Positions 1-64,000 of a DNA stretch of 64,000 nt are shown here, in pieces. How positions within the stretch are numbered: position 1 is the first letter of the stretch; every line of letters begins with the position of its first letter. Both the position numbers and the translations under genes were made by a program. Under the pieces are notes generated by a model that saw only the letters and a program-made list of their open reading frames with translations, had not been told where the DNA came from and did no database searches. This DNA comes from Thermodesulfobacteriota bacterium (GTDB lineage Bacteria; Desulfobacterota; Syntrophorhabdia; Syntrophorhabdales; JANXAF01). The DNA is taken from contig JANXAF010000001.1 of assembly GCA_025062045.1 (NCBI GenBank), positions 205,256 to 269,255 on the forward strand. Reading direction: 5' to 3'.

Positions 1-1351
1 GATAGATATGGTCGTCTATCTGGTAGTGAGTACAACAGGCATAGATCTCTTCAACGGCCCCCTTGCATATGAGAACGTGTGAACCCTCGTAATCGACAAC
101 GACCGACATCCTCCTTCTTTGGAAGTCGAATGGAAGCTCATCCACAAGTTTGCATGAACTCACATCCAGATTTACGTGTTCAAGAATGGTACTATCTATT
201 AAGCTCTTTAATCCTGTTTGAAAGTAACTGTTGAGATAGGCATACTGCAAAACCTCCTCACTTGTCTTTCCGATTATGTCGACGTGCTTTTTCAACACGA
301 CCCGATTCTGGGTGAGGGTGCCTGTCTTATCCGTACACAAAATGTCCATTGCACCAAAGTTCTGAATGGAGGGTAACCTTTTCACGATCACCTTCTTTTT
401 CGCCATGCTCAGTGCGCCTTTCGCGAGATTTACGGTGATTATCATGGGTAACATCTGGGGCGTAAGACCAACAGCCACTGCAAGTCCAAAAAGGAGGGCC
501 TGTATCCAATTCCCCTTCGTTATGCCAACAAGGAGAAATACACAAAATACCAAAACTGCCATGACCTTTGTCATCATGTAAGTAAAGGATTTAATCCCTT
601 TGTCAAAACTCGTCTCCTCTCTCCCCTTCAATAGTTTTTCAGATATAGATCCAAAAAGTGTGTCTTTTCCTGTATGGATCACCACCCCCTTTGCCGTTCC
701 GCTTACAACGTGCGTTCCAAAAAAGCATGCATTCGGCAATTCGAGGGCGGAATTGTAGTTTAAGTCGTTCGCTTCTACCACCTTCTCAACCGGCATGGAT
801 TCTCCGGTGAGGGCTGCCTCATTAACGAAAAAGTCCCGTGCGGCAATTAGTCTGAGATCAGCCGGAATTATTGAACCCGCTTTGAGGATCACGATATCGC
901 CAGGTACAACCTCCGATAACTTGATCTCAGTTTCAACTCCATCCCTTAATACTGAAGCTCTCGTGGCTACCTGTTTTCCCAAAGCTTCCACAGCTTTTGC
1001 AGATCTATCATCGAAGATAAAGGAGAGCCCAACACTCAAAAAGAGCATGAGAGTCACAACAACTGTTGATTTGATCTCACCGATTATTGCGGAAACGAAA
1101 GCTATTATTAAAAGCTGGATGACAAGCGGATTTTTGAACCTGCCTAGAATATTTTCGTAAAAGGTGAGCCTCCTTAGGTGGGAAAGCTCATTCGGTCCAT
1201 ATTTTTCAAGTCTGTATAAGGCTTCATCGGATGAAAGACCTTCAGGCCTTGTACCCAGTCTTTTTAGAATAGCCTCCTGGGGGAGCCTACAAAGTTCAAT
1301 GAGTATTCCTTCATTGCGATTTTTTACTCTGAGATCTTGGGTATTCTTCAT
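1..1351 (-). CDS. mgtA: Mg2+-translocating P-type ATPase (MgtA-like), 3' end beyond the window
   Basis: P-type (class III-like) cation pump of the inner membrane, probably for Mg2+ uptake. About 450 N-terminal residues are present and the gene runs out of the window. The phosphorylation motif CTDKTGT is in frame with the phospho-Asp at residue 341. Upstream of it the stretch KVIVKRLPSIQNFGAMDI is very like MgtA/MgtB. The actuator-domain motif ALTGES is present, as are hydrophobic segments for the first membrane helices (LVIQLLIIAFVSAIIG; MAVLVFCVFLLVGI). The start is the ATG at 1349-1351, followed by a cation-ATPase N-terminal segment (PEGLSSDEALYRLEKYGPNEL). The Shine-Dalgarno is weak. A consensus promoter and a structured leader lie upstream. 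Assignment to the Mg2+ subfamily rests on motif resemblance; a Ca2+-type pump is less likely. Confidence 0.88.
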   Translation of the reverse strand, partial: MKNTQDLRVKNRNEGILIELCRLPQEAILKRLGTRPEGLSSDEALYRLEKYGPNELSHLRRLTFYENILGRFKNPLVIQLLIIAFVSAIIGEIKSTVVVTLMLFLSVGLSFIFDDRSAKAVEALGKQVATRASVLRDGVETEIKLSEVVPGDIVILKAGSIIPADLRLIAARDFFVNEAALTGESMPVEKVVEANDLNYNSALELPNACFFGTHVVSGTAKGVVIHTGKDTLFGSISEKLLKGREETSFDKGIKSFTYMMTKVMAVLVFCVFLLVGITKGNWIQALLFGLAVAVGLTPQMLPMIITVNLAKGALSMAKKKVIVKRLPSIQNFGAMDILCTDKTGTLTQNRVVLKKHVDIIGKTSEEVLQYAYLNSYFQTGLKSLIDSTILEHVNLDVSSCKLVDELPFDFQRRRMSVVVDYEGSHVLICKGAVEEIYACCTHYQIDDHIY

Positions 1352-1488
1352 GACTCACTTTTTTAAGGCCATGCAGGGCTTGCGGCCTTATAGTGAGCCA
1401 CGAAGTTCGCGAATGGGAGGGCTCAAACTATGGCCGCCTTGCCCAAGCGGCCAACTCTTTCACTGGCGTCTTGTTCTCCCATAGCAGA
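1352..1488 (-). promoter_or_regulatory. Structured 5' leader of the mgtA-like gene
   Basis: About 140 nt of RNA leader between the predicted start site and the mgtA-like ATG holds three perfect stems: ATGGGAG/CTCCCAT (1413-1419 with 1476-1482) enclosing TGGCCGC/GCGGCCA (1431-1437 with 1447-1453), and AAGGCC/GGCCTT (1365-1370 with 1384-1389) just before the start region. Mg2+ transporter genes often have sensing leaders (M-box, mgtA leader), but I cannot match this to the M-box core. The class is unassigned and a regulatory role is inference. Confidence 0.4.
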
Positions 1489-1493
1489 TAGAT

Positions 1494-1522
1494 TTTATAC
1501 ATCTTGAAGCTAACCTAGTCAA
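1494..1522 (-). promoter_or_regulatory. Sigma70-type promoter of the mgtA-like gene
   Basis: Reading the minus strand, TTGACT (1517-1522) is separated by exactly 17 nt from TATAAA (1494-1499). Transcription would start near 1488, about 137 nt before the mgtA-like start codon. Confidence 0.7.
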
Positions 1523-1530
1523 GAAAAGAT

Positions 1531-3069
1531 TTAAAATTCCAAAAAGATTTTGTTCCTCTCAGAGCGTGATTCCTGAATGCTTACAACGTATATAGCTGGA
1601 ATAGCACCGACAGGACATTGAGCCTCACATATACCGCATCCCACACATAATCTGTGATCAACAACGGGAAGTTTTATGAGCATCTTTTCCTTCTTATCTT
1701 TTCTTTGCTTTTCCACAAATCTTATGGCCTTTTTTGGTGTGGGGCATACCTCCTCGCACACTATGCATGATATCCCGAATGCGTACGGCAGACATCTCGA
1801 TTTGTCTATGAAGGCAAGACCTATCTTTACTTTTGCCTTTTCTTCTGGGGATAGATTTCTTATTGCACCGGTTGGGCAAACTTTCCCGCACATTGTGCAC
1901 CTAAACTCACAGTAGCCTATCTTAGGTATAAGAATTGGAGTCCAAAGACCCAAAAGACCAGACTCCCAAAAAGATGGTTGAAGTCCACCCGTTGGGCAAA
2001 CTTTCATGCATTGGCCGCACCTTATGCATCTTTTGAGAAACTCGCTTTCAGGAAGTGAACCTGGAGGTCTTATGAGTTTCGGATTGAAGTATCTTTCAGC
2101 AGAAAGTGGGTTGACTTTCAGAATTGGCGACAGGGCACCTCCCAAAAGAAAGGAAAGAACGAGATTTCTCCTTCCAACGTCTATCCTTTCTAAAAAGGCT
2201 GAGGGTCCATGTTTTATCGTGCCTTTTGAACAAACATTTTCACATTCAAAACATTGGATACATTCCGATCCACTCCAAGATCCATCCTTCAGTTTTAATC
2301 CGCCGCAACAAAGATTTTCACATCGCTCACAGCCTAGGCATCCTTCGCCTATCGACCTTTTAATCAAGGGAAAGAGGGAAAAGAGTCCGAGGAGGGCTCC
2401 AAGGGGACAGAGATACTTACACCAGAATCTCTTCTCCAGAAGATTAAGTCCAAGCAGGAAGAAAAAGAATATTCCTATAAAGAGGGACTGTTGAAAGTGC
2501 AAAGGCCTCTTTGGAAGGATGGTAGTTTTTAAAAAATGGTAAAGAGTCTCTCTTAAGCCGGTTAAAATATCGACGGAATAAATTAAATCCACGATCCCCT
2601 CAAAAACAAAGTTTACCGCAGGATAGACCGTGATAGTAAAGGAACGTATAAGAAGGCTTAATGGATCTAAAAACCCTGAAAGTTGTATGGAAAAAACCGA
2701 CCCACCAAAGACGAGGAAAAGAAGGTAATACTTTACACTAAACCAGCACTTTTCTTTCTCTTTCCGTTTTTCCTTTATCTTTCCCACCAAATCGTTTAAA
2801 AAACCGAAAGGACAGACCCATCCGCAGAAAACCCTTCCGAGGAAAATCGCGCTAAAAAGGGTAAAGACAAAGAAAAAGGAAACATTCAAAAAAGAACGAT
2901 TCGCAATTATGACATTTACCGCCACAAATGGGTCAAATTCTAAGAATATTTTTACCGGGTAACCTATTTCGTCGGTGCCTAAAGATTCGGTTTTCAAAAA
3001 AAGACAAAGGAAAGAAATGAAAAAGAGTGCCTGAGATACCAGGCGAATTCTACTAAAAGGGACTTTCAC
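1531..3069 (-). CDS. NapH/NapG-like polyferredoxin membrane protein (fusion)
   Basis: 512-residue electron-transfer protein. The N-terminal half is a NapH/MauN-type membrane domain with several hydrophobic helices and the two hallmark loops GRVFCGWVCPFGFLND and KRFWCKYLCPLGALLG. It continues into CLGCERCENLCC and CIQCFECENVC clusters. After a linker it resumes as a NapG/MauM-type ferredoxin domain: CIRCGQCMKVCP, CEFRCTMCGKVCP, CIVCEEVCP and CVGCGICEAQCP, so at least six Fe-S cluster motifs in all. This likely moves electrons between the quinone pool and a periplasmic or cytoplasmic partner; the partner is unknown. It overlaps the DUF362 gene by 4 nt (ATGA), so the two are translated together. 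NapH and NapG are usually separate proteins, so the single-chain arrangement is notable. Confidence 0.85.
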   Translation of the reverse strand: MKVPFSRIRLVSQALFFISFLCLFLKTESLGTDEIGYPVKIFLEFDPFVAVNVIIANRSFLNVSFFFVFTLFSAIFLGRVFCGWVCPFGFLNDLVGKIKEKRKEKEKCWFSVKYYLLFLVFGGSVFSIQLSGFLDPLSLLIRSFTITVYPAVNFVFEGIVDLIYSVDILTGLRETLYHFLKTTILPKRPLHFQQSLFIGIFFFFLLGLNLLEKRFWCKYLCPLGALLGLFSLFPLIKRSIGEGCLGCERCENLCCGGLKLKDGSWSGSECIQCFECENVCSKGTIKHGPSAFLERIDVGRRNLVLSFLLGGALSPILKVNPLSAERYFNPKLIRPPGSLPESEFLKRCIRCGQCMKVCPTGGLQPSFWESGLLGLWTPILIPKIGYCEFRCTMCGKVCPTGAIRNLSPEEKAKVKIGLAFIDKSRCLPYAFGISCIVCEEVCPTPKKAIRFVEKQRKDKKEKMLIKLPVVDHRLCVGCGICEAQCPVGAIPAIYVVSIQESRSERNKIFLEF

Positions 3070-3962
3070 TGAACGGAAAGTCTCTTTATTCTCATTTTCT
3101 CTATGTCCATCCTGCCAATTCCCCTTTCTGCCGCTTTCTTTACAGCACCTATGTCTTCCGGTCGCAGACCGAAAAGAGTGGAACCGTAAGCATCAACGGC
3201 AACAGGATCTGTTCCGACTATTACAGTATTAGTCTGCACCACATCCTTTAAATCCCCTCCTTGCGGACCACCCCGAACAAGGATTCGGATTGCGTCTAAA
3301 ACGGTAAGTGTTGGACGAACAAATGCGACCAAATCGGCTAATGAATCGTCAAGCCTCTGATGAATGAGGCCTCTGAATCCACCCATTATACCCATCATAT
3401 TTTTGAGGCCCATCGTAAGTCTCGCTAGACTGTGGTGCTTTGCTATTGGAACGTTTATTATCTTGTCGGCCTCCAAAACCTCTGTCCAAAGTTCCCAAGA
3501 TTTTAAAATTTCTCCTTTGATTTCCACCTTCCTAAACTTTCTATCGTCGGGGTACACTATCTTTGCTCCTTGAGATAATGCGTGTCTTTCTATCCCACTT
3601 TGAACATAGCAACGCTTAGGATCGTTAACACTTCTGTCGAGGACTTTGACTTGCTTTGCCCCTGCTTCGTAGCACAGCCTTACAATCTCGGCAACAACTT
3701 CTGGATTTGTGTTTGCTGCCATCTCCGGAGTTCTATCCCAGGCTATATTCGGTTTAACCACAACCACATCTCCTCTAGATACGAACCTTCTTATCCCTCC
3801 GAGAGCTCCTATTGCCGATTCAACAAGCTTGGCAGGCGGATATCCTTTAGCAACCGCTAAATCAGGATAGATGTTTGATTCGGCAAAAAGGAGGTTTTTT
3901 GTGTCAAATGTAAGACAAAGGACGAAAACTGTACCTACTTTTAAAAAATCCCTTCTTTCCAC
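3066..3962 (-). CDS. DUF362 domain protein with Tat-like signal
   Basis: 298 residues. The N-terminus MERRDFLKVGTVFVLCLTF resembles a twin-arginine (RRDFLK) export signal. The body matches the DUF362 family, with VVVKPNIAWDRTPEMAANTNP near residue 67 and IINVPIAKHHSLARLTMGLKN in the middle. DUF362 proteins often accompany ferredoxin-like or NapH-like proteins; the biochemical role is not known. It sits between a menaquinone methyltransferase and the NapH/NapG-like protein, which suggests a quinone-linked redox complex on the outer face of the membrane (inference). Confidence 0.82.
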   Translation of the reverse strand: MERRDFLKVGTVFVLCLTFDTKNLLFAESNIYPDLAVAKGYPPAKLVESAIGALGGIRRFVSRGDVVVVKPNIAWDRTPEMAANTNPEVVAEIVRLCYEAGAKQVKVLDRSVNDPKRCYVQSGIERHALSQGAKIVYPDDRKFRKVEIKGEILKSWELWTEVLEADKIINVPIAKHHSLARLTMGLKNMMGIMGGFRGLIHQRLDDSLADLVAFVRPTLTVLDAIRILVRGGPQGGDLKDVVQTNTVIVGTDPVAVDAYGSTLFGLRPEDIGAVKKAAERGIGRMDIEKMRIKRLSVQ

Positions 3963-4012
3963 GAGCTTACGACATATTACAACCAGTTACTTTCACAGTC
4001 AACTAAATCATT

Positions 4013-4744
4013 TTATGGTCTCATCCCAACAAAAAGGTAAGTTATCCCGGGCCAGAATCTTTTAATCTTGACGTTTTTTAGTCCGATCCATTCCAATTCA
4101 TCTTTTAGCTCTTCTGGAGACGAAAAAGACGAGATCGTATCGTAAAGGTAAAAATAGGCATCAGGATCACTAGAAAAGATTCTTGCCAAAAATGGCATTA
4201 CATGCCTTATGTAGAACTTGAAGATGTGGTTTAAGGTTCCTTTTGCCGTCATCTCGAGGATTAGTATCTTTCCCCCTTTTTTTGTGATCCTTATCATCTC
4301 TTTTAGGGCGTTTTTTCTATTTGGAATATTCCTCAAGCCAAAGGCAATCCCTACTGCATCAAAGCTTTCATCCTTAAATGGGAGGTTATTCGCGTCGGCT
4401 GCAGCAAAATTGAAAAAACGATTTAGCTTTTTTTTCTCTATCTTTTTTTTCGCAAAGGAGATCATATCGAGGTTAAAGTCTACCGCAAAAACAAGTACGT
4501 GCGGATAGGCCTTTGCAACAAATATACCTAAATCCCCCGTACCGCAGGCAAGATCTAGGAACCTTTCATTCTCTTCAAGATTTATCGCCTCTACGGTCTT
4601 CCTCCTCCAGTAAATATCGAGCCCCACACTTAAAAGTCTGTTCATTAGGTCGTAGCGGTTAACAACCCGAGAAAACATAACCCGTACCATTTCCGCGTAC
4701 TCTTTCTCGGGCTTGTTTATGAGATACGTTCCTTTTCGTCCCAC
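4013..4744 (-). CDS. menG: Demethylmenaquinone methyltransferase
   Basis: 243-residue class I SAM-dependent methyltransferase of the UbiE/MenG family, the last C-methylation step of menaquinone (or ubiquinone) synthesis. Visible landmarks are MVRVMFSRVVNRYDLMNRLLS near the start, the SAM motif FLDLACGTGDLGIF, the family signature AVGIAFGLRNIPNRKNALKEM, and the C-terminal WPGITYLFVGMRP. Length is normal for the family. In this anaerobic context menaquinone is the likely product. It is the first gene of a minus-strand cluster with DUF362 and the NapH/NapG-like protein. Confidence 0.93.
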   Translation of the reverse strand: MGRKGTYLINKPEKEYAEMVRVMFSRVVNRYDLMNRLLSVGLDIYWRRKTVEAINLEENERFLDLACGTGDLGIFVAKAYPHVLVFAVDFNLDMISFAKKKIEKKKLNRFFNFAAADANNLPFKDESFDAVGIAFGLRNIPNRKNALKEMIRITKKGGKILILEMTAKGTLNHIFKFYIRHVMPFLARIFSSDPDAYFYLYDTISSFSSPEELKDELEWIGLKNVKIKRFWPGITYLFVGMRP

Positions 4745-4819
4745 AAAGAATCTAGCTTTTTACCCTAATTCTTGTGTTCTTCACTGGACGTATGATAAGT
4801 TTTTGTAAAAGAAGATTTG

Positions 4820-4893
4820 GCGCCCGTAGCTCAAAAGGATAGAGCGTTGGCCTCCGGAGCCAGAGGCTGTGCGTTCGACTCGCACCGGGCGCA
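4820..4893 (+). tRNA. tRNA-Arg (anticodon CCG)
   Basis: Full cloverleaf: acceptor GCGCCCG/CGGGCGC, D arm GCTC/GAGC, anticodon stem TTGGC/GCCAG with loop CTCCGGA (anticodon CCG), T arm GTGCG-TTCGACT-CGCAC, and discriminator A. The 3' CCA is not encoded. It lies on the opposite strand to its neighbours. Confidence 0.96.
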
Positions 4894-4903
4894 TATAATC
4901 CAT

Positions 4904-5176
4904 CTACTTTACTCCCTTGAGATTGTGATCGTGAACTAATTCTCCCTTTTTTATGTCTTGTGCTGCAATTCCTATAACTTCACCGTACTTAAACACTTCT
5001 TTTCCCTTCTCTATATCTTCGATTGCAAACTTGTGTCCCCTTGGGATGTTTTCGAGAAGCACAATTTCTTCCTCTGTATTTCCCCTCTGAATAACTATTT
5101 TCTCTTTTGCTTTAAGACTCACCAAAGCTACGGCAATATTATCCCTTACATTCATAACTTGGGCTTTCCTCTTCAT
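4904..5176 (-). CDS. Lone SAF-domain protein (UxaA N-terminal-like)
   Basis: 90-residue protein resembling the small N-terminal SAF domain of UxaA-family hydrolyases (altronate or galactarate dehydratase-like): NVRDNIAVALVSLKAKEKI, then IPRGHKFAIEDIEKGKEVFKYGEVIG and KGELVHDHNLKG. In most genomes this small domain is followed by the large catalytic UxaA subunit. Here the next feature is a tRNA and no large subunit is in the window. Met1 at 5176 and Met8 at 5155 are both possible starts. The gene overlaps the end of the upstream DUF169 gene, implying co-translation. Substrate unknown. Confidence 0.78.
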   Translation of the reverse strand: MKRKAQVMNVRDNIAVALVSLKAKEKIVIQRGNTEEEIVLLENIPRGHKFAIEDIEKGKEVFKYGEVIGIAAQDIKKGELVHDHNLKGVK

Positions 5177-5924
5177 GGGTCTTTCCCCTTTCTAGTTCCT
5201 CCTGGACTGCCTTTATTATTCGTCTCACTTTATTTTTATGCTTTTCTGGCCCTATGACAAATGACTCCGGGATCCATTCCATTTCGCGGAGACTTTCAAC
5301 TATCTGCCGGATTTTGTCCCAGGGGATAGAAAAAAGGATTCTCCCTTCGGGAAAGAGCTTTCTTGCCTTCATTCCAAAGCCAAAACCGGTTACAGTGAAA
5401 TTAATATCGCCAGAGAGATAGGGATATATAAAAAGCCAGGCGCACGTTGCAACAGGAGTACCCTTAGCCACCCACATCTCTCCGGTCTCAAAGGATTTAG
5501 CCCGTAACATTATCTCTGCCTGATCCACGGTCAAAAGGAAGACAATTAGATCGGGTTCGAACGGAGAACTAAAAAGGGGCGAAAAAAGAACATATGAAAC
5601 GGAGTCTTTCGGCATCATAGGTAAGTATTGGTATATCCTTCTGTTGGCTCTTTCTTCTTTGAATATACCCAGTCTTGGCCCCACAAATCCTTTGGTAAAA
5701 ACGGGATCCTTTTCTTTCATACCTAAGATGAAAGGCCCAATGCAAGAAAAATTCTCCGCATCAGCATAAAAAATGCTTCCACTCTGAGCCTCCCTTAGCA
5801 TTTCACAAAAGTCCATAACGTTTTGGAGGCGCCTAATTCCTTTGGGCTTTATATTCACGTACTTGATTGCGCAAGGCTCAAGTTCAAACTGAAATTTTTC
5901 TAAAATGCCAAAGATTTCCTTCAT
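5139..5924 (-). CDS. DUF169 family protein
   Basis: About 261 residues. The pattern KYVNIKPKGI...CEMLREAQSGSIFYADAENFSCIGPFILGM is typical of DUF169, with a Cys-containing core and a central Gly-rich segment NFTVTGFGFGMKARKLFPEG. The function of the family is not established. I prefer the ATG at 5924, preceded by GGAGG with good spacing, over a GTG at 5954. The 3' end overlaps the SAF-domain gene, so the two form a small operon. Confidence 0.78.
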   Translation of the reverse strand: MKEIFGILEKFQFELEPCAIKYVNIKPKGIRRLQNVMDFCEMLREAQSGSIFYADAENFSCIGPFILGMKEKDPVFTKGFVGPRLGIFKEERANRRIYQYLPMMPKDSVSYVLFSPLFSSPFEPDLIVFLLTVDQAEIMLRAKSFETGEMWVAKGTPVATCAWLFIYPYLSGDINFTVTGFGFGMKARKLFPEGRILFSIPWDKIRQIVESLREMEWIPESFVIGPEKHKNKVRRIIKAVQEELERGKTHEEESPSYECKG

Positions 5925-5940
5925 GCTCGCCTCCGGCAAA

Positions 5941-6000
5941 CGATTTTTTCTCACCTATTATTCAATAACCGTTCTATCGATCGATGACAAGAAAAAATCG
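5941..6000. repeat. Inverted repeat in a divergent intergenic region
   Basis: CGATTTTTTCT (5941-5951) and AGAAAAAATCG (5990-6000) are perfect 11-nt inverted copies with 38 nt between them. The interval includes the palindrome ATCGATCGAT (5976-5985). It lies between the divergent DUF169 gene and Liv operon 1, where a shared operator would be expected. Operator function is inference. Confidence 0.45.
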
Positions 6001-6041
6001 CCTCATTGACATCAAAACTCCATCTATGCTACTTAGGAAAT

Positions 6042-6854
6042 ATGCGCAAAAAAGGGGGGACCATCCTAGAGATAAAAGACGTTTCTCTGAGCTTTGGCGG
6101 GGTCTCTGCTTTAAGTGACGTGGACCTCCATCTAAAAGATGGTGAATTACTCGCAATAATAGGGCCGAATGGTGCTGGGAAGACGGCACTTCTCAATTGC
6201 ATCAATGGTTTTTATAAACCGTGGAAAGGGGAAATATACTTTGAAGGAAAGCGAATCACAAAAATGAGACCGGATGCGATAGCTAAGCTAGGTATTGCGA
6301 GAACCTTCCAGAACATAGGGCTTTACACAGGGCTTACGGTATTCGAAAACATAATGGCAGCAAGGCATATATTTATGTCCCAGAACCTCCTTACTGATGC
6401 CATATTCGTCGGCTGGGCAAAGCGTGACGAATTGAAACATATGGCAGCTGTGGAAGAGATCGTAGACTTTCTCGAGCTTTCTCCTTGGCGGAACAAAATA
6501 GTCGGTTCTCTCCCATATGGGTTGAGAAAGAGGGTCGAACTCGGCCGAGCTTTGGCGCTTGAACCTAAAATATTGCTCCTGGATGAACCTATGGCAGGGA
6601 TGAACCTTGAAGAGAAAGAAGACATAGCCCGTTTTATACTGGAAATATTCGAGGGTCAAGGGGATTCTTACCAAACTCAGGTTTTGAAAAACGGATTAAA
6701 TAGCATCATTCTTGTTGAGCATGATATGGGTGTCGTTATGGATCTAGCAGAGAGAATAGTTGTGCTCGATTTCGGAAGGAAGATAGCAGAGGGAAGGCCT
6801 GACGATATAAAAAATGACGAGCGGGTGATCAGGGCCTATCTCGGAGAGGAATGA
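6042..6854 (+). CDS. livG: Liv-type ABC transporter ATPase LivG (operon 1)
   Basis: About 270-residue ABC ATPase. Walker A is IGPNGAGKTALLNCI; the LivG hallmark ARTFQNIGLYTGLTVFENI follows; the signature region is LPYGLRKRVELGRALA; Walker B is LLLDEPMAGMN, and the switch His is in ILVEHDMGVVMDLAERI. The start is set at the ATG 6042, preceded by TTAGGA, rather than an in-frame TTG at 6006 that is the -35-like TTGACA. First gene of a six-gene operon; overlaps livF by 4 nt. Works with LivF on the cytoplasmic face of the LivHM channel. Confidence 0.92.
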   Translation: MRKKGGTILEIKDVSLSFGGVSALSDVDLHLKDGELLAIIGPNGAGKTALLNCINGFYKPWKGEIYFEGKRITKMRPDAIAKLGIARTFQNIGLYTGLTVFENIMAARHIFMSQNLLTDAIFVGWAKRDELKHMAAVEEIVDFLELSPWRNKIVGSLPYGLRKRVELGRALALEPKILLLDEPMAGMNLEEKEDIARFILEIFEGQGDSYQTQVLKNGLNSIILVEHDMGVVMDLAERIVVLDFGRKIAEGRPDDIKNDERVIRAYLGEE

Positions 6855-7648
6855 TGCTCAAAGTACAGAATATCGATGTGGTTTACATGAAGGTTATCCA
6901 GGTACTCAAAGGGATCTCCTTCGAATTGAAAGAGGGTCAAATGGTGGCCCTTTTAGGGGCAAACGGCGCTGGAAAAACAACGACCCTCAAGGCCATATCT
7001 GGCATGTTGAAAACCGAAGACGGGGAAGTAACAAACGGTTCCATCTATTTCGATGGAAAAAGGATAGATAACCTTTCACCTGAAGATGTGGCGCAGCTAG
7101 GTATAAGTCAGGTAATGGAAGGAAGAAGAGTATTGGAACATTTAACTGTGGAAGAAAACCTCTTTATAGGTGCATACCGCAGAAAGGACAAAAAAGGGGT
7201 AAAAGAAGATATCGAAAGGGTCTACAATTGGTTTCCCAGACTTAAGGATCTCCGCACTCAAATAAGCGGTTACTTATCAGGTGGCGAACAGCAGATGCTC
7301 GTTATAGGTAGGGCATTCATGGCCCGGCCAAAACTTATGCTTCTCGATGAACCCTCTTTAGGGCTTGCACCCCTTGTCGTCAAAGAGATATTCCAGATCA
7401 TAAAAAGGATAAATGAAGAGACTAATATGTCTATATTACTCGTAGAGCAGAACGCTAAAGCAGCTTTGGAGGTGGCCCAATACGGGTACGTTTTGGAGAA
7501 TGGGCGGATCGTCTTTGGTGGTCCATCTTCTATCTTGAAAGACAACGATATGGTAAGGGAGTTCTACATGGGGATCTCTTCTTCCGGTAAAAAAAAGGGC
7601 TTCAGAGAACTCAAGGCCTATAGGAGGAAGAAGAGGTGGGTGTTCTAG
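6851..7648 (+). CDS. livF: Liv-type ABC transporter ATPase LivF (operon 1)
   Basis: 265-residue second ATPase. Walker A LLGANGAGKTTTLKAI, the LivF landmark GISQVMEGRRVLEHLTVEENL, signature YLSGGEQQMLVIGRAFM, Walker B LMLLDEPSLGLAP, and the LLVEQNAKAAL switch. The C-terminal tail (residues 245-265) is rich in Lys and Arg and overlaps the next gene by 13 nt. Adjacent ATG codons at 6851 and 6854 make the exact start ambiguous by one residue. Confidence 0.92.
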   Translation: MMLKVQNIDVVYMKVIQVLKGISFELKEGQMVALLGANGAGKTTTLKAISGMLKTEDGEVTNGSIYFDGKRIDNLSPEDVAQLGISQVMEGRRVLEHLTVEENLFIGAYRRKDKKGVKEDIERVYNWFPRLKDLRTQISGYLSGGEQQMLVIGRAFMARPKLMLLDEPSLGLAPLVVKEIFQIIKRINEETNMSILLVEQNAKAALEVAQYGYVLENGRIVFGGPSSILKDNDMVREFYMGISSSGKKKGFRELKAYRRKKRWVF

Positions 7649-9495
7649 CCCATCTTTTCAAAAAGGGTGACACTATCCCAAAGATCTTGCAGCATAATGC
7701 TGAAACTGAAGGTGGAAAGCCTGCTCTTATGGAAAAAAAACAGGGAGTTTGGCATGTACTGAGCTTTGCTGATTACTACGCAAATGTAAGAAAGATAGCG
7801 CTTGGTCTTAGGTCGGTTGGGTTTGAGGAGGGTGAAATTGCGATAATAATTGGGGATACTAGTTCTGAGTGGTATTTTGTAGAACTTGCCATATACTCTT
7901 TGGGGGGAATCGCCCTGGGTATGTCTCCTGACTCAGCGCCAGACTATCTCCTACATATGGCAAAAAGATGGAATGTCCGTTACATTTTCGCTCAGGATCA
8001 GGAGCAAGTCGACAAAGTACTCCAAATAAAGGAGGGTCTTCGCTCTCTTAAAAAGGTTGTGTACTGGAGATACAGGGGTTTGGGAAACTATAAAGATGAC
8101 ATCCTTTTAGGGATTAGAGAACTAGTAAGGATGGGTGAGGAAGAAAAAAAGTCCGAGACTCTATTCGAAGAGATAGTTAAAAAAACAAAGTCCGAAAACC
8201 CTTGCACAATAGTTTATACAAGTGGATACAGTGGAAAACCGAAAGGCGTTTTGCACTCTTCTTACTCTATCCTGGAAAACTTAAAGAAGTATCTCGAAAG
8301 GGAGTTTCCAAATGGACATGATCGGTTGATCCCGCTTTTTCCTCCAGTTGGACTTGTGGAAAAATTATTCTCGATTGGGTTTCATCTTTTGAGCTCTTCT
8401 ATCCTTTCCATCCCCGAAAGTCCGCAGACCTTCCTAAGGGATATGAGAGAGGTAAAACCAACTTTAGTTTTTCTTCCTGCACATGCGTGGGAAAAGTTGG
8501 TAAGCAAGGTCGAAGAAAGGATTAGAGAGTCGGATAGGCTAAAAAGGGGAGTCTATAGCTTCTTTATGAAAGGAGAAGCTCCCCAAAAACCGCCATACAT
8601 CCCAAGGATTTTAAGGTCCTTTGGCCACCTTTTTCTTTTTAGCCACCTAAAAAGGCATCTTGGTCTTTCCTGCACAAGGCTTGCATACAATGTGGGACCT
8701 CTTCTAAGCGGTCAAGTCTTTGAGTTTTATCGTAGGATAGGGGTTCCTCTTAGGAACCTTTATTGGACTACTGAAACAGGATTTATATCAGCTTCCAAGG
8801 ATGATTCAAAAAGACCGGAATCTCAAGGGATACCATTTGGCGATATCGGTGTGGGTTTATCGGAAGATGGCGAAATCATTTTAAAAAGTGGACACAACTT
8901 CAAAGGATACGCCGATTCAAGCACTGAAGGCTTTACTTTGAAAAACGGCGTATTTTATACAGGTGATTTTGGTACTGTCGAGAACGAAAACGAGATAGTT
9001 TTAAAGGGGCGAGCAATCGAGGTTACCCTCAACCCTCTTTACAACCTACCGGTTCAGATTGTAGAAAGTTCTATAAGGCTCAACCCTTATGTAAAGGATG
9101 TGTGGATATTTAAGGGAGTAAAAAGAGAAGCCTTATACGCTATAGTGTTACTCGATGACGAACACACAAGAAGAGTTGCAGTAGATATGGGACTCCAGTA
9201 TCTCGACCCATTGGATTTGTGCCAAAAGAAAGAGATTGCTGATCTCGTAAGGCAGGTGCTAAGAAAGAACAAAGACGTTAAAATAGAGAGGTACGTTGTT
9301 CTTCCTGAGGCATTTTGCGTTGAAGGTGAAACTATCTCTTTAAGAAGAGAACTAAGAAAAGGGTATTTGCGAATCGTTTATAAGGAGCTCCTAGAAGGAA
9401 TCGATTCGGGTCAAGAAAAAGTGCCTATTTTATTACCAAAGACGAAACAAGAAAAAGAAGTAACCGTAAATATTGTCCACGGGGTTGATCAATGA
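7636..9495 (+). CDS. AMP-forming acyl-CoA ligase embedded in Liv operon 1
   Basis: 619-residue member of the ANL (acyl-CoA synthetase) superfamily, which activates a carboxylic acid through an acyl-adenylate to its CoA thioester. The P-loop-like motif is TIVYTSGYSGKPKGVLHSS (consensus TSGTTGxPKG, so one position differs). The A5-type motif is YWTTETGF, followed by FYTGDFGTVENENEIVLKGRA. The overall layout resembles long-chain acyl-CoA synthetases. It starts at a GTG inside the 3' end of livF and overlaps livH by 4 nt, so it is firmly part of the transporter operon. That suggests the transporter imports an organic, fatty or aromatic acid that is activated on entry rather than an amino acid (inference). 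Confidence 0.85.
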   Translation: MGVLAHLFKKGDTIPKILQHNAETEGGKPALMEKKQGVWHVLSFADYYANVRKIALGLRSVGFEEGEIAIIIGDTSSEWYFVELAIYSLGGIALGMSPDSAPDYLLHMAKRWNVRYIFAQDQEQVDKVLQIKEGLRSLKKVVYWRYRGLGNYKDDILLGIRELVRMGEEEKKSETLFEEIVKKTKSENPCTIVYTSGYSGKPKGVLHSSYSILENLKKYLEREFPNGHDRLIPLFPPVGLVEKLFSIGFHLLSSSILSIPESPQTFLRDMREVKPTLVFLPAHAWEKLVSKVEERIRESDRLKRGVYSFFMKGEAPQKPPYIPRILRSFGHLFLFSHLKRHLGLSCTRLAYNVGPLLSGQVFEFYRRIGVPLRNLYWTTETGFISASKDDSKRPESQGIPFGDIGVGLSEDGEIILKSGHNFKGYADSSTEGFTLKNGVFYTGDFGTVENENEIVLKGRAIEVTLNPLYNLPVQIVESSIRLNPYVKDVWIFKGVKREALYAIVLLDDEHTRRVAVDMGLQYLDPLDLCQKKEIADLVRQVLRKNKDVKIERYVVLPEAFCVEGETISLRRELRKGYLRIVYKELLEGIDSGQEKVPILLPKTKQEKEVTVNIVHGVDQ

Positions 9496-10379
9496 CTTTT
9501 TTTCTTCAACTGGTTGTAACAGGATTTGCTTTGGGTATGATATACGCCCTTGTGGCCATAGGTTTCGTTATCATCTTTAAAAATTCGAACGCGTTTAACA
9601 TCGCGCAAGGTCACTTTGTAATGTTAGGTGGTTATCTTGGATACACATTCCTTGTGATCTTAGGTATGCCCCTTTGGGCCAGTATCTTTTTCACGATGGC
9701 CATAGCAGCACTTGGAGGGATAATAATCGAAAGGATTGCCCTAAGACCGCTTATAGGTCAGCCCATAATCTCTGTGATTATGATGACGATCGCCCTTTCA
9801 AGTATAATTGAGGGAATCGTTACCCTCGTTTGGGGAGGAGAATACAAAACGTACCACGGAGTATTACCTACACTCACCATAAAAGTGGGCGAGATATCGA
9901 TACCTTCTGAGCCATCCATTGGGCTTTTTGTTTCTGCCGTTTCTGTTACCATCCTTCTTCTCTTTTATCACTACACGAAGATGGGACTTGCCATGAGAGC
10001 GACTGCAGATGATCTACACGTTGTCCAGAGCATGGGAATAAGGGCCACAACTGTCTATGCACTCTCTTGGGTTATAGCATTTGTCGTTGGTGTAATAGGC
10101 GGTATATTGCTCGGAGCAATATCTGGTGTTATGACTCCCCTTGCCGAGATAGGTCTTAAAGCTTTAACTGTTGCGCTTCTTGGCGGACTTAACTCTATTG
10201 GGGGTGCAATCCCCGCAGGGATCATAATAGGGGTTCTCGAAAACGTATCGGCCGGATATTTTGATCCACTTTTACCAAGAGGGGGTCTTGCCAGTGTCTT
10301 TCCTTTCATAGTAATGCTCATCGTTTTGATTTTCAAACCCCACGGGTTATTCGGACTTAAAAAGATCGAGAGGATATGA
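9492..10379 (+). CDS. livH: Liv-type ABC permease LivH (operon 1)
   Basis: 295-residue polytopic permease. Family landmarks are GMIYALVAIGFVIIFKNSNAFNIAQGHFVMLGGYLGY at the N-terminus, AMRATADDLHVVQSMGI in the coupling-helix loop, and LNSIGGAIPAGIIIGVLEN near the C-terminus, ending FKPHGLFG. Eight or so hydrophobic helices are visible. Pairs with LivM. Confidence 0.93.
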   Translation: MTFFLQLVVTGFALGMIYALVAIGFVIIFKNSNAFNIAQGHFVMLGGYLGYTFLVILGMPLWASIFFTMAIAALGGIIIERIALRPLIGQPIISVIMMTIALSSIIEGIVTLVWGGEYKTYHGVLPTLTIKVGEISIPSEPSIGLFVSAVSVTILLLFYHYTKMGLAMRATADDLHVVQSMGIRATTVYALSWVIAFVVGVIGGILLGAISGVMTPLAEIGLKALTVALLGGLNSIGGAIPAGIIIGVLENVSAGYFDPLLPRGGLASVFPFIVMLIVLIFKPHGLFGLKKIERI

Positions 10380-11425
10380 AGATGGAAAGTTTTTACAAAG
10401 AGAGACTGAACTTATTTAAGACGAAAAAAGATTGGGCCCTCTTTATCACACTTATCGCGTCCATCGCAGTTTGTCCTCTTTTTCTCTCCGACAGGGTACT
10501 TACGATACTTACGATGATTGGAATCTCAGTCATCAGCGTCCATGGGCTTAACCTCCTTACGGGGTACTGTGGACAGGTATCGTTGGGACACGTGGGGTTT
10601 ATGGCGGTCGGTGGGTATATTTCTGCGGTCCTTACATCAAAGCTCGGTTTTCCTTTTATTGTTGCTCTTCCACTTGCAACATTGGGGGCTGGTCTAGTCG
10701 GTCTGATATTCGGTCTTCCTTCACTTAGAATTAAAGGGTTTTACCTCATCATGTCGACAGTGGCAGCCCATTTCATAGTCATATGGTTTGTCATTCAGCT
10801 CCATGATATAACAGGAGGATCGGACGGTCTTGCAGTCCCAAAGCCTAGGATAGGTCCGCTCGTCTTTGACACTAAGGGTAAGTATCTTTATCTTGTTGCG
10901 TTCTTTGCAATTCTGTCAACTATTGTGGCTCACAATATCGCAAGAAGTAGGGTTGGACGCGCGTTTATAGCGATAAGGGATCATGAAATTGCAGCCGAGG
11001 TGATGGGAATAAACCTGTGGAGTTATAAGCTTCAGGCTTTTTTTATTGGATGTGTATACGCCGGATTGGCCGGTGCTTTGCTTGTCCACTATTATGGCTT
11101 TGCAAGCGTCGATCAGTTTCCCTTTATCGATTCGGTCTGGTATTTGGCCATGCTAATCGTTGGGGGTATGGGAAGCACATTCGGAGCGGTTCTTGGAGCA
11201 ATCTCTTTAAAGCTTCTCGATGAACTTGTAACGATAGTTGGACCCTTTCTTGCAAAAATGTTTCCTGCGGTTGCTGCCCAATTTGCAGCATCTTTAAGCC
11301 TGATAGTAAGAGGTTTGATCATCGCTGTCTTTCTAATCTTCGAACCTAGGGGACTCTTACATACCTGGGGACTTGTAAAATCCTATTTCCGACTTTGGCC
11401 ATTTTCAAAGGAGGCAGCCGAATGA
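10376..11425 (+). CDS. livM: Liv-type ABC permease LivM (operon 1)
   Basis: 349-residue permease. Landmarks are HGLNLLTGYCGQVSLGHVGFMAVGGY, LRIKGFYLIMSTVAAHFIV, FIAIRDHEIAAEVMGIN (coupling loop), and IVGGMGSTFGAVLGAI, ending FEPRGLLHTW. Overlaps livH by 4 nt. Slightly long for LivM because of a charged C-terminal tail. Confidence 0.93.
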   Translation: MKMESFYKERLNLFKTKKDWALFITLIASIAVCPLFLSDRVLTILTMIGISVISVHGLNLLTGYCGQVSLGHVGFMAVGGYISAVLTSKLGFPFIVALPLATLGAGLVGLIFGLPSLRIKGFYLIMSTVAAHFIVIWFVIQLHDITGGSDGLAVPKPRIGPLVFDTKGKYLYLVAFFAILSTIVAHNIARSRVGRAFIAIRDHEIAAEVMGINLWSYKLQAFFIGCVYAGLAGALLVHYYGFASVDQFPFIDSVWYLAMLIVGGMGSTFGAVLGAISLKLLDELVTIVGPFLAKMFPAVAAQFAASLSLIVRGLIIAVFLIFEPRGLLHTWGLVKSYFRLWPFSKEAAE

Positions 11426-11479
11426 AGGGGGTGAAATGAAAGTAGAACTAAAAATTTTACTAAGAAAGGGGGTCAAAAA

Positions 11480-12718
11480 ATGACAAAAAGGTTTCTCTTT
11501 ATTTTTGCAGCCGCAATTGCCATTCTTGTCACTTTCGTTTTTCCTTCTCAGGCCGCAAAGAAGCTCTACATTGGCGGGTCTTTCGCTCTGACGGGTGCTT
11601 ATGCGGAAGACGTGGCAGCCGTTCTTGCCGGATTTGAGGACTATGCAAAATACGTAAACGAAACAAAGAGACTTGCTCCTTGGAGAAAGGAAACGTGGCC
11701 CAAAGATATTACAATTGAGGTTCTCTGGAGAGACGATGAGCTTAAACCTGCAAAGGCTCTTTCAATTTACGATGAGCTAAAAGCAAAAGGAATGTTGGTA
11801 TTTAGGGTATCTGGCTCGCCCCAAGCTCTCGCACTCAAAGACAAGCTGTACGAGGACAGAATGATGGCAACAAGCATGGCAACCGGTCCTTATCTTATGA
11901 AGCCAAAACCTGGAACAATACTGAGCTACTATCCTATATACACGGACAGTCTCGCTGCTGCCGCGGATTGGTTTAAGGATAACTGGAAGGAGACAAGAAA
12001 ACCGAGAGTCGCCTATCTTACCGCGGATAACCCAATGGGTAAGTCCATAGAAATTCCCGAAATGGAAGCCTACCTTAAAAAGATTGGTTACGAATTCGTG
12101 GGTAGGCAGTATGTGCCACTCGTTCCTACCGCTCCTCCAACAACTCAGCTTATGTGGCTAAAAGAGAACAGAGTCGATTTAGCACTTGGCGTCATGATAA
12201 ACCCCGGCTCTCAGCCGACGATAAAAGAAGCGGTGAGGCTTGGCATGGGACCACACCTAGATTACAAAATCACATTCGCCATGGCGACCCCTAGCCATCT
12301 TCAGGTATTTCTTCCCGCAATGGGGGAACTGGGTGAGGGGTTTGTCGTCGCAGGAGGCTTCCCACCATGGGATGATCCATCTCCAGGCGTAAAGTTTCTG
12401 CATGAGCTTCAAAGCAAGTATCGTCCGACAAAAAGGGTAACCCATGTCATGTACATGGCAGGGGTCTTGGAAGCTATGATTCAGGTTGAGGCTGTAAGAC
12501 TGGCAATGGAACTTGTGCCATTTGAAAAGTTAAGACCTGTCGATGTTCTAGAAAAGGGTGCCTGGAGAATAAAAAATTTGGACACAGGTGGGCTTACACC
12601 TACCCCTCTCACCTACGGACCGGAAAAGGTTGAAGGAATCGATGCAGCAAGGGTGGATCAGATTAGAAAGGGAAGAATCGTAAATGTGGGAGTTTATCCT
12701 TTAAGACACCTATTCTGA
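11480..12718 (+). CDS. Periplasmic substrate-binding protein of Liv operon 1
   Basis: 412-residue periplasmic binding protein (peripla_BP_6 class). The N-terminal signal peptide is MTKRFLFIFAAAIAILVTFV with cleavage likely after SQAA. The mature start KKLYIGGSFALTGAYAEDVA is the usual lobe-1 opening, and AYLTADNPMGKSIEIPEMEAYL matches the central region. The Shine-Dalgarno is strong (AAAGGGGGT). There is a 54-nt gap to livM. The ligand cannot be told from sequence; the embedded acyl-CoA ligase suggests a carboxylic acid. A strong terminator follows immediately. Confidence 0.88.
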   Translation: MTKRFLFIFAAAIAILVTFVFPSQAAKKLYIGGSFALTGAYAEDVAAVLAGFEDYAKYVNETKRLAPWRKETWPKDITIEVLWRDDELKPAKALSIYDELKAKGMLVFRVSGSPQALALKDKLYEDRMMATSMATGPYLMKPKPGTILSYYPIYTDSLAAAADWFKDNWKETRKPRVAYLTADNPMGKSIEIPEMEAYLKKIGYEFVGRQYVPLVPTAPPTTQLMWLKENRVDLALGVMINPGSQPTIKEAVRLGMGPHLDYKITFAMATPSHLQVFLPAMGELGEGFVVAGGFPPWDDPSPGVKFLHELQSKYRPTKRVTHVMYMAGVLEAMIQVEAVRLAMELVPFEKLRPVDVLEKGAWRIKNLDTGGLTPTPLTYGPEKVEGIDAARVDQIRKGRIVNVGVYPLRHLF

Positions 12719-12724
12719 AATGTT

Positions 12725-12757
12725 AAAGGGCCTGGCCAAACCAGGCCCTTTCTTGTG
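12725..12757 (+). terminator. Intrinsic terminator of Liv operon 1
   Basis: AAAGGGCCTGG (12725-12735) and CCAGGCCCTTT (12741-12751) form an 11-bp perfect stem with a 5-nt loop, starting 6 nt after the stop codon. The T tract after it is short and interrupted (CTTGTG), with more T further on. Confidence 0.82.
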
Positions 12758-12797
12758 ACTTTTTGCTCATAAAAATTTGCCGTTTAGAATTGTACTC

Positions 12798-12826
12798 TTG
12801 ACAAATCTCACGAAGTGTTTTATAAA
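12798..12826 (+). promoter_or_regulatory. Sigma70-type promoter of rpoD
   Basis: TTGACA (12798-12803), a 17-nt spacer, and TATAAA (12821-12826). Start of transcription expected near 12833, giving a leader of about 59 nt. Confidence 0.78.
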
Positions 12827-12850
12827 ACTATAAAAATGAAATTTCCTCCC

Positions 12851-12872
12851 AAGCCCTTAAACGGGCTTTTTT
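12851..12872 (+). terminator. Terminator-like hairpin inside the rpoD leader
   Basis: AAGCCC (12851-12856), loop TTAAAC, GGGCTT (12863-12868) and then a run of T to 12872. The hairpin lies between the rpoD promoter and its Shine-Dalgarno sequence (GAGGAG, 12881-12886). It could be an attenuator or simply the end of upstream readthrough. Confidence 0.6.
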
Positions 12873-12891
12873 AATCTCACGAGGAGAATCC

Positions 12892-14403
12892 ATGGGGCTT
12901 AAAAATTACGACGAGTTGAAGAAGCTTATCGATATCGGTTTAGAAAAGGGTTATCTTACGCCAGATGAAATAAACGACTATTTACCTCACAATATATACT
13001 CCCCTGAAGAGATCGAGGACATATTCGATTATATCACAGCCGCAAACATAGATATAGCCGAGACAATCAAGGAAAAGGTAGAGCCTGCAGAAGAAACGAA
13101 AGAGTGGGAAGATATAGACAGGCTTTCCGGTGAAAAGACGGACAACATAATATGGGCCTACCTTAAGGACATAGGAAAAGTTTCACTACTCACTCCCGAG
13201 GAAGAATACGAGATCGCAAAAAAGATAGAGGAGGGTGAACGAAAGATAAGGAACCTCCTATTCCGAATTCCGCAGGCTATTGTACATCTTGACGATCTGC
13301 AAGTTCAGCTGAAGAAGGGAACTATAAGCGTAATAGACGTCTTAAAGAACATTGATGAGCTAAACTACACGAAAAGGGATGAGGAAAAGCACAAAAAGAG
13401 GGCAATAAGCCTCATAACCACTATAAAGAGTATCTACGAGAAAAAGAGTCTTATCGAAAAGGAGCTCTTAAGTCCCAATTGTATCAACAGAAAACAGTTA
13501 GAAAAGAAGCTCACTAAACTTATGGGCAAGTTTGAGGAGAGTCTAACGAGTCTCAACCTTACTCGAAAGGTCATAGAAGATATAACAAGAAAAATTGAAA
13601 AGGAAGTAGACTTCTTGGACGAAGATGAAAAAAGGAATGCCCGCGAAATTCTCAACGAAATTAACAAGACCGAAAAGGAGTTGAAAGAAGTCAAAAATAG
13701 GCTTATCCAGGCAAATTTAAGGCTCGTTATAAACATAGCTAAGAAGTATTTGAACAGAGGTCTTTCTTTCTTAGATCTCGTCCAGGAAGGAAACATGGGT
13801 CTTATGAAGGCCGCGGAAAAATACGATTATCAGAAGGGGTACAAGTTCTCAACTTACTCTACATGGTGGATAAGACAGGCCATAACCAGATCCATTGCTG
13901 ATTACGCAAGAACAATAAGGGTTCCGGTCCATGTCTTGGAGACTATGAACAAGATAAGCAAGGTTACCATATCACTATTTCAGGAACTCGGTCGTGAACC
14001 AACAATCGAAGAGATATCCAAAAAAGCAGGTCTTCCGGTTGAGAAAGTTCGTAAAATTATGCGTGTATCCAACGAACCGATCTCTATAGAAACTCCGATA
14101 GGAGACGATGATTCCAAGCTCGGTGATTTCATAGCGGACCCGAAATCTCCTTCCCCCTTAAATGAACTCATAAAGATATCTCTAAAGGAAGAGATTGACA
14201 AGGTCCTTGCGACGCTAACTCCAAGAGAGGAGAAGGTGATCCGTATGAGGCTGGGTATAGGAGAGAAAACCGATTATACTTTAGAAGAAGTCGGTGAGGT
14301 TTTCGGATTAACAAGGGAGCGCATCCGCCAAATAGAGGCAAAAGCTCTAAGAAAACTAAAACATCCATCCAGAAGGAAAAGACTCGAGAGTTTTCTTGAG
14401 TGA
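12892..14403 (+). CDS. rpoD: Primary sigma factor RpoD (sigma70)
   Basis: 503 residues. N-terminal region 1.1-like segment ([20 protein letters not shown]), region 1.2 ([21 protein letters not shown]), a charged non-conserved region at roughly residues 140-270, region 2 ([27 protein letters not shown] and [15 protein letters not shown]), region 3 ([12 protein letters not shown]), and region 4 ([30 protein letters not shown]). All features of a housekeeping sigma factor are present, with a short non-conserved region compared with E. coli. The start ATG follows GAGGAG. Monocistronic, with its own promoter and a leader hairpin. Confidence 0.97.
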
Positions 14404-14406
14404 TCT

Positions 14407-15105
14407 TTAACCTTCCAAAATCTCTCTGACCTTTTTCCTAATATTTTCGAGTTTCTCTCTGCTTGCGGGGACAATCTGCATAAATGATGGATCTATTGTG
14501 TCTTTGGGTCTAAATCCCTGAACCTTAAGAACCTTTGCTCCCTTTAAGAACCTGGCAACCTCATATATGTCTTCTTCTTCGTGGAATGAAGGAACAAAGG
14601 TTATACGAAATTCATAGTCTATCGGTGAGCTTTTTAGGAACTCGACTGTCCTTTCAATTCGTTTCTTTTCAATAGATAACCCGCACCATTTCTCGTATCT
14701 GTCTATCGGTCCCTTGATATCCATCGAAATAGAGTCTATAAGACCCCGCTCAACAACGTTTTTTATAACCTCTGTCAAATATCCGTTCGTATCAAGCTTC
14801 ACCTTAAACCCGTCCTCTTTGAAGATCTGCAAAAGGTACAGTAGTCCATCATGGATTGTCGGTTCTCCACCAGTTATAACCACTCTGTCTATCCACTTTC
14901 GATATCTTTTCAGCCTGCCTCTCACGTAGCTCAGGGGCATGTCACTTAACTTGCCGGGAAAAAGGACAAGATCCCTATTGTGACAAAAAGGACATCTGAA
15001 ATTGCATCCCCCTAAAAATATGACGGCGCACATGTAGCCATCCCAATCGATAAAACTGGTATCTAAAAATCCTTTCACAGGTAAATTACAGATTTTTGAC
15101 AGCAC
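14407..15105 (-). CDS. nrdG: Anaerobic ribonucleotide reductase-activating protein
   Basis: 232-residue radical SAM enzyme. The cluster motif CNFRCPFCHNRDLVL (CxxxCxxC) is near residue 34, followed by VVITGGEPTIHDGLLYLLQ and a typical activase core. It installs the glycyl radical on NrdD using S-adenosylmethionine. It is third in the operon nrdD, glutaredoxin-like, nrdG, and overlaps the glutaredoxin-like gene by 20 nt. It belongs to the longer pyruvate formate-lyase-activase-like NrdG group. Confidence 0.9.
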   Translation of the reverse strand: MLSKICNLPVKGFLDTSFIDWDGYMCAVIFLGGCNFRCPFCHNRDLVLFPGKLSDMPLSYVRGRLKRYRKWIDRVVITGGEPTIHDGLLYLLQIFKEDGFKVKLDTNGYLTEVIKNVVERGLIDSISMDIKGPIDRYEKWCGLSIEKKRIERTVEFLKSSPIDYEFRITFVPSFHEEEDIYEVARFLKGAKVLKVQGFRPKDTIDPSFMQIVPASREKLENIRKKVREILEG

Positions 15106-15349
15106 GTATGACCTCCGAAAAAGAAGGCACAGAACCGAGCCACTTTTTTATTCCATTTTCTTCTTTACTTTCGATCACTATTGATGGTACAGAAAAAACT
15201 CCATAAAATGCAGCCTCTGCTAGCCCTTCTGCGGTTTCTATATCGTACTCCTCGAATGGTATTCTCTCTTGAGTAAGGTACCTTTTGAGTCTTACTGTCT
15301 CACTGCATTGGGGACAGCCATTCTTATAAAAGATCTTTATCTTTCCCAT
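15086..15349 (-). CDS. Glutaredoxin-like protein
   Basis: 87 residues with a thioredoxin fold: IKIFYKNGCPQCSETVRLKRYL has the redox CPQC motif, and FSVPSIVIESKEENG supplies the cis-Pro. It sits between nrdD and nrdG, where small glutaredoxin-like proteins are common, and probably supplies or senses reducing equivalents for ribonucleotide reduction (inference). Confidence 0.85.
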   Translation of the reverse strand: MGKIKIFYKNGCPQCSETVRLKRYLTQERIPFEEYDIETAEGLAEAAFYGVFSVPSIVIESKEENGIKKWLGSVPSFSEVIRAVKNL

Positions 15350-15361
15350 ACCTTCCCTCCT

Positions 15362-17446
15362 TTATCCAAAAGAAACGTTTTTTGACTCGCCGAAGAATTC
15401 TTCATTCCTATATCTGTCCGCTAATTCTCCAAGCTTACCTTTGTTCCAGCTACTTATCTTTGTGAAATACCCCGTTATCCTCGTTATCCCTTCCACATCT
15501 TCTGATCCACAATAAGAACATCTCGTCCTTAATCCTCTTAACGTTCTTAAGCAGGAATTACACGTTGTAAATTCAGGAGAAAAGGCTATCTGATCATTTT
15601 TTGTGTACCTAAAGGTCTTTATAACAAAATCTGCTATAGCCTCTTTTGAGGGCTGTGATTCTCCCAACCACACATGGGAGATGGAGCCAGCTTCTATGAG
15701 CGGATGAAATATACCTTCTGACGTTACCCTTTCTATTGGACTTATCCTCGCACTCACATTAAGATGAGTCGAGTTTGTATAATACACCATGCCACAAGCT
15801 ACGTTCCCTTTTACGACCCTGCCTGAAATCGGTGAAAAATCCTTAAGATCGAGTCTTGCAAATCTGTAACTTGTGCTTTCAGCCGGTGTCTGCTCAAGAA
15901 GTATTCTCATGCCCTCCTTTTTACTAAATTTTTCGGCGAGTAGCTTCATGTGGGCTATCACTTTTAAACCGAACTTAAGAGCCCTTTTTGACTCATGCAG
16001 CTGCTCTCCAAGATGGACCTGCACCATCTCATTGAGCCCCACCATCCCGACGAGATGGGATGCTATGTTGAATCTGAGATATGGCATTCCGTCCCTTTTC
16101 ATAGTGAGAAGGGAGAGAGGGCCGTCTTCTCCGAGGGATAGAAGCTTTTCTAAAAAGTTCCTCTTTTCTTTATGTGCTCGAACGGCAAGCATAAACCTCT
16201 GGGTTAGAAGATCGAAGAGCTTCTCATCATTCCCCTTTGCCAAATAAGCTATTCTAGGAAGGTTTATGGAAACGTTCTGTAAAGCACAGTACCTCATTCT
16301 CCACGGCATTTTTGCGTCTTCGAGATCTCTCTCATCAAGCTTAAAACTCAATCTGCAGCATTCAGAGATCTTTGCAGTCTCACCTCTGTCAAAGACAAAA
16401 TAGGTGTTTCCCTTGTCTGCAGCCACATCGCATATGAGGTATAGAAAATCCATGTGTCCGTCCGTTTTGAAAAACTTCTCGGTTATGTGAACTATCGGTT
16501 TCGGAAAGAAGAAGGGTCTGCCTGAACCGTCTCCTTCTTTGTAAACCTCAAATAGTTTCAAGACAAACCTCTGTGCTTCCTTTTCGTACTCTTTATATGT
16601 CTTCCCAGTAAACTCTCCGCCCGGTCCGATTGCTGGTGTATCTTCAAAGTGCTTGGGAATCTCCCAATATAGGTTTATATCTGAGAATATGGCTTGACCC
16701 CCTCTTGCCACAGCCTGCTGTGAAAACTCAAAAACTAGCATCTGCGCAAGCTGTTTAAGTTCGCGATCAGACATTCCAACAAGATAAGGCGCAAAAAAAA
16801 CATTTACTGCATCCCAACCTATAGCTCCTGCAAAATTGCTCTGCAATGCTGCGGAAAATTTGATAAGGTGGGCAAGAAGGACTTCAGGATGCTTTGCGGG
16901 TTTAGCCATGGACAAAGTGTGCGGGAAGTTGAGTCCGAACTTCTTTATATACTCCACTGATTGACCACTGCAGTATGGTCTATCGATGAAGCCAAGATCG
17001 TGAATATGGATATCCCCATTCATGTGGGCGTCGGCTACTTCCTGTGAAAAAACAGCAAGGAGCGCATATTCCTTCTTTATCCTTTCCGCAAGTGTAAGGT
17101 TCGTTGCTTCAGGTCCGTGTGGAACGTTCGCATTCTCCTTATTTGGATGTAAAATTAGATTTCCCACGTCGTATATCGGCATACCGAGTCTCGTGTGCAT
17201 CTTTCTCACATTCTCTAATCCCTTCTCTATTAGCTTTGCGTTTACTATTTCCCGGATGAGTGGAGCTGTGATAAACTTTATACCGGATCTTCTCACAATG
17301 CTCTCAACCTCTTTGCTTATCTCTTCTGCTTTCGTTTCGTCTATTGACGTCTCTCTTAAAAGTGCTTCGACAATCTTTGACCTATTCCAGTTAGAGATAG
17401 TCTCCTCTGAAGTTCTTACAAACAGGGTGATATCTGTAGTCTCCAT
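15362..17446 (-). CDS. nrdD: Class III anaerobic ribonucleoside-triphosphate reductase
   Basis: 694 residues. An N-terminal ATP-cone-like regulatory domain (about residues 1-90) precedes the barrel, which has GDIHIHDLGFIDRPYCSGQS and QAVARGGQAIFSDINLYWE. Near the C-terminus a zinc-binding Cys cluster is visible (CNSCLRTLRGLRTRCSYCGS), followed by the glycyl radical loop RITGYF, where the radical glycine is at about residue 659. Makes deoxynucleotides without oxygen, which marks the organism as able to grow anaerobically. First gene of its operon behind a consensus promoter. Confidence 0.95.
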   Translation of the reverse strand: METTDITLFVRTSEETISNWNRSKIVEALLRETSIDETKAEEISKEVESIVRRSGIKFITAPLIREIVNAKLIEKGLENVRKMHTRLGMPIYDVGNLILHPNKENANVPHGPEATNLTLAERIKKEYALLAVFSQEVADAHMNGDIHIHDLGFIDRPYCSGQSVEYIKKFGLNFPHTLSMAKPAKHPEVLLAHLIKFSAALQSNFAGAIGWDAVNVFFAPYLVGMSDRELKQLAQMLVFEFSQQAVARGGQAIFSDINLYWEIPKHFEDTPAIGPGGEFTGKTYKEYEKEAQRFVLKLFEVYKEGDGSGRPFFFPKPIVHITEKFFKTDGHMDFLYLICDVAADKGNTYFVFDRGETAKISECCRLSFKLDERDLEDAKMPWRMRYCALQNVSINLPRIAYLAKGNDEKLFDLLTQRFMLAVRAHKEKRNFLEKLLSLGEDGPLSLLTMKRDGMPYLRFNIASHLVGMVGLNEMVQVHLGEQLHESKRALKFGLKVIAHMKLLAEKFSKKEGMRILLEQTPAESTSYRFARLDLKDFSPISGRVVKGNVACGMVYYTNSTHLNVSARISPIERVTSEGIFHPLIEAGSISHVWLGESQPSKEAIADFVIKTFRYTKNDQIAFSPEFTTCNSCLRTLRGLRTRCSYCGSEDVEGITRITGYFTKISSWNKGKLGELADRYRNEEFFGESKNVSFG

Positions 17447-17489
17447 TTTACCTCCACTAAATATGGCAATTTATCGAAATATCAAACAA

Positions 17490-17518
17490 AATATAGAATA
17501 TGTGTCAGAAATTGTCAA
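17490..17518 (-). promoter_or_regulatory. Sigma70-type promoter of the nrdD operon
   Basis: On the minus strand TTGACA (17513-17518), 17-nt spacer, TATATT (17490-17495). The leader to the nrdD ATG is about 37 nt and carries the Shine-Dalgarno GGAGG. Confidence 0.75.
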
Positions 17519-17559
17519 GGGAGATTAATAGGTTTCTGCATGAGTAGTTGGGGATTATT

Positions 17560-20226
17560 ATGGGACATTTAAGGAGGATACTAGATCCCAAAACTATTCT
17601 CGTGGTCGGTGCAACAGACAGGGAAAACGCTCCGGGAAGTATCGCATTACAGAACCTGCTAAACTCGAAAGGGCGCGTCGTAATTCCTGTAAATCCAAGA
17701 AAAAAGGAGCTATTGGGAATCCCTTGCGCAAAAAGATTACAAGATGTCACAGAAAATGTCGATTTAGCAATAATTGCGACACCCTTCGACACCTTACCTA
17801 GGGTAGTTGAGGAGTGTGGCAGGCTTGGAGTCGCCGGAGCCATTATCATCTCATCCTCAGATCACGCAGAAAAGCCAAAAGAAACTGTTATTGAAAACCA
17901 GTTGGTAGAGATTAGCAAGAGGTACGGAATAAGGATAATCGGACCGAACTGTTTGGGTATCATAAGACCATCTATCGGTCTTAATACTTCCATATTTAAC
18001 ATGATGCCAGAAAAAGGTGGAGTTGCTTTCATCACTCAAAGTACAGGGATGTCTTACGCATTTCTCAAGTGGGGTATCCAGTCAAACATTGGGTTTTCTG
18101 TTTTTGCCTCCCTAGGGTCGATGATAGATGTGGATTTCGGTGAAATGATAGATTTCCTTGGAGAGGACCAGTATACCCGAAGTATAGTCATCTACATGGA
18201 AGAGAAAATTGGCAATGTGAAGAGATTTGTAAGTGCCGCACGAGGATTCGCAAAAAATAAGCCTATCATCGTCCTGAAACCAAGAAAGACTCAAGAGGAG
18301 TGTAAAAATCCTCGCACATACACTTCGTCCGTTCTTGAGAGGGAAAAGATATACGATGCCGTCTTCAAAAGACTCGGGATATTACGAGTTAAGGAGGCAA
18401 GAGATCTATTTAACCTTGCCGCTGTTTTACACTCAAAGAGGCTTCCCTCCGGTCCCCGGTTGCTTGTCCTTACAAATACATCTGGATCCGGGTTGATGGC
18501 CCTTGATGCTTTAAAGGACCTCGGTGGCGAACCAGCAATTATATCAGAGGAAATTCATATGAGACTCAGAGACGAAGTGGGACCGTGGGTGCAAAGGGGT
18601 CTTTTTGTGGATCTTTTAAGGGATGCGGACGAATTTAGGTATAGACGGGCCTTGGAGCTCTGTCTTAAAGAGAAGAATGCGGACGGGATTCTGCTTATAT
18701 ATGCACCGCAGTATCATATAGATTCCACGTCTTTTGCCAAAGCCATTTCAGAGAGTTTAAAAAACACCTCGAAGCCTGTGATCGTCTGTTTTTTTTGTGG
18801 AGAAAACAAGGAAATAAAGGATATCCTTCTGAAAAGTAATATCCCGACCTATGACACACCGGAAGAGGCTGTAAGAACTTACCTCTACATGCACAGATAC
18901 GAAAAAAACTTAAGATCCCTTTATGAAACGCCGAAGGACCTATCCGTTGATGAGATACCCCCGTCATTCAACCTAAAAATAACGATAAGACAGTTCTTGA
19001 AAGAGGGCGTAACCGTCCTAACAGATGAAGAGTCTCAAAAGTTTTTGGAGTGTTTTGGAATTCCAACGCTAAGGACGTATTTGGCAAACTCTATAGAGGA
19101 AGCTTTGATGTATGCGAAAGACATAGGGTTTCCCGTCGTTATAAAAGTTTCGTCCCCGGATACAATTCACAGGGCCGACTTTGGAGGTGTTATAGTAGAT
19201 ATAAACTCTGAATCAGAACTTCGCATTTCGTACGAAAAGATCCTGCAAAGGATGAAACAGGTCCATCCAGACGCTAGAATAAGAGGGGTGGCTATCCAGA
19301 AGATGGTTGAAAAAATAGACTACGAACTCATGCTTGGAGTAAAGAAGGATCCGGAGTTTGGCTCTATAATCATCTTTGGGATGAGCGGTGTTGGGATTAA
19401 AGTATTTAGGGATTTCTCAATCGGCCTTCCCCCGCTAAACCAGACGTTAGCAAAAAGACTGATTGAAGATACCCAAGTATACAAGATGCTACATGGTTAT
19501 GGGGATAAGCCCCCGGCAGATATCGAACAACTCGAAACGATAATAGTGAGCTTTTCTAATCTTGTAACGCAGTTTCCAGAGATTCTTGAGATGGACATAA
19601 ATCCCCTTGCCATCTCCGATGGTAAAGCGTACGCCCTAGATGCACGAATCGTTCTCGACGAGACTGCTATCAATGGCCATCAGGCAAATACTCATCTTAT
19701 CATCGCTCCCTATCCCACAAGATATGTGGTCCAGACGACGCTCAAAGACGGAACAAGAGTAACTTTGAGGCCTATAAAACCGGAAGACGAGCCACTAGAA
19801 AGAGAGATGCTCCTTAGTGTGTCCGAAGAAACCCTAAGGGGAAGATTCTTTACTGTGCTAAAGGATATAAGCAGGGAGATGTTAATCAAATTCTGCCACA
19901 TCGATTATGATAGGGAAATGGCAATAGTGGCAGAAATTTCGCAGAATAACAAAAGGAGGATCATTGGTATAGGGAGGCTCATTGTGGATCCAGACTATGA
20001 AAGAGGGGAATGTGCTGTTATCGTCCATGACGAATTCCAAAGAAAAGGTCTCGGACTTCGATTGATGGATATGCTTCTTAGAGTCGCAGAGGAAAAAAAA
20101 TTAACCGAGGTCTACGCTTACGTCATGTCGACGAATAAGAAGATGTTAAACCTCGCAAAAAAGATGGGCTTTAAGATTGAGCCTTTGCCGGATAATTTAT
20201 GCCTCATCACAGTTAAGCTCACGTAA
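17560..20226 (+). CDS. ADP-forming acyl-CoA synthetase fused to GNAT acetyltransferase (Pat-like)
   Basis: About 888 residues. Order of domains: CoA-binding Rossmann domain (LDPKTILVVGATDRENAPGS), succinyl-CoA ligase-like domains (FITQSTGMSYAFLKWG; TNTSGSGLMALDALKDLGG), ATP-grasp domain (SQKFLECFGIPTLRTYLAN; GFPVVIKVSSPDTIHRADFGG; EMDINPLAIS), and a C-terminal GNAT domain (AVIVHDEFQRKGLGLRLMDML, the acetyl-CoA-binding motif). This layout is shared with protein acetyltransferases of the Pat/YfiQ group and with true ADP-forming acetyl-CoA synthetases. Whether it still makes ATP from acetyl-CoA or only acetylates protein lysines cannot be settled by eye. The ATG at 17560 after GGGG is preferred to TTG 17548. 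Confidence 0.88.
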   Translation: MGHLRRILDPKTILVVGATDRENAPGSIALQNLLNSKGRVVIPVNPRKKELLGIPCAKRLQDVTENVDLAIIATPFDTLPRVVEECGRLGVAGAIIISSSDHAEKPKETVIENQLVEISKRYGIRIIGPNCLGIIRPSIGLNTSIFNMMPEKGGVAFITQSTGMSYAFLKWGIQSNIGFSVFASLGSMIDVDFGEMIDFLGEDQYTRSIVIYMEEKIGNVKRFVSAARGFAKNKPIIVLKPRKTQEECKNPRTYTSSVLEREKIYDAVFKRLGILRVKEARDLFNLAAVLHSKRLPSGPRLLVLTNTSGSGLMALDALKDLGGEPAIISEEIHMRLRDEVGPWVQRGLFVDLLRDADEFRYRRALELCLKEKNADGILLIYAPQYHIDSTSFAKAISESLKNTSKPVIVCFFCGENKEIKDILLKSNIPTYDTPEEAVRTYLYMHRYEKNLRSLYETPKDLSVDEIPPSFNLKITIRQFLKEGVTVLTDEESQKFLECFGIPTLRTYLANSIEEALMYAKDIGFPVVIKVSSPDTIHRADFGGVIVDINSESELRISYEKILQRMKQVHPDARIRGVAIQKMVEKIDYELMLGVKKDPEFGSIIIFGMSGVGIKVFRDFSIGLPPLNQTLAKRLIEDTQVYKMLHGYGDKPPADIEQLETIIVSFSNLVTQFPEILEMDINPLAISDGKAYALDARIVLDETAINGHQANTHLIIAPYPTRYVVQTTLKDGTRVTLRPIKPEDEPLEREMLLSVSEETLRGRFFTVLKDISREMLIKFCHIDYDREMAIVAEISQNNKRRIIGIGRLIVDPDYERGECAVIVHDEFQRKGLGLRLMDMLLRVAEEKKLTEVYAYVMSTNKKMLNLAKKMGFKIEPLPDNLCLITVKLT

Positions 20227-20232
20227 GGTTCT

Positions 20233-20463
20233 CTATTTTTCTTTCTCATCCTTCTTTTTTTCTCCCCCATCAGCCATAGTAAAACCGAGCCGCCTGTCAA
20301 AAACGATGACCTCTTCTTTTCCAACTCTTCTTGCTAAATGTCTCTCCCTCAGAATCTTTATTCCACCTTTGATTATTCCAAAAAGGGGAATACCCACAAT
20401 AAAAACGTACGCTACCGCTAAAACCAAAACCGCAAAACCCAGTATTACCATTGTGCTTAACAT
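20233..20463 (-). CDS. Small membrane protein with LGFTMADGGE tail (paralogue 1)
   Basis: 76 residues: one long hydrophobic N-terminal segment (residues 5-33, ending in GIPLFGII), then a basic stretch, then LGFTMADGGE at 59-68 and a Lys/Glu-rich tail. The ATG at 20463 follows a perfect AGGAGGTGAT sequence; the GTG at 20472 would overlap that site. It is clearly homologous to the small protein at 24423-24635, with the same single-helix design and an identical ten-residue tail motif. It has its own sigma54 promoter. I do not recognise the family and assign no function. It is the last gene of the redox module and ends 6 nt from the convergent acyl-CoA synthetase gene. Confidence 0.75.
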   Translation of the reverse strand: MLSTMVILGFAVLVLAVAYVFIVGIPLFGIIKGGIKILRERHLARRVGKEEVIVFDRRLGFTMADGGEKKKDEKEK

Positions 20464-20487
20464 ATCTATCACCTCCTAAAGAAAAAA

Positions 20488-20503
20488 AGCAATAACCATG
20501 CCA
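20488..20503 (-). promoter_or_regulatory. Sigma54 (-24/-12) promoter of small membrane protein 1
   Basis: On the minus strand TGGCATGGTTATTGCT matches the sigma54 consensus TGGCAYRNNNNTTGCW at every fixed position, with exact GG-to-GC spacing. The predicted start near 20477 gives a 14-nt leader that just holds the Shine-Dalgarno. An NtrC-type activator is encoded 0.9 kb away. Confidence 0.8.
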
Positions 20504-20700
20504 ATTTTATTTGCTCGATTTTCAATCCTTTCTGGAAATTCAGAAGGCAAATTTACTAATGGTTTGTTGAATTATTCTGCACAAAAAGGCAAAAATCAAA
20601 ACTACTCGGCGTTTAAACGTGTAGAATATTTCAACATCGTCTAATTTTTCAGTTCTCTGGAGGGAAAGGAGTTAATACTCCTCTCCCATCTTGTAAGTTC

Positions 20701-21336
20701 CTACTTTTTTGCCTTTTTTTCGTGGCAGGCAGTACACTTTAGGGGACCCTTGCCAGCCTTCTTATGGCAGGACAAACACAAGCCGTGGTAAGCACCTTTT
20801 AGTCCCACAGATACTTTAGCACCTTCGTACTTGTATATGTCCTTCGCCGGATGGCAAGGAGTACAGTTATAGGTTATACCCTCGTCTTTGTGATGGCACT
20901 CTTTACACCCTTGGACGATATTTATGTGCTTTCCGTGGGGAAAAGAGACTGGATTGTAAAGCTTAGAAAGTTGAGAAAGTGTAAGAACATCGTATTTCTT
21001 TACAGGAGAACCATGGCATTCTTTACACGTTGTAGGTCCAGCCATCTCTTTATGGCACTTTATACAGAGCCCGTGATAAGCCTCTCTTAAGGCAATCTTT
21101 ATATTTCCCTTACCATCCTTCGTATGGCATGCGGTACACGGAGGCGTTTTGTCCCCACTGAAATGGTGGCACTTTTTACAGTCTCCTTCAGCTATCTCCA
21201 TGTGTTTGTCGTGTGTGAATTTTACCGGTGGGTAGACTTTTGCGATTTTGTCGATCCGAATTATGTCTTGAGCATAACCAATTAATACACCCACAACGAG
21301 GAGAACCAATACGATTCCAAAGAAAGACCTTCTCAT
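20701..21336 (-). CDS. Octahaem c3/c7-type cytochrome
   Basis: About 211 residues with an N-terminal signal or anchor (MRRSFFGIVLVLLVVGVLIG). It holds eight CXXCH haem sites: CKKCH, CTACH, CIKCH, CKECH, CKECH, CTPCH, CLSCH, CTACH. The protein is an internal tandem repeat: each half begins with KxYxPVxFxHxKH and ends with a haem-rich segment containing AYHGLC, so it is two tetrahaem class III-like modules in one chain. It should carry electrons in the periplasm. ATG 21336 follows GGAGGT and is preferred to TTG 21348. It lies 14 nt after the NtrC-type regulator gene and is presumably co-transcribed with the sensor pair. Confidence 0.9.
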   Translation of the reverse strand: MRRSFFGIVLVLLVVGVLIGYAQDIIRIDKIAKVYPPVKFTHDKHMEIAEGDCKKCHHFSGDKTPPCTACHTKDGKGNIKIALREAYHGLCIKCHKEMAGPTTCKECHGSPVKKYDVLTLSQLSKLYNPVSFPHGKHINIVQGCKECHHKDEGITYNCTPCHPAKDIYKYEGAKVSVGLKGAYHGLCLSCHKKAGKGPLKCTACHEKKAKK

Positions 21337-21350
21337 CGCCACCTCCAACT

Positions 21351-22697
21351 TTAGGATTGTTTCAGATTATACTTCTTTATCTTGTTATAAAGAGTCGCCC
21401 TGTCTATCCCCAAAATCTCTGCCGATCTCTGGATATTCCAGTCGTTTTCCTTAAGAACCCTCAAAATATGCTCCCTTTCAACGGACCTCAACGTTTTGTC
21501 AGGAAGGTTGAAATACTCTTCATCCTTATCCAAAACCCCTATATCTTCCTTTCTTATTATGTTGTCCTTACAAACGACCATCGCCCTTTCGATCACGTTC
21601 TCTAATTCTCTTACATTTCCTGGCCAGTTGTACTTAACTAGCATCTTCATTGCGTCCTCAGAAACTTTCTGCACGTTCTTTTTGAGCTCCACGTTAAACT
21701 TTTCAATAAAATGGTTGACAAGTACGGGAATGTCCTCCTTTCTTTCCCTAAGTGGAGGAATCTCAATCGTTATCACGTTAAGTCTATAGTATAGGTCTTC
21801 TCTAAACTTTCCCTCGTGAACGAGCTTTTTTAGGTCCCTATTTGTTGCAGCAATTATTCTCACGTCGAGTTTTATAGGTTTTTCACCTCCGACCCTTACT
21901 ATCTCTTTTTCCTGGATTACCCTAAGTAAGCTCAATTGGAGTTTAGGGCTTATGTCCCCTATTTCGTCCAAAAATATGGTACCCTTGTCAGCAATTTCGA
22001 ACTTTCCCTTCTTTTGCGCAATGGCGTCGGTAAACGCCCCTTTCTCATGGCCGAAAAGTTCACTTTCTAGGAGTGTCTCGGGCAACGCAACACATGAGAC
22101 AGCCACAAAAGGGTATTTCGCCCTTGGTCCTTCGTTGTGTATAGCTCTGGCTAAAAGTTCCTTCCCTGTCCCGCTCTCGCCAAGGATTAACACGTTGGAA
22201 CTGCTATTGGCTATGGTCTTTGCAAATTCAAAGATCTTTTGCATCTTATGGCTTTTACTTACAAGATCATGGAACCTGTACTGCTCTTCCAACCTCTTCC
22301 GGAGGTAGGTCACCTCTTTTACCAGACTTTGGCTCTCTATAAGTCTCTGAATCAAAAGAGAGATCTCCTCCGGGTTACAAGGTTTTACAAGGTAGTCATA
22401 GGCTCCCATTTTTATGGCCTGTACAGCCGTATGAACAGTGGCATAGGCTGTGATCATTATTACTTTGGTTTCCGGAGTGACCTCTTTCATTCTTTCCATA
22501 AGCTCTAGCCCATCCATCTTGGGCATCTTGAGGTCTATTATGGCTATATCGTAGGGCTTTTCCCTCATCTTGGCCAACGCCTGAAATCCATCCTCCGCAG
22601 TATCCACCTTATAACCATCATCAAGAAGCCACTCCTTTAGAGATTCCCTAACTATTTCTTCGTCGTCCACAACCAAAATGCTGATATCCTTGTCCAT
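21351..22697 (-). CDS. NtrC-type sigma54-dependent response regulator
   Basis: 448 residues: receiver domain with phospho-acceptor Asp55 (AIIDLKMPKMDG), AAA+ sigma54-interaction domain with Walker A GESGTGKE and the sigma54-contacting loop GAFTDA (usual form GAFTGA), and a C-terminal Fis-type HTH (WNIQRSAEILGIDRATLYNKI). It activates sigma54 promoters when phosphorylated by its partner kinase. The kinase gene is 13 nt upstream in the same operon. Two sigma54 promoters flank this module (20488-20503 and 25566-25581), which are the obvious targets (inference). Confidence 0.95.
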   Translation of the reverse strand: MDKDISILVVDDEEIVRESLKEWLLDDGYKVDTAEDGFQALAKMREKPYDIAIIDLKMPKMDGLELMERMKEVTPETKVIMITAYATVHTAVQAIKMGAYDYLVKPCNPEEISLLIQRLIESQSLVKEVTYLRKRLEEQYRFHDLVSKSHKMQKIFEFAKTIANSSSNVLILGESGTGKELLARAIHNEGPRAKYPFVAVSCVALPETLLESELFGHEKGAFTDAIAQKKGKFEIADKGTIFLDEIGDISPKLQLSLLRVIQEKEIVRVGGEKPIKLDVRIIAATNRDLKKLVHEGKFREDLYYRLNVITIEIPPLRERKEDIPVLVNHFIEKFNVELKKNVQKVSEDAMKMLVKYNWPGNVRELENVIERAMVVCKDNIIRKEDIGVLDKDEEYFNLPDKTLRSVEREHILRVLKENDWNIQRSAEILGIDRATLYNKIKKYNLKQS

Positions 22698-22710
22698 CCT
22701 TTACCTCGTA

Positions 22711-24390
22711 TTAAGCTTCCGCTCTTTGTTCTTTCTGTTCCTTCTCAAGTCTTACGGGTAGTTTTACCGTGACTTTAGTTCCTTCTCCCTTTTTACTTTC
22801 AACGTTCAGATTGCCTTTATGGGCATTTACGATCCCATAAACTACAGAAAGGCCAAGTCCAGTCCCTTTCTCTTTTGTGGTAAAGAATGGGTCAAAAATC
22901 TTGTCCAGAAGCTCCTTTTCAATACCAACTCCCGTATCTTCGACCTCGATGAAGACCTTCTCCTCCTCCGCTAAAAAACCGGTTCTGACTTTCAGCCTAC
23001 CACCTTGTGGCATAGCCTCGCATGCGTTCATCAAAATATTCATAAGGACCTGCCGCATCTGTTGTGGGTCAGCTGTGATAAGTGGAATGTCGGAGTACTC
23101 TTTAACAACTTCTATGTTCTGCAATGAGATTTGGTTAGAAAGGAAATTGAGGGAATCATCGACAATATTGTTAAGATTTACGTCAAACTTTAAGGAAGGT
23201 TCCCTCTGTCTTGCAAAATCAAGCAAATTTCTAACAATGGAGCTACACCTCTCTGTCTCTCTAATCATCGTCGTGAGGTATCCTTTTATTTTCTGTATCT
23301 CCTCTTGAGAGAGTCCATCCCTTGCGAGTCTTTTCTCGATAAGCTTAGTGTACGTTAGAATCCCGTTTAAAGGATTGTTTATCTCGTGGGCTATAGTAGC
23401 TGAGAGTTTTCCTATTGAGGCGAGCTTTTCCGATTGAATGATCTGTAACTGTGCAGCCTTTAACTCTTTCGTCCTCTCTTCAACCTTCTCTTCCAAAGTA
23501 CGGATAAGTTCCTTAATTTCCTCATCTGCTTTTTTTAGCCTTTCTGTCATCTTCCTGAATGAGAGTGCGAGTTCTCCAATCTCATCGTAACTCCTTACCG
23601 GAATTTCACAGTTGAAGTCCCCTTCCGCTATCTTTCTTGTTGCTTTTACGAGCTCTTTTACCGGCCGATTAACGCTTCTAAAGATGGCGCCAATGATAAT
23701 CGTAGAAATGGCAAATATCGTGACAACACCAAAAAAGAGAAACTTTCTTTTGGCTTCCTCGATCTTTCTATGGGTGTTTTCGATGGAAAGGACTATATCT
23801 AGAACCCCCAAAACCTTCTGTCCGGGGGGATGGTAGTGGCAAGAGGCATTGTAACATTCAGGCTCGTTATAAATAGGGTTTATGATGCCTAAACTCCTCT
23901 CACCGTCTACCTGGAATATCCTCGTCCTTTTAGGTGTATCTAGCCTTTCTAGGGGCTGACCTGCCTGATGGCACACATAGCAAGCCTCAGCCTCTTTAGC
24001 CACCATTTTCCCTATCTCATCCTTGTCAGAGGAGAACATTATCTTTCCTTCTTTGTTGAAAATCCTAACCTTCTTTATACCTTCTTGGTGTCCGACCGTC
24101 TCAATCGAGTAATAGATCGCTTCGCGGTAGTTATGGAGCATGTCGAATTTTAAACTTTTCGTGAGGGTTTCGCTTAACTGCTTTGCTCCAAGAATGGCCT
24201 GATCGACCATCTCCCGCTCTTGGGTTTTAATATTGATGTATGTGAAGACCCCTATTACCAGAACGGCTATAAGGGCTACCCAGAAGGCAAGCCTAAATCC
24301 AAGACTTTTTATGAAAAAGTATCTCTGGATTCTTCTTATGGAATTTACCAATCTTCGAGATTTATACCATAGAGCTAAGGCCCATTTCAA
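22711..24390 (-). CDS. Sensor histidine kinase with periplasmic c-haem sites
   Basis: 559 residues. Transmembrane helix near residues 33-51, periplasmic sensor domain, second helix near 217-236, HAMP, HisKA with phospho-acceptor His335 (ATIAHEINNPLNG), and HATPase with GTGLGLSVVYG. The sensor domain contains a CYVCH site (Cys137, Cys140, His141) and a CX4CH site (Cys179, Cys184, His185, with His187 close by), so it probably binds c-type haem in the periplasm and senses redox state or a haem ligand. The start appears to be TTG, as no ATG precedes the first helix in frame. It precedes its response regulator and the cytochrome gene. Confidence 0.92.
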   Translation of the reverse strand: MKWALALWYKSRRLVNSIRRIQRYFFIKSLGFRLAFWVALIAVLVIGVFTYINIKTQEREMVDQAILGAKQLSETLTKSLKFDMLHNYREAIYYSIETVGHQEGIKKVRIFNKEGKIMFSSDKDEIGKMVAKEAEACYVCHQAGQPLERLDTPKRTRIFQVDGERSLGIINPIYNEPECYNASCHYHPPGQKVLGVLDIVLSIENTHRKIEEAKRKFLFFGVVTIFAISTIIIGAIFRSVNRPVKELVKATRKIAEGDFNCEIPVRSYDEIGELALSFRKMTERLKKADEEIKELIRTLEEKVEERTKELKAAQLQIIQSEKLASIGKLSATIAHEINNPLNGILTYTKLIEKRLARDGLSQEEIQKIKGYLTTMIRETERCSSIVRNLLDFARQREPSLKFDVNLNNIVDDSLNFLSNQISLQNIEVVKEYSDIPLITADPQQMRQVLMNILMNACEAMPQGGRLKVRTGFLAEEEKVFIEVEDTGVGIEKELLDKIFDPFFTTKEKGTGLGLSVVYGIVNAHKGNLNVESKKGEGTKVTVKLPVRLEKEQKEQRAEA

Positions 24391-24422
24391 TGACCTGCTT
24401 TTGTTCTCCTCTAGTTTCTCAC

Positions 24423-24635
24423 CTAGGATTTTGGTTCTCCACCATCGGCCATCGTAAAACCGAGTGCCTCTTCAAACCTCACACCTTCCAAATTGGCAAA
24501 TACAGGTTTTACTTCTTCCCTTAATGCAAATTTAGACAAACCTACAAAAACACCCGCAAGTGGTAGTATCACGACGAACAAATAAGCTATTCCAAAGACA
24601 GCCAAAGAAAGTATCATTACTACGAAGGGGTTCAT
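24423..24635 (-). CDS. Small membrane protein with LGFTMADGGE tail (paralogue 2)
   Basis: 70 residues: one hydrophobic segment (residues 4-34, with ILPLAGVFVG), then a charged region, and LGFTMADGGE at 58-67 close to the C-terminus. The ATG at 24635 follows a strong AAGGAGG site and lies directly after the stop of the GcvH-like gene; an upstream in-frame start at 24668 would overlap that gene and has no comparable site. It is a paralogue of the protein at 20233-20463. Function unknown; the shared tail probably faces the cytoplasm or periplasm as a binding motif (inference). Confidence 0.75.
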   Translation of the reverse strand: MNPFVVMILSLAVFGIAYLFVVILPLAGVFVGLSKFALREEVKPVFANLEGVRFEEALGFTMADGGEPKS

Positions 24636-24636
24636 G

Positions 24637-25545
24637 TTAAACCTCCTTTCCTTTAAGGAATCTTCCAACTATCTCTTTTATCCTGTCCTTCTCCACTATT
24701 CGAGCCCTTAAGTCCTTGGTGAGCTCTCCTCCGTCGACCATCGTTCTTAAACTACCTTCTCCAAGCAACTGCCGTAACTCTCCTATGTGTCTGTCGAGGA
24801 TCCTTTTCATCCCTTCCGCATCTAGAATTTCAAGATCGCCTTCTATTTTTACCTCCAAGATCCATCCGTATCCGTAAGGATCCAGATTTATCATGTTTGG
24901 AAATTCATAAAGCCTCTCGTTGACCCCTAAAACCTGCCCGGCAACCGGTGTGGGAACTTCAAATACTCCCTCCTTTAGCTTGAACCGAACTAGCCATTCA
25001 CCCGCTTGAATCCTGTCACCTTTTTCCCTTGTGAGGACTTGACTTACATCACCGAGGATGTACTGCGCGAAGTCATCTACACCGAGACGGAAAACACCAT
25101 CCTCCTTTTCAACCCAGATGTGATTTTGCAAGTATCTTTTTGCCTCATCGATTAGAAAGCCCTTATACCTGATTAAAGTCCGTTTTGTGTCCTTGCCGGC
25201 CATTCTTGTGTACACTGGGCAGGACTCATAACCACCTGTATTGCACGGTGAAGCCATAAGGTGGTTTGCGGCTATCTTCTTTAGAGGATAGGCCACACAG
25301 AAACTTATTACCTCAAAACCCACAAAGGGACAGATGTTTGAGTCTCTTTCGAGATTCATCTTCTCTCTATCAAAGAATGGACATTCTTTGTGTTTCTCTT
25401 TGAGGCAGAAGTTTTCAGTTTCTGAGATCCTCTCCACAGGCAACATCTTTCTTAGGGGGAAGTTCTTGCAGTAAATAACTTTCTCGTCTCTTAAGAGCGG
25501 ACATCTTGTCGTTTTTGCTTTTAATTCCTTGTCTCTCACTTTCAT
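24637..25545 (-). CDS. Cys-rich protein with GcvH-like domain lacking the lipoyl lysine
   Basis: 302 residues in two parts. Residues 1-112 hold two tandem four-Cys modules (Cys15/26/47/55 and Cys72/83/101/109) with matching spacing (11, about 20, 8) and matching neighbours (YPLKK/FPLRK, CPFF/CPVY), which suggest metal or Fe-S binding. Residues about 140-245 look like a GcvH (lipoyl carrier) fold: IWVEKEDGVFRLGVDDFAQ and NLDPYGYGWILEVK. Where GcvH has ESVKAA before SPVSG, this protein has KLKEGV before TPVAG, so the lipoylated Lys position is Glu. Near the C-terminus TMVDGGE (268-274) echoes the TMADGGE of the two small membrane proteins. Function unknown. First gene of the module, behind a sigma54 promoter. 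Confidence 0.82.
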   Translation of the reverse strand: MKVRDKELKAKTTRCPLLRDEKVIYCKNFPLRKMLPVERISETENFCLKEKHKECPFFDREKMNLERDSNICPFVGFEVISFCVAYPLKKIAANHLMASPCNTGGYESCPVYTRMAGKDTKRTLIRYKGFLIDEAKRYLQNHIWVEKEDGVFRLGVDDFAQYILGDVSQVLTREKGDRIQAGEWLVRFKLKEGVFEVPTPVAGQVLGVNERLYEFPNMINLDPYGYGWILEVKIEGDLEILDAEGMKRILDRHIGELRQLLGEGSLRTMVDGGELTKDLRARIVEKDRIKEIVGRFLKGKEV

Positions 25546-25565
25546 GCCCTCCTGTAATTTTTAGC

Positions 25566-25581
25566 TGCAAGGAATATGCCG
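25566..25581 (-). promoter_or_regulatory. Sigma54 (-24/-12) promoter of the redox module
   Basis: On the minus strand CGGCATATTCCTTGCA matches TGGCAYRNNNNTTGCW except at the first base, with exact GG-to-GC spacing. The start site would be near 25555, leaving a 10-nt leader with the Shine-Dalgarno CAGGAGGG before the ATG at 25545. Confidence 0.72.
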
Positions 25582-25772
25582 GATTCAATTAGCCTTTTTT
25601 GAGGAGAAAATAGGACAAGGACACTTTTTCTTCGTGTGGAACTTATAGACAGATTTTTTTGTTTCTTGTCAGTTGAGAATTGAAAGGTGTATAAATATTC
25701 ATCACAGTCTATTTTTTCAGCATCGATAAGGTTTACGTGAGTAAGTAAACTGTTCTTTTTTGTTTCGGAAAA

Positions 25773-28274
25773 TTAACTGTGGCCTATGTCAGTGAAGACC
25801 AAACATTCGTAAGGTCCAAGTCTTATGTGTAGACCCTTATTTATCAACTCTTCAGTTGAATACCGGTACTCTAAATTTTTTCTCTCGTCCCTAAGCACGG
25901 TATAAAGACCTTTTCTCTTTGAAATCCCAAGTGCGTCAGAGATTTTAACTTTGAGAAGATCTACCTTACCTGAAGTTTTCTTGACTTTTTTGGGAACAGA
26001 ACTCCTTATCCAGCCCGATGTGACTTTGTTTTTGTTATGGTAGATAACTAGTGCAGTTTTATCCCCTCTCGAGTTGGAATACACAAAGACATCTTCGTCT
26101 ATGCTTCCGTCATCTTTGACGAAATCGTAAAAAAAGAAGTTTTTCGTACTTGAGAAGAGTTGTCTATTCTTAAGAATGAAGAATATTTCCCTTTCGTGCC
26201 TTTTTACAAAGGCTTCGTTTTCTTCCTCATCAAGATAGGGTCTTTTGAACTCCATCCCGTATTTCTCTTTAAACCCTTCTATCTGGCCATGCCCGAACAT
26301 AGGAAGACCTGGAAGAGAAACCATCATAGTACAGACACCGAAATACTTATCGTTTAGGCCAAACTGCTCGTATGCTGTTTTCTCATCCGGATTCGTCATA
26401 AAGTTAACAAAACGTTTCAAAATTTCTGGATCGAATTTCAAAGTGTTCTTTATGATCTGTCTATACTTTGCATTTTCTTCATCTCTCAACATGTTCATAA
26501 AGGCACTGTTGTAAACTCGATCCATTCCTAATTCCTTTATAAAAAAACCTTCGAGAAGCCAAAAAGCCTCAGCTATGAGTAATGTCTCTGGACTTTCCTC
26601 TTTTACTTTTTTGACTACATCCTTCCAGAACTCGGAAGGCATATACTTGTCGAATTCCTCCTTTGTCATGGCAAACTCAGCCCTTGTGGGGATTGCACCG
26701 CCCTTTCCGGGTTCCGGAAACCATAGCCTCTGGTAGTGCATTTTTGTTAAAGTCATGGCGGCATCAAATCTGATAATGGGGAATTTTTTTGCAATCTCAA
26801 CTATCAATCCCAAAACCGCATCCCTTACATCTGGTATCAGGTAGTTGAGTTGTATTGTGTCGTTCCATGGCATCCCTGTTCCATCGTTACCGTGGTAGAT
26901 GTAGACCACTTCGCCTGTGGCTTTGTCTACTCTTTTACATACGACTGCCGCATCTGTTCTGTCATAGTAGTGGTCCTCTATGAATATTTCGAGGCCAGGG
27001 TCTAATGAAAGATTGTGAAGGGAGAATCTGTACCAAGGATACGGATTGTCGTATCTATAGATAAACCACTTCGGCTTCTCCACCATCCATTTTGAGTAAA
27101 TACCCATATGGTTGGGCACCATATCACATCCAAGTTTTATCCCGTGCTTTTCCGCTTTCCTTTTTAAATCCTCGTAGGCAGACTCACCCCCTAAGTCCTT
27201 TGCTACAACGTAATCGTATATGGAATATGCGGACGCAATAGCCTCTTTGTTTCCGCAAAGGTTCTTTATCATCTTGGAAGCAATGCTTCTTTCCCAGATA
27301 CCGATAAGCCAGATCCCATTTATGCCCCTCTCTCTCATAAGGAGAAGTTCTTCCTCCGGAATCTGATCGACTCTCTCAATTGGTCTACCGTATTTTTTGG
27401 AAAGCTGGGAAAGCCAAACGTGGGTATGCTTCGCAACCAAAACAAGACTTTCCATCCATTCTGGTTCTGGGATGAGTTCTGCCTCTTCCAATAGATGGGT
27501 ATAATCGTATACATCGTGCTTTTTCGGTTCCAAAAAGAAGAAAACCTTCTCTTCTTTTACAGAGTCGCTACCTTTTTTCAGCTTGAGGAGAAGGTCCCCT
27601 AAAAGGTATCCCCAGTTTTTCACTATGTAACCTATTTGTCCATCCAGTGAGTGAGGTTCGTGATCGATCGGACTTAAAAGCATCTGTAGAAGGTTTTGTT
27701 TTAATGGACCGAACGGTTCCTGATTGTCGAAAAAGTCTTTGGTCTCTTTTATAACTTTGAGATACTCGCTTTCCCTTTTTAATATCTCATCGCTTATAAA
27801 ATCACTCAGGAAAGAAAAGGCAGGATTTATGTTTTCGAGCCAAAGAACGAGAATCTCTTCAAGGATAAGCTCTCTTTTTTTTGGATCGATCTTTAATCCT
27901 TCTAAATATTCCTTTTCCGTAATGTCACCAAGGTATACCGGAGACGGAGGAAACTCACGGACAAAAAGAGAAAAAAGATGCTCAATGACTGTCTTTCCCA
28001 GTTTTTCCACAAGAAAATGATAAAGTTCCTCGAATACAGTCTCCTTCACATCTTTTCTATAAAGCGAGATTACATAATGGAGAACTTCAACAATCACTCC
28101 GACCGTAAAGACATGGCCAGGCTTGAGGTTCTTTTTTGTTTTTTCGTTGTATTCATAAACGAAATTCTTGGTCGCTGAAAGATCAGCAAAGACTATATTT
28201 CCAGAAAGAGAATAAAGTTGCCTGTCAAAACGTAAAAGATCGCGCATCTTTTTCGAAATGTGAAATTCTCTCAT
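25773..28274 (-). CDS. GH13 alpha-amylase-family enzyme with helical N-terminal region
   Basis: 833 residues. About 300 N-terminal residues are mostly helical and match nothing I recognise. The GH13 barrel follows: INGIWLIGIWERS (beta2-beta3 region), GCDMVPNHMGIYSKW (conserved region I), PIIRFDAAMTLTKMHYQRLW (region II, catalytic nucleophile Asp in RFDAA), LLIAEAFWLLEGFF (region III, acid/base Glu) and FMTNPDEKTAYEQFG (region IV Asp, with NPDE in place of the usual NHDE). The catalytic set is present, so it is probably active on an alpha-glucan, trehalose or maltosyl compound. It overlaps livF of operon 2 by 4 nt, an unusual partner. No signal peptide: cytoplasmic. Confidence 0.85.
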   Translation of the reverse strand: MREFHISKKMRDLLRFDRQLYSLSGNIVFADLSATKNFVYEYNEKTKKNLKPGHVFTVGVIVEVLHYVISLYRKDVKETVFEELYHFLVEKLGKTVIEHLFSLFVREFPPSPVYLGDITEKEYLEGLKIDPKKRELILEEILVLWLENINPAFSFLSDFISDEILKRESEYLKVIKETKDFFDNQEPFGPLKQNLLQMLLSPIDHEPHSLDGQIGYIVKNWGYLLGDLLLKLKKGSDSVKEEKVFFFLEPKKHDVYDYTHLLEEAELIPEPEWMESLVLVAKHTHVWLSQLSKKYGRPIERVDQIPEEELLLMRERGINGIWLIGIWERSIASKMIKNLCGNKEAIASAYSIYDYVVAKDLGGESAYEDLKRKAEKHGIKLGCDMVPNHMGIYSKWMVEKPKWFIYRYDNPYPWYRFSLHNLSLDPGLEIFIEDHYYDRTDAAVVCKRVDKATGEVVYIYHGNDGTGMPWNDTIQLNYLIPDVRDAVLGLIVEIAKKFPIIRFDAAMTLTKMHYQRLWFPEPGKGGAIPTRAEFAMTKEEFDKYMPSEFWKDVVKKVKEESPETLLIAEAFWLLEGFFIKELGMDRVYNSAFMNMLRDEENAKYRQIIKNTLKFDPEILKRFVNFMTNPDEKTAYEQFGLNDKYFGVCTMMVSLPGLPMFGHGQIEGFKEKYGMEFKRPYLDEEENEAFVKRHEREIFFILKNRQLFSSTKNFFFYDFVKDDGSIDEDVFVYSNSRGDKTALVIYHNKNKVTSGWIRSSVPKKVKKTSGKVDLLKVKISDALGISKRKGLYTVLRDERKNLEYRYSTEELINKGLHIRLGPYECLVFTDIGHS

Positions 28275-28978
28275 AAACCTAGATAAGCTTCCACAACTTT
28301 TGGATTAGTTTTTAATTCCGAGGATACTCCTTCCATGAAGACCCTTCCGTTTTCTAAAATATAGACCCTTTTAGAAACATCTAGCGCAATGTGAGCGTTC
28401 TGTTCTACCAAAACTATAGAGATTTCACTTTCCCTTTGTATCTTTTTTAGGAGCGAGAATATCTCTTCTGTTATAACGGGGGAGAGCCCCATCGACGGTT
28501 CGTCAAGTAAAAGGACCTTAGGAGAACCCATAAGGGCCCTCCCAATGGCAAGCATCTGTTGTTCCCCTCCTGAGAGTGTCCCTGCGAGTTGTTTAAGTCT
28601 CTCTCTTAGTCTAGGAAAAGTGGTAAGGACGATTTCCAAAAGCTCTGACTTTTTCTTTTTGTCTTTAATGAGATAACCACCGAGATCGAGATTTTCGAAG
28701 ACCGTCAGATTGGAAAACACTCTTCTTCCCTCGGGGACCATAACTATTCCCCTCTTTACGATCTCATAGGGTTTTAAATTGACTATGCTTTTTCCTTCAA
28801 ATGTTATGTCACCAGTTTTTGGCTTTATTAGTCCGGCGATGGTTCTCAAAAGGGTTGTCTTTCCCGCACCGTTTGCGCCTATTATGGCTACCGTCTCCAA
28901 CCTCCCAACACTTATCGAGAGCTGATCTATGGCTTTTATGACTTCATAGTAGACTTCTATTTTTTTTACCTCAAGCAT
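28271..28978 (-). CDS. livF: Liv-type ABC transporter ATPase LivF (operon 2)
   Basis: About 235-residue ABC ATPase: Walker A IGANGAGKTTLLRTI, GIVMVPEGRRVFSNLTVFENL (LivF hallmark), signature TLSGGEQQMLAIGRALM, Walker B VLLLDEPSMGLSP, LVEQNAHIAL. The ATG at 28978 after GGAAG is preferred to a TTG at 28993. Fifth gene of operon 2, overlapping livG before it and the GH13 gene after it. Confidence 0.93.
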   Translation of the reverse strand: MLEVKKIEVYYEVIKAIDQLSISVGRLETVAIIGANGAGKTTLLRTIAGLIKPKTGDITFEGKSIVNLKPYEIVKRGIVMVPEGRRVFSNLTVFENLDLGGYLIKDKKKKSELLEIVLTTFPRLRERLKQLAGTLSGGEQQMLAIGRALMGSPKVLLLDEPSMGLSPVITEEIFSLLKKIQRESEISIVLVEQNAHIALDVSKRVYILENGRVFMEGVSSELKTNPKVVEAYLGL

Positions 28979-29741
28979 CGAAGTTTCTTCCAAGATATGC
29001 TTCTATAACCCTTCTATCCCTCCTTACCTCTTCGGGTTTACCCTCCATGATTTTCTCACCGAAATCCATAACCATGATCCTTTCCGATATTCTCATCAAC
29101 AAGTCCATCTGGTGCTCAATAATAATGATCGTGAGAGAGTATCTATCTCTAATCTCTAGAAGGAGTTTACTGAGATCAGAAATCTCTTTCGGGTTCATTC
29201 CCGCACCAGGTTCATCTGCTAAAATAAGCTCCGGTTCAGTGATCAGTGCCCTTGCTAGCTCTAGCTTTCTCTGCTCGCCATATGGAAGGCTTGACGCAAT
29301 CGTATCTTTTTTTTTGAGTAGACCGAAGAAATCCAAAATTTCATCTACTTTCTTTTCAGCCTCTTTCTCTTTTTTCAAATACGAGTATGTTCTAAAAAGG
29401 GCGGAGAAAAGACTGTAATTGCTTTTGGCGAATGCCCCTAGTGAAACGTTTTCATAGACAGTTAAATTTTTAAAAAGCCTCAAATTTTGGAATGTTCTTG
29501 AAATTCCAAGACGCGCAATTGCATACGGTTTAAGCCCTCCAAGTTCTAAGCCCTTGAACTTGATTGAACCTTCCTCTGCTCTATAAATCCCCGTTATCAA
29601 GTTAAAAAGCGTAGTCTTTCCGGCTCCGTTGGGACCCATTATTCCAAATACTTCTCCTTTCTTTACGGAGAAGCTCACCCTATCCACAGCCCTTAACCCT
29701 CCGAAACTCTTTTTAACATTGACAACTTCAAGGATGTTCAT
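28971..29741 (-). CDS. livG: Liv-type ABC transporter ATPase LivG (operon 2)
   Basis: 256-residue ABC ATPase: Walker A MGPNGAGKTTLFNLI, LivG hallmark ISRTFQNLRLFKNLTVYENV, signature LPYGEQRKLELARALI, Walker B LILADEPGAGMNP, and IIIEHQMDLLMRI. Overlaps livM by 4 nt. The signature is LPYGEQ rather than LSGGQ, as is usual for LivG. Confidence 0.94.
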   Translation of the reverse strand: MNILEVVNVKKSFGGLRAVDRVSFSVKKGEVFGIMGPNGAGKTTLFNLITGIYRAEEGSIKFKGLELGGLKPYAIARLGISRTFQNLRLFKNLTVYENVSLGAFAKSNYSLFSALFRTYSYLKKEKEAEKKVDEILDFFGLLKKKDTIASSLPYGEQRKLELARALITEPELILADEPGAGMNPKEISDLSKLLLEIRDRYSLTIIIIEHQMDLLMRISERIMVMDFGEKIMEGKPEEVRRDRRVIEAYLGRNFDA

Positions 29742-30676
29742 CCGTATTTTTTTCCTAAAATACCCTGAGGTCTAAACATCATTATCAGGATAAGAAAAAT
29801 CGGTATGAACACCCATCTAAGCTCAAGTACTTCGTCAGGAAGGATTATCCTCAGTCCTTCTATGAAACCGACCCAAAGAAGTGAAACGTATACCGTTCCA
29901 TTTATGCTTCCCATCCCTCCTATTATCACTATCATGAGAAAATCGATCGATCTTAGAATGTCAAAATTGGAAGGATGGAGAAAACAGTAAAGATTCGCAT
30001 AAAGCGCACCTCCGCATCCCGCAAGAAAGCACCCGTATGTGAAAGCGAGTAACTTCATCCTGGGAGTATTGATCCCCAAAGATAGGGAGGCAAGCTCATC
30101 CTCCTTTATCGATTTTAAGAAAAGGCCGTATGAAGAACTGACTAGATTGCGGGTCATAATATGTAAAACTGTGGCAAAAAAGAACGATATTTCCAGAGTG
30201 GTCAATTTTGGAATCCCAGAGAACCCTCTCGATCCTCCCAAAACTTCTATAACCCTGTCGGAATTATCAAGGAGTACTCTAACGAGTGTTCCAAAACCCA
30301 AAGTGGCAATTGCTAAAAAATCCTCTTTAAGCCTCAATATGGGTATGCCTATAAGACAAGCACATGCTCCACTTACAAGACCAGAAATGATGACGATTGG
30401 GATAAAATATAACGATCCGTCGATGCTCAATGACTTAGTAATAAAGGCACTCACATATCCGCCTATTCCATAAAAGGCCGCATGTCCTAGCGAGAATTGG
30501 CCCGTATATCCGTAAATAACATTAAGACCTTGGGCTGCAATCATAACTATTGTGGCGTAAATGATTATCTGCTGAATGTATGGGCTGACCCATCCGGTGA
30601 GAAAAAGAAGCTTTAAAGACGCGTATATTACGATAATTTTAACTAATGTACTTTTTGCCTCGCTGAAAAGTTTCAT
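29738..30676 (-). CDS. livM: Liv-type ABC permease LivM (operon 2)
   Basis: 312-residue polytopic protein. QGLNVIYGYTGQFSLGHAAFYGIGGY, LRLKEDFLAIATLGFGTLVRV, FLKSIKEDELASLSLGIN (coupling loop) and IIGGMGSINGTVYVSLLW are LivM landmarks, and it ends FRPQGILGKKYG. Overlaps livH and livG by 4 nt each. Confidence 0.94.
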   Translation of the reverse strand: MKLFSEAKSTLVKIIVIYASLKLLFLTGWVSPYIQQIIIYATIVMIAAQGLNVIYGYTGQFSLGHAAFYGIGGYVSAFITKSLSIDGSLYFIPIVIISGLVSGACACLIGIPILRLKEDFLAIATLGFGTLVRVLLDNSDRVIEVLGGSRGFSGIPKLTTLEISFFFATVLHIMTRNLVSSSYGLFLKSIKEDELASLSLGINTPRMKLLAFTYGCFLAGCGGALYANLYCFLHPSNFDILRSIDFLMIVIIGGMGSINGTVYVSLLWVGFIEGLRIILPDEVLELRWVFIPIFLILIMMFRPQGILGKKYG

Positions 30677-31563
30677 ACTTTTTCCACGATTCTTCCGAAA
30701 AACCCGTTGGGCCTTATAAGAAGGACAAAAATAAGAATGAGGAAAATGAACGCATCCCTCAAAGTCGACGATATGAAGGCAGAAACAAAAACCTCAGATA
30801 CTCCTATCACCAGTCCACCGAGGACTGCGCCATGGATCGCTCCTATTCCTCCTAATACTGCTGCTATAAAGGATTTTATTCCGGGCATAATTCCCATGAA
30901 AACGTTTATCTGGGGATAGGCGATCCCATATAAGATGCCTCCGATTCCCGCAAGAGATGCACCCACAACAAACGTAAAAGAGATTATCCTATCCACATCT
31001 ATACCCATAATGGAGGCTACTTCTCTGTCCTCTGAGATGGCCCTCATAGCTCGCCCATATTTTGTTTTATAAACAAGGATGTAAAGAGCAACCAGGGACA
31101 AAAACGTGGTAAAAAAAATCGTTACCTGGACGTTCGTGATACTTACGATTTTTAAGTTATAGGCCTTCACCTCGAAAGGCCTTGGAAAGGCGATATAGTC
31201 AGGTCCGAACATCTGCTTAAGACTTAAAAAATACTCAAGAAAAAGGGAAACACCAACAGCTGTGATAAGTAGAGAGATTCTCGGAGCATTTCTTAAAGGT
31301 TTATAGGCTATCTTTTCAATCGAATAACCTAGAATTGACGTTACAAGCATGGTGATGAAAAAGACTAAAAAAAGCGGGATCTTTGTCTTCGCCAGCAAAA
31401 AATAGCCGGTAAACGCTCCAACCATAAAAACGTCACCATGCGCAAAATTTATGAGCCTTAGAACCCCGTAGACCATCGTGTAGCCCAAAGCGATCAGTGC
31501 GTAAACGGAGCCGAGCTGAAGCCCGTTTACACACTGATCAAGGATGTAGAGAAGCGTTTCCAT
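30673..31563 (-). CDS. livH: Liv-type ABC permease LivH (operon 2)
   Basis: 296-residue permease. GSVYALIALGYTMVYGVLRLINFAHGD at the N-terminus, AMRAISEDREVASIMGID in the coupling loop and GGIGAIHGAVLGGLVIGVSE are typical LivH segments. It begins directly after the stop codon of the binding-protein gene. Confidence 0.94.
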   Translation of the reverse strand: METLLYILDQCVNGLQLGSVYALIALGYTMVYGVLRLINFAHGDVFMVGAFTGYFLLAKTKIPLFLVFFITMLVTSILGYSIEKIAYKPLRNAPRISLLITAVGVSLFLEYFLSLKQMFGPDYIAFPRPFEVKAYNLKIVSITNVQVTIFFTTFLSLVALYILVYKTKYGRAMRAISEDREVASIMGIDVDRIISFTFVVGASLAGIGGILYGIAYPQINVFMGIMPGIKSFIAAVLGGIGAIHGAVLGGLVIGVSEVFVSAFISSTLRDAFIFLILIFVLLIRPNGFFGRIVEKV

Positions 31564-32685
31564 TTAGGGATTAATCGTTGTTACGTACTGGATCCTGTCT
31601 TTTTCTATTTTAAGGATAACTACGGATTTCACGGCGTCTCCATTTTTATCAAAATTTATCCTTCCCGTTACACCGTCAAAGTTCTTCATAGCAACCAGTG
31701 CCTTTCTAATCTCTTCTCCCTCTAAACTTTTGGCACTGTCTATGGCTTTAAGAAGGATAGAAGTAGCGTCGTAGGTTAAAGCGGCAAGGGCGTCCGGAAC
31801 AGTGTTATGCTTCTCTTTATATTTCTTTATGAACTTTTCTGCAACAGGGTCCTTCCTCTCGGGAGAGTAGTGATTTGTAAAATAACCCCCCACTATCGCA
31901 TCCTTCGCTATCTTTAAAAGCTCGGGGGAGTCCCAACCATCTCCACCTATGAGGACTGATTTAAGACCCTTTTCCCTTATCTGCTTTGCGATAAGACCCA
32001 CCTTGTTGTAGTAATCGGGAAGGAATATGACGTCAGGCTTTTTCAGTGCGATCTTCGTGATAAGGGCGGAAAAATCGACGTCATCTTTTTGGTAGGATTC
32101 GTAGGCTACAATTTTTCCGCCTCCTTTCTTAAATTTTTCGCTGAAAAATTCCGCAAGCCCCTTCGAGTAATCGTTCCCAACATCGTAAAGGACTGCCGCC
32201 TGCTTAGCTTTTAGTTCGTTGAGGGCGAAGGTTGCGGCCACACTCCCTTGGAAAGGATCAATAAAACAGGCGCGGAAAACGTAAGGCTTTCTCTTTCCGT
32301 CCTGAACAGTGACTTTAGGGTTAGTGGCAGTTCCGGTTACCATCGGAACTCTGTTATTGTTAGCAACCTCACTTACAGGGATAGCAACCTTGGATGTTAA
32401 TGGACCAACAATGCCTCGGACCTTGTCTTGAGTTATGAGCTTTAATGCTGCGTTGGTTCCCTCGGTCGGATCGTTCTTGTCGTCAGCTATTTGGGTTTCA
32501 AGCCTATACTTTCCCTTCTCTTTGTATTCTTCGCAAGCAAGCATAAAACCATTCCTTGCCGATTCGCCGAAAGTTTTTACGTCTCCTGTAAGGGGCGCTA
32601 TAAGACCGATTTTGACAGTCTCTTTAGCATACGCAAAAGCCGAAATTAAAAAAATTAAAAGAATGGCAAACCTTAAAGATTTCAT
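31564..32685 (-). CDS. livK: Branched-chain amino acid-type binding protein LivK (operon 2)
   Basis: 373 residues with signal peptide MKSLRFAILLIFLISAFAYA, then VKIGLIAPLTGDVKTFGESARNGFMLA, the classic LivK opening, and AVLYDVGNDYSKGLAEFF in the hinge region. Normal length for the family. The order livK-livH-livM-livG-livF is the standard one, and unlike operon 1 there is no acyl-CoA ligase, so leucine/isoleucine/valine-type substrates fit better here (inference). Shine-Dalgarno AAGGAGG is strong. Confidence 0.92.
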   Translation of the reverse strand: MKSLRFAILLIFLISAFAYAKETVKIGLIAPLTGDVKTFGESARNGFMLACEEYKEKGKYRLETQIADDKNDPTEGTNAALKLITQDKVRGIVGPLTSKVAIPVSEVANNNRVPMVTGTATNPKVTVQDGKRKPYVFRACFIDPFQGSVAATFALNELKAKQAAVLYDVGNDYSKGLAEFFSEKFKKGGGKIVAYESYQKDDVDFSALITKIALKKPDVIFLPDYYNKVGLIAKQIREKGLKSVLIGGDGWDSPELLKIAKDAIVGGYFTNHYSPERKDPVAEKFIKKYKEKHNTVPDALAALTYDATSILLKAIDSAKSLEGEEIRKALVAMKNFDGVTGRINFDKNGDAVKSVVILKIEKDRIQYVTTINP

Positions 32686-32714
32686 CCGTACCTCCTTTTT
32701 GGTTTTTTGTTTGA

Positions 32715-32743
32715 ATTTAAGGATAAATTAAACTTGGTGTCAG
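32715..32743 (-). promoter_or_regulatory. Possible promoter of Liv operon 2
   Basis: On the minus strand CTGACA (32738-32743), 17-nt spacer, TTAAAT (32715-32720). Both boxes differ from consensus, so this is only a candidate. The leader to livK would be about 25 nt. Confidence 0.35.
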
Positions 32744-32804
32744 TGTAAAGTGGTGAGATGACTTTTTTCTTTTGGGCGAAAATTTTGTGATATTATATGG
32801 CTAC

Positions 32805-34076
32805 ATGGAACTTGAGATTCTCCTTATCCTTGTTTTAATAGTCCTAAACGGCATATTTTCCGCAGGTGAGATATCGACTATCTCCGTCCAAAAAAGCAAA
32901 CTCAAATCAATGGTAAAAGAAAAGAAGGACAAAGCTGCGGAGATGGTCCTTAACACTAGGGAAAATCCAGAAAAATTTTTGTCTTCCGTGCAAATTGGGA
33001 TAACACTATTTGGGACTTTGGCATCCTCGCTTTCTGGTATTATTGCTGTTGAAAGACTCAAACCCTTCCTCAAACCTTACTTTGGAGCTTTTTCTGAGTC
33101 AGTTTCGCTTGCCATCGCAGTGATTTTCATGACCTATCTCTTTTTAGTATTTGGGGAGCTTGTTCCAAAATCTATAGCTCTAAGTTACAGAGAGAGGGTC
33201 GCAAAAAAGACGGTCCCTTTTATCCTCTTTACATCAAAGCTCTTCTTCTTTTTTGTCGCTCTTTTGAGCCTTTCCACAAAGGCAGTGCTTAAACTTTTCC
33301 ACATCAAAAATACAGACGATAGCATAAGCGAAGGAGAGATAAAGCTTATGATCGAAGAGAGCAGGCGAAAGGGGGTTATAGACAAAACCGAGGAAGAGAT
33401 CTTTCACGGTGTTTTCAAATTTGCAAAAAAGTCGGTAAAGGAGATAATGGTTCCCAAGCCAAGGGTTTACAGTGTTGACTTAAAAAGTTCTCCGGATGAG
33501 ATTCTAAACTACATAGTGGAAAACGAATTTTCCCGTTACCCCGTATATCAAGACGACAAAGACAATATAGTTGGGGTTGTTTACTATAAAGACATAATGA
33601 GGGAAGTTCAAAAAACCGGTACCTTCCATCTCGAAAAGATAATGAAAAAACCGTACTTCGTTCCAGATACCATGGAGATAAGCAAGCTTTTCAAGGAAAT
33701 GCAGAGAAGGCACATCCACATGGCCATAGTCGTCAACGAGTATGGGATAAACGTGGGGATAGTCTCACTAGAGGATATCATGGAGGAGATCTTCGGAGAG
33801 ATAATGGACGAGACGGATGTGGAAGAGGACATAGAGAGGTTGAAAAACGGCTCCTACATGGTTGATGGTTCAACCGCAATAGAAGATATAAACGAAGCGC
33901 TAAAACTGGACCTGCCCGAATCGCCAGACTATGAAACTGTGGGAGGTTTTATATTAAAAAGCCTCGGAGAGATACCGAAGGGGGGAGAGGTCCTTTTACA
34001 CGGGAAATTTAAACTTACAGTGCTAGGCACTGATGGAAGGCGAATTTTAAAAGTCAAGATAGAACCGATCGAATGA
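32805..34076 (+). CDS. CNNM/CorC-like membrane protein with CBS pair
   Basis: About 423 residues: N-terminal CNNM (DUF21) membrane domain (LILVLIVLNGIFSAGEISTIS; LVFGELVPKSIAL), a tandem CBS pair (VKEIMVPKPRVYSVDL; ILNYIVENEFSRYPVYQ; HIHMAIVVNEYGINVGIVSLEDIMEEIFGEI), and a C-terminal CorC_HlyC domain (YETVGGFILKSLGEIP). Members are linked to Mg2+ or Co2+ homeostasis or transport. The ATG at 32805 is preferred over TTG at 32772; a TATTAT box 8-13 nt before it means the message may be leaderless. Overlaps the following glycosyltransferase gene by 4 nt. Confidence 0.9.
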   Translation: MELEILLILVLIVLNGIFSAGEISTISVQKSKLKSMVKEKKDKAAEMVLNTRENPEKFLSSVQIGITLFGTLASSLSGIIAVERLKPFLKPYFGAFSESVSLAIAVIFMTYLFLVFGELVPKSIALSYRERVAKKTVPFILFTSKLFFFFVALLSLSTKAVLKLFHIKNTDDSISEGEIKLMIEESRRKGVIDKTEEEIFHGVFKFAKKSVKEIMVPKPRVYSVDLKSSPDEILNYIVENEFSRYPVYQDDKDNIVGVVYYKDIMREVQKTGTFHLEKIMKKPYFVPDTMEISKLFKEMQRRHIHMAIVVNEYGINVGIVSLEDIMEEIFGEIMDETDVEEDIERLKNGSYMVDGSTAIEDINEALKLDLPESPDYETVGGFILKSLGEIPKGGEVLLHGKFKLTVLGTDGRRILKVKIEPIE

Positions 34077-35494
34077 GGCCTTTAACTTTAGTTATTCTTC
34101 CAAGCTTTCTGGGAAAAGAGGCCAAAGATGACGATTTACCTCTAAATAGAGATGCCTTCCAGGATGTCAAAATTGTAAGTCGGGCCAACCCTTTGGAGAA
34201 AATTTTAAAAGAGATAAGGACCGATTACTTTTTTGTGGCCTACGAGGGAGAAAAAGTTGAGATCTCTGAGTATGGGATCTCAGAACTATTAAAGAAGATT
34301 GAACTCAAAGATGCAGGCATTGTTTATTCTGATTACATTTGCGAAAAAAAGAGATTCCAATTAAACGACTACCTTCTCGGAAGTTGTCGAGATGATTTCG
34401 ATTTTGGAAGTCTTATGGTTTTTTCAACGGAGAAGGTAAGGGCCGTCCTTAAAAAGTACGGAAATTTAAGTTACGAAAAGTATGGCGCATTTTACGATCT
34501 AAGACTCAAGCTATCGATCGATTATCCCATAGTTAGAGTTGCAAAACCCCTCTACGAGGTGAAAGCGAAAAGATTGAGATCTCCAAAAGAGGCCATCTTT
34601 TTCTATGTCGACCCTGAGAACCTTAATTACCAACTGGAGATGGAGAAAATCTTTACGCGTTATTTAAAAAAGATAGGGGCTTACATCCCGCATGAGAGAC
34701 TAAAAACTGTTGAGGATACCCAGTGGCAGGGGCCTTACTTAGCCACCGTTGTAATACCTGTGAAGAACAGGGAAAAGACAATATTAGAGGCCCTAAAAAG
34801 CGCTTTGGCGCAAAAGACTGACTTTCCGTTTAACATAATCGTAGTCGATAACCACTCTACCGATAGAACAGGAGAAATCGTAGACGAGTTTTCGAAAAGA
34901 CACAAAAACATCACAAGGATCGTTCCCACATCTTTGCGCCTAAAAATTGGAGGGTGCTGGAATGAGGCAATAAACCATCCTCTATGTGGAAAGTATGCGA
35001 TACAACTTGACTCGGACGACCTCTACGACCGATCTGACACTCTTCAGGTTCTCGTAGATAATTTAAGAAAGGGAAAGTATGCCATGGTTGTGGGATCCTA
35101 TAGGACAGTAGACGAGGAACTACGGGAGATTCCACCTTATATCGTAGATCACAAAGAATGGACAGAGACCAACGGACACAATAATCTTCTCAGGGTTGGC
35201 GGTATTGGAGCGCCGAGGGCATTTGTGACGCGTATTCTCAGGAAATTCAAGTTTAAAAATCTCTCTTACGGTGAAGACTACGCCATGGCCCTTCGGATAT
35301 CCAGGGAGTACAGAATCGGTAGGATCTATGAACCTTTATACATGGCAAGAAGGTGGGCAGGCAATACGGATTCGAACATAGATCACGAAGGACTGAGGGT
35401 TCTTTTAAGCATAAAAGACAAAATAAGGACACATGAACTAGAAGAGAGGATAAAAATGTGTAGGTCCGATCCTAAGATCTCTGATCAGAAGTAG
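34073..35494 (+). CDS. Glycosyltransferase family 2 with a second, N-terminal GT-A-like domain
   Basis: 473 residues. From about residue 220 it is a GT2 enzyme: LATVVIPVKNREKTILEALKSAL, NIIVVDNHSTDRTGEIVDE, and the DxD-type motif IQLDSDDLY. The first ~200 residues look like the second half of another GT-A fold (GIVYSDYICEKKRFQLNDY and LLGSCRDDFDFGSLMVFS) and may be a degenerate or donor-binding module. Sugar and acceptor unknown. Overlaps the CNNM gene by 4 nt and the convergent transglutaminase gene by 23 nt. Confidence 0.85.
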   Translation: MRPLTLVILPSFLGKEAKDDDLPLNRDAFQDVKIVSRANPLEKILKEIRTDYFFVAYEGEKVEISEYGISELLKKIELKDAGIVYSDYICEKKRFQLNDYLLGSCRDDFDFGSLMVFSTEKVRAVLKKYGNLSYEKYGAFYDLRLKLSIDYPIVRVAKPLYEVKAKRLRSPKEAIFFYVDPENLNYQLEMEKIFTRYLKKIGAYIPHERLKTVEDTQWQGPYLATVVIPVKNREKTILEALKSALAQKTDFPFNIIVVDNHSTDRTGEIVDEFSKRHKNITRIVPTSLRLKIGGCWNEAINHPLCGKYAIQLDSDDLYDRSDTLQVLVDNLRKGKYAMVVGSYRTVDEELREIPPYIVDHKEWTETNGHNNLLRVGGIGAPRAFVTRILRKFKFKNLSYGEDYAMALRISREYRIGRIYEPLYMARRWAGNTDSNIDHEGLRVLLSIKDKIRTHELEERIKMCRSDPKISDQK

Positions 35495-37424
35495 GTATCG
35501 CTTTCTCCATCCTTTTTATCATGTCTTTGATCTTTTTCGCTCCTTCGTTCGTGAACTTTTGATCCTTGTAAACCACCATCTCTATTTCCCTTACAATTTG
35601 AAGAGCATGTGTCCTTATTTTTGGCTCCTTTATTCTTTCGGCCATATGTTCAAGCCCTTCATTAGTTTTTCTCGTGTAGCCAAGTTTTTTCAGTTTTTTT
35701 GTAAGATACAGGACAAGTCTTTTTTCTTTCGGTATTCTTAATATTGAAATCACATTCAGCGTTACAAATATGGAGGCCAGACCAAAAAGTGCAGTAATTA
35801 GAACAAAAATAAAGTCTTTTTTCTTTAAATCCAAAAAGACGCGCCTTATCAGGCTCGATTCGACTGTATTTAGTAGGTTTATCTGCTTCTCCAAGTCGTA
35901 GTTAATGAAAAACACAAGCCAATAATAATTTACTAAATCAAGAATCATAAAGGCCCTACTGAGAATTAAGGGATCATCTTTTGAAGCGACATTTGAACTT
36001 GGTGATGGGGTTGGATCGTATCTTACCCAACCTACCCCACTCACATATGCTTCAACCCAGCTATGGGCATCTCTGTTTCTCACTAAGTAGTACTTTCCTA
36101 TCTCGCTATACTCCCCACCTTTGAATCCAACAACAATTCTCGATGGAACACCAACAACCCGTAGCATAATTGCAAAAGCCGATGCAAAAAACTCGCAATT
36201 TCCTTTTTTCTTTTCGAATAGGAATCTTTCAATTGCATCTTCTCCAACTGGTAAATCATCCAATGAGTAGGAATACTCACCGGACGTAAGGAAGTTATAG
36301 ATTTTTTCTATCTTTTCTCGATCTGAGCTAAGACCCATACAAAGATCCTTTGCAACCGCTCTTATCTTAGGAGAAAGCCCGTAAGGAAGCTGCAAATAAT
36401 CCTTCAGATTCTTGGTATCATCCTTTATTACCGGTGTCAGCTCAGAGAGCACTTCATATCGTATCTTTTCGCCTCTGAAATCCAAAAGTGCAAAGGAGTA
36501 ATCATCTTTCCCTTTGGCCTCTTTTGAGATGAGAGCGACAGGTTTGTCTAAGGCAAATATATAAGGGGGTTCTCCATCAATAAAGATAGTCTGCTTGAGA
36601 AGTCTTCCTCCCTGATAAAGGTCGTACTTGTCTTTAGAGATCCTTCTTTTGACCCAGTTTTTTCCATCAAAATGATCAAGCACTAGACCTCTCCAATAAA
36701 GATACTCGTCCTCTAACTTTTCCATTTTTACACGGAATACAATTGATTGATCTTCTTGTATCCTTTCATAAGTACCTAAGGCTATATGCTCCTTTATCCC
36801 TGTTTTTGCTCTGTATCTGGCATCGAGAAAGGAAAAGAGCGGATACTCAGTTCTCGGGAGAACAAAAAAGAGTCCAAAACCCATAGCGATGGAAAGAGTA
36901 AAGATGAGAAAAGAGAAGAAAAAAAATGTCTTGAATTCTCTTAAAGGAATAGGGACTTTTGCCGTCTCTCTGCTTAAAGTTAAAAGTAAAACGGATGTGC
37001 TTAAAAGGAAAAACAGAATGAACATCTGGAATAAAAAACCTAGGTCAATTGCGAAGAGGGCTTTAGAGGAAAAAAGAAGGAGAGTAAGAACGTATATCTG
37101 CAGATAGTCCCTGAATCTTTTATTCTCTAGAAATTTTATGGCTGTAAGCAGAATCAAAGCGTTTACACCTTGATCGAGAACATTTTCGATATTAACTGAC
37201 ATAATCGAAAAGAAAAGGACCGATATCGAAAGAACGTTGAGTAGGAGGCGTGGGGGATAAAGCCTTTTCATATCGAAGTAATAAGAGGCCATAACGAGAG
37301 ATGATGAAAGAAAAAGATATTTGGTTCTTACGTGATTTGAGACATTAAACAACGTCAAAAAAAAGGCAAGATACGTAAGGACTTTTACAACTTTATCCGG
37401 TGCCACCTCTTTAAGTTTGTCCAT
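35472..37424 (-). CDS. TgpA-like transglutaminase membrane protein
   Basis: 650 residues. N-terminal block of about six membrane helices (DUF3488-like, to residue ~200), periplasmic transglutaminase core with a complete Cys-His-Asp triad (KKGNCEFFASAFA, NRDAHSWVEAYV, WVRYDPTPSPSS), then another helix and a short cytoplasmic C-terminal domain. With MoxR and DUF58 upstream it forms the common MoxR-DUF58-TgpA operon, whose substrate is not known. It overlaps DUF58 by 14 nt. Confidence 0.9.
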   Translation of the reverse strand: MDKLKEVAPDKVVKVLTYLAFFLTLFNVSNHVRTKYLFLSSSLVMASYYFDMKRLYPPRLLLNVLSISVLFFSIMSVNIENVLDQGVNALILLTAIKFLENKRFRDYLQIYVLTLLLFSSKALFAIDLGFLFQMFILFFLLSTSVLLLTLSRETAKVPIPLREFKTFFFFSFLIFTLSIAMGFGLFFVLPRTEYPLFSFLDARYRAKTGIKEHIALGTYERIQEDQSIVFRVKMEKLEDEYLYWRGLVLDHFDGKNWVKRRISKDKYDLYQGGRLLKQTIFIDGEPPYIFALDKPVALISKEAKGKDDYSFALLDFRGEKIRYEVLSELTPVIKDDTKNLKDYLQLPYGLSPKIRAVAKDLCMGLSSDREKIEKIYNFLTSGEYSYSLDDLPVGEDAIERFLFEKKKGNCEFFASAFAIMLRVVGVPSRIVVGFKGGEYSEIGKYYLVRNRDAHSWVEAYVSGVGWVRYDPTPSPSSNVASKDDPLILSRAFMILDLVNYYWLVFFINYDLEKQINLLNTVESSLIRRVFLDLKKKDFIFVLITALFGLASIFVTLNVISILRIPKEKRLVLYLTKKLKKLGYTRKTNEGLEHMAERIKEPKIRTHALQIVREIEMVVYKDQKFTNEGAKKIKDMIKRMEKAIPTSDQRS

Positions 37425-38187
37425 AAAGTGCGAGTTCCTTCAACATGGTCAAAGTTGAGTCCCTCGCATAACTGGGATCATAAATTCTTCCGTTTATCTT
37501 TAGACCAACCGGTCTATTATTTCTTCTCCCCTCCACTATTTCGTATGCGACTGCCTTTAGTCTTTCCTCTATGTCCTCTATAGGTACTCTATCAAAATCG
37601 ATAATAATTGGATGGTTATGGCTCGAAGCAACATTTTTGATTTTGAGTTGACCGGTCTTTGCCGATGCTTTCCAATGGACAAGTTTTATAGGATCACCGT
37701 GAACATAGTCCCGAAGGGATAGAATTTCATCGTCAAAACCGTACGGGCTCTGATATTTTGGGTCCTTTGAGTCCCTTCCTTCTGAACTAGAGCCTATGTC
37801 AGCCTTTTTCGGCTCGGGAAAGACTAGAAATTCTTTAACTTTTCCTATAGGCTTATACCTTGTGAAGAAGTTAAACGGGAATACCGACGAAAGATAAATT
37901 GGGTGCAATCTATTGAGTCCTCTTTTTTCGCATAGGTATGTGAATTCTTTTGTTTTTGTACTATTTCTTTCGATTATCGGAAACAGAATCTCTTTATCGC
38001 CTACATGAATTCTAAGAAGTAGGCTTGCGAGAAAACGTTTCTTGTTCATCACGGTTAGCCTTACGAAGAACGGTGTTTTAGCAAAGATTTCATCGGGAGT
38101 TTCAATCTTGATTTCGATTTTTTCTAGGTTTCTTTTTCCAAAAAAACCAGAAACTCCCATAAAGCCTAGAAGTGTGGCATCGATCAA
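37411..38187 (-). CDS. DUF58 domain protein; conserved N-terminus extends upstream
   Basis: 258 residues from a TTG start. The DUF58 core is clear (SPYGFDDEILSLRDYVHGDPIKLVHWKASAKTG). The frame stays open upstream to about 38331 and encodes FGLFYILFTILVGIVAINTG followed by NNFLYLI, which is the conserved DUF58 membrane hairpin. No ATG, GTG or TTG precedes that hairpin in frame, so the true start may be a rare codon (for example the ATC at 38275-38277, at the end of moxR, or that at 38308-38310, 8 nt after GGAG). Lies between moxR and the transglutaminase gene. Confidence 0.85.
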   Translation of the reverse strand: MIDATLLGFMGVSGFFGKRNLEKIEIKIETPDEIFAKTPFFVRLTVMNKKRFLASLLLRIHVGDKEILFPIIERNSTKTKEFTYLCEKRGLNRLHPIYLSSVFPFNFFTRYKPIGKVKEFLVFPEPKKADIGSSSEGRDSKDPKYQSPYGFDDEILSLRDYVHGDPIKLVHWKASAKTGQLKIKNVASSHNHPIIIDFDRVPIEDIEERLKAVAYEIVEGRRNNRPVGLKINGRIYDPSYARDSTLTMLKELALYGQT

Positions 38188-38276
38188 GTATAGGAAGTTA
38201 TTTCCGGTGTTAATGGCAACTATACCTACTAGAATCGTAAAAAGTATGTAAAAAAGTCCAAAAGTCGTTATTTTGA

Positions 38277-39200
38277 TTAAAGGGGTAGCGGGATCTCGGC
38301 GAGTAGCGATTTTATAAACTCCTTTCTGTTTATTCCCTCATATCTCTCTTTGAATATTAGTCTGTGGGGAATTACGTACTCGGCGAGCTCGCAAATGTCT
38401 TCTGGAATGACAAAGTCCCTTCCATGAAAGAAGGCGTTGGCCTTCGCAGTCTGAACGATTGTCAGGGCCCCTCTAGTGGATAGACCAACCTTTATGAATT
38501 CATGGTTTCTTGTGGCTTTTACGATCCTTAAAACATATTCCAGAATCTTTTCAGAGACGTAAATCCCTTTTTCGATTTCTTCTTGGATTGCGTAAACCTC
38601 ATCTTCACTGATAGTAGGTTCGATACTTAAAAGCTCCTCCCTTTTTCCCCCAACTCTTAAGATCTCCTTTTCGCTTCTTTCATCTGGATAACCTATTGAC
38701 AATCTCACGGTAAACCTGTCTAGCTGTGAGTCGGGAAGTGGAAAAGTCCCGAACTGTTCAATGGGATTCTGTGTGGCTATTACACAGAATAGCCTGGGAA
38801 GTCTGTGGGTTTTTCCATCCACGGTAACTTGGCGCTCCTCCATTGCCTCAAGTAGAGCACTTTGCGTTTTTGGCGGAGCCCTGTTTATCTCGTCACATAG
38901 AACAATATTGTTAAATATGGGACCTGGGTGGAACGTGAATGACCCTAAATTCTTCTCATATACAGAAACTCCGGTTATGTCGGTTGGTAAAAGATCGCTT
39001 GTGCACTGGATCCTTCCGAAACTTAATCCGAGACACTTGGCAATGGCTATGGCAAGTGTAGTCTTTCCAAGCCCTGGAAGGTCCTCTATGAGTAAGTGAC
39101 CCTTGGAAAAAAAGGTAAGAAGTGCAAGTCGAAGAGCCTTCTCCTTTCCGTGGATGTAAAAGGAGAGGCTCTTTATGATCCTTTCAATTGTTACGTTCAC
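38277..39200 (-). CDS. MoxR-family AAA+ ATPase
   Basis: 307 residues. Walker A IEDLPGLGKTTLAIAIA, Walker B IVLCDEINRAPPKTQSALLEAMEER, sensor 1 FCVIATQNPIEQFGTFPLP, then LDRFTVRLSIGYPDE. MoxR ATPases act as chaperones that activate metal centres or complexes; here with DUF58 and the TgpA-like protein. The start is a GTG at 39200 only about 3 nt after the predicted transcription start, so the message may be leaderless. Confidence 0.93.
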   Translation of the reverse strand: MNVTIERIIKSLSFYIHGKEKALRLALLTFFSKGHLLIEDLPGLGKTTLAIAIAKCLGLSFGRIQCTSDLLPTDITGVSVYEKNLGSFTFHPGPIFNNIVLCDEINRAPPKTQSALLEAMEERQVTVDGKTHRLPRLFCVIATQNPIEQFGTFPLPDSQLDRFTVRLSIGYPDERSEKEILRVGGKREELLSIEPTISEDEVYAIQEEIEKGIYVSEKILEYVLRIVKATRNHEFIKVGLSTRGALTIVQTAKANAFFHGRDFVIPEDICELAEYVIPHRLIFKERYEGINRKEFIKSLLAEIPLPL

Positions 39201-39209
39201 TCGCGGTTT

Positions 39210-39218
39210 ATTATAGCA
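39210..39218 (-). promoter_or_regulatory. Extended -10 promoter of the moxR operon
   Basis: On the minus strand TGCTATAAT is a perfect extended -10 element. A weak -35 (TTCGAA) is 18 nt upstream. The start site would be near 39203, almost at the GTG start codon. Confidence 0.55.
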
Positions 39219-39400
39219 CAGAGGGCAAATCTCTTCGAATTAAAGTCCCAGAGTTTAATTTTAGGAACTCATTTGTAGAGCTTGACTCTTAAAAGCGAAA
39301 AAGACGAACTCGACTTACAATGGAAAATGGCAAGTTTTTTAGATTCGAAAGTCCCATATTTGCTTTTTTCAAAAAAGGCGGCTAAATTACTCAAAGATCG

Positions 39401-39841
39401 ATGAGTCAAAAGATCCCAAAAACTATCTTTGTAGTCCTATTTTTCTTTTTTTCATCTATTTTCACTTACGCCCAAGACTACGATTCAGAACTCTCAAAGG
39501 CAAAAAAGGAGGATAAACCGGTCATACTTTACTTTTACAGCCGGTACTGTCCTATCTGTGACCTTATGGAGAGAAACGTTATACTAGACAAGACGGTAAA
39601 GAAGATCCTTGACAGAGACGTCGTCTTCGTTTGGGTGGATGGGGAAAAGAGGAAAGATCTTGTAAAAGCCCACGGAGTGTGGGGATTTCCGACCGTTCTT
39701 TTGCTCGAACCGGAAGGAAAGAGAATAGCTATTTTGCCGGGTTACGTGCATAAAGAGATATTTTTGAAAGTCTTAAACTACCTCAAAGGCAAACATTATA
39801 AAAAAATACCGCTTAAGGAATACTTGGCAAAAAAGGGATGA
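39401..39841 (+). CDS. Periplasmic thioredoxin-like protein
   Basis: 146 residues with signal peptide MSQKIPKTIFVVLFFFFSSI and cleavage likely after TYAQ. Thioredoxin fold with the redox motif YCPICDLME and cis-Pro GFPTVLLLEPEG, like the C-terminal domain of DsbD. It overlaps the CcdA-like gene by 4 nt. Together they would pass reducing power across the membrane to periplasmic thiols, for example for apocytochrome c haem attachment, which fits the haem proteins in this window. The divergent 200-nt gap upstream shows no other gene. Confidence 0.88.
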   Translation: MSQKIPKTIFVVLFFFFSSIFTYAQDYDSELSKAKKEDKPVILYFYSRYCPICDLMERNVILDKTVKKILDRDVVFVWVDGEKRKDLVKAHGVWGFPTVLLLEPEGKRIAILPGYVHKEIFLKVLNYLKGKHYKKIPLKEYLAKKG

Positions 39842-40524
39842 TCGATGCTCTTTACTCTTTTTTTGCTGGTCTTTTGACTTTTTTTTCCCCTTGTGTCTTT
39901 CCCCTTTTACCTTCTTATCTCGTATTTATTGGCGCAATAAGTCTAGATGATCGATCTTCTGAGTTCATAAAAGGAAAAAAATCGATTTATCACACCTTAG
40001 CTTTTATTGCCGGGTTTTCCTTCGTATTCGTATCTTTGGGGCTTGCAGGTAGCGCCATCGGTAACTTCCTTCTTGCTTACAAAGAGTATCTAATCCTTAC
40101 CGGCGGGTTAATCCTTGTAATCTTTGGCTTTTACACGTTAGGGCTTTTAAAAGTTCCTTTTCTTTCACGTTACCTAGTTTTGGATATGAAGCACAAGCCT
40201 CATGGAATCCTTGGCTCGTTTGCCGTGGGAATTACATTTACACTGGGATGGACGCCTTGCTTGGGACCTGCGGTCTCTTCCGTTCTTATTTTGGCGATGA
40301 CAAGCGGCAGTACACTAAAAGCCGTTTTCTTTCTAGCCTTGTACAGTTTAGGTTTAGGAATTCCGTTTTTTATCTCTTCTTTTATTTTGGAGAGACTTCT
40401 CGCCTACTTTTCAAGATTGGCAAAGTTTACGAGATACTCGAGGTTCATTCTCGGGGTTCTCATCTTAACAATAGGTGCTACACTGCTTTTGGGGATCTAC
40501 CGCCCCTTTATTCCGAGACCCTAA
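39838..40524 (+). CDS. ccdA: CcdA/DsbD-type thiol-disulfide transmembrane protein
   Basis: 228 residues, six hydrophobic helices. The first helix has FSPCVFPLLPSYLVFIGA and the fourth GWTPCLGPAVSSVLILA, the paired Cys-Pro motifs of the CcdA family. Overlaps the thioredoxin-like gene; convergent overlap of 17 nt with the CDP-alcohol phosphotransferase gene. Confidence 0.92.
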   Translation: MIDALYSFFAGLLTFFSPCVFPLLPSYLVFIGAISLDDRSSEFIKGKKSIYHTLAFIAGFSFVFVSLGLAGSAIGNFLLAYKEYLILTGGLILVIFGFYTLGLLKVPFLSRYLVLDMKHKPHGILGSFAVGITFTLGWTPCLGPAVSSVLILAMTSGSTLKAVFFLALYSLGLGIPFFISSFILERLLAYFSRLAKFTRYSRFILGVLILTIGATLLLGIYRPFIPRP

Positions 40525-41104
40525 TGAGTTGGGTGGCTTTCCTTACAAATATGACCCTCTGTAACACGGTTATATGGGACAGAATTGCAAGTATAATCAC
40601 AATGTATTCGACTAAACCGAAAATCAGTCCAAAAATGAGGAGAATGGTCCTTTCAGGTCTTTCGAGAATTCCTGTGTTGCATGTGAGACCTTCGGCCTGT
40701 GCACGGGCTTTAGCGTATGGAATTATCGCAATGCCAATGCTCGCAACTATTGTGGCCACAACTGATGAAATCTCCCCGCCTCTGAGAAAATGTATTCCTA
40801 TTCCCGAAATGACAAGAAGATCGGTGTAGCGGTCAAGCACAGAATCAAGAAACCCACCAAAGACCGTGACCTTTCTTGTATTCCTTGCCAAGGCACCGTC
40901 AAGAAGATCGAAGTAGCCCGATACAATTAAGAAGATCCCGCCGATCTTGAGGTAATCAAATACTATTGAAAGGAATGAGAAAAGACCGAGCAAAAAACCG
41001 AATAGAGTAATAATCGTAGGGTTTATGTGTTTTCCTAAAAAGAAAATACGGAAAATTTTAATGACGTAGGGGTCGAGAGAGTGGCCAATTTTCGCACTCA
41101 GCAA
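40508..41104 (-). CDS. CDP-alcohol phosphatidyltransferase (possible inositol-phospholipid synthase)
   Basis: 198 residues, mostly hydrophobic. The family signature DGALARNTRKVTVFGGFLDSVLDR fits DGxxAR-x8-GxxxDxxxD. It lies 6 nt after the inositol-3-phosphate synthase gene, which points to inositol 1-phosphate as acceptor, giving a phosphatidylinositol phosphate-type lipid. The substrate is inferred from context only; phosphatidylglycerophosphate synthase activity cannot be excluded. Confidence 0.85.
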   Translation of the reverse strand: MLSAKIGHSLDPYVIKIFRIFFLGKHINPTIITLFGFLLGLFSFLSIVFDYLKIGGIFLIVSGYFDLLDGALARNTRKVTVFGGFLDSVLDRYTDLLVISGIGIHFLRGGEISSVVATIVASIGIAIIPYAKARAQAEGLTCNTGILERPERTILLIFGLIFGLVEYIVIILAILSHITVLQRVIFVRKATQLIRVSE

Positions 41105-41110
41105 AAGTGT

Positions 41111-42202
41111 CTATCTCTCCCTTTCTCCTCTTATAAACTCCTCAACCATTTGTTTAGCTACGCTGTCCGGATACTGCTTTATCGGATGTTTCATCGTGTA
41201 TGCAGAAATAGACTCCAACACTCCCCCTACCTTTCTGTCCCTCGCTACTTTACAACATCTTATGGCGTCTATTATACAGCCCGCGCTATTAGGAGAGTCC
41301 TCAACAGACAGTCTGAGTTCTAGACTGACTGGCACATCCCCGAATATCCTGCCCTCCATTCTTATAAAGCAGACTTTATTATCCAACTGCCAAGGGACGT
41401 AATCGGAAGGACCGATGTGGATATTTTCCTCGGGAAGAGGAATATCGAGTTGGGATTGAACAGATTCAGTCTTGGAAATCTTTTTCGATTTTAGCCTTTC
41501 CCTATTTAGCATGTTGAGGAAGTCAGTGTTACCTCCTGTGTTGAGCTGGTAAGTCCTGTCTATCTTTACTCCCCTGTCAGAGAAGAGTTTCATTAGCGTT
41601 CTATGAATAATCGTTGCTCCGATCTGTGACTTCACATCGTCTCCCACTATTGGGATATTCTTTTCCTCAAACCTTTTAGCCCAGGTCTCATCGGATGCTA
41701 TAAAGACTGGCATACAGTTTATGAAGCTGACCCCCGTTTTCAAACAGCACTCGGCATAAAATGTCGTAGCCTCTTCCGATCCTACAGGAAGGTAGTTGAT
41801 AAGTATCTCTACCTCTTTTTCCAAAAGAACCTTCTCAACATCCACGGGCTTTTCATCAGCCACAACAAAAGTTCTGTGGGGAGGATAGTCCTTCATATGT
41901 GGAGAAACACCATCGAGTACAGGTCCCATCATGACGATGGTGTCATATTCTGGAATATCCCTCGTGATAACCCTAGTACAGTTTGGCGGCGCAAATATGG
42001 CTTCGTGAAGAGGCTTTCCGACCTTTCTTGCGTCCACATCAAAGGCCGCAACAACCCTTATGTGTTTTGGTTCGTAACCGCAAATGCTGTAGTGCATAAG
42101 TCCTATCGGCTCATTTTGCGGGTTGGAATAGTAATGTATACCTTGGATAAGGGAACTGGCACAGTTACCGACACCAACTATTGCGACCCTTATCTCTCCC
42201 AT
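41111..42202 (-). CDS. ino1: Inositol-3-phosphate synthase (actinobacterial/archaeal type)
   Basis: 363 residues. NAD-binding opening VAIVGVGNCASSLIQGIHYY, then AAFDVDARKVGKPLHEAIF, NCMPVFIASDETWAKRFEE, VGDDVKSQIGATIIHRTL and QLNTGGNTDFLNM, all hallmarks of the Ino1 family. Converts glucose 6-phosphate to inositol 3-phosphate. In operon with a CDP-alcohol phosphotransferase. Could also feed an inositol-based compatible solute in a thermophile, but no cytidylyltransferase is in the window. Confidence 0.94.
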   Translation of the reverse strand: MGEIRVAIVGVGNCASSLIQGIHYYSNPQNEPIGLMHYSICGYEPKHIRVVAAFDVDARKVGKPLHEAIFAPPNCTRVITRDIPEYDTIVMMGPVLDGVSPHMKDYPPHRTFVVADEKPVDVEKVLLEKEVEILINYLPVGSEEATTFYAECCLKTGVSFINCMPVFIASDETWAKRFEEKNIPIVGDDVKSQIGATIIHRTLMKLFSDRGVKIDRTYQLNTGGNTDFLNMLNRERLKSKKISKTESVQSQLDIPLPEENIHIGPSDYVPWQLDNKVCFIRMEGRIFGDVPVSLELRLSVEDSPNSAGCIIDAIRCCKVARDRKVGGVLESISAYTMKHPIKQYPDSVAKQMVEEFIRGERER

Positions 42203-42227
42203 TTTTCACTCCTGATAGGATACGGTT

Positions 42228-42255
42228 TTTTAAATCATTTACAACGAAAAGTCAA
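42228..42255 (-). promoter_or_regulatory. Possible promoter of ino1
   Basis: On the minus strand TTGACT (42250-42255), 16-nt spacer, TTAAAA (42228-42233). The -10 is poor. The leader would be about 20 nt and includes CAGGAG. Confidence 0.4.
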
Positions 42256-42263
42256 AAATATGC

Positions 42264-42824
42264 TTAATCGACGACTCTGAATTTTCTTATCCCTTCTTCA
42301 TATAGGTCTCGCCCGTAAATATCATTTATTACGACAAGGGGCATCTCTTTAACCTCGAATACATAAATCGCCTCGGGCCCTAAGTCTTCAAAAGCAACGA
42401 GCTTTGATGTAACCACACTTTTTGAAAGTAAAGCACCCGCCCCACCTAACGCGGCAAAGTACACAGCCTTGTAGTGAACTATCGCTTTTTTAACTTCTTC
42501 AGATCTTTTCCCCTTGCCTATCATACCTTTAAGGCCCCGCGCAAGAAGCATCGGCGTGTAAGTGTCCATCCTGGAGCTCGTCGTTGGTCCGCAAGATCCT
42601 ATCACTTTTCCAGGTGGCGTAGGGGTCGGTCCGCAATAGTATACAACTTGTCCTGAAAGATCGACTGGTAACTCTTCTCCTCTACTTATGAGCTGAGCGA
42701 ACCGTGCGTGTGCCGCATCTCGCGCTGTAAATATCTTTCCACTGAGATATACCCTGTCTCCTGCGTGGAGATCACTTACTATTTCGTCCGTAAGTGGTGT
42801 CTCTATCATCTTTTTTTCTGCCAT
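42264..42824 (-). CDS. Class I fumarate hydratase, beta (C-terminal) subunit
   Basis: About 186 residues. MIETPLTDEIVSDLHAGDRV and VYLSGKIFTARDAAHARF open the domain; YYCGPTPTPPGKVIGSCGPTTSSRMD is the substrate-site loop and AALGGAGALLSKSVV follows. ATG 42824 with GGGAG is preferred to a start at 42917 that would lie inside the alpha-subunit gene. Interconverts fumarate and malate with the alpha subunit. Confidence 0.93.
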   Translation of the reverse strand: MAEKKMIETPLTDEIVSDLHAGDRVYLSGKIFTARDAAHARFAQLISRGEELPVDLSGQVVYYCGPTPTPPGKVIGSCGPTTSSRMDTYTPMLLARGLKGMIGKGKRSEEVKKAIVHYKAVYFAALGGAGALLSKSVVTSKLVAFEDLGPEAIYVFEVKEMPLVVINDIYGRDLYEEGIRKFRVVD

Positions 42825-42841
42825 TTTTGTCTCCCTTTGGG

Positions 42842-43681
42842 CTATATGATCCTTTCCCTTACTCTGTGGGCATGGCATTGTATTGCAACTGCCACAGGTA
42901 ACGATGCGATGTGACAAGGCATGGCTTTAATATGGACATCTAAGGCTGTAACTCTTCCTCCATACCCTTGAGGTCCAATTCCAAGCTTATTTATCTCATT
43001 TAGGATTTCAATTTCGAGCTTGGCTAAATAGTTATCGGGGTTTCTCACTTTATAAGGCACAAAAAGGGCCTCTTTGGCTAGAAGAGCGGCCATCTCAAGA
43101 TTGCCGCCAATGCCTATTCCAACAATTAAAGGAGGACAGGGATTAGGCCCCCCTTTCCTCACCATTTCGAGAACAAAGGCCTTGATTCCTTCTGCGCCCT
43201 GTGCTGGGGTGAGGACTCTAGCCTCGCTGTAATTTTCACTACCTCCTCCCTTCGGTAAAACGAGTATCCTTATTCTGTCTCCGGGTACTATTTTTTCGTG
43301 GATTATTGCAGGAGTGTTATCTCCGGTATTTTTTCTCGTAATAGGATCGCACGTAGAACTCCTAAGATAACCTTTTTTATAGGCCCTTCTCACTCCTTCG
43401 TTGATTGCATCCTCAAGATTGCCGCCAACGAGGTGGACATCCTGTCCTATCTCCAAAAAAACACATGCAAGTCCCGTATCCTGGCATATGGGGATTCCCT
43501 CTATTTCTGCAATCTCCGCATTTTTAAGCAAAGATTCTATGACCTCTTTGCCTATCTCCGACTCTTCGTTCATAATCGCATCTCTGAGTGCCAGTATGTG
43601 TTCGGAAGAAAGTTTCAGGTTTGCCTCTATAAAGAGGTTCTCAAGGGTTTCTGTAATAAGACTGACATCCACCTCTCTCAT
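42842..43681 (-). CDS. Class I fumarate hydratase, alpha (N-terminal) subunit
   Basis: About 279 residues. Oxygen-sensitive [4Fe-4S] fumarase: cluster Cys in IPICQDTGLACVFLEIG, STCDPITRKNTGDNTPA, and GGPNPCPPLIVGIGIGGNLE. Adjacent malic enzyme and beta subunit form a malate/fumarate operon. The ATG at 43681 is preferred; GTG 43687 overlaps the malic enzyme stop. Confidence 0.93.
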   Translation of the reverse strand: MREVDVSLITETLENLFIEANLKLSSEHILALRDAIMNEESEIGKEVIESLLKNAEIAEIEGIPICQDTGLACVFLEIGQDVHLVGGNLEDAINEGVRRAYKKGYLRSSTCDPITRKNTGDNTPAIIHEKIVPGDRIRILVLPKGGGSENYSEARVLTPAQGAEGIKAFVLEMVRKGGPNPCPPLIVGIGIGGNLEMAALLAKEALFVPYKVRNPDNYLAKLEIEILNEINKLGIGPQGYGGRVTALDVHIKAMPCHIASLPVAVAIQCHAHRVRERII

Positions 43682-43683
43682 TC

Positions 43684-45027
43684 TCACTCCTCGTATATCT
43701 TTATAATTCCTTTTTCCATTAAAACTTCGACCTCTTCCCTTGCTCTTTTTATCTTCTCCTCCGCCATTTTGTAAAGCTCATTCTCCGAGAATGAGAGCTT
43801 TGCCACCTTCTGCTCAATAGCCTTCTTTGCCACGGCTACCGCCACTCTCGGAAATACTTCCCATTCCTCCATAGTGGGCAAAAGATAATCTTCGTGGATA
43901 CCTTTGTCCTCTGCACATTTTGCAAGCTCATATGCCGCGGCTATGCACATTTCGTCCGTTATCGTTCTCGCTCTCACATCAAGAGCACCTCGGAATACGG
44001 CCGGAAACCCCAAAGAGTTGTTAACTTGGTTGGGAAAGTCGCTTCTACCCGTTGCAACTATCCTTGCACCTGCTTCTTTAGCATCCCATGGCCACATCTC
44101 TGGTATTGGGTTTGCGCATAAAAAGGCAATAGCGTTGTCAGCCATCTTACTTATCCAAGACTTTTGAATTACGTCTGGACCAGGAGTGGAAAGGGCAATA
44201 AGAACATCCTGTCCGACGAGGGCCTCCTCTATTCCACCATCCCTATTTTCTGCATTTGTTATCTTTGAAAATTCCAACTTCTCTTTGTGGGCCGTTTTTA
44301 TATCGTCCCTTTTTCTATTCAGAATCCCTTTACTATCGACTATTATCATTTTTTGTGGATTTACACCGGCCTTTAATAGTATCTTTGCTATACACACGTT
44401 AGCGGCACCAAAGCCAACAAGGGTTATCTTTACATCCTCTAGCCTTTTTTTTACGATTTTGAGTGCGTTTATGAGCCCTGCAAGCGTGACTAGAGCCGTC
44501 CCCTGTTGATCATCGTGCCAGACAGGAATAGGGGACTCTTCTCTTAGCTTCTCAAGTATGTAAAAGCATTTGGGATTTTCTATATCCTCTAAGTTTATTC
44601 CGCCAAAGGCCGGGCTAACAAGTTTTACAGTTCTTATAAACTCTTCGGGATCTTTGGTATCGAGACATAAAGGGAAGGCATCTACACCACCGAGGTACTT
44701 AAAGAGGATCGCTTTTCCCTCCATAACAGGTAACGCGGCAAGTGGACCAATATCTCCCAGACCCAGTACCCTTGTACCGTCGCTAATCACAGCCACGGTA
44801 TTTCCCTTGTTTGTATGCTCAAATACCTTGTCAGGGTCTTTAGAGATCTCTTTGCAAGGTTCTGCAACTCCAGGTGTGTACCATATGGCGAAATCCTTAA
44901 GACTACGGATAGCACACTTGGGCACAACTTCCAACTTTCCTTTATATACCGGATGGAGCCTTAGGGCATCCCTTGCCGGTTTTTTTGCCTTTTCCAAGAG
45001 TTCTTCTTTGGTGAATTTAGCTTCCAT
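43684..45027 (-). CDS. Malic enzyme
   Basis: About 447 residues. KFAIWYTPGVAEPCKEI-like region (actual LKDFAIWYTPGVAEPCKEI), GLGDIGPLAALPVMEGKA, WHDDQQGTALVTLAGLINAL, the NAD(P)-binding ITLVGFGAANVCIAKILL and CANPIPEMWPWDAKEAGA are all typical of the bacterial short malic enzyme. Decarboxylates malate to pyruvate. Nucleotide preference not resolved. ATG 45027 after AAGGAGGA is chosen over GTG 45054. Confidence 0.94.
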   Translation of the reverse strand: MEAKFTKEELLEKAKKPARDALRLHPVYKGKLEVVPKCAIRSLKDFAIWYTPGVAEPCKEISKDPDKVFEHTNKGNTVAVISDGTRVLGLGDIGPLAALPVMEGKAILFKYLGGVDAFPLCLDTKDPEEFIRTVKLVSPAFGGINLEDIENPKCFYILEKLREESPIPVWHDDQQGTALVTLAGLINALKIVKKRLEDVKITLVGFGAANVCIAKILLKAGVNPQKMIIVDSKGILNRKRDDIKTAHKEKLEFSKITNAENRDGGIEEALVGQDVLIALSTPGPDVIQKSWISKMADNAIAFLCANPIPEMWPWDAKEAGARIVATGRSDFPNQVNNSLGFPAVFRGALDVRARTITDEMCIAAAYELAKCAEDKGIHEDYLLPTMEEWEVFPRVAVAVAKKAIEQKVAKLSFSENELYKMAEEKIKRAREEVEVLMEKGIIKIYEE

Positions 45028-45045
45028 ATGCTTCCTCCTTAAGAA

Positions 45046-45073
45046 ATTGTACACATAATGCGGAAAAAGTAAA
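45046..45073 (-). promoter_or_regulatory. Possible promoter of the malic enzyme/fumarase operon
   Basis: On the minus strand TTTACT (45068-45073), 16-nt spacer, TACAAT (45046-45051). Leader about 15 nt with the Shine-Dalgarno. Confidence 0.45.
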
Positions 45074-45106
45074 AGAAATTTTTTTCGTCCTACCTAAGTC
45101 CAACTT

Positions 45107-45880
45107 TTAGAATATCTTTTCTTTTCTGAAGGCTAAATACTTTTTTTCTATGAGATTAAGGGGCTTTTTTAGGAGGGAAAAATTTTGACCGAAGGTGTAC
45201 AGCACATCACTCAATCCGACCTTCTTTGCATCCTCGTGCATCGCTGCTAAATGGTAATAAAGGGCGCCTTTCTCTTCAAATTCCTTTATGAGTTCGCTTA
45301 CAGTTTTCTTTTTGATCTTCGATTGTGATTCTGCCATTTTTCGGACGTAATCCGGAAAGATTCCGCATAAGAATAGGATTGTGTCTGCTATCCTTCTAAG
45401 TAACGGAAACCTCTTTTCCTCCTCGAGGAAGTTCAATTCTTCCTCTAAAGCCTCAACATCTAATCCGCTCTGTTTGAACTTGTAGACCTTTTTTTTGACT
45501 ATTAGGTAAAGTACAAAGGACTTTACTTTAGAAAAGGAGGCGAGAAGGACCGCAAGGTAGTCGCGTATTTCTTTCCTGTCTAAAATCCCGGAGAGGACGT
45601 CTGTATCGAACACATATACGCTGTACATTCCGTGTTTCTCCAAAGTGTAACTCTCCCATCTGAGTTCCCTGTGTGCCCTTTTGATCAAGATCTTGAAGAA
45701 CAAAAACGGCGAGATTCGGACAAAAGTCTCGTCTTCGTTCATAACCCTTCTAAAAAGGCTTTCATCCGCAAGTAACTCTTCCAGATTTTCTTCCTTTGCG
45801 ACGTAATGCTCGGGTAAGGAGAGTGTTTCGGAAATGAACTTTAAATCTTTTTTATTTAGCTCCGGAACCCAGTTCCTCAC
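45107..45880 (-). CDS. Unrecognised protein downstream of the radical SAM gene
   Basis: 257 residues, charged, predicted mostly helical, no signal or membrane helix of note. No family recognised. The segment FVRISPFLFFKILIKRAHREL near residue 54 and FDTDVLSGILDRKEIRDYLAVLLASF near 91 could serve as search handles. GTG start. It follows the B12-type radical SAM gene by 21 nt and so is probably in its operon and in the readthrough tail of the dcw cluster. Confidence 0.65.
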   Translation of the reverse strand: MRNWVPELNKKDLKFISETLSLPEHYVAKEENLEELLADESLFRRVMNEDETFVRISPFLFFKILIKRAHRELRWESYTLEKHGMYSVYVFDTDVLSGILDRKEIRDYLAVLLASFSKVKSFVLYLIVKKKVYKFKQSGLDVEALEEELNFLEEEKRFPLLRRIADTILFLCGIFPDYVRKMAESQSKIKKKTVSELIKEFEEKGALYYHLAAMHEDAKKVGLSDVLYTFGQNFSLLKKPLNLIEKKYLAFRKEKIF

Positions 45881-45901
45881 AAAAAAAGATTACACCTATT
45901 T

Positions 45902-47488
45902 CTATGTTTCCTTCAACATCTCAAAGTAGAGTTCATACTCCTTATAAAGTTCTTCCTTCGGCTGTCCCGTATCTATGAAATCCCAAGGAAAGATTTCTTC
46001 CTTTTTCCTTCTTCGGGAGGTGTAAAAGAGCGGATTTATGGCACTTTCTACTATAATTTTCCTTAGGCTTTCGCCTTCGGCGAGTCTAGTTATTATGGAA
46101 TTAACTCTTCTATCGCCTCTCGCAAAGACCCCTTGTATAAAGCTATACTTTACGGACTCATGGGTAAAGAAAGTCCCCCCGAGCTTGCCTAATTTCTTCT
46201 TTAACCACCTTATCTTCTCTTCTAATGAATCTACGGTTTCCATCTCAGCCCATTGGAGCGGGGTTTTCGCCTTTGGTACGAAAGGGCTTATGTGGACCGT
46301 AAGCTTACTTATGGATTTTTTAGGTGCCATCTTTTTTACCATGGTGTGCTTGACTCTCTTTACAAGATCAAAGATAGCCTCAATGTCCTCTTTCTTTTCT
46401 CCCGGAAGACCGATCATAAAGTAGAGTTTTAAGTTGAAATTTCCAATTTCCAGAATCTCTTCAACTCTTTTCAATATCTCTTCGTCGGAAAGAGGCTTTC
46501 CTAAGGCCTTCCTAAGACTGTATGATCCAGCCTCAAGTCCGAAAGTTAGGGTTTTTACGTCGTCCTTTATGTTCTCGATAACGTCTTTTGCTACTTTGTC
46601 GATTCGCAGAGAGGGTAGATGCACCTTCTTGCCCTGGGCTTTAAGTTGGGAAATCATCGATGAAAGATCAGGAAGAAAAGACAATCCCCCTCCTATTATT
46701 CCTATGTCTTTAAACTTTTGCTTACTAGCTAGAAGAGCTACATTTTTGTCAGCCCTGAATCTATACACGTTGCCCATGAGGCAGAACCTGCACCGGGATG
46801 GGCATCCGCGCGTACCTTCAATCATGTACATCTCTGCGAATTCAGTACTGTCAGATACTATTGCAGAATGAGCAAGGTCGACTCCTCGGTGGTATTTGAC
46901 TTGAATTCTAAAACCATGGGGGGTGAAAGAATCAATCGTGCCATCTTTTGCATATTTAACGTCAAGGGATGACGGATTGTAAACCCATGGAAAGGACGAA
47001 AGCTCCTCTATAATTGTCTTTCTTTTTTTACCCCTCACTTTTAGGTAGAGATCCATAAATTCAACGATTGTGGCTTCCACATCTCCAAGGATAAAGAGAT
47101 CGAAAAAATCGCTTACAGGCTCAGGATTCGCAATAATTGTGATGCCTCCTCCGACGATTATCGGTTCATCTTCTTTTCTCTCTTTCCTTCTCAAAGAGAT
47201 CCCAGAATCCTTAAGGATTGATACGATGTTTATGTAGTTCAGTTCGTAAGAGATACTGAAAAAGAGTATTTCGAAAGAGTTAAGTTTCCGTTTGGTCTCG
47301 ACCGAGAGAATATCTCCTTTTTTTTCGAAAAAAGCCCTTTCACATACAACCTCATCGAAATTGTTAAGGGTCTCATAAAGGGCATGTATTGCGAGGTTCG
47401 ACATCCCAGTAAAATACGAATCCGGGTACACCACACATACTGGGACTTTTGCCCTCCATTTTTTTAAGATTAACCCACTCTCCTCCAC
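45902..47488 (-). CDS. Radical SAM protein, B12-binding type
   Basis: 528 residues. N-terminal Rossmann-like segment (VCVVYPDSYFTGMSNLAIHAL; PIIVGGGITIIANPEP) as in B12-binding radical SAM proteins, then the cluster motif EGTRGCPSRCRFCLMG (CxxxCxxC) and LTFGLEAGSYSLRKALGKP, with a TIM-barrel continuing to GLPGEKKEDIEAIFDLV. Reaction unknown. GTG start, 17 nt after ftsZ. In the dcw cluster neighbourhood its job is unclear. Confidence 0.85.
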   Translation of the reverse strand: MEESGLILKKWRAKVPVCVVYPDSYFTGMSNLAIHALYETLNNFDEVVCERAFFEKKGDILSVETKRKLNSFEILFFSISYELNYINIVSILKDSGISLRRKERKEDEPIIVGGGITIIANPEPVSDFFDLFILGDVEATIVEFMDLYLKVRGKKRKTIIEELSSFPWVYNPSSLDVKYAKDGTIDSFTPHGFRIQVKYHRGVDLAHSAIVSDSTEFAEMYMIEGTRGCPSRCRFCLMGNVYRFRADKNVALLASKQKFKDIGIIGGGLSFLPDLSSMISQLKAQGKKVHLPSLRIDKVAKDVIENIKDDVKTLTFGLEAGSYSLRKALGKPLSDEEILKRVEEILEIGNFNLKLYFMIGLPGEKKEDIEAIFDLVKRVKHTMVKKMAPKKSISKLTVHISPFVPKAKTPLQWAEMETVDSLEEKIRWLKKKLGKLGGTFFTHESVKYSFIQGVFARGDRRVNSIITRLAEGESLRKIIVESAINPLFYTSRRRKKEEIFPWDFIDTGQPKEELYKEYELYFEMLKET

Positions 47489-47505
47489 TTCCAGTTCGAT
47501 GAGTA

Positions 47506-48660
47506 TCAGTCAGCCTGCTTTCTCATAAAAGTCGGTATATCGTAGGTTTCATCAGTAAAATCGGTAATCTTCGTTTTCTTTTTTATCTCCGGATAGTTTA
47601 CCCTCACGTTTTTCCTAATAAAAGGGGGTAGATCGTCCTGGTTAAAGAGTACGGCATGCTTTATCTTTTCTTTCAGTTCGTCTTTTACTTGCATTTTCTC
47701 TTCAAATCCGGTGGCAATGACTGTTATTCTTATTCTGTCCTCCATACTATCATCGAAGACAAGACCCCAAATCACCTTTGCTTCTGGATGTGCCTGTTCC
47801 TGGATCATGGAAGAAGCTTCGTTTATTTCGTAGAGCGTCATGTCCTTGCTTCCAGTTATGTTTATAAGGACACCTCGGGCCCCATTAATCGATATGTCTT
47901 CTAGTAATGGACTGTAAATCGCTTTTTGAGCCGCTTCTTTTGCCCTGTTCTCCCCCTGCGCCTCTCCAACCCCCATAATTGCCATTCCCTTTTCTGACAT
48001 TATGGTCCTTACATCTGCAAAATCCACAACTATATGTCCCGAACCTACTATGAGATCTGAGATGCTGCGTACTGCGTTCATGAGAACCTCATCGGCCTTA
48101 TAGAAGGCCTGTATTATCGACATATGCTTTCCTCCTATGGCCATAAGCCTCTGATTCGGAATAGTTATAAGCGAATCAACCCTCTGTTTTAGCTCTATCA
48201 CACCTTTTTCAGCCTGTTGCATTCTTATCTGTCCCTCAAATGCGAATGGCTTCGTCACTATTGCGACTGTAAGAGCGCCAAGCTCTTTGGCCACTTCCGC
48301 TATCACAGGAGAAGCCCCTGTCCCCGTACCTCCACCGAGACCGCAGGTTATAAAAATCATATCAGCACCTTTTAGATGCTCCGTGATTGTGTCTATGTCT
48401 TCAAGTGCCGCCTTCCTGCCGACTTCCGGGTCAGCACCAGCACCGAGTCCTCTCGTAAGTTTAGAGCCGATCTGGATCTTTATAGGGGCCTTACAGAGAC
48501 TCAATGACTTAAGATCGGTATTTACAGCGATGAACTCTACCCCCTTGATTTTAGCCTCCACCATGTTGTTTAAGGCATTACAGCCTCCGCCTCCTACCCC
48601 AACTACTTTCAAATTCGCAGAGAAACCGTGACTCTCATCTAGATAAAAGGCCTTGCCCAT
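47506..48660 (-). CDS. ftsZ: Cell division GTPase FtsZ
   Basis: 384 residues. Tubulin/FtsZ GTP-binding motif CGLGGGTGTGASPV at about residues 105-118, N-terminal VVGVGGGGCNALNNM, and a conserved C-terminal peptide DIPTFMRKQ that binds FtsA and other partners. All essential motifs are intact. Last dcw gene in the cluster, 13 nt after ftsA. Confidence 0.98.
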   Translation of the reverse strand: MGKAFYLDESHGFSANLKVVGVGGGGCNALNNMVEAKIKGVEFIAVNTDLKSLSLCKAPIKIQIGSKLTRGLGAGADPEVGRKAALEDIDTITEHLKGADMIFITCGLGGGTGTGASPVIAEVAKELGALTVAIVTKPFAFEGQIRMQQAEKGVIELKQRVDSLITIPNQRLMAIGGKHMSIIQAFYKADEVLMNAVRSISDLIVGSGHIVVDFADVRTIMSEKGMAIMGVGEAQGENRAKEAAQKAIYSPLLEDISINGARGVLINITGSKDMTLYEINEASSMIQEQAHPEAKVIWGLVFDDSMEDRIRITVIATGFEEKMQVKDELKEKIKHAVLFNQDDLPPFIRKNVRVNYPEIKKKTKITDFTDETYDIPTFMRKQAD

Positions 48661-48673
48661 TCTCTCTCCTCCT

Positions 48674-49918
48674 TTAAAATGTTTCTATAAACCATCTCTT
48701 CATTCGACTTAGGATGTTTTTCGTTTCCATGAGGTATCTTGGGCCACTCTTTCTTTTTTTGCCCTTTGATAAAAGCTGCCTATATCCGTAAAGTACAAGC
48801 CCAACTCCTGTGGAATAGATTGGATTATTTATCACATCCACGAGACCACCTACCCCCTGTGGATAGCCTATCCTCACTGGCATATCATTAAAGACGTTTT
48901 CAAAAAGCTCGGCGATCCCTTCCAGATTAGAAGTCCCACCTGTAAGGACAGCACCAGAGGCGAGTACTTTCTCGGTGCCTGATTTTTTAATCTCTTCGTA
49001 AATCATTCGACCTATTTCTTCCACTCTTGGTTCTATTATGTCGGCCAAGGTCTTCCTCATAAGAACTCTCGGTTTTCTTCCGCCCACACTTGGAACTTCA
49101 ATCGTCTCATTAGTTCCCACAAGAGCTGAAAAAGCACAACCGTATTTTTTCTTTATCTTTTCAGCCTCTTCTAGGGGTGTTCTTAATCCTATCGCTATGT
49201 CGTTTGTTATGTTGCTCCCTCCAAATGGGATTATGGATGTGTAACGGATACTACCATTTGCGAATATGGCGATATCGCTAGTTCCCCCACCGATGTCTAT
49301 TAGGGCTACTCCTATCTCCTTCTCCTCCGGACTCAAAGTTGCTTCCGATGATGCAAGTTGACCGAGAATTATATCTTCCACTTCCAGTCCTGCCACTCTC
49401 AAACATTTAAGTACATTCTGGACCGCTGACACACTTCCCGTTATGATATGTACTTTCACCTCCAACCTTACCCCTTGTATGCCTAGGGGGTCTTTTATTC
49501 CATCTTGATCGTCCACAATGTACTCTTGAGGAATCACGTGGAGGATCTGTCTGTCAGCCGGGATAGCTACTGCTTTTGCGGCATCTATAGCCCTCACTAT
49601 GTCATCCTCTCGCACCTCCTTGTCTCTTATTGCAACAACCCCGTTGCTGTTGAAACTCTTTATGTGCGATCCACCTATCGATGCGACACAATGGGTTATT
49701 TTTATTCCGGCCATAAGTTCGGCTTCATGTACCGCTTTCTTAATCGAGTTTATGGTGCTGTCCATGTTGACTACAACCCCCTTCCTCAAACCGGATGATG
49801 GGTGGGAACCGATACCTACTATGTTGAGTTTTTCGTCTGAGACTTTGGATACAATGACGCATATCTTAGTTGTACCGATATCCACACCCACAATCACATC
49901 GTCTTCCCTAACCATCAT
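48674..49918 (-). CDS. ftsA: Cell division protein FtsA
   Basis: 414 residues, actin-like ATPase: VIVGVDIGTTKICVIVS, VALIDIGGGTSDIAIF, and GAVLTGGTSNLEGIAEL. The 1C domain is present. A C-terminal amphipathic end (ILSRMKRWFIETF) could serve as membrane anchor. Tethers FtsZ to the membrane. Overlaps ftsQ by 4 nt. Confidence 0.97.
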   Translation of the reverse strand: MMVREDDVIVGVDIGTTKICVIVSKVSDEKLNIVGIGSHPSSGLRKGVVVNMDSTINSIKKAVHEAELMAGIKITHCVASIGGSHIKSFNSNGVVAIRDKEVREDDIVRAIDAAKAVAIPADRQILHVIPQEYIVDDQDGIKDPLGIQGVRLEVKVHIITGSVSAVQNVLKCLRVAGLEVEDIILGQLASSEATLSPEEKEIGVALIDIGGGTSDIAIFANGSIRYTSIIPFGGSNITNDIAIGLRTPLEEAEKIKKKYGCAFSALVGTNETIEVPSVGGRKPRVLMRKTLADIIEPRVEEIGRMIYEEIKKSGTEKVLASGAVLTGGTSNLEGIAELFENVFNDMPVRIGYPQGVGGLVDVINNPIYSTGVGLVLYGYRQLLSKGKKRKSGPRYLMETKNILSRMKRWFIETF

Positions 49919-50616
49919 CCCTCCCCTCTTTCCCGGATGATCGCCCCTTTTTCAAAACGAGCATCTATGCATTTTATAAGGACACCTCTTCTTTTCGCAT
50001 CTTCCATGACTTTAAGCGCCTTCTTTAACCTTTTTTCAAAATCCTCTCGCCCTAGCAGAATCTCAACGCTATCTGTTGTTACAACCCGGACAGCTTTCCG
50101 AGAATAGACAAGTTCAGCTATAAAATCGGATTTTACGATGTTTTGGGCTACCCATCCCTTAAGAAGGATTAACCCTTCTTTTAAATTTTCCTCATTCTCC
50201 GCGTGTATTAGTGGAAGCTTGCTCTTTTCTCTGAGCATAAGATCCCTAAATGGTCTACCCTCCTCATCGACGATTTTTACGGTTCCGTCGGGTTTAGCCC
50301 AAAGCGCTGTGGGCGATTTTTCTCTTATCGCAATGTGTAAGTAGAAAGGATAAACCCTCTTCACTTTAACTTCCGCCACGTAAGGATGGGCCATAAGTGC
50401 TTTTCTTATGGTTTGGGTGTCAAGGTTTAGGATACTTTTACCCAATTTCGGAAGGACAAGCGAGATTATCTCTTCCTCCTTTATTTGGTCACATCCTGAG
50501 ACCTTTATCCCTTTGAGCCTTAAGATAGGTTCCTCTTTGATAAACAATGTAAAGACCACAGGAAATGAGATTAGAGAAACCGCAATAAAAAACGAAATAT
50601 AGACCATCTTTCTCAT
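49915..50616 (-). CDS. ftsQ: Cell division protein FtsQ
   Basis: 233 residues: one N-terminal membrane helix (VYISFFIAVSLISFPVVFTLF), then a POTRA domain (LRLKGIKVSGCDQIKEEEI; HPYVAEVKVKRVYPFYLHIAI) and a FtsQ-type C-terminal domain. Recruits FtsL and the FtsWI complex in model bacteria. Overlaps ddl and ftsA by 4 nt. Confidence 0.92.
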   Translation of the reverse strand: MRKMVYISFFIAVSLISFPVVFTLFIKEEPILRLKGIKVSGCDQIKEEEIISLVLPKLGKSILNLDTQTIRKALMAHPYVAEVKVKRVYPFYLHIAIREKSPTALWAKPDGTVKIVDEEGRPFRDLMLREKSKLPLIHAENEENLKEGLILLKGWVAQNIVKSDFIAELVYSRKAVRVVTTDSVEILLGREDFEKRLKKALKVMEDAKRRGVLIKCIDARFEKGAIIRERGEG

Positions 50617-51515
50617 AGCTTCAAGGAAGCCGCTAAAAGTACTTCTTCCACCAGATCTTCAAATGTACCACCAAGATGTCTCCACGCCTTTGGAACGAGC
50701 GAAGTTTCTGTCATTCCTGGGCATGTGTTCACGTCAATTACGTAAGGAGTGTCACCCTTTACGATCATGTCTATTCTCACGCACCCGGAAAGTTCAAAAA
50801 TATCGTATATCTTCAAAGCGTACTCATAGGCTTTATCTTCCACATCTTTTGGCATTCCTGAAGGAATAATGTATTCTGTCATCCCAGGAGTATATTTGGC
50901 CTCGTAACTGTAAAATCCTGATTTCGGTTTTATCCTGATTGAGGGAAGTGTCTTTCCGTTTACTATGCCAATTGTGATTTCATCTCCCGAAACGTACTCT
51001 TCGATGAGGATCTTCCTATCGTACATAAATGCGGTTTTTTTTGCTCTTTCTAAGTCCTTCTCATCAAAAACGAAGGATACGCCCACGGTTGAACCCTCGT
51101 TAGCGGGTTTCACTACGCACGGAACGAAAAATTCGCACTCTTCATTCATCCTTACTATCTTGTAAGCAGGTGTCGGCACCCTTATGGCTTCGAGTAACCT
51201 CTTCATTATAGTTTTATCCATGGATATGGAAGAACCCAGTACTCCAGAACCTGTGTACGGGATTCCCATAATCTCTAGCAGGCCCTGGACCGTTCCATCT
51301 TCTCCCCATCTTCCGTGGAGGGCTATGTATGCGACCTCTATTCCTTTTTCAAGTAGTTTTTGGGGAAGGCTTTTGTCCACATCGATCGGTTCACTTTTAT
51401 ATCCTTTCATTTTTAGGGCAGAATCGATGGCTTTCCCGCTTCTTAGGGAGATTTCCCTCTCAGAAGACCTACCACCCATAAGCACACCTATTTTCTTTCT
51501 TTTCATTTCAATCAT
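50613..51515 (-). CDS. ddl: D-alanine--D-alanine ligase
   Basis: 300 residues, ATP-grasp. N-terminal KIGVLMGGRSSEREISLRSG, AYIALHGRWGEDGTVQGLLE, and PYVIDVNTCPGMTETSLVPKA near the end (Mg2+ and D-Ala binding). Makes the D-Ala-D-Ala dipeptide for MurF. Overlaps murB by 8 nt. Confidence 0.97.
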   Translation of the reverse strand: MIEMKRKKIGVLMGGRSSEREISLRSGKAIDSALKMKGYKSEPIDVDKSLPQKLLEKGIEVAYIALHGRWGEDGTVQGLLEIMGIPYTGSGVLGSSISMDKTIMKRLLEAIRVPTPAYKIVRMNEECEFFVPCVVKPANEGSTVGVSFVFDEKDLERAKKTAFMYDRKILIEEYVSGDEITIGIVNGKTLPSIRIKPKSGFYSYEAKYTPGMTEYIIPSGMPKDVEDKAYEYALKIYDIFELSGCVRIDMIVKGDTPYVIDVNTCPGMTETSLVPKAWRHLGGTFEDLVEEVLLAASLKL

Positions 51516-52401
51516 CGAATCCCCAAAATTCTACTTCCTCTTCTAATTCAACCCCTTCTTTTTCGTAAACCTCTTTTTTTATCTTTTCGATCAAGGACTT
51601 TACCTCATATGCCTTAGCCCTTCCCAGATTCACTATGAAATTGGCATGCTTTGTAGACACACAGGCATCTCCTACCCTAAGCCCCTTAAGATTGGCCTTT
51701 TCAATGTACGTCCACGCGGGTATCCCACGGACTGCTTTAAAAATAGACCCTGAAGATGGCATATCCATTGGATGCCTCTTTATTCGTTCGCTTAAAACCT
51801 CATCAATTACTCCAATTATTCTTTGCCTGTCTCCGTATTTGAGGCTTATCTCAGCCTCGATTATTAAAGTTTTTGAAGGAATCGATGAATACCTGTACGA
51901 AAAATTGAGGTTCCTTTTACTAAGCTTAAAGATCTCACCCGAAGCTGACATACACGTGACACTCACGATAGCGTCAGAAATGGAAACCCCAAAACTTCCT
52001 GCGTTCATCTTTATCGCCCCACCCACTGTCCCAGGGATCGAATAGAGTCTTTCGATTCCACTAAGATTCAGACTGGCCATCTTTAAGATCAGGTCCTTAA
52101 GTTGGTAGCCGGAAGAAACAAAGACCTTTATGTTATCTCCGTTTCTTCTGATCGATAAACGTCTAATCCGAGTAAGTCTTATTATGGCTCCTTGTAGTCC
52201 TTTGTCACTCACTATCACGTTAGTTCCGTTCCCAAGAATGCGCCACTCGATCCCTTCTCCGTTTAAAATTTTCAACACTTCAATAAGATCTTGAAAATCG
52301 GATGGGTATATAAGGTACCTTACCGGACCGCCGACTCGCATGGAAGTGTACTTGCTCATTTTCGCATTTTCTATTACCGTGCCTTTTATATTCCAGACCA
52401 T
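51508..52401 (-). CDS. murB: UDP-N-acetylenolpyruvoylglucosamine reductase
   Basis: 297-residue FAD enzyme. TSMRVGGPVRYLIYPSD, GNGTNVIVSDKGLQGAII, SIPGTVGGAIKMNAGSFGVS (FAD binding), and PSSGSIFKAVRG with the catalytic Ser. Type without the extra E. coli insertions, as in most anaerobes. Overlaps murC by 16 nt. Confidence 0.96.
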   Translation of the reverse strand: MVWNIKGTVIENAKMSKYTSMRVGGPVRYLIYPSDFQDLIEVLKILNGEGIEWRILGNGTNVIVSDKGLQGAIIRLTRIRRLSIRRNGDNIKVFVSSGYQLKDLILKMASLNLSGIERLYSIPGTVGGAIKMNAGSFGVSISDAIVSVTCMSASGEIFKLSKRNLNFSYRYSSIPSKTLIIEAEISLKYGDRQRIIGVIDEVLSERIKRHPMDMPSSGSIFKAVRGIPAWTYIEKANLKGLRVGDACVSTKHANFIVNLGRAKAYEVKSLIEKIKKEVYEKEGVELEEEVEFWGFDD

Positions 52402-53774
52402 ATCTCTTTGAGTCTATCTGCCACCTTATATATGTCTCCTGCTCCTAATGTGAGAACAAGGTCACCGTCTCTTACGAATCCGAGTATTTTTTCTGTAACC
52501 TCATCCAGTGTTTCAACGTAATAAACCTCTGCTTTAGTATTCGCCTTTATACTTTCCGCCAAAGCTCTTCCAGAAACGCCCTCTATCTTTGGTTCTGATG
52601 CGGCGTAGATCTCAGTGACTAAGAGAATATCAACGCCCTCAAAGGAGGTTGAAAACTCCTTCATTAAGGCTTTCGTTCTCGTGTATCTGTGTGGTTGGAA
52701 GGCAACTATTATCCTTCCTTTACATATTTGCCTTAATGTACTTATCGTAGCCCGTATCTCAGTCGGGTGATGGCCATAATCATCAATGAGCACGATCTTT
52801 CCACTGAACCTTATTTCCATCCTTCTTTGAATCCCCTGAAAGTTCTCCAGAGCTTCTTTTATTGTTTTGAAAGGGATATCGAGTTCCAGACATGTGGCTA
52901 TGGCGGCAAGACTATTTACAACATTATGGACTCCGGGCATAGAAAGTCTCACCCTGCCTATGGGTTCTCCTTTTACTATGACTGAGAAGTCTGTGTTAAA
53001 ACCATCCATCACTATCTTTTCTGCTTTGACATCCGCACAATTTGAAAGCCCATACGTTACATACTTCCTTTTGAGATTTGAAAGTAAACTTCGCAGATGG
53101 ATATTATCGATGCATATGACATCTAGACCGAAAAATGGAACCTTGTTGAGGAAATTTTCAAAAGCCTTTTTTATCTCCTCTATGCCGCTGTAATAGTCAA
53201 GATGTTCGAGGTCTATGTTTGTAGCAACAGCTACGACTGGCGAAAGGAGCAAAAATGAGCCATCACTTTCGTCGGCCTCCGCAACCAGAAACCTTCCCGT
53301 TCCGAGTCTTGCATTGGAACCTATGCTTTTCAATTTCCCTCCTATGACGCAGGTCGGATCATATCCTGCGTGATTAAGTATCGTTGCAATAAGAGAAGTG
53401 GTCGTGGTCTTCCCGTGAGCTCCACAAACAGCAATTCCAAACTTCATTCTCATAAGTTCGGCGAGCATCTCAGCTCTAGGAATAACTGGGATGGATAACT
53501 CCTTTGCCATTTGAATCTCCGGATTGTCCGGCCCTACAGCCGAAGAAACAACAACAACGTCCACATCTTTTACATTTTCTTTACTATGGCCATAACTTAT
53601 CTTTGCTCCAAGCATTTTTAGTCTTTCTGTGAGCTCGGAAGCTTTAATATCGGATCCTGAAACCGAGTAGCCAAGGTTTATAAGAACCTCAGCTAACCCG
53701 CTCATACCGATTCCGCCTATTCCAACGAAGTGAATCTTTTTCACCTTATGAAATGTTTGGTTTTCGAATTTCAT
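52386..53774 (-). CDS. murC: UDP-N-acetylmuramate--L-alanine ligase
   Basis: 462 residues. Glycine-rich start IHFVGIGGIGMSGLAEVLIN, ATP-binding GIAVCGAHGKTTTTSLIA, DESDGSFLLLSP, and the C-terminal domain IVAFQPHRYTRTKALMKEF. Adds L-Ala to UDP-MurNAc. Normal length. Confidence 0.97.
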   Translation of the reverse strand: MKFENQTFHKVKKIHFVGIGGIGMSGLAEVLINLGYSVSGSDIKASELTERLKMLGAKISYGHSKENVKDVDVVVVSSAVGPDNPEIQMAKELSIPVIPRAEMLAELMRMKFGIAVCGAHGKTTTTSLIATILNHAGYDPTCVIGGKLKSIGSNARLGTGRFLVAEADESDGSFLLLSPVVAVATNIDLEHLDYYSGIEEIKKAFENFLNKVPFFGLDVICIDNIHLRSLLSNLKRKYVTYGLSNCADVKAEKIVMDGFNTDFSVIVKGEPIGRVRLSMPGVHNVVNSLAAIATCLELDIPFKTIKEALENFQGIQRRMEIRFSGKIVLIDDYGHHPTEIRATISTLRQICKGRIIVAFQPHRYTRTKALMKEFSTSFEGVDILLVTEIYAASEPKIEGVSGRALAESIKANTKAEVYYVETLDEVTEKILGFVRDGDLVLTLGAGDIYKVADRLKEIWSGI

Positions 53775-54832
53775 GACCCTAAACCTAGAATCTCATTAGC
53801 AATCCTTTCTTCCGCGTCATCTACATAAATCTGTCCCATTCTCTCTCCCATGGCTTTTAGGATGTCTGGATTTCTCGAAAGCTCCATAAGCTTCCTGTAA
53901 AGCACCTCCCCTGAAAGCTCACCGTCCGCAATAACGTAGGCAGCACCCAATCTTTCAACGTAAAGCGCGTTCTTTAGCTGGTGCTTACCGGCAGAATAGG
54001 GATAGGGAACCAAAATAGCGGGTTTCTTAGTACAGGCAAGCTCAAATATGGTACTCGAACCCGCTCTCGAAATGACAAGGTCGGAAAGACCCAAATAATA
54101 TCCCATTTCTTCTGTGAAAGAAAAGATTTCCCCTGAGATTGAATTTTTTAAGTAAGCCTCCCTCACCCATTCTAAGTCCTCACTACCAGTCTGATGATAG
54201 ATCGCGAATAGATCTCTATCATCAATGAGGGGAAGAAGCTCCACCATGGCCTGATTTATCCTTTTTGCTCCTCTACTTCCTCCAAATACCAGTATTCGAA
54301 ACTTTCCGTTAGGCTTTTTGTGTGTGGCTTTCTTTATAACTTTTCTTACAGGATTGCCGGTATACTTGTAGTTCCTTATACTATATAGCTTTGCTGTTTC
54401 TTCAAAGCTCAAAAATATCTTTTTTACGCCTCTATAAAGGATTCGGTTTGCAAGCCCTAGAGTGAGGTTCTGCTCGTGCAAAAAGCAATCTACCCCTACG
54501 AGTTTGCCCGCCAATATACAAGGAAAGGAAACAAATCCACCCATTCCTAGTATGGCATTAGCCTTCTCTTTTTTTACTATCCGAAGGCAGTCTAGGATCC
54601 CCATTAAGACCTTTGTTAGCGTTTTTGCTTTTGTACCTAAATTTTTTCCCGCGAACTGACCGGTCCTTATTGTAACTAATCTGAAACCGTATTTCGGAAC
54701 TATGTTCGCTTCCATTCCCTTGTCTGTGCCAAGAAAAAGTACCTCAGCACCTTTCTCTTTTAGTTTTTCAGCTATAGATATACCCGGATATATGTGACCG
54801 CCCGTTCCACCCGCGGCAATTATCACTTTCAT
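53771..54832 (-). CDS. murG: Lipid II synthase MurG
   Basis: 353 residues, GT28: IIAAGGTGGHIYPGISIAEKL, LGMGGFVSFPCILAGKLVGV, LVFGGSRGAKRINQAM, and ISRAGSSTIFELACTKKPAILVPYP. Transfers GlcNAc to lipid I. Intact, so lipid II can be made. Overlaps the protein in the ftsW position by 4 nt. Confidence 0.97.
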   Translation of the reverse strand: MKVIIAAGGTGGHIYPGISIAEKLKEKGAEVLFLGTDKGMEANIVPKYGFRLVTIRTGQFAGKNLGTKAKTLTKVLMGILDCLRIVKKEKANAILGMGGFVSFPCILAGKLVGVDCFLHEQNLTLGLANRILYRGVKKIFLSFEETAKLYSIRNYKYTGNPVRKVIKKATHKKPNGKFRILVFGGSRGAKRINQAMVELLPLIDDRDLFAIYHQTGSEDLEWVREAYLKNSISGEIFSFTEEMGYYLGLSDLVISRAGSSTIFELACTKKPAILVPYPYSAGKHQLKNALYVERLGAAYVIADGELSGEVLYRKLMELSRNPDILKAMGERMGQIYVDDAEERIANEILGLGS

Positions 54833-55623
54833 ATAAGCTCCGTTTCTCTTTTCATAATTGGTCCAGCACTAATTATGAGAATCGTAGCCAAAATATTTTT
54901 TTCCTTGAAAAGCCCGCATCCAAAACCAAGACCGGTCAAAAGAATCACGTCAAAAACAACAGAAAGCATTCCAAAAAAGAAAAGTAAGATTGCGGGATTC
55001 TCATCCTTAGTCCTTACAAAAAGGAAAAAGCTCAGACTAAAAAGACAGAAAGAGGCAAAAAAGAGAAAAACCTTTTGAGACTGAGAAAGGCTCGGCCTTT
55101 CCCCAAAAACGTTGAAGTCCCCCATCCAAAGAAAAATCCCTAAAAAAACGGCAAATAGAATGAGACACGCGAGTCTTTTTGTGCTTCCCAGAGTATAAAA
55201 ATAGGCAATCCCCGCAAGACACAGAGGTTTTATAAGCGGCAGCTTGCCCACACTGAAGAGGTTTACTGCGGAACTCAGATAAACTACGATTAGCGGAAGG
55301 CACGATTTCAAAATTCCCCTTTCATCCATAAAACAACACCCCAAAAAAAGAAGAATCGAGCAGACAGAAATCGTTGCCACCGCATGGGGTACTATTGGAA
55401 CCTCAAAAAGATTGGGAAAAAAAGGTAAAACTAGGCTCATCAATAGACTTAGTGCCACTACTACGTATTTTGCAAAGTAAAGGTATTTCAATCTCAATTT
55501 ACTCACAAATAACGTAAACAAGGACCCAGAAAGGATAGTCAAAAGACTCTTGAGGTTTATCTGGCCTAAGTATCCATAAAGCAAAAACGCGCTTAGTATG
55601 ATCAAAAGAACTTTTTTCATCAT
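54829..55623 (-). CDS. Polytopic protein in the ftsW position, SEDS signature lost
   Basis: 264 residues, eight to nine hydrophobic segments, between murD and murG exactly where ftsW lies in other dcw clusters. FtsW is normally about 370-400 residues with ten helices. Traces of FtsW remain: RLKYLYFAKYVVVALSLLMS resembles the helix-3 region, and the C-terminal KNILATILIISAGPIMKRE resembles the usual SSLxATxxxxGxxLNISR. The large external loop that carries the catalytic Asp and the GxGLG...HTDFI signature is missing, so glycan polymerisation is unlikely. The reading frame is open and overlaps both neighbours by 4 nt. It may be a reduced FtsW relative or an unrelated replacement; homology is weak by eye. 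Confidence 0.6.
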   Translation of the reverse strand: MMKKVLLIILSAFLLYGYLGQINLKSLLTILSGSLFTLFVSKLRLKYLYFAKYVVVALSLLMSLVLPFFPNLFEVPIVPHAVATISVCSILLFLGCCFMDERGILKSCLPLIVVYLSSAVNLFSVGKLPLIKPLCLAGIAYFYTLGSTKRLACLILFAVFLGIFLWMGDFNVFGERPSLSQSQKVFLFFASFCLFSLSFFLFVRTKDENPAILLFFFGMLSVVFDVILLTGLGFGCGLFKEKNILATILIISAGPIMKRETELI

Positions 55624-56954
55624 AAGGCAGAAACTATCTCTTTAAATCTATTTCCCCTATCAACGTAGTCTCTGAACATGTCAAAACTGCTGCACATGGG
55701 AGAGAAAAGAATCACATCTCCGCTTTTTGCCAATGAGTAAGCTTTTTTAACCGAAGATTCGAGATCTTTCTCCAGTAAACACGTTATAGCATGGCCAATT
55801 TCATCTAGGATCCTTTTTTTAGCTTCTCCGAATAGCACAATTGCCTTTATCTTTTCCTTTTCGGAAAGAATGGGAGTGTAACTTCCCATCTTGTCCTTTC
55901 CGCCGGCAATAAGGATAACAGGTCTTTGAATCCCTTCCAGAGCCCTCTTTGTAGCATCCACGTTCGTTGCCTTTGAGTCATTGATGAAGATCACTCCGTT
56001 TATTTCCCGGACAAGTTCTGTTCTGTGGGGAAGTCCTTTAAATCTCGAAAGACACTTTTCCACCGTCTCTCTTTTTATGCCATAAAGGTGAGCAACAAGC
56101 ACAGATGCCATAATGTTTTCAGTGTTGTGAACCCCAAAAAGCGGAGAAATGGACCTAGGATATCTCTCCTCCGTCCCATTAATTTTTATTACGATCTCAT
56201 CTCTTTCAAGGTAGGCACCCTGCGCAAGAAGATCCTTCGATGAAAAAAGATAGGTTCTGGCCCTTGGTCTTACTTTCAAATCCAAAGCCTTGTTTAGAAC
56301 TGCCAAGTCTTCTTCCTTTTGGTTTTCAAATATACGAAGCTTCGCATTTACATAATCAGAAAAACTGGCGTATCGATCGAGGTGGTCTTCTGTGATATTG
56401 AGGAGCACACTGCACTGCGGTCGAAAGCTTTCTATGGTCTCAAGCTGAAAACTGCTAACTTCAAGTACGATGAACTTAGCGACTTTTTTTCCCGCCACGT
56501 ATTCGATCAAAGGGTTCCCGATATTGCCACCCACGAATACGTCTTTATATTCTTCTGTAAAGATTTCCCCAATAAGAGTCGTAACTGTGGTCTTTCCGTT
56601 TGTTCCTGTGATAGCTATTATCGGCTCTTTTATAAATCCAAAGGAAAACTCAAGCTCACCGGTTATTTTTGCTCCTTTCTGTTTAGCCTCTTTTATGACG
56701 GGTGTTTTTAGGTCAACACCAGGGCTTACAATCACGAGATCGTTTTCAAGGAAGTCTTCAATTTTGTGACCACCTAGGTGTGCGCGAAAATTAAAATTTT
56801 TTAGCTTTTCTAACTCAGATTCGAGCTCTTTTTCGCTCTTTATGTCTGTTACCGTAACTCTCACTCCTTGCATGGCGAGAAATCGAACAAGGGCCACCCC
56901 TGTTCTTCCCAACCCGACAACGAGAACTTTTTCTGGTAGCTTTCTACTTCTCAT
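55620..56954 (-). CDS. murD: UDP-N-acetylmuramoyl-L-alanine--D-glutamate ligase
   Basis: 444 residues. VLVVGLGRTGVALVRFL, ATP site IAITGTNGKTTVTTLIGEI, CSVLLNITEDHLDRYASFSD, FINDSKATNVDATKRAL and ILIAGGKDKMGSYTPIL are present. Adds D-Glu. Intact. Overlaps mraY and the ftsW-position gene by 4 nt. Confidence 0.97.
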   Translation of the reverse strand: MRSRKLPEKVLVVGLGRTGVALVRFLAMQGVRVTVTDIKSEKELESELEKLKNFNFRAHLGGHKIEDFLENDLVIVSPGVDLKTPVIKEAKQKGAKITGELEFSFGFIKEPIIAITGTNGKTTVTTLIGEIFTEEYKDVFVGGNIGNPLIEYVAGKKVAKFIVLEVSSFQLETIESFRPQCSVLLNITEDHLDRYASFSDYVNAKLRIFENQKEEDLAVLNKALDLKVRPRARTYLFSSKDLLAQGAYLERDEIVIKINGTEERYPRSISPLFGVHNTENIMASVLVAHLYGIKRETVEKCLSRFKGLPHRTELVREINGVIFINDSKATNVDATKRALEGIQRPVILIAGGKDKMGSYTPILSEKEKIKAIVLFGEAKKRILDEIGHAITCLLEKDLESSVKKAYSLAKSGDVILFSPMCSSFDMFRDYVDRGNRFKEIVSAL

Positions 56955-58027
56955 CTCAGTTTCAGCGTACTCAAAGCTATAAGGGCAAGAATAATTGAGA
57001 TTATCCAGAATCTCACAACTATCTTCTCTTCACTCCAACCTTTTAGTTCGAAATGGTGGTGGATCGGTGCCATCCTAAAAATCCTCTTCTTTTTCCACTT
57101 ATATGAAATCACCTGGATTATCACCGAGAGTGTCTCCATAACAAAAATCCCACCTGCAATCACAAGGAGTATTTCCTGCTTGATCAGTATGGCTATAACC
57201 CCTAAGGCCGCTCCCAACGAGAGTGAACCCGTATCTCCCATGAAGAGTTCCGCAGGGTGTGCGTTATACCACAAGAATCCAATTCCGGCACCTAGCATCG
57301 CTCCACAGAGGATCGTAAGCTCCCCAGCTCCTCTCACATAAAAGATCTGAAGGTATTGGGCAAATTTTACGTGGCCTGCTAGATAAGCAAAAAGCATAAA
57401 TGTTCCGCAAACAATAAGGACCGGTCCTATGGCGAGTCCGTCGAGACCATCCGTTAAATTGACACTATTCGAAGCCCCAACAATTATAAAAACCGAAAGG
57501 AGAATGTAAAAAAGGCCAAGATCGGGTGTTATGGTTTTAAAGAATGGTAAAGAAAGACGGGTGTTGAAATCGATTCCGTAGTATATGTAAAGGCTTAATG
57601 CCACAGCTATAAGGCACTGTAAGAGAAATTTGGTGTTTCCCCTTATTCCTTTACCAACCGGGTTTTTAAGCTTCATCAAGTCATCGATGAAGCCTATTCC
57701 TCCGAAAAGTAAAAGCGCCAAAATGACTATCCAAACGAGTTTATTTCTCAAATCCGCCCAAAGAATTGTCGGAATGATGGTAGAAAGAAGGATAGCGAGC
57801 CCTCCCATCGTTGGAGTATCCCTTTTTACCATATGCCTTTCAGGAACGTCTTCCCGTTTTCCGCTTTTAATACGCCAGTGATTGAACTTCTTTATGAGGT
57901 AAGGGGTGAGAATGAAGCTTATTACGAGAGCTGTCATAATCGAAAGGAAAGTTCTGAAGGTTATGTATCTAAAGACATTAAAAGCTGATATTGAGTCGTG
58001 TAGACCGTAGAGGATTTGAAAGAGCAT
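56951..58027 (-). CDS. mraY: Phospho-N-acetylmuramoyl-pentapeptide transferase
   Basis: 358 residues, ten helices. DTPTMGGLAILLSTIIPT, GFIDDLMKLK, NLTDGLDGLAIGPVLI, FMGDTGSLSLGAALGVIAI, and MAPIHHHFELKGWSEEKIV are MraY signatures, with the catalytic Asp residues in place. Makes lipid I at the inner face of the membrane. Confidence 0.98.
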   Translation of the reverse strand: MLFQILYGLHDSISAFNVFRYITFRTFLSIMTALVISFILTPYLIKKFNHWRIKSGKREDVPERHMVKRDTPTMGGLAILLSTIIPTILWADLRNKLVWIVILALLLFGGIGFIDDLMKLKNPVGKGIRGNTKFLLQCLIAVALSLYIYYGIDFNTRLSLPFFKTITPDLGLFYILLSVFIIVGASNSVNLTDGLDGLAIGPVLIVCGTFMLFAYLAGHVKFAQYLQIFYVRGAGELTILCGAMLGAGIGFLWYNAHPAELFMGDTGSLSLGAALGVIAILIKQEILLVIAGGIFVMETLSVIIQVISYKWKKKRIFRMAPIHHHFELKGWSEEKIVVRFWIISIILALIALSTLKLR

Positions 58028-59382
58028 CAGATAATCTCCTCAACAATCTTGTCCATGTTCAAGGCTCTAGAACCTTTAATTAGTACGCAATCTCCTTCCT
58101 TGAGTACTGAGGTAAGCTTCTCAAGTAAGCCTTGTATATCTTCAAAGTAAAAAACGTTTTCTTTTTGGGCCTCAAAATAAGCGTCGTAAATCTTCTCACC
58201 GAACAAAAAAACACAGTCAAAGTTCATACTCTTTATGTGCCTTCCAAGCTCCCTGTGATAGTAAGATGAGTATTCTCCGAGTTCGTTCATGTCTCCGAGA
58301 ACAAGAATCTTTTTTCCTTCGCACGGGAGTAAACTTAAGGTTTTTACGGCTTCGTACATGGAAGCAGGATTCGCATTGTAGGTATCATCAATAACGGTGT
58401 AGCCTCTCTTCGATCTTTTAGGACACATCCGCATAGGATAAGGTTCAAATTCTTCAACACCCTCTGCTATCTTATCTTGCCCTACGCCAAGGATGAAGGC
58501 GACTAAGGATGCAATAAGAACATTGTAAAGGTTATGGAAGCCTATGAGTCTAGTTTTAGTACGTATTTTTTCTCCCATAAAGTCTAACGTAACCTTATAG
58601 CCTTGCCAGCCCAAATCTTTTTCCACCGTCAAGGAAAAATGTCCAGGATTTTTTATTCCGAAATAGAGTGTCCGTTTTTTCTCATCTTTATAATTCGTCA
58701 GAAGCTTATCGTCTCTGTTTACGAGAATCGTTCCACCGTCTTTCGTGTATCTAAAAATGTCCAGTTTCTCGTTAAGGATCCCTTCTATACTACCTAAACC
58801 TTCAAGGTGAGCTGGGTTCACGTTCGTGATTACTGAGACATCAGGTTCTACTATCTCTGTGAGTGTTCTTATCTCACCCGGAAAATTTGTTCCTAATTCG
58901 AAAACCCCTACTTTTGGACTTTGCTTAATCGAGATAAGCTTCGAGCAAACACCGAAGATGTTATTGTAATTCTTCTCGTTAAATTCTATGGAGAAAGCCT
59001 TTTTAGTTATGTTCACAAGGATTTCCTTGGTTGTGGTCTTTCCACAGCTTCCTGTTATGGCGACAAATGTGGAATCCAAAAGCTTTCTTCTGAAACGGGC
59101 AATGTCAATAAAGGCTCTGTTTGTATCATGAACGGTAATTATTGTTCCTTCTGTGTCTTTAACCCTTGCTACCTTACTCTCTTCACAAAGCGTTCCTCCT
59201 CCTTTTTTCTCAATGGCATCTCTTATGAAATCGTGGCCGTCAAATCTTTTGCCTTTGAGAGGGATAAAGAGTTCGCCTTCCTTTATCGTTCTCGAATCAG
59301 TCGATATTCCTGGGAAAGATTCTTGTTTGAGTCTGTAGAGTTTTCCACCTGTTGCCGAAATGATGTCTTTATAGTACCACAC
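58027..59382 (-). CDS. murF: UDP-N-acetylmuramoyl-tripeptide--D-alanyl-D-alanine ligase
   Basis: 451 residues. FPGISTDSRTIKEGELFIPL, ATP site VAITGSCGKTTTKEILVNI (CGKTT rather than the common NGKTT), NPAHLEGLGSIEG, and VIDDTYNANPASMYEAVKTL. Adds D-Ala-D-Ala. Overlaps murE by 14 nt and mraY by 1 nt. Confidence 0.96.
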   Translation of the reverse strand: MWYYKDIISATGGKLYRLKQESFPGISTDSRTIKEGELFIPLKGKRFDGHDFIRDAIEKKGGGTLCEESKVARVKDTEGTIITVHDTNRAFIDIARFRRKLLDSTFVAITGSCGKTTTKEILVNITKKAFSIEFNEKNYNNIFGVCSKLISIKQSPKVGVFELGTNFPGEIRTLTEIVEPDVSVITNVNPAHLEGLGSIEGILNEKLDIFRYTKDGGTILVNRDDKLLTNYKDEKKRTLYFGIKNPGHFSLTVEKDLGWQGYKVTLDFMGEKIRTKTRLIGFHNLYNVLIASLVAFILGVGQDKIAEGVEEFEPYPMRMCPKRSKRGYTVIDDTYNANPASMYEAVKTLSLLPCEGKKILVLGDMNELGEYSSYYHRELGRHIKSMNFDCVFLFGEKIYDAYFEAQKENVFYFEDIQGLLEKLTSVLKEGDCVLIKGSRALNMDKIVEEII

Positions 59383-60820
59383 GGAGGGCCTCCTCGATCA
59401 CTTCTCTATCACTAAAATGGAGAACTTTATCCCCCACTATCTGGTAGTCTTCGTGACCTTTCCCTGCAACCAATAAGACATCTTCAGGGTTCATAAGTTT
59501 TACCGCCTCGTAAATGGCCTCTTTTCTGTCAACGATAATTTTATAGTTATCTTTTATAGCACCCTTCCTTATCTCTTCGATTATGAGCAATGGATCCTCA
59601 CTTCTCGGGTTATCGGAAGTTATGATGGAAAAATCAGCAATGGTCGTCGCAATTCTTCCCATGATTGGCCTTTTTTCTTTATCCCTGTCACCTCCGCACC
59701 CGAACACAACTATAAGCCTTCCCTTTTTTAACTCCGATAGAGTTTCTAGAACCTCCTTTAGTGCATGAGGTGTATGAGCGTAGTCAACAAATATTTTATA
59801 GCCTTTAGAGTTTTTTATTCTTTCCAACCTCCCAGGCACACCTTGGAAAGCCTCAAGACCCCTTTCTATCTTCGTCCTTTCTATTCCAATAACCTTAAGA
59901 GCCAAAGATGCAGCAAGGATATTGTAAAGGTTAAACTTTCCGATAAGATTAGATGAGACTTTCAACTTTTCCTTTAAAACTGTGATTTCCGCCTCTATTC
60001 CTTCCAGCGTCTGCTCGTATCTCAAAACTTGAGTATGGGTGCCCCTTTTTAAGCCAAAAAAGTAGGTTTCTATTCCATTGCCTGTGATAAAATAGGAGAC
60101 ATTCGGGTCGTCACCATTTAAGATTGCAATCTTTCTTGGTTTTAGGCTTCTTTTCAAGTAGTAATTAAAGAGGAGAGCTTTTGCCTCTCTATAGTTTGAA
60201 AAACTTCCGTGGTAGTCTAAATGATCATGGGAAATGTTGGTAAACACACACACATCGAAGTGGACACCCTCAACCCGCTTCTGGTCAAGGGCATGCGAAG
60301 ATACTTCCATTACCACATGGGTGATTTCGGCCTTCCTCATCTCGTTAAAAATGGTCTGAAGTTCAATTGCTCCGGGTGTTGTATTCTCCGATTTGAATAT
60401 TCGATTGCCGTATCTATGAAATACGGTGCCTATGAGACCGGTTTTTATTGAGTCTGAAGAGAGGACATGATCTATTAGGAAAGCGGTTGTTGTCTTTCCA
60501 TTCGTCCCTGTGATTCCTAAAACAAACATATTCTTTGTCGGCTCTTTAAAAAATCTCGATGCAATTTCTCCTATCGATCTCTCCACGTTTTTTACACGAA
60601 CAAAACAAGGAACATTTACGTATCCGTCCATGTCCGTTATGATTACTTTTGCGCCGGAAGCTATTGCCTCGCCTAAATATGGCGCATTTTTCTTAGTGAG
60701 GAAGAAAAGGTAGCCCTCCCTTACAAGACGGGAGTCCTTCGATATTCCGTTTACCCATATGTCCTTAGAACCTATAACTTCTTCTATGTCCAGTTCGACG
60801 AGCAAATCTTTAAGTCTCAT
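59369..60820 (-). CDS. murE: UDP-N-acetylmuramyl-tripeptide synthetase (meso-DAP-adding)
   Basis: About 483 residues. VNGISKDSRLVREGYLFF, ATP site LGITGTNGKTTTAFLIDHV, CVFTNISHDHLDYHGSFSNY, and the substrate-selecting motif SDNPRSEDP. The DNPR motif indicates meso-diaminopimelate, so the cell wall should be the Gram-negative A1-gamma type. The start at 60820 overlaps the stop of the ftsI-position gene as ATGA; a start at 60850 would lie inside it. Confidence 0.97.
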   Translation of the reverse strand: MRLKDLLVELDIEEVIGSKDIWVNGISKDSRLVREGYLFFLTKKNAPYLGEAIASGAKVIITDMDGYVNVPCFVRVKNVERSIGEIASRFFKEPTKNMFVLGITGTNGKTTTAFLIDHVLSSDSIKTGLIGTVFHRYGNRIFKSENTTPGAIELQTIFNEMRKAEITHVVMEVSSHALDQKRVEGVHFDVCVFTNISHDHLDYHGSFSNYREAKALLFNYYLKRSLKPRKIAILNGDDPNVSYFITGNGIETYFFGLKRGTHTQVLRYEQTLEGIEAEITVLKEKLKVSSNLIGKFNLYNILAASLALKVIGIERTKIERGLEAFQGVPGRLERIKNSKGYKIFVDYAHTPHALKEVLETLSELKKGRLIVVFGCGGDRDKEKRPIMGRIATTIADFSIITSDNPRSEDPLLIIEEIRKGAIKDNYKIIVDRKEAIYEAVKLMNPEDVLLVAGKGHEDYQIVGDKVLHFSDREVIEEALRVVL

Positions 60821-61563
60821 GGCCGATTGAGCGTCCCCCAAAGGACACATTCAGTCTCAGAAGTCACTTTTTCGTAAGGGAGCGGTCTTTGGTCTTGAAC
60901 CTCTCCGAACCCGAAAACTTTTATCTTCGTGGTGTACTGGTTTATAAGATATATGGCCTCTCTTATCGGATAGCCTCTTAGGTCCGGCATTATCCAGTGC
61001 TTGGCCGATGAATTAGCCTCCTTTTTTTCGACGTGTCTTTCTTCTTCAGCCGAAAAAACGCTTGCGTATTTTTCATAAAGTTCAGCTATCTTCTCTTTTG
61101 TTATAAAGTACCCTTTTCCGAGAAGGATGTCTTCAGTATTCAAATTCTTTGGAACTTCAATCCCCTCTTTTTCCAGAAAGCGTAAAAGGTAAGTCTTTCC
61201 AAGAAGTTGGAAAAGACTTTTCAGACCCTCTTTGTCCTTATGCTCGATTATTTCTAAGGGCTTTTTACACGACATATTATCACCACTTTCGACCAAAATC
61301 AAATAGTCTTTGTCTATCTTTCCTTCGGATATCGCACAGAGAAGGAGGACCGATGCAAAACTGAAAGGGTTATCGCTAATTGAGTACGACAGGTGTCGGC
61401 TTTTATGGGTTTCAAGGATTTCGGCCGATGTTGGAGTCCTAAATTTTTCAGATTCTGTCCTTTTTAGTTCCATTTTCCTATGGACGTCAAAGCCCAAAAC
61501 CGAATATATGAGAGTGACCGTTATGAAGACGAATAGGGCTCTCCTGTTCGTTTTCTTTTTCAT
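60817..61563 (-). CDS. Catalytically dead FtsI remnant with PASTA-like domain (ftsI position)
   Basis: 248 residues where FtsI normally has 550-650. Membrane anchor at residues 9-25. Residues 62-90 and 104-168 can be aligned by eye to parts of the transpeptidase fold. The catalytic SxxK aligns to Phe67-Ser-Phe-Ala70, SxN to His108-Lys-Asp110, and the KTG half of the domain is absent; LLGKGYFITKEKIAELYEKY matches the segment after the usual FGQGxxVTPLQLAxAYAA. The pedestal domain is gone. Residues 191-245 (IMPDLRGYPIREAIYLINQY) look like the C-terminal PASTA domain. The frame is open and overlaps ftsL and murE by 4 nt each, which argues against recent decay. Non-catalytic scaffold role is inference. 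Confidence 0.7.
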   Translation of the reverse strand: MKKKTNRRALFVFITVTLIYSVLGFDVHRKMELKRTESEKFRTPTSAEILETHKSRHLSYSISDNPFSFASVLLLCAISEGKIDKDYLILVESGDNMSCKKPLEIIEHKDKEGLKSLFQLLGKTYLLRFLEKEGIEVPKNLNTEDILLGKGYFITKEKIAELYEKYASVFSAEEERHVEKKEANSSAKHWIMPDLRGYPIREAIYLINQYTTKIKVFGFGEVQDQRPLPYEKVTSETECVLWGTLNRP

Positions 61564-61853
61564 CTAACAACGTAGACGTCTTCCTCTTTAGCCTTTTTTA
61601 ATCCTAGTCTTTCCTGTGCAACAAGAGTCAGGAAACGTTCTCGAGTAATTGTGGCAATCTCTGTCCGTAACTGCTCGTTTTCGAAACTAAGATTCTTTTC
61701 GATTTCAAGTTTACTTATTAGCTCTCCTTTGAGTGAGCCACAAAAGCTATTAAGCAAAGAAAAGATCACGAAAAAAAGTGCTGACAACACCCAATAGATG
61801 ATCAAGGTACGGTTGACTCTTTTCCGTTTTTTTCTAGACCCCAAAACTCCCAT
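61560..61853 (-). CDS. ftsL: Cell division protein FtsL
   Basis: 97 residues: basic N-terminus, one helix (LIIYWVLSALFFVIFSLLNSF), then a coiled coil (LEIEKNLSFENEQLRTEIATI) ending with ERLGLKKAKEEDVYVVR. Fits FtsL by position (rsmH-ftsL-ftsI slot), size and layout. Partner of FtsQ and FtsB. Retained although its usual partners FtsW and FtsI look inactive. Confidence 0.85.
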   Translation of the reverse strand: MGVLGSRKKRKRVNRTLIIYWVLSALFFVIFSLLNSFCGSLKGELISKLEIEKNLSFENEQLRTEIATITRERFLTLVAQERLGLKKAKEEDVYVVR

Positions 61854-61861
61854 AATCCCCC

Positions 61862-62734
61862 CTAGATCTTTTCTGCGATTCTTAGTTTTGCGCTTCTCGA
61901 CCTTGGATTTTGGAGTATTTCCTTCTTTTTTGGGACGATCGGTTTTTTTGTTAAAACCCTCAGAGATTTTTCGTCCTTGAAGAATCCTTTGACGATCCTG
62001 TCCTCCAAAGAGTGAAAAGATATGACCCCAATCCTTCCCCCCTTTTTTAAAATTTCAGTCGCGCGACAAAGTCCAGCTTTGAGGTTATCGAGTTCTTCGT
62101 TAATTGCTATCCTCAGAGCCTGAAATGTCAAAGTAGCCGGATGTATTTTCCCCTTCTTTCTTTTCGCGTGTATAATGATCTCAGCAAGTTCTTTTGCGGT
62201 AGTGATTTTCCTTTCTCTTCTGGCCTCTACTATCGCTTTTGCAATCCTAGATGCTTCTTTTTCCTCTCCGTACTTCTCTATAATCTCTTTAAGTTTCCGT
62301 AATGGATAAGTGTTCACTATATCGAAGGCTGTAAGAACCCCTCTTTTATCCATCCTCATGTCTAGAAACTCATCTTCGTAGAAGCTGAATCCCCTTTTTG
62401 AGCTCAGCTGATAAGAGGATACCCCCAAATCGAAAAGGACAGAATCGACCTCCTCAATACCGATTTTCCTTAAGATGACGTCAATACTCCTGAAGTTTTC
62501 TCTTAAAATCGTTATCCTCCCAGAAAAAGGTTTTAGCCTTTCTCTGGCCAATTCCATCTGCTCTTCATCGATCTCAAACCCTATTATCTTTACGAACTTA
62601 TACCTCCTTAATATTTCGTATGAATGCCCCCCACATCCAAGTGTCGCATCAACGAATATCCTCGTCTTTTCACTTATTAGCCCCTGGATAACTTCCTCTA
62701 AGAGAACTGGCACATGGAAAAGATCTTCCATCAA
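61862..62734 (-). CDS. rsmH: 16S rRNA m4C1402 methyltransferase
   Basis: 290 residues. HVPVLLEEVIQGL, FVDATLGCGGHSYEIL (SAM binding), LFDLGVSSYQLSSKRGFSFY, LDMRMDKRGVLTAFDIVN, and IGVISFHSLEDRIVKGFFK are all RsmH signatures. Overlaps mraZ by 4 nt. Confidence 0.97.
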   Translation of the reverse strand: MMEDLFHVPVLLEEVIQGLISEKTRIFVDATLGCGGHSYEILRRYKFVKIIGFEIDEEQMELARERLKPFSGRITILRENFRSIDVILRKIGIEEVDSVLFDLGVSSYQLSSKRGFSFYEDEFLDMRMDKRGVLTAFDIVNTYPLRKLKEIIEKYGEEKEASRIAKAIVEARRERKITTAKELAEIIIHAKRKKGKIHPATLTFQALRIAINEELDNLKAGLCRATEILKKGGRIGVISFHSLEDRIVKGFFKDEKSLRVLTKKPIVPKKKEILQNPRSRSAKLRIAEKI

Positions 62735-63171
62735 AGTCCGAGTTCTGAGACCATGTCGACGATCTTTTCGAAATTAGACGTAACTTCTCGAACTAGCTCA
62801 TCCCATCTTTCCTTGCTCCATATCTCGATCTTCTTATTCATCCCTATTATGACGACCTGTTTCTCTATTTTCGCGTACGATTTCAGGGACTGTGGAATAA
62901 GGATTCTCCCAAGTCTGTCGATTGGGCACTCGCACGCACCTGAAAAGTAGAATCTTAAAAACGTCCTTGCCTCTTTCTTGAGGTTCCCGATCCTCGATAT
63001 GTTCTCTTTTATCGCTTCCCATTCTTTTTTTGGATATGCAACTATGCAACCATCGAGATTGGTGAGGATAAGGTTAAGATCGTAGTGACGCGCGAGTACT
63101 TCCCTAAACTTAGCAGGAATACTCACCCTGTTTTTGTCGTCGAGACTATACTCGTATCTACCCTCAAACAT
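62731..63171 (-). CDS. mraZ: Transcriptional regulator MraZ
   Basis: 146 residues, two tandem AbrB-like (SpoVT/MraZ) repeats: YEYSLDDKNRVSIPAKFREVL in the first and CECPIDRLGRILIPQSLKSYA in the second, each with the DxxxR motif. Acts on the dcw promoter. First gene of the cluster, with a consensus promoter and candidate operator repeats just upstream. No clear Shine-Dalgarno is visible before its ATG. Confidence 0.95.
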   Translation of the reverse strand: MFEGRYEYSLDDKNRVSIPAKFREVLARHYDLNLILTNLDGCIVAYPKKEWEAIKENISRIGNLKKEARTFLRFYFSGACECPIDRLGRILIPQSLKSYAKIEKQVVIIGMNKKIEIWSKERWDELVREVTSNFEKIVDMVSELGL

Positions 63172-63173
63172 TT

Positions 63174-63199
63174 AACACCATATACCACACTTTACCACA
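63174..63199 (-). promoter_or_regulatory. Candidate MraZ operator repeats
   Basis: Minus strand carries TGTGGT, TGTGGT and GGTGTT at a regular 10-nt period (63194-63199, 63184-63189, 63174-63179) between the -10 box and the mraZ start codon. MraZ is known to bind three or more short G-rich repeats with 10-bp phasing in its own promoter. Good fit in position and phase, imperfect in sequence. Confidence 0.6.
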
Positions 63200-63202
63200 T
63201 CA

Positions 63203-63231
63203 ACTATACGCCCACACTTGGAGGATGTCAA
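63203..63231 (-). promoter_or_regulatory. Sigma70-type promoter of the dcw cluster
   Basis: On the minus strand TTGACA (63226-63231), 17-nt spacer, TATAGT (63203-63208). Start near 63196, so the MraZ repeats lie in or at the start of the transcript. Confidence 0.78.
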
Positions 63232-63267
63232 GTTTTTTATCTCAGATTTCCCTGCGCTCTTATTCAC

Positions 63268-63295
63268 TTGATTATTGCCGAGAAAGTTATAAAAT
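63268..63295 (+). promoter_or_regulatory. Possible promoter of xerC
   Basis: TTGATT (63268-63273), 16-nt spacer, TAAAAT (63290-63295). The start site would be close to 63302 and the ATG at 63306, leaving almost no leader. Confidence 0.45.
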
Positions 63296-63305
63296 AATAA
63301 GCCTC

Positions 63306-64000
63306 ATGTCTCAAAAGAATCTCCGTCTTCTTTTACAGGATTTTCTGAGTTACCTCGAATATGAGAAATCTTACTCTCAAAATACCCTTAAGGCTTACAG
63401 AAGGGATATAGAAGAGTTCCTTTTCTTCTTGGACAGAAAAGATTATGGCTTAGAGGATCATCACGCAATCAGGGCCTACTTGATTGAAAAATACAAGGCC
63501 TTAAGAAAGACCTCTATGTGTAGAAAAATTTCGGCCATCAAATCCTTTTATAGGTTTATGAAGAAAAAGGGACACATAGATGAAGATCCAACCTTCCTCA
63601 TAAAGAGTCCGAGACCTGAAAAACTCCTTCCCAAATTTTTCACGATCGATGAAATCTTCAAATTTCTCGATTCGATTCCCGATAAAGGGATCTTACAGAA
63701 AAGGAACAAGGCCCTCTTCGAACTTTTATACTCCACGGGGATCAGGGCTCAGGAGGCTCTAAATACGAACGTAGAGGATATCCATTTAGAGGGAATGTGG
63801 CTTAAAGTTAAAGGGAAAGGTGGAAAAGAAAGGATAGTTCCGTTTGGGGAAAAAGCAAAAGTAGCAATTGTGGAGTATTTACAAGAGAGGGCTAAAATAT
63901 TTCCTTACAGGGATAATGATCCTCTCTTCGTAAATAGATACGGAAGGCGTTTATCTTACAGGGGACTACATAGCATAATGAAAAAGTTAAAACGGATCTC
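63306..64000 (+). CDS. xerC: Tyrosine recombinase XerC, 3' end beyond the window
   Basis: 231 N-terminal residues are present. The SAM-like N-terminal DNA-binding domain (LLLQDFLSYLEYEKSYSQNT, ISAIKSFYRFMKKKGHI) is followed by the catalytic domain with the first catalytic Arg in LLYSTGIRAQEALNTNV and the Lys in VKGKGGKERIVPFGEKA. The last His-Arg and Tyr are outside the window. Resolves chromosome dimers at dif; its location next to the dcw cluster suggests the housekeeping recombinase rather than a mobile integrase. Confidence 0.9.
   Translation, partial: MSQKNLRLLLQDFLSYLEYEKSYSQNTLKAYRRDIEEFLFFLDRKDYGLEDHHAIRAYLIEKYKALRKTSMCRKISAIKSFYRFMKKKGHIDEDPTFLIKSPRPEKLLPKFFTIDEIFKFLDSIPDKGILQKRNKALFELLYSTGIRAQEALNTNVEDIHLEGMWLKVKGKGGKERIVPFGEKAKVAIVEYLQERAKIFPYRDNDPLFVNRYGRRLSYRGLHSIMKKLKRI

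Follow-up and report, generated by a model that had tools for sequence, protein, structure and literature searches.

In most bacteria, FtsI and FtsW are regarded as the enzymes that make the division wall. In a report on C. difficile, the two proteins are said to count as universally essential for making the septal wall, and a class A PBP is given as the septal synthase of that organism, in which the corresponding slots hold the full-length, sporulation-specific proteins SpoVE and SpoVD (PMC10693644; PMC12539705). In addition, PBP3 of C. difficile is a class B PBP that acts in division without catalysis (PMC12539705), and the structural division role of B. subtilis PBP2B is separable from its catalytic one (PMC5656894). 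C. difficile is the closest precedent for the locus described here, and the sole close one that we found for the loss of functional FtsW and FtsI.

The window, i.e. the whole stretch of 64,000 nucleotides that was analyzed, belongs to a genome of 1.76 Mb (29 contigs, 97% complete) from the order Syntrophorhabdales. These are anaerobic bacteria. The listing of relatives jumps from order to phylum, which suggests that it contains no second order of the class; on this ground and on that of the taxonomy, we take the order to represent the whole class. A complete dcw cluster runs along the minus strand in the order mraZ, rsmH, ftsL, ftsI slot, murE, murF, mraY, murD, ftsW slot, murG, murC, murB, ddl, ftsQ, ftsA and ftsZ. 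A first-pass annotation made from these letters had described the cluster as being in full order apart from a truncated, catalytically dead ftsI; the gene order was borne out, but the ftsW slot is reduced as well, which had been missed. We refer to the reduced proteins of the two slots as FtsI-r and FtsW-r, respectively. In 15 loci of the phylum where both FtsI and FtsW were found, FtsW lies ~5–6 kb downstream of FtsI, the same spacing as that of the two slots here.

The FtsI-r frame (61563–60817, minus strand) has an ATG start, encodes the 248 residues claimed earlier and contains no internal stop. It overlaps by 4 nt (61560–61563) with ftsL (61560..61853, minus strand), a gene for 97 aa assigned from its slot and from family conservation; the ftsL slot product is conserved in the order and has no Pfam match. 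On the other side lies murE (59369..60850, minus strand), and here the 4-nt overlap that had been reported for both flanks holds only when the second Met of murE (60820) is taken as the start, the longest ORF giving an overlap of 34 nt. FtsW-r (54829..55623, minus strand; 264 aa) overlaps its neighbors murD and murG by 4 nt. Farther along the same strand are ftsQ (49915..50616), which encodes a POTRA and an FtsQ_DivIB_C domain, ftsA (48674..49918) and ftsZ (47506..48660).

An AlphaFold2 (AF2) model of FtsI-r built with 22 sequences (mean pLDDT 72) displayed the following parts, all encoded on the minus strand: (i) a long N-terminal helix forming the membrane anchor (residues 1–37, 61453..61563), modeled as a helix from residue 3 to 37 and with A9, Y20 and R35 invariant; (ii) a variable linker at the place of the pedestal (residues 38–64, 61372..61452), which differs in length within the family and lies in a stretch of low confidence (pLDDT <50 for residues 33–64); (iii) what remains of the helical subdomain of the transpeptidase (residues 64–170, 61054..61374), reaching from the former SxxK region across SxN as far as GQGI-VT-QL; and (iv) a C-terminal PASTA domain (residues 189–242, 60838..60999). 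In Foldseek searches the PASTA part matched the PASTA domains of PBP1 and StkP with a probability of 1.00, and the helical part matched PBP3, PBP2x and class A and D β-lactamases with probabilities mostly of 0.9–1.0 and E values of ~0.02 or worse. Hence both the transpeptidase-fold stretches and the PASTA-like domain proposed earlier were recovered in the structural model. PASTA (PF03793) was the sole Pfam match of the FtsI-r family, found in 17 of the 22 members (best E 9e-7); neither the pedestal (PBP_dimer, PF03717) nor the transpeptidase domain (PF00905) gave a match.

The alignment of the 22 family members placed the SxxK Ser and Lys in the same columns as the first-pass annotation, namely at Phe67 and Ala70. 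The former column is generally L, F or Y, with Ser in one of the 22, and the latter contains only A, S, P or T. At the SxN position the family has (D/E/H)-(K/R)-D, with (D/E)-(K/R)-D being conserved, and no aligned element corresponds to KTG, so that none of the three motifs stands at its aligned position in any member. In the hhalign alignment the registers of SxxK and SxN were displaced by roughly one residue, and the conclusion stays the same. The predicted loss of the SxN motif, the KTG half and the pedestal was thus upheld, and the data support the reading of FtsI-r as a truncated and catalytically dead protein, for which no known mechanism would allow transpeptidase activity.

The origin of this protein was addressed by profile comparison. 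Since an hhalign run with the whole of FtsI-r caught the PASTA domain alone, which aligned with a probability of 97% to its counterpart in the normal FtsI of the phylum, the middle part was tested separately. It aligned to the transpeptidase domain of the phylum FtsI over 121 collinear columns; the E value of 2.6e-4 is weak, and none of 300 column shuffles scored as well. Among 395 genomes sampled across the phylum, full-length matches of FtsI-r were confined to members of the Syntrophorhabdales, and ~200 other genomes matched through PASTA only, in most cases at the C-terminal end of an open frame of 540–820 aa. The rest of the phylum possesses a normal FtsI with the same C-terminal PASTA domain. 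FtsI-r shares with that FtsI/PBP3 the slot between ftsL and murE, the membrane helix, the helical-subdomain remnant and the C-terminal PASTA domain; it differs in length (248 to ~345 aa in the reduced family against ~650 aa) and in lacking the pedestal, SxxK, SxN and KTG. On the combined evidence of dcw slot, membrane anchor, collinear transpeptidase remnant and the PASTA domain of the lineage, FtsI-r is a descendant of FtsI.

The second reduced protein is harder to place. SEDS proteins have ten transmembrane (TM) helices, and the best AF2 model of FtsW-r (mean pLDDT 77, the other four scoring 53–65) likewise contained ten long helices. WaaL and the SEDS enzymes are thought to share the GT-C fold; the best plausible Foldseek match of FtsW-r was a WaaL ligase (TMq 0.51), and no RodA, FtsW or other SEDS structure was among the best 50 matches. 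Against a profile of 20 FtsW sequences of the phylum, hhalign gave a score of 29, higher than all 300 of 300 shuffles, with an E value of 0.0045 and a probability of 8% marking the similarity as weak; the reversed profile, MraY and a small RodA profile, used as controls, scored 18, 19 and 18, respectively. With a smaller FtsW profile of five sequences the result was marginal (2 of 200 shuffles). TM2–TM4 were in register, and the TM9–TM10 region looked alike by eye. FtsW-r is shorter than FtsW (264 against ~365 aa) and has neither the HTDFIF loop that bears the catalytic Asp nor the GGA.RW/QPSE..K region nor the LPFxSYGGTS motif. That it is an unrelated membrane protein, with the reduction limited to FtsI, would fit the lack of a match to PF01098 or any other SEDS family in all 19 members searched and the weakness of the profile similarity, yet we consider this improbable: FtsW-r occupies the FtsW slot of the phylum between murD and murG, FtsW is otherwise missing, the ten helices are predicted, and the FtsW profile outscored shuffles, reversed profile and MraY with TM2–TM4 in register. 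We hence regard the protein in the ftsW slot as probably a dead FtsW, a view held less firmly than the descent of FtsI-r.

Both reduced genes are widespread in the order. FtsI-r was found in all 46 genomes, which represent three families, and FtsW-r in 45, the lone exception being a genome that is 66% complete; the dcw gene order was retained in the named loci of the order that were examined. The recurrence of the reduced ftsI in 46 genomes rules out an assembly deletion or a sequencing error as its cause. For close pairs of genomes, dN/dS was 0.11–0.31 for FtsI-r and 0.09–0.25 for FtsW-r, as compared to 0.02–0.23 for the neighboring genes examined; the values of the two reduced genes are similar to those of the adjacent mur genes, and each protein possesses residues that are invariant across the families. 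It could be argued from the shortening of both proteins and the loss of all catalytic motifs that they are decaying pseudogenes held in place by operon structure alone; this is scarcely credible in view of their retention in 46 and 45 genomes, the invariant residues and a dN/dS of 0.09–0.31, the last of which rules out decay. Both are under purifying selection, and the earlier suggestion that the ftsI-slot protein is truncated, dead and nevertheless maintained can be extended to an order-wide family in which no member has a catalytic motif.

With FtsI and FtsW persisting only in forms that lack active sites, the septal wall has to come from a different enzyme. Searches with PF00905 and PF01098 found no hidden intact FtsI or FtsW in this genome. 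The intact class B PBP that the first-pass annotation proposed to look for exists as a single protein, MrdA, encoded within an intact mreBCD operon, and the single SEDS protein is RodA, as identified by its position in the tree and in the series mreB-mreC-mreD-mrdA-rodA. There is one class A PBP. The set of peptidoglycan polymerases is thus minimal in this genome (one RodA, one class A PBP, no monofunctional GT51), and most relatives have at least two GT51 proteins. A second MreB paralog (G000:C3:138425-139396, E ~1e-129) was observed outside the window, besides the mreBCD copy, with similar second copies in most genomes of the order. RodA is present across the order. A relative-rate test for a repurposed RodA or MrdA revealed no change in rate.

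Outside the order, two SEDS proteins were found in 10 of 14 compared genomes. Also outside the order, the one SEDS match of G059 is broken into two parts that lie side by side (G059:C1:137697-138757), and G054 (85% complete) gave no SEDS match. Within the order, a second SEDS was seen only in G011, in G017 and as an FtsW fragment on a contig of G005. The first two, of genus g11, carry an accessory pair of SEDS protein and class B PBP (L115:2792-5976 and L116:111-3415, respectively), which adjoins genes for a Ser/Thr kinase, PP2C or sigma-factor-like proteins and forms a long separate SEDS branch. The G005 fragment is at the end of a contig (G005:C54; L117:2202-5060), where the C-terminal part of FtsW, murG and murC look foreign to the order and adjoin an order-like murB-ddl-ftsQ; it looks like a chimeric contig or a recombination. 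Short proteins with a transpeptidase domain (frames of 267–313 aa) occur in three genomes of the order (G004:C33:31108, G012:C58:23471 and G017:C25:39972) and are perhaps β-lactamases.

With regard to the divisome, FtsQ, FtsA, FtsZ and FtsB/DivIC are all present. SPOR-domain proteins were missing from this genome and, in the order as a whole, from 41 of 46 genomes, but each of the 14 compared genomes from outside has them, indicating that the usual trigger, an FtsN-type activator, has gone together with its enzyme.

The reading that we favor, and hold to be probable, is that FtsW-r and FtsI-r form a maintained, non-catalytic pair that keeps a structural role in the divisome, with the septum being made by a class A PBP or by RodA-MrdA. 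The two proteins would remain a structural component of the machinery, in company with FtsL, FtsQ and FtsB, the PASTA domain of FtsI-r perhaps contacting septal peptidoglycan, and the pair would recruit or gate another synthase. Both the structural role and the identity of the synthase are inferred. By analogy with C. difficile, a class A PBP would be the likeliest enzyme, and on balance we lean toward it; otherwise it would be RodA-MrdA, a candidate to be taken seriously even if we stop short of calling it probable. In its most explicit form, the latter would have RodA-MrdA making both side wall and septum, with the FtsW-r/FtsI-r pair as its adaptor to the Z ring. The genome has no SEDS/class B pair other than RodA-MrdA, RodA is found throughout the order, and the retained FtsQ, FtsA and FtsB are activators of SEDS–bPBP pairs in other bacteria. 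However, RodA and MrdA remain in a normal mreBCD operon and evolve at ordinary rates, and C. difficile in the same situation employs a class A PBP (PMC10693644), so that the adaptor scheme strikes us as possible but rather doubtful.

A role outside division is less likely still. In such a scheme the two proteins would have been repurposed, for instance for envelope sensing through PASTA, with nothing but the location of their genes still tying them to the dcw cluster. Against it speak the retention of both proteins together in 45 of 46 genomes, their position in the division operon with 4-nt overlaps to ftsL, murD and murG, and the preservation of FtsQ and FtsB despite the loss of their usual client enzymes. 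What lends it some appeal is that the PASTA domains of kinases and other proteins bind peptidoglycan. We consider this repurposing unlikely.

Compared with C. difficile, this lineage is alike in having no functional FtsW/FtsI for vegetative division and a single RodA–PBP2 pair (here RodA-MrdA), in the use of a class B PBP to promote septation in a non-catalytic way, the role proposed here for FtsI-r, and in the absence of FtsN, which parallels the absence of SPOR/FtsN in this genome and 41 of 46 of the order. It differs in that the slots hold dead, shortened proteins instead of full-length SpoVE and SpoVD, in that FtsA, lacking there, is present here, and in belonging to a separate, deltaproteobacterial group. 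PBP2B of B. subtilis, too, is a class B PBP that serves division structurally, as FtsI-r would; it is a complete, active enzyme, in contrast to the natural inactivity of FtsI-r. Our literature search, whose coverage left out many subscription journals and preprints, found no paper on division in Syntrophorhabdales or on dead SEDS proteins. To our knowledge, FtsW-r would be the first dead SEDS protein.

Taken as a class, these bacteria would then have kept the FtsW and FtsI proteins while losing the enzymes, outside the spore-forming Firmicutes, the group of the sole close precedent that we found. We think it fairly likely that the whole class divides with an FtsZ-based divisome in which the SEDS–bPBP core is a dead pseudo-enzyme complex that controls a foreign synthase. 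If true, the scaffolding function of FtsWI would here have been parted from the catalytic one in nature, and the question of scaffold versus catalysis would become testable by comparison. It also predicts that division in Syntrophorhabdales would be insensitive to β-lactams directed at FtsI.
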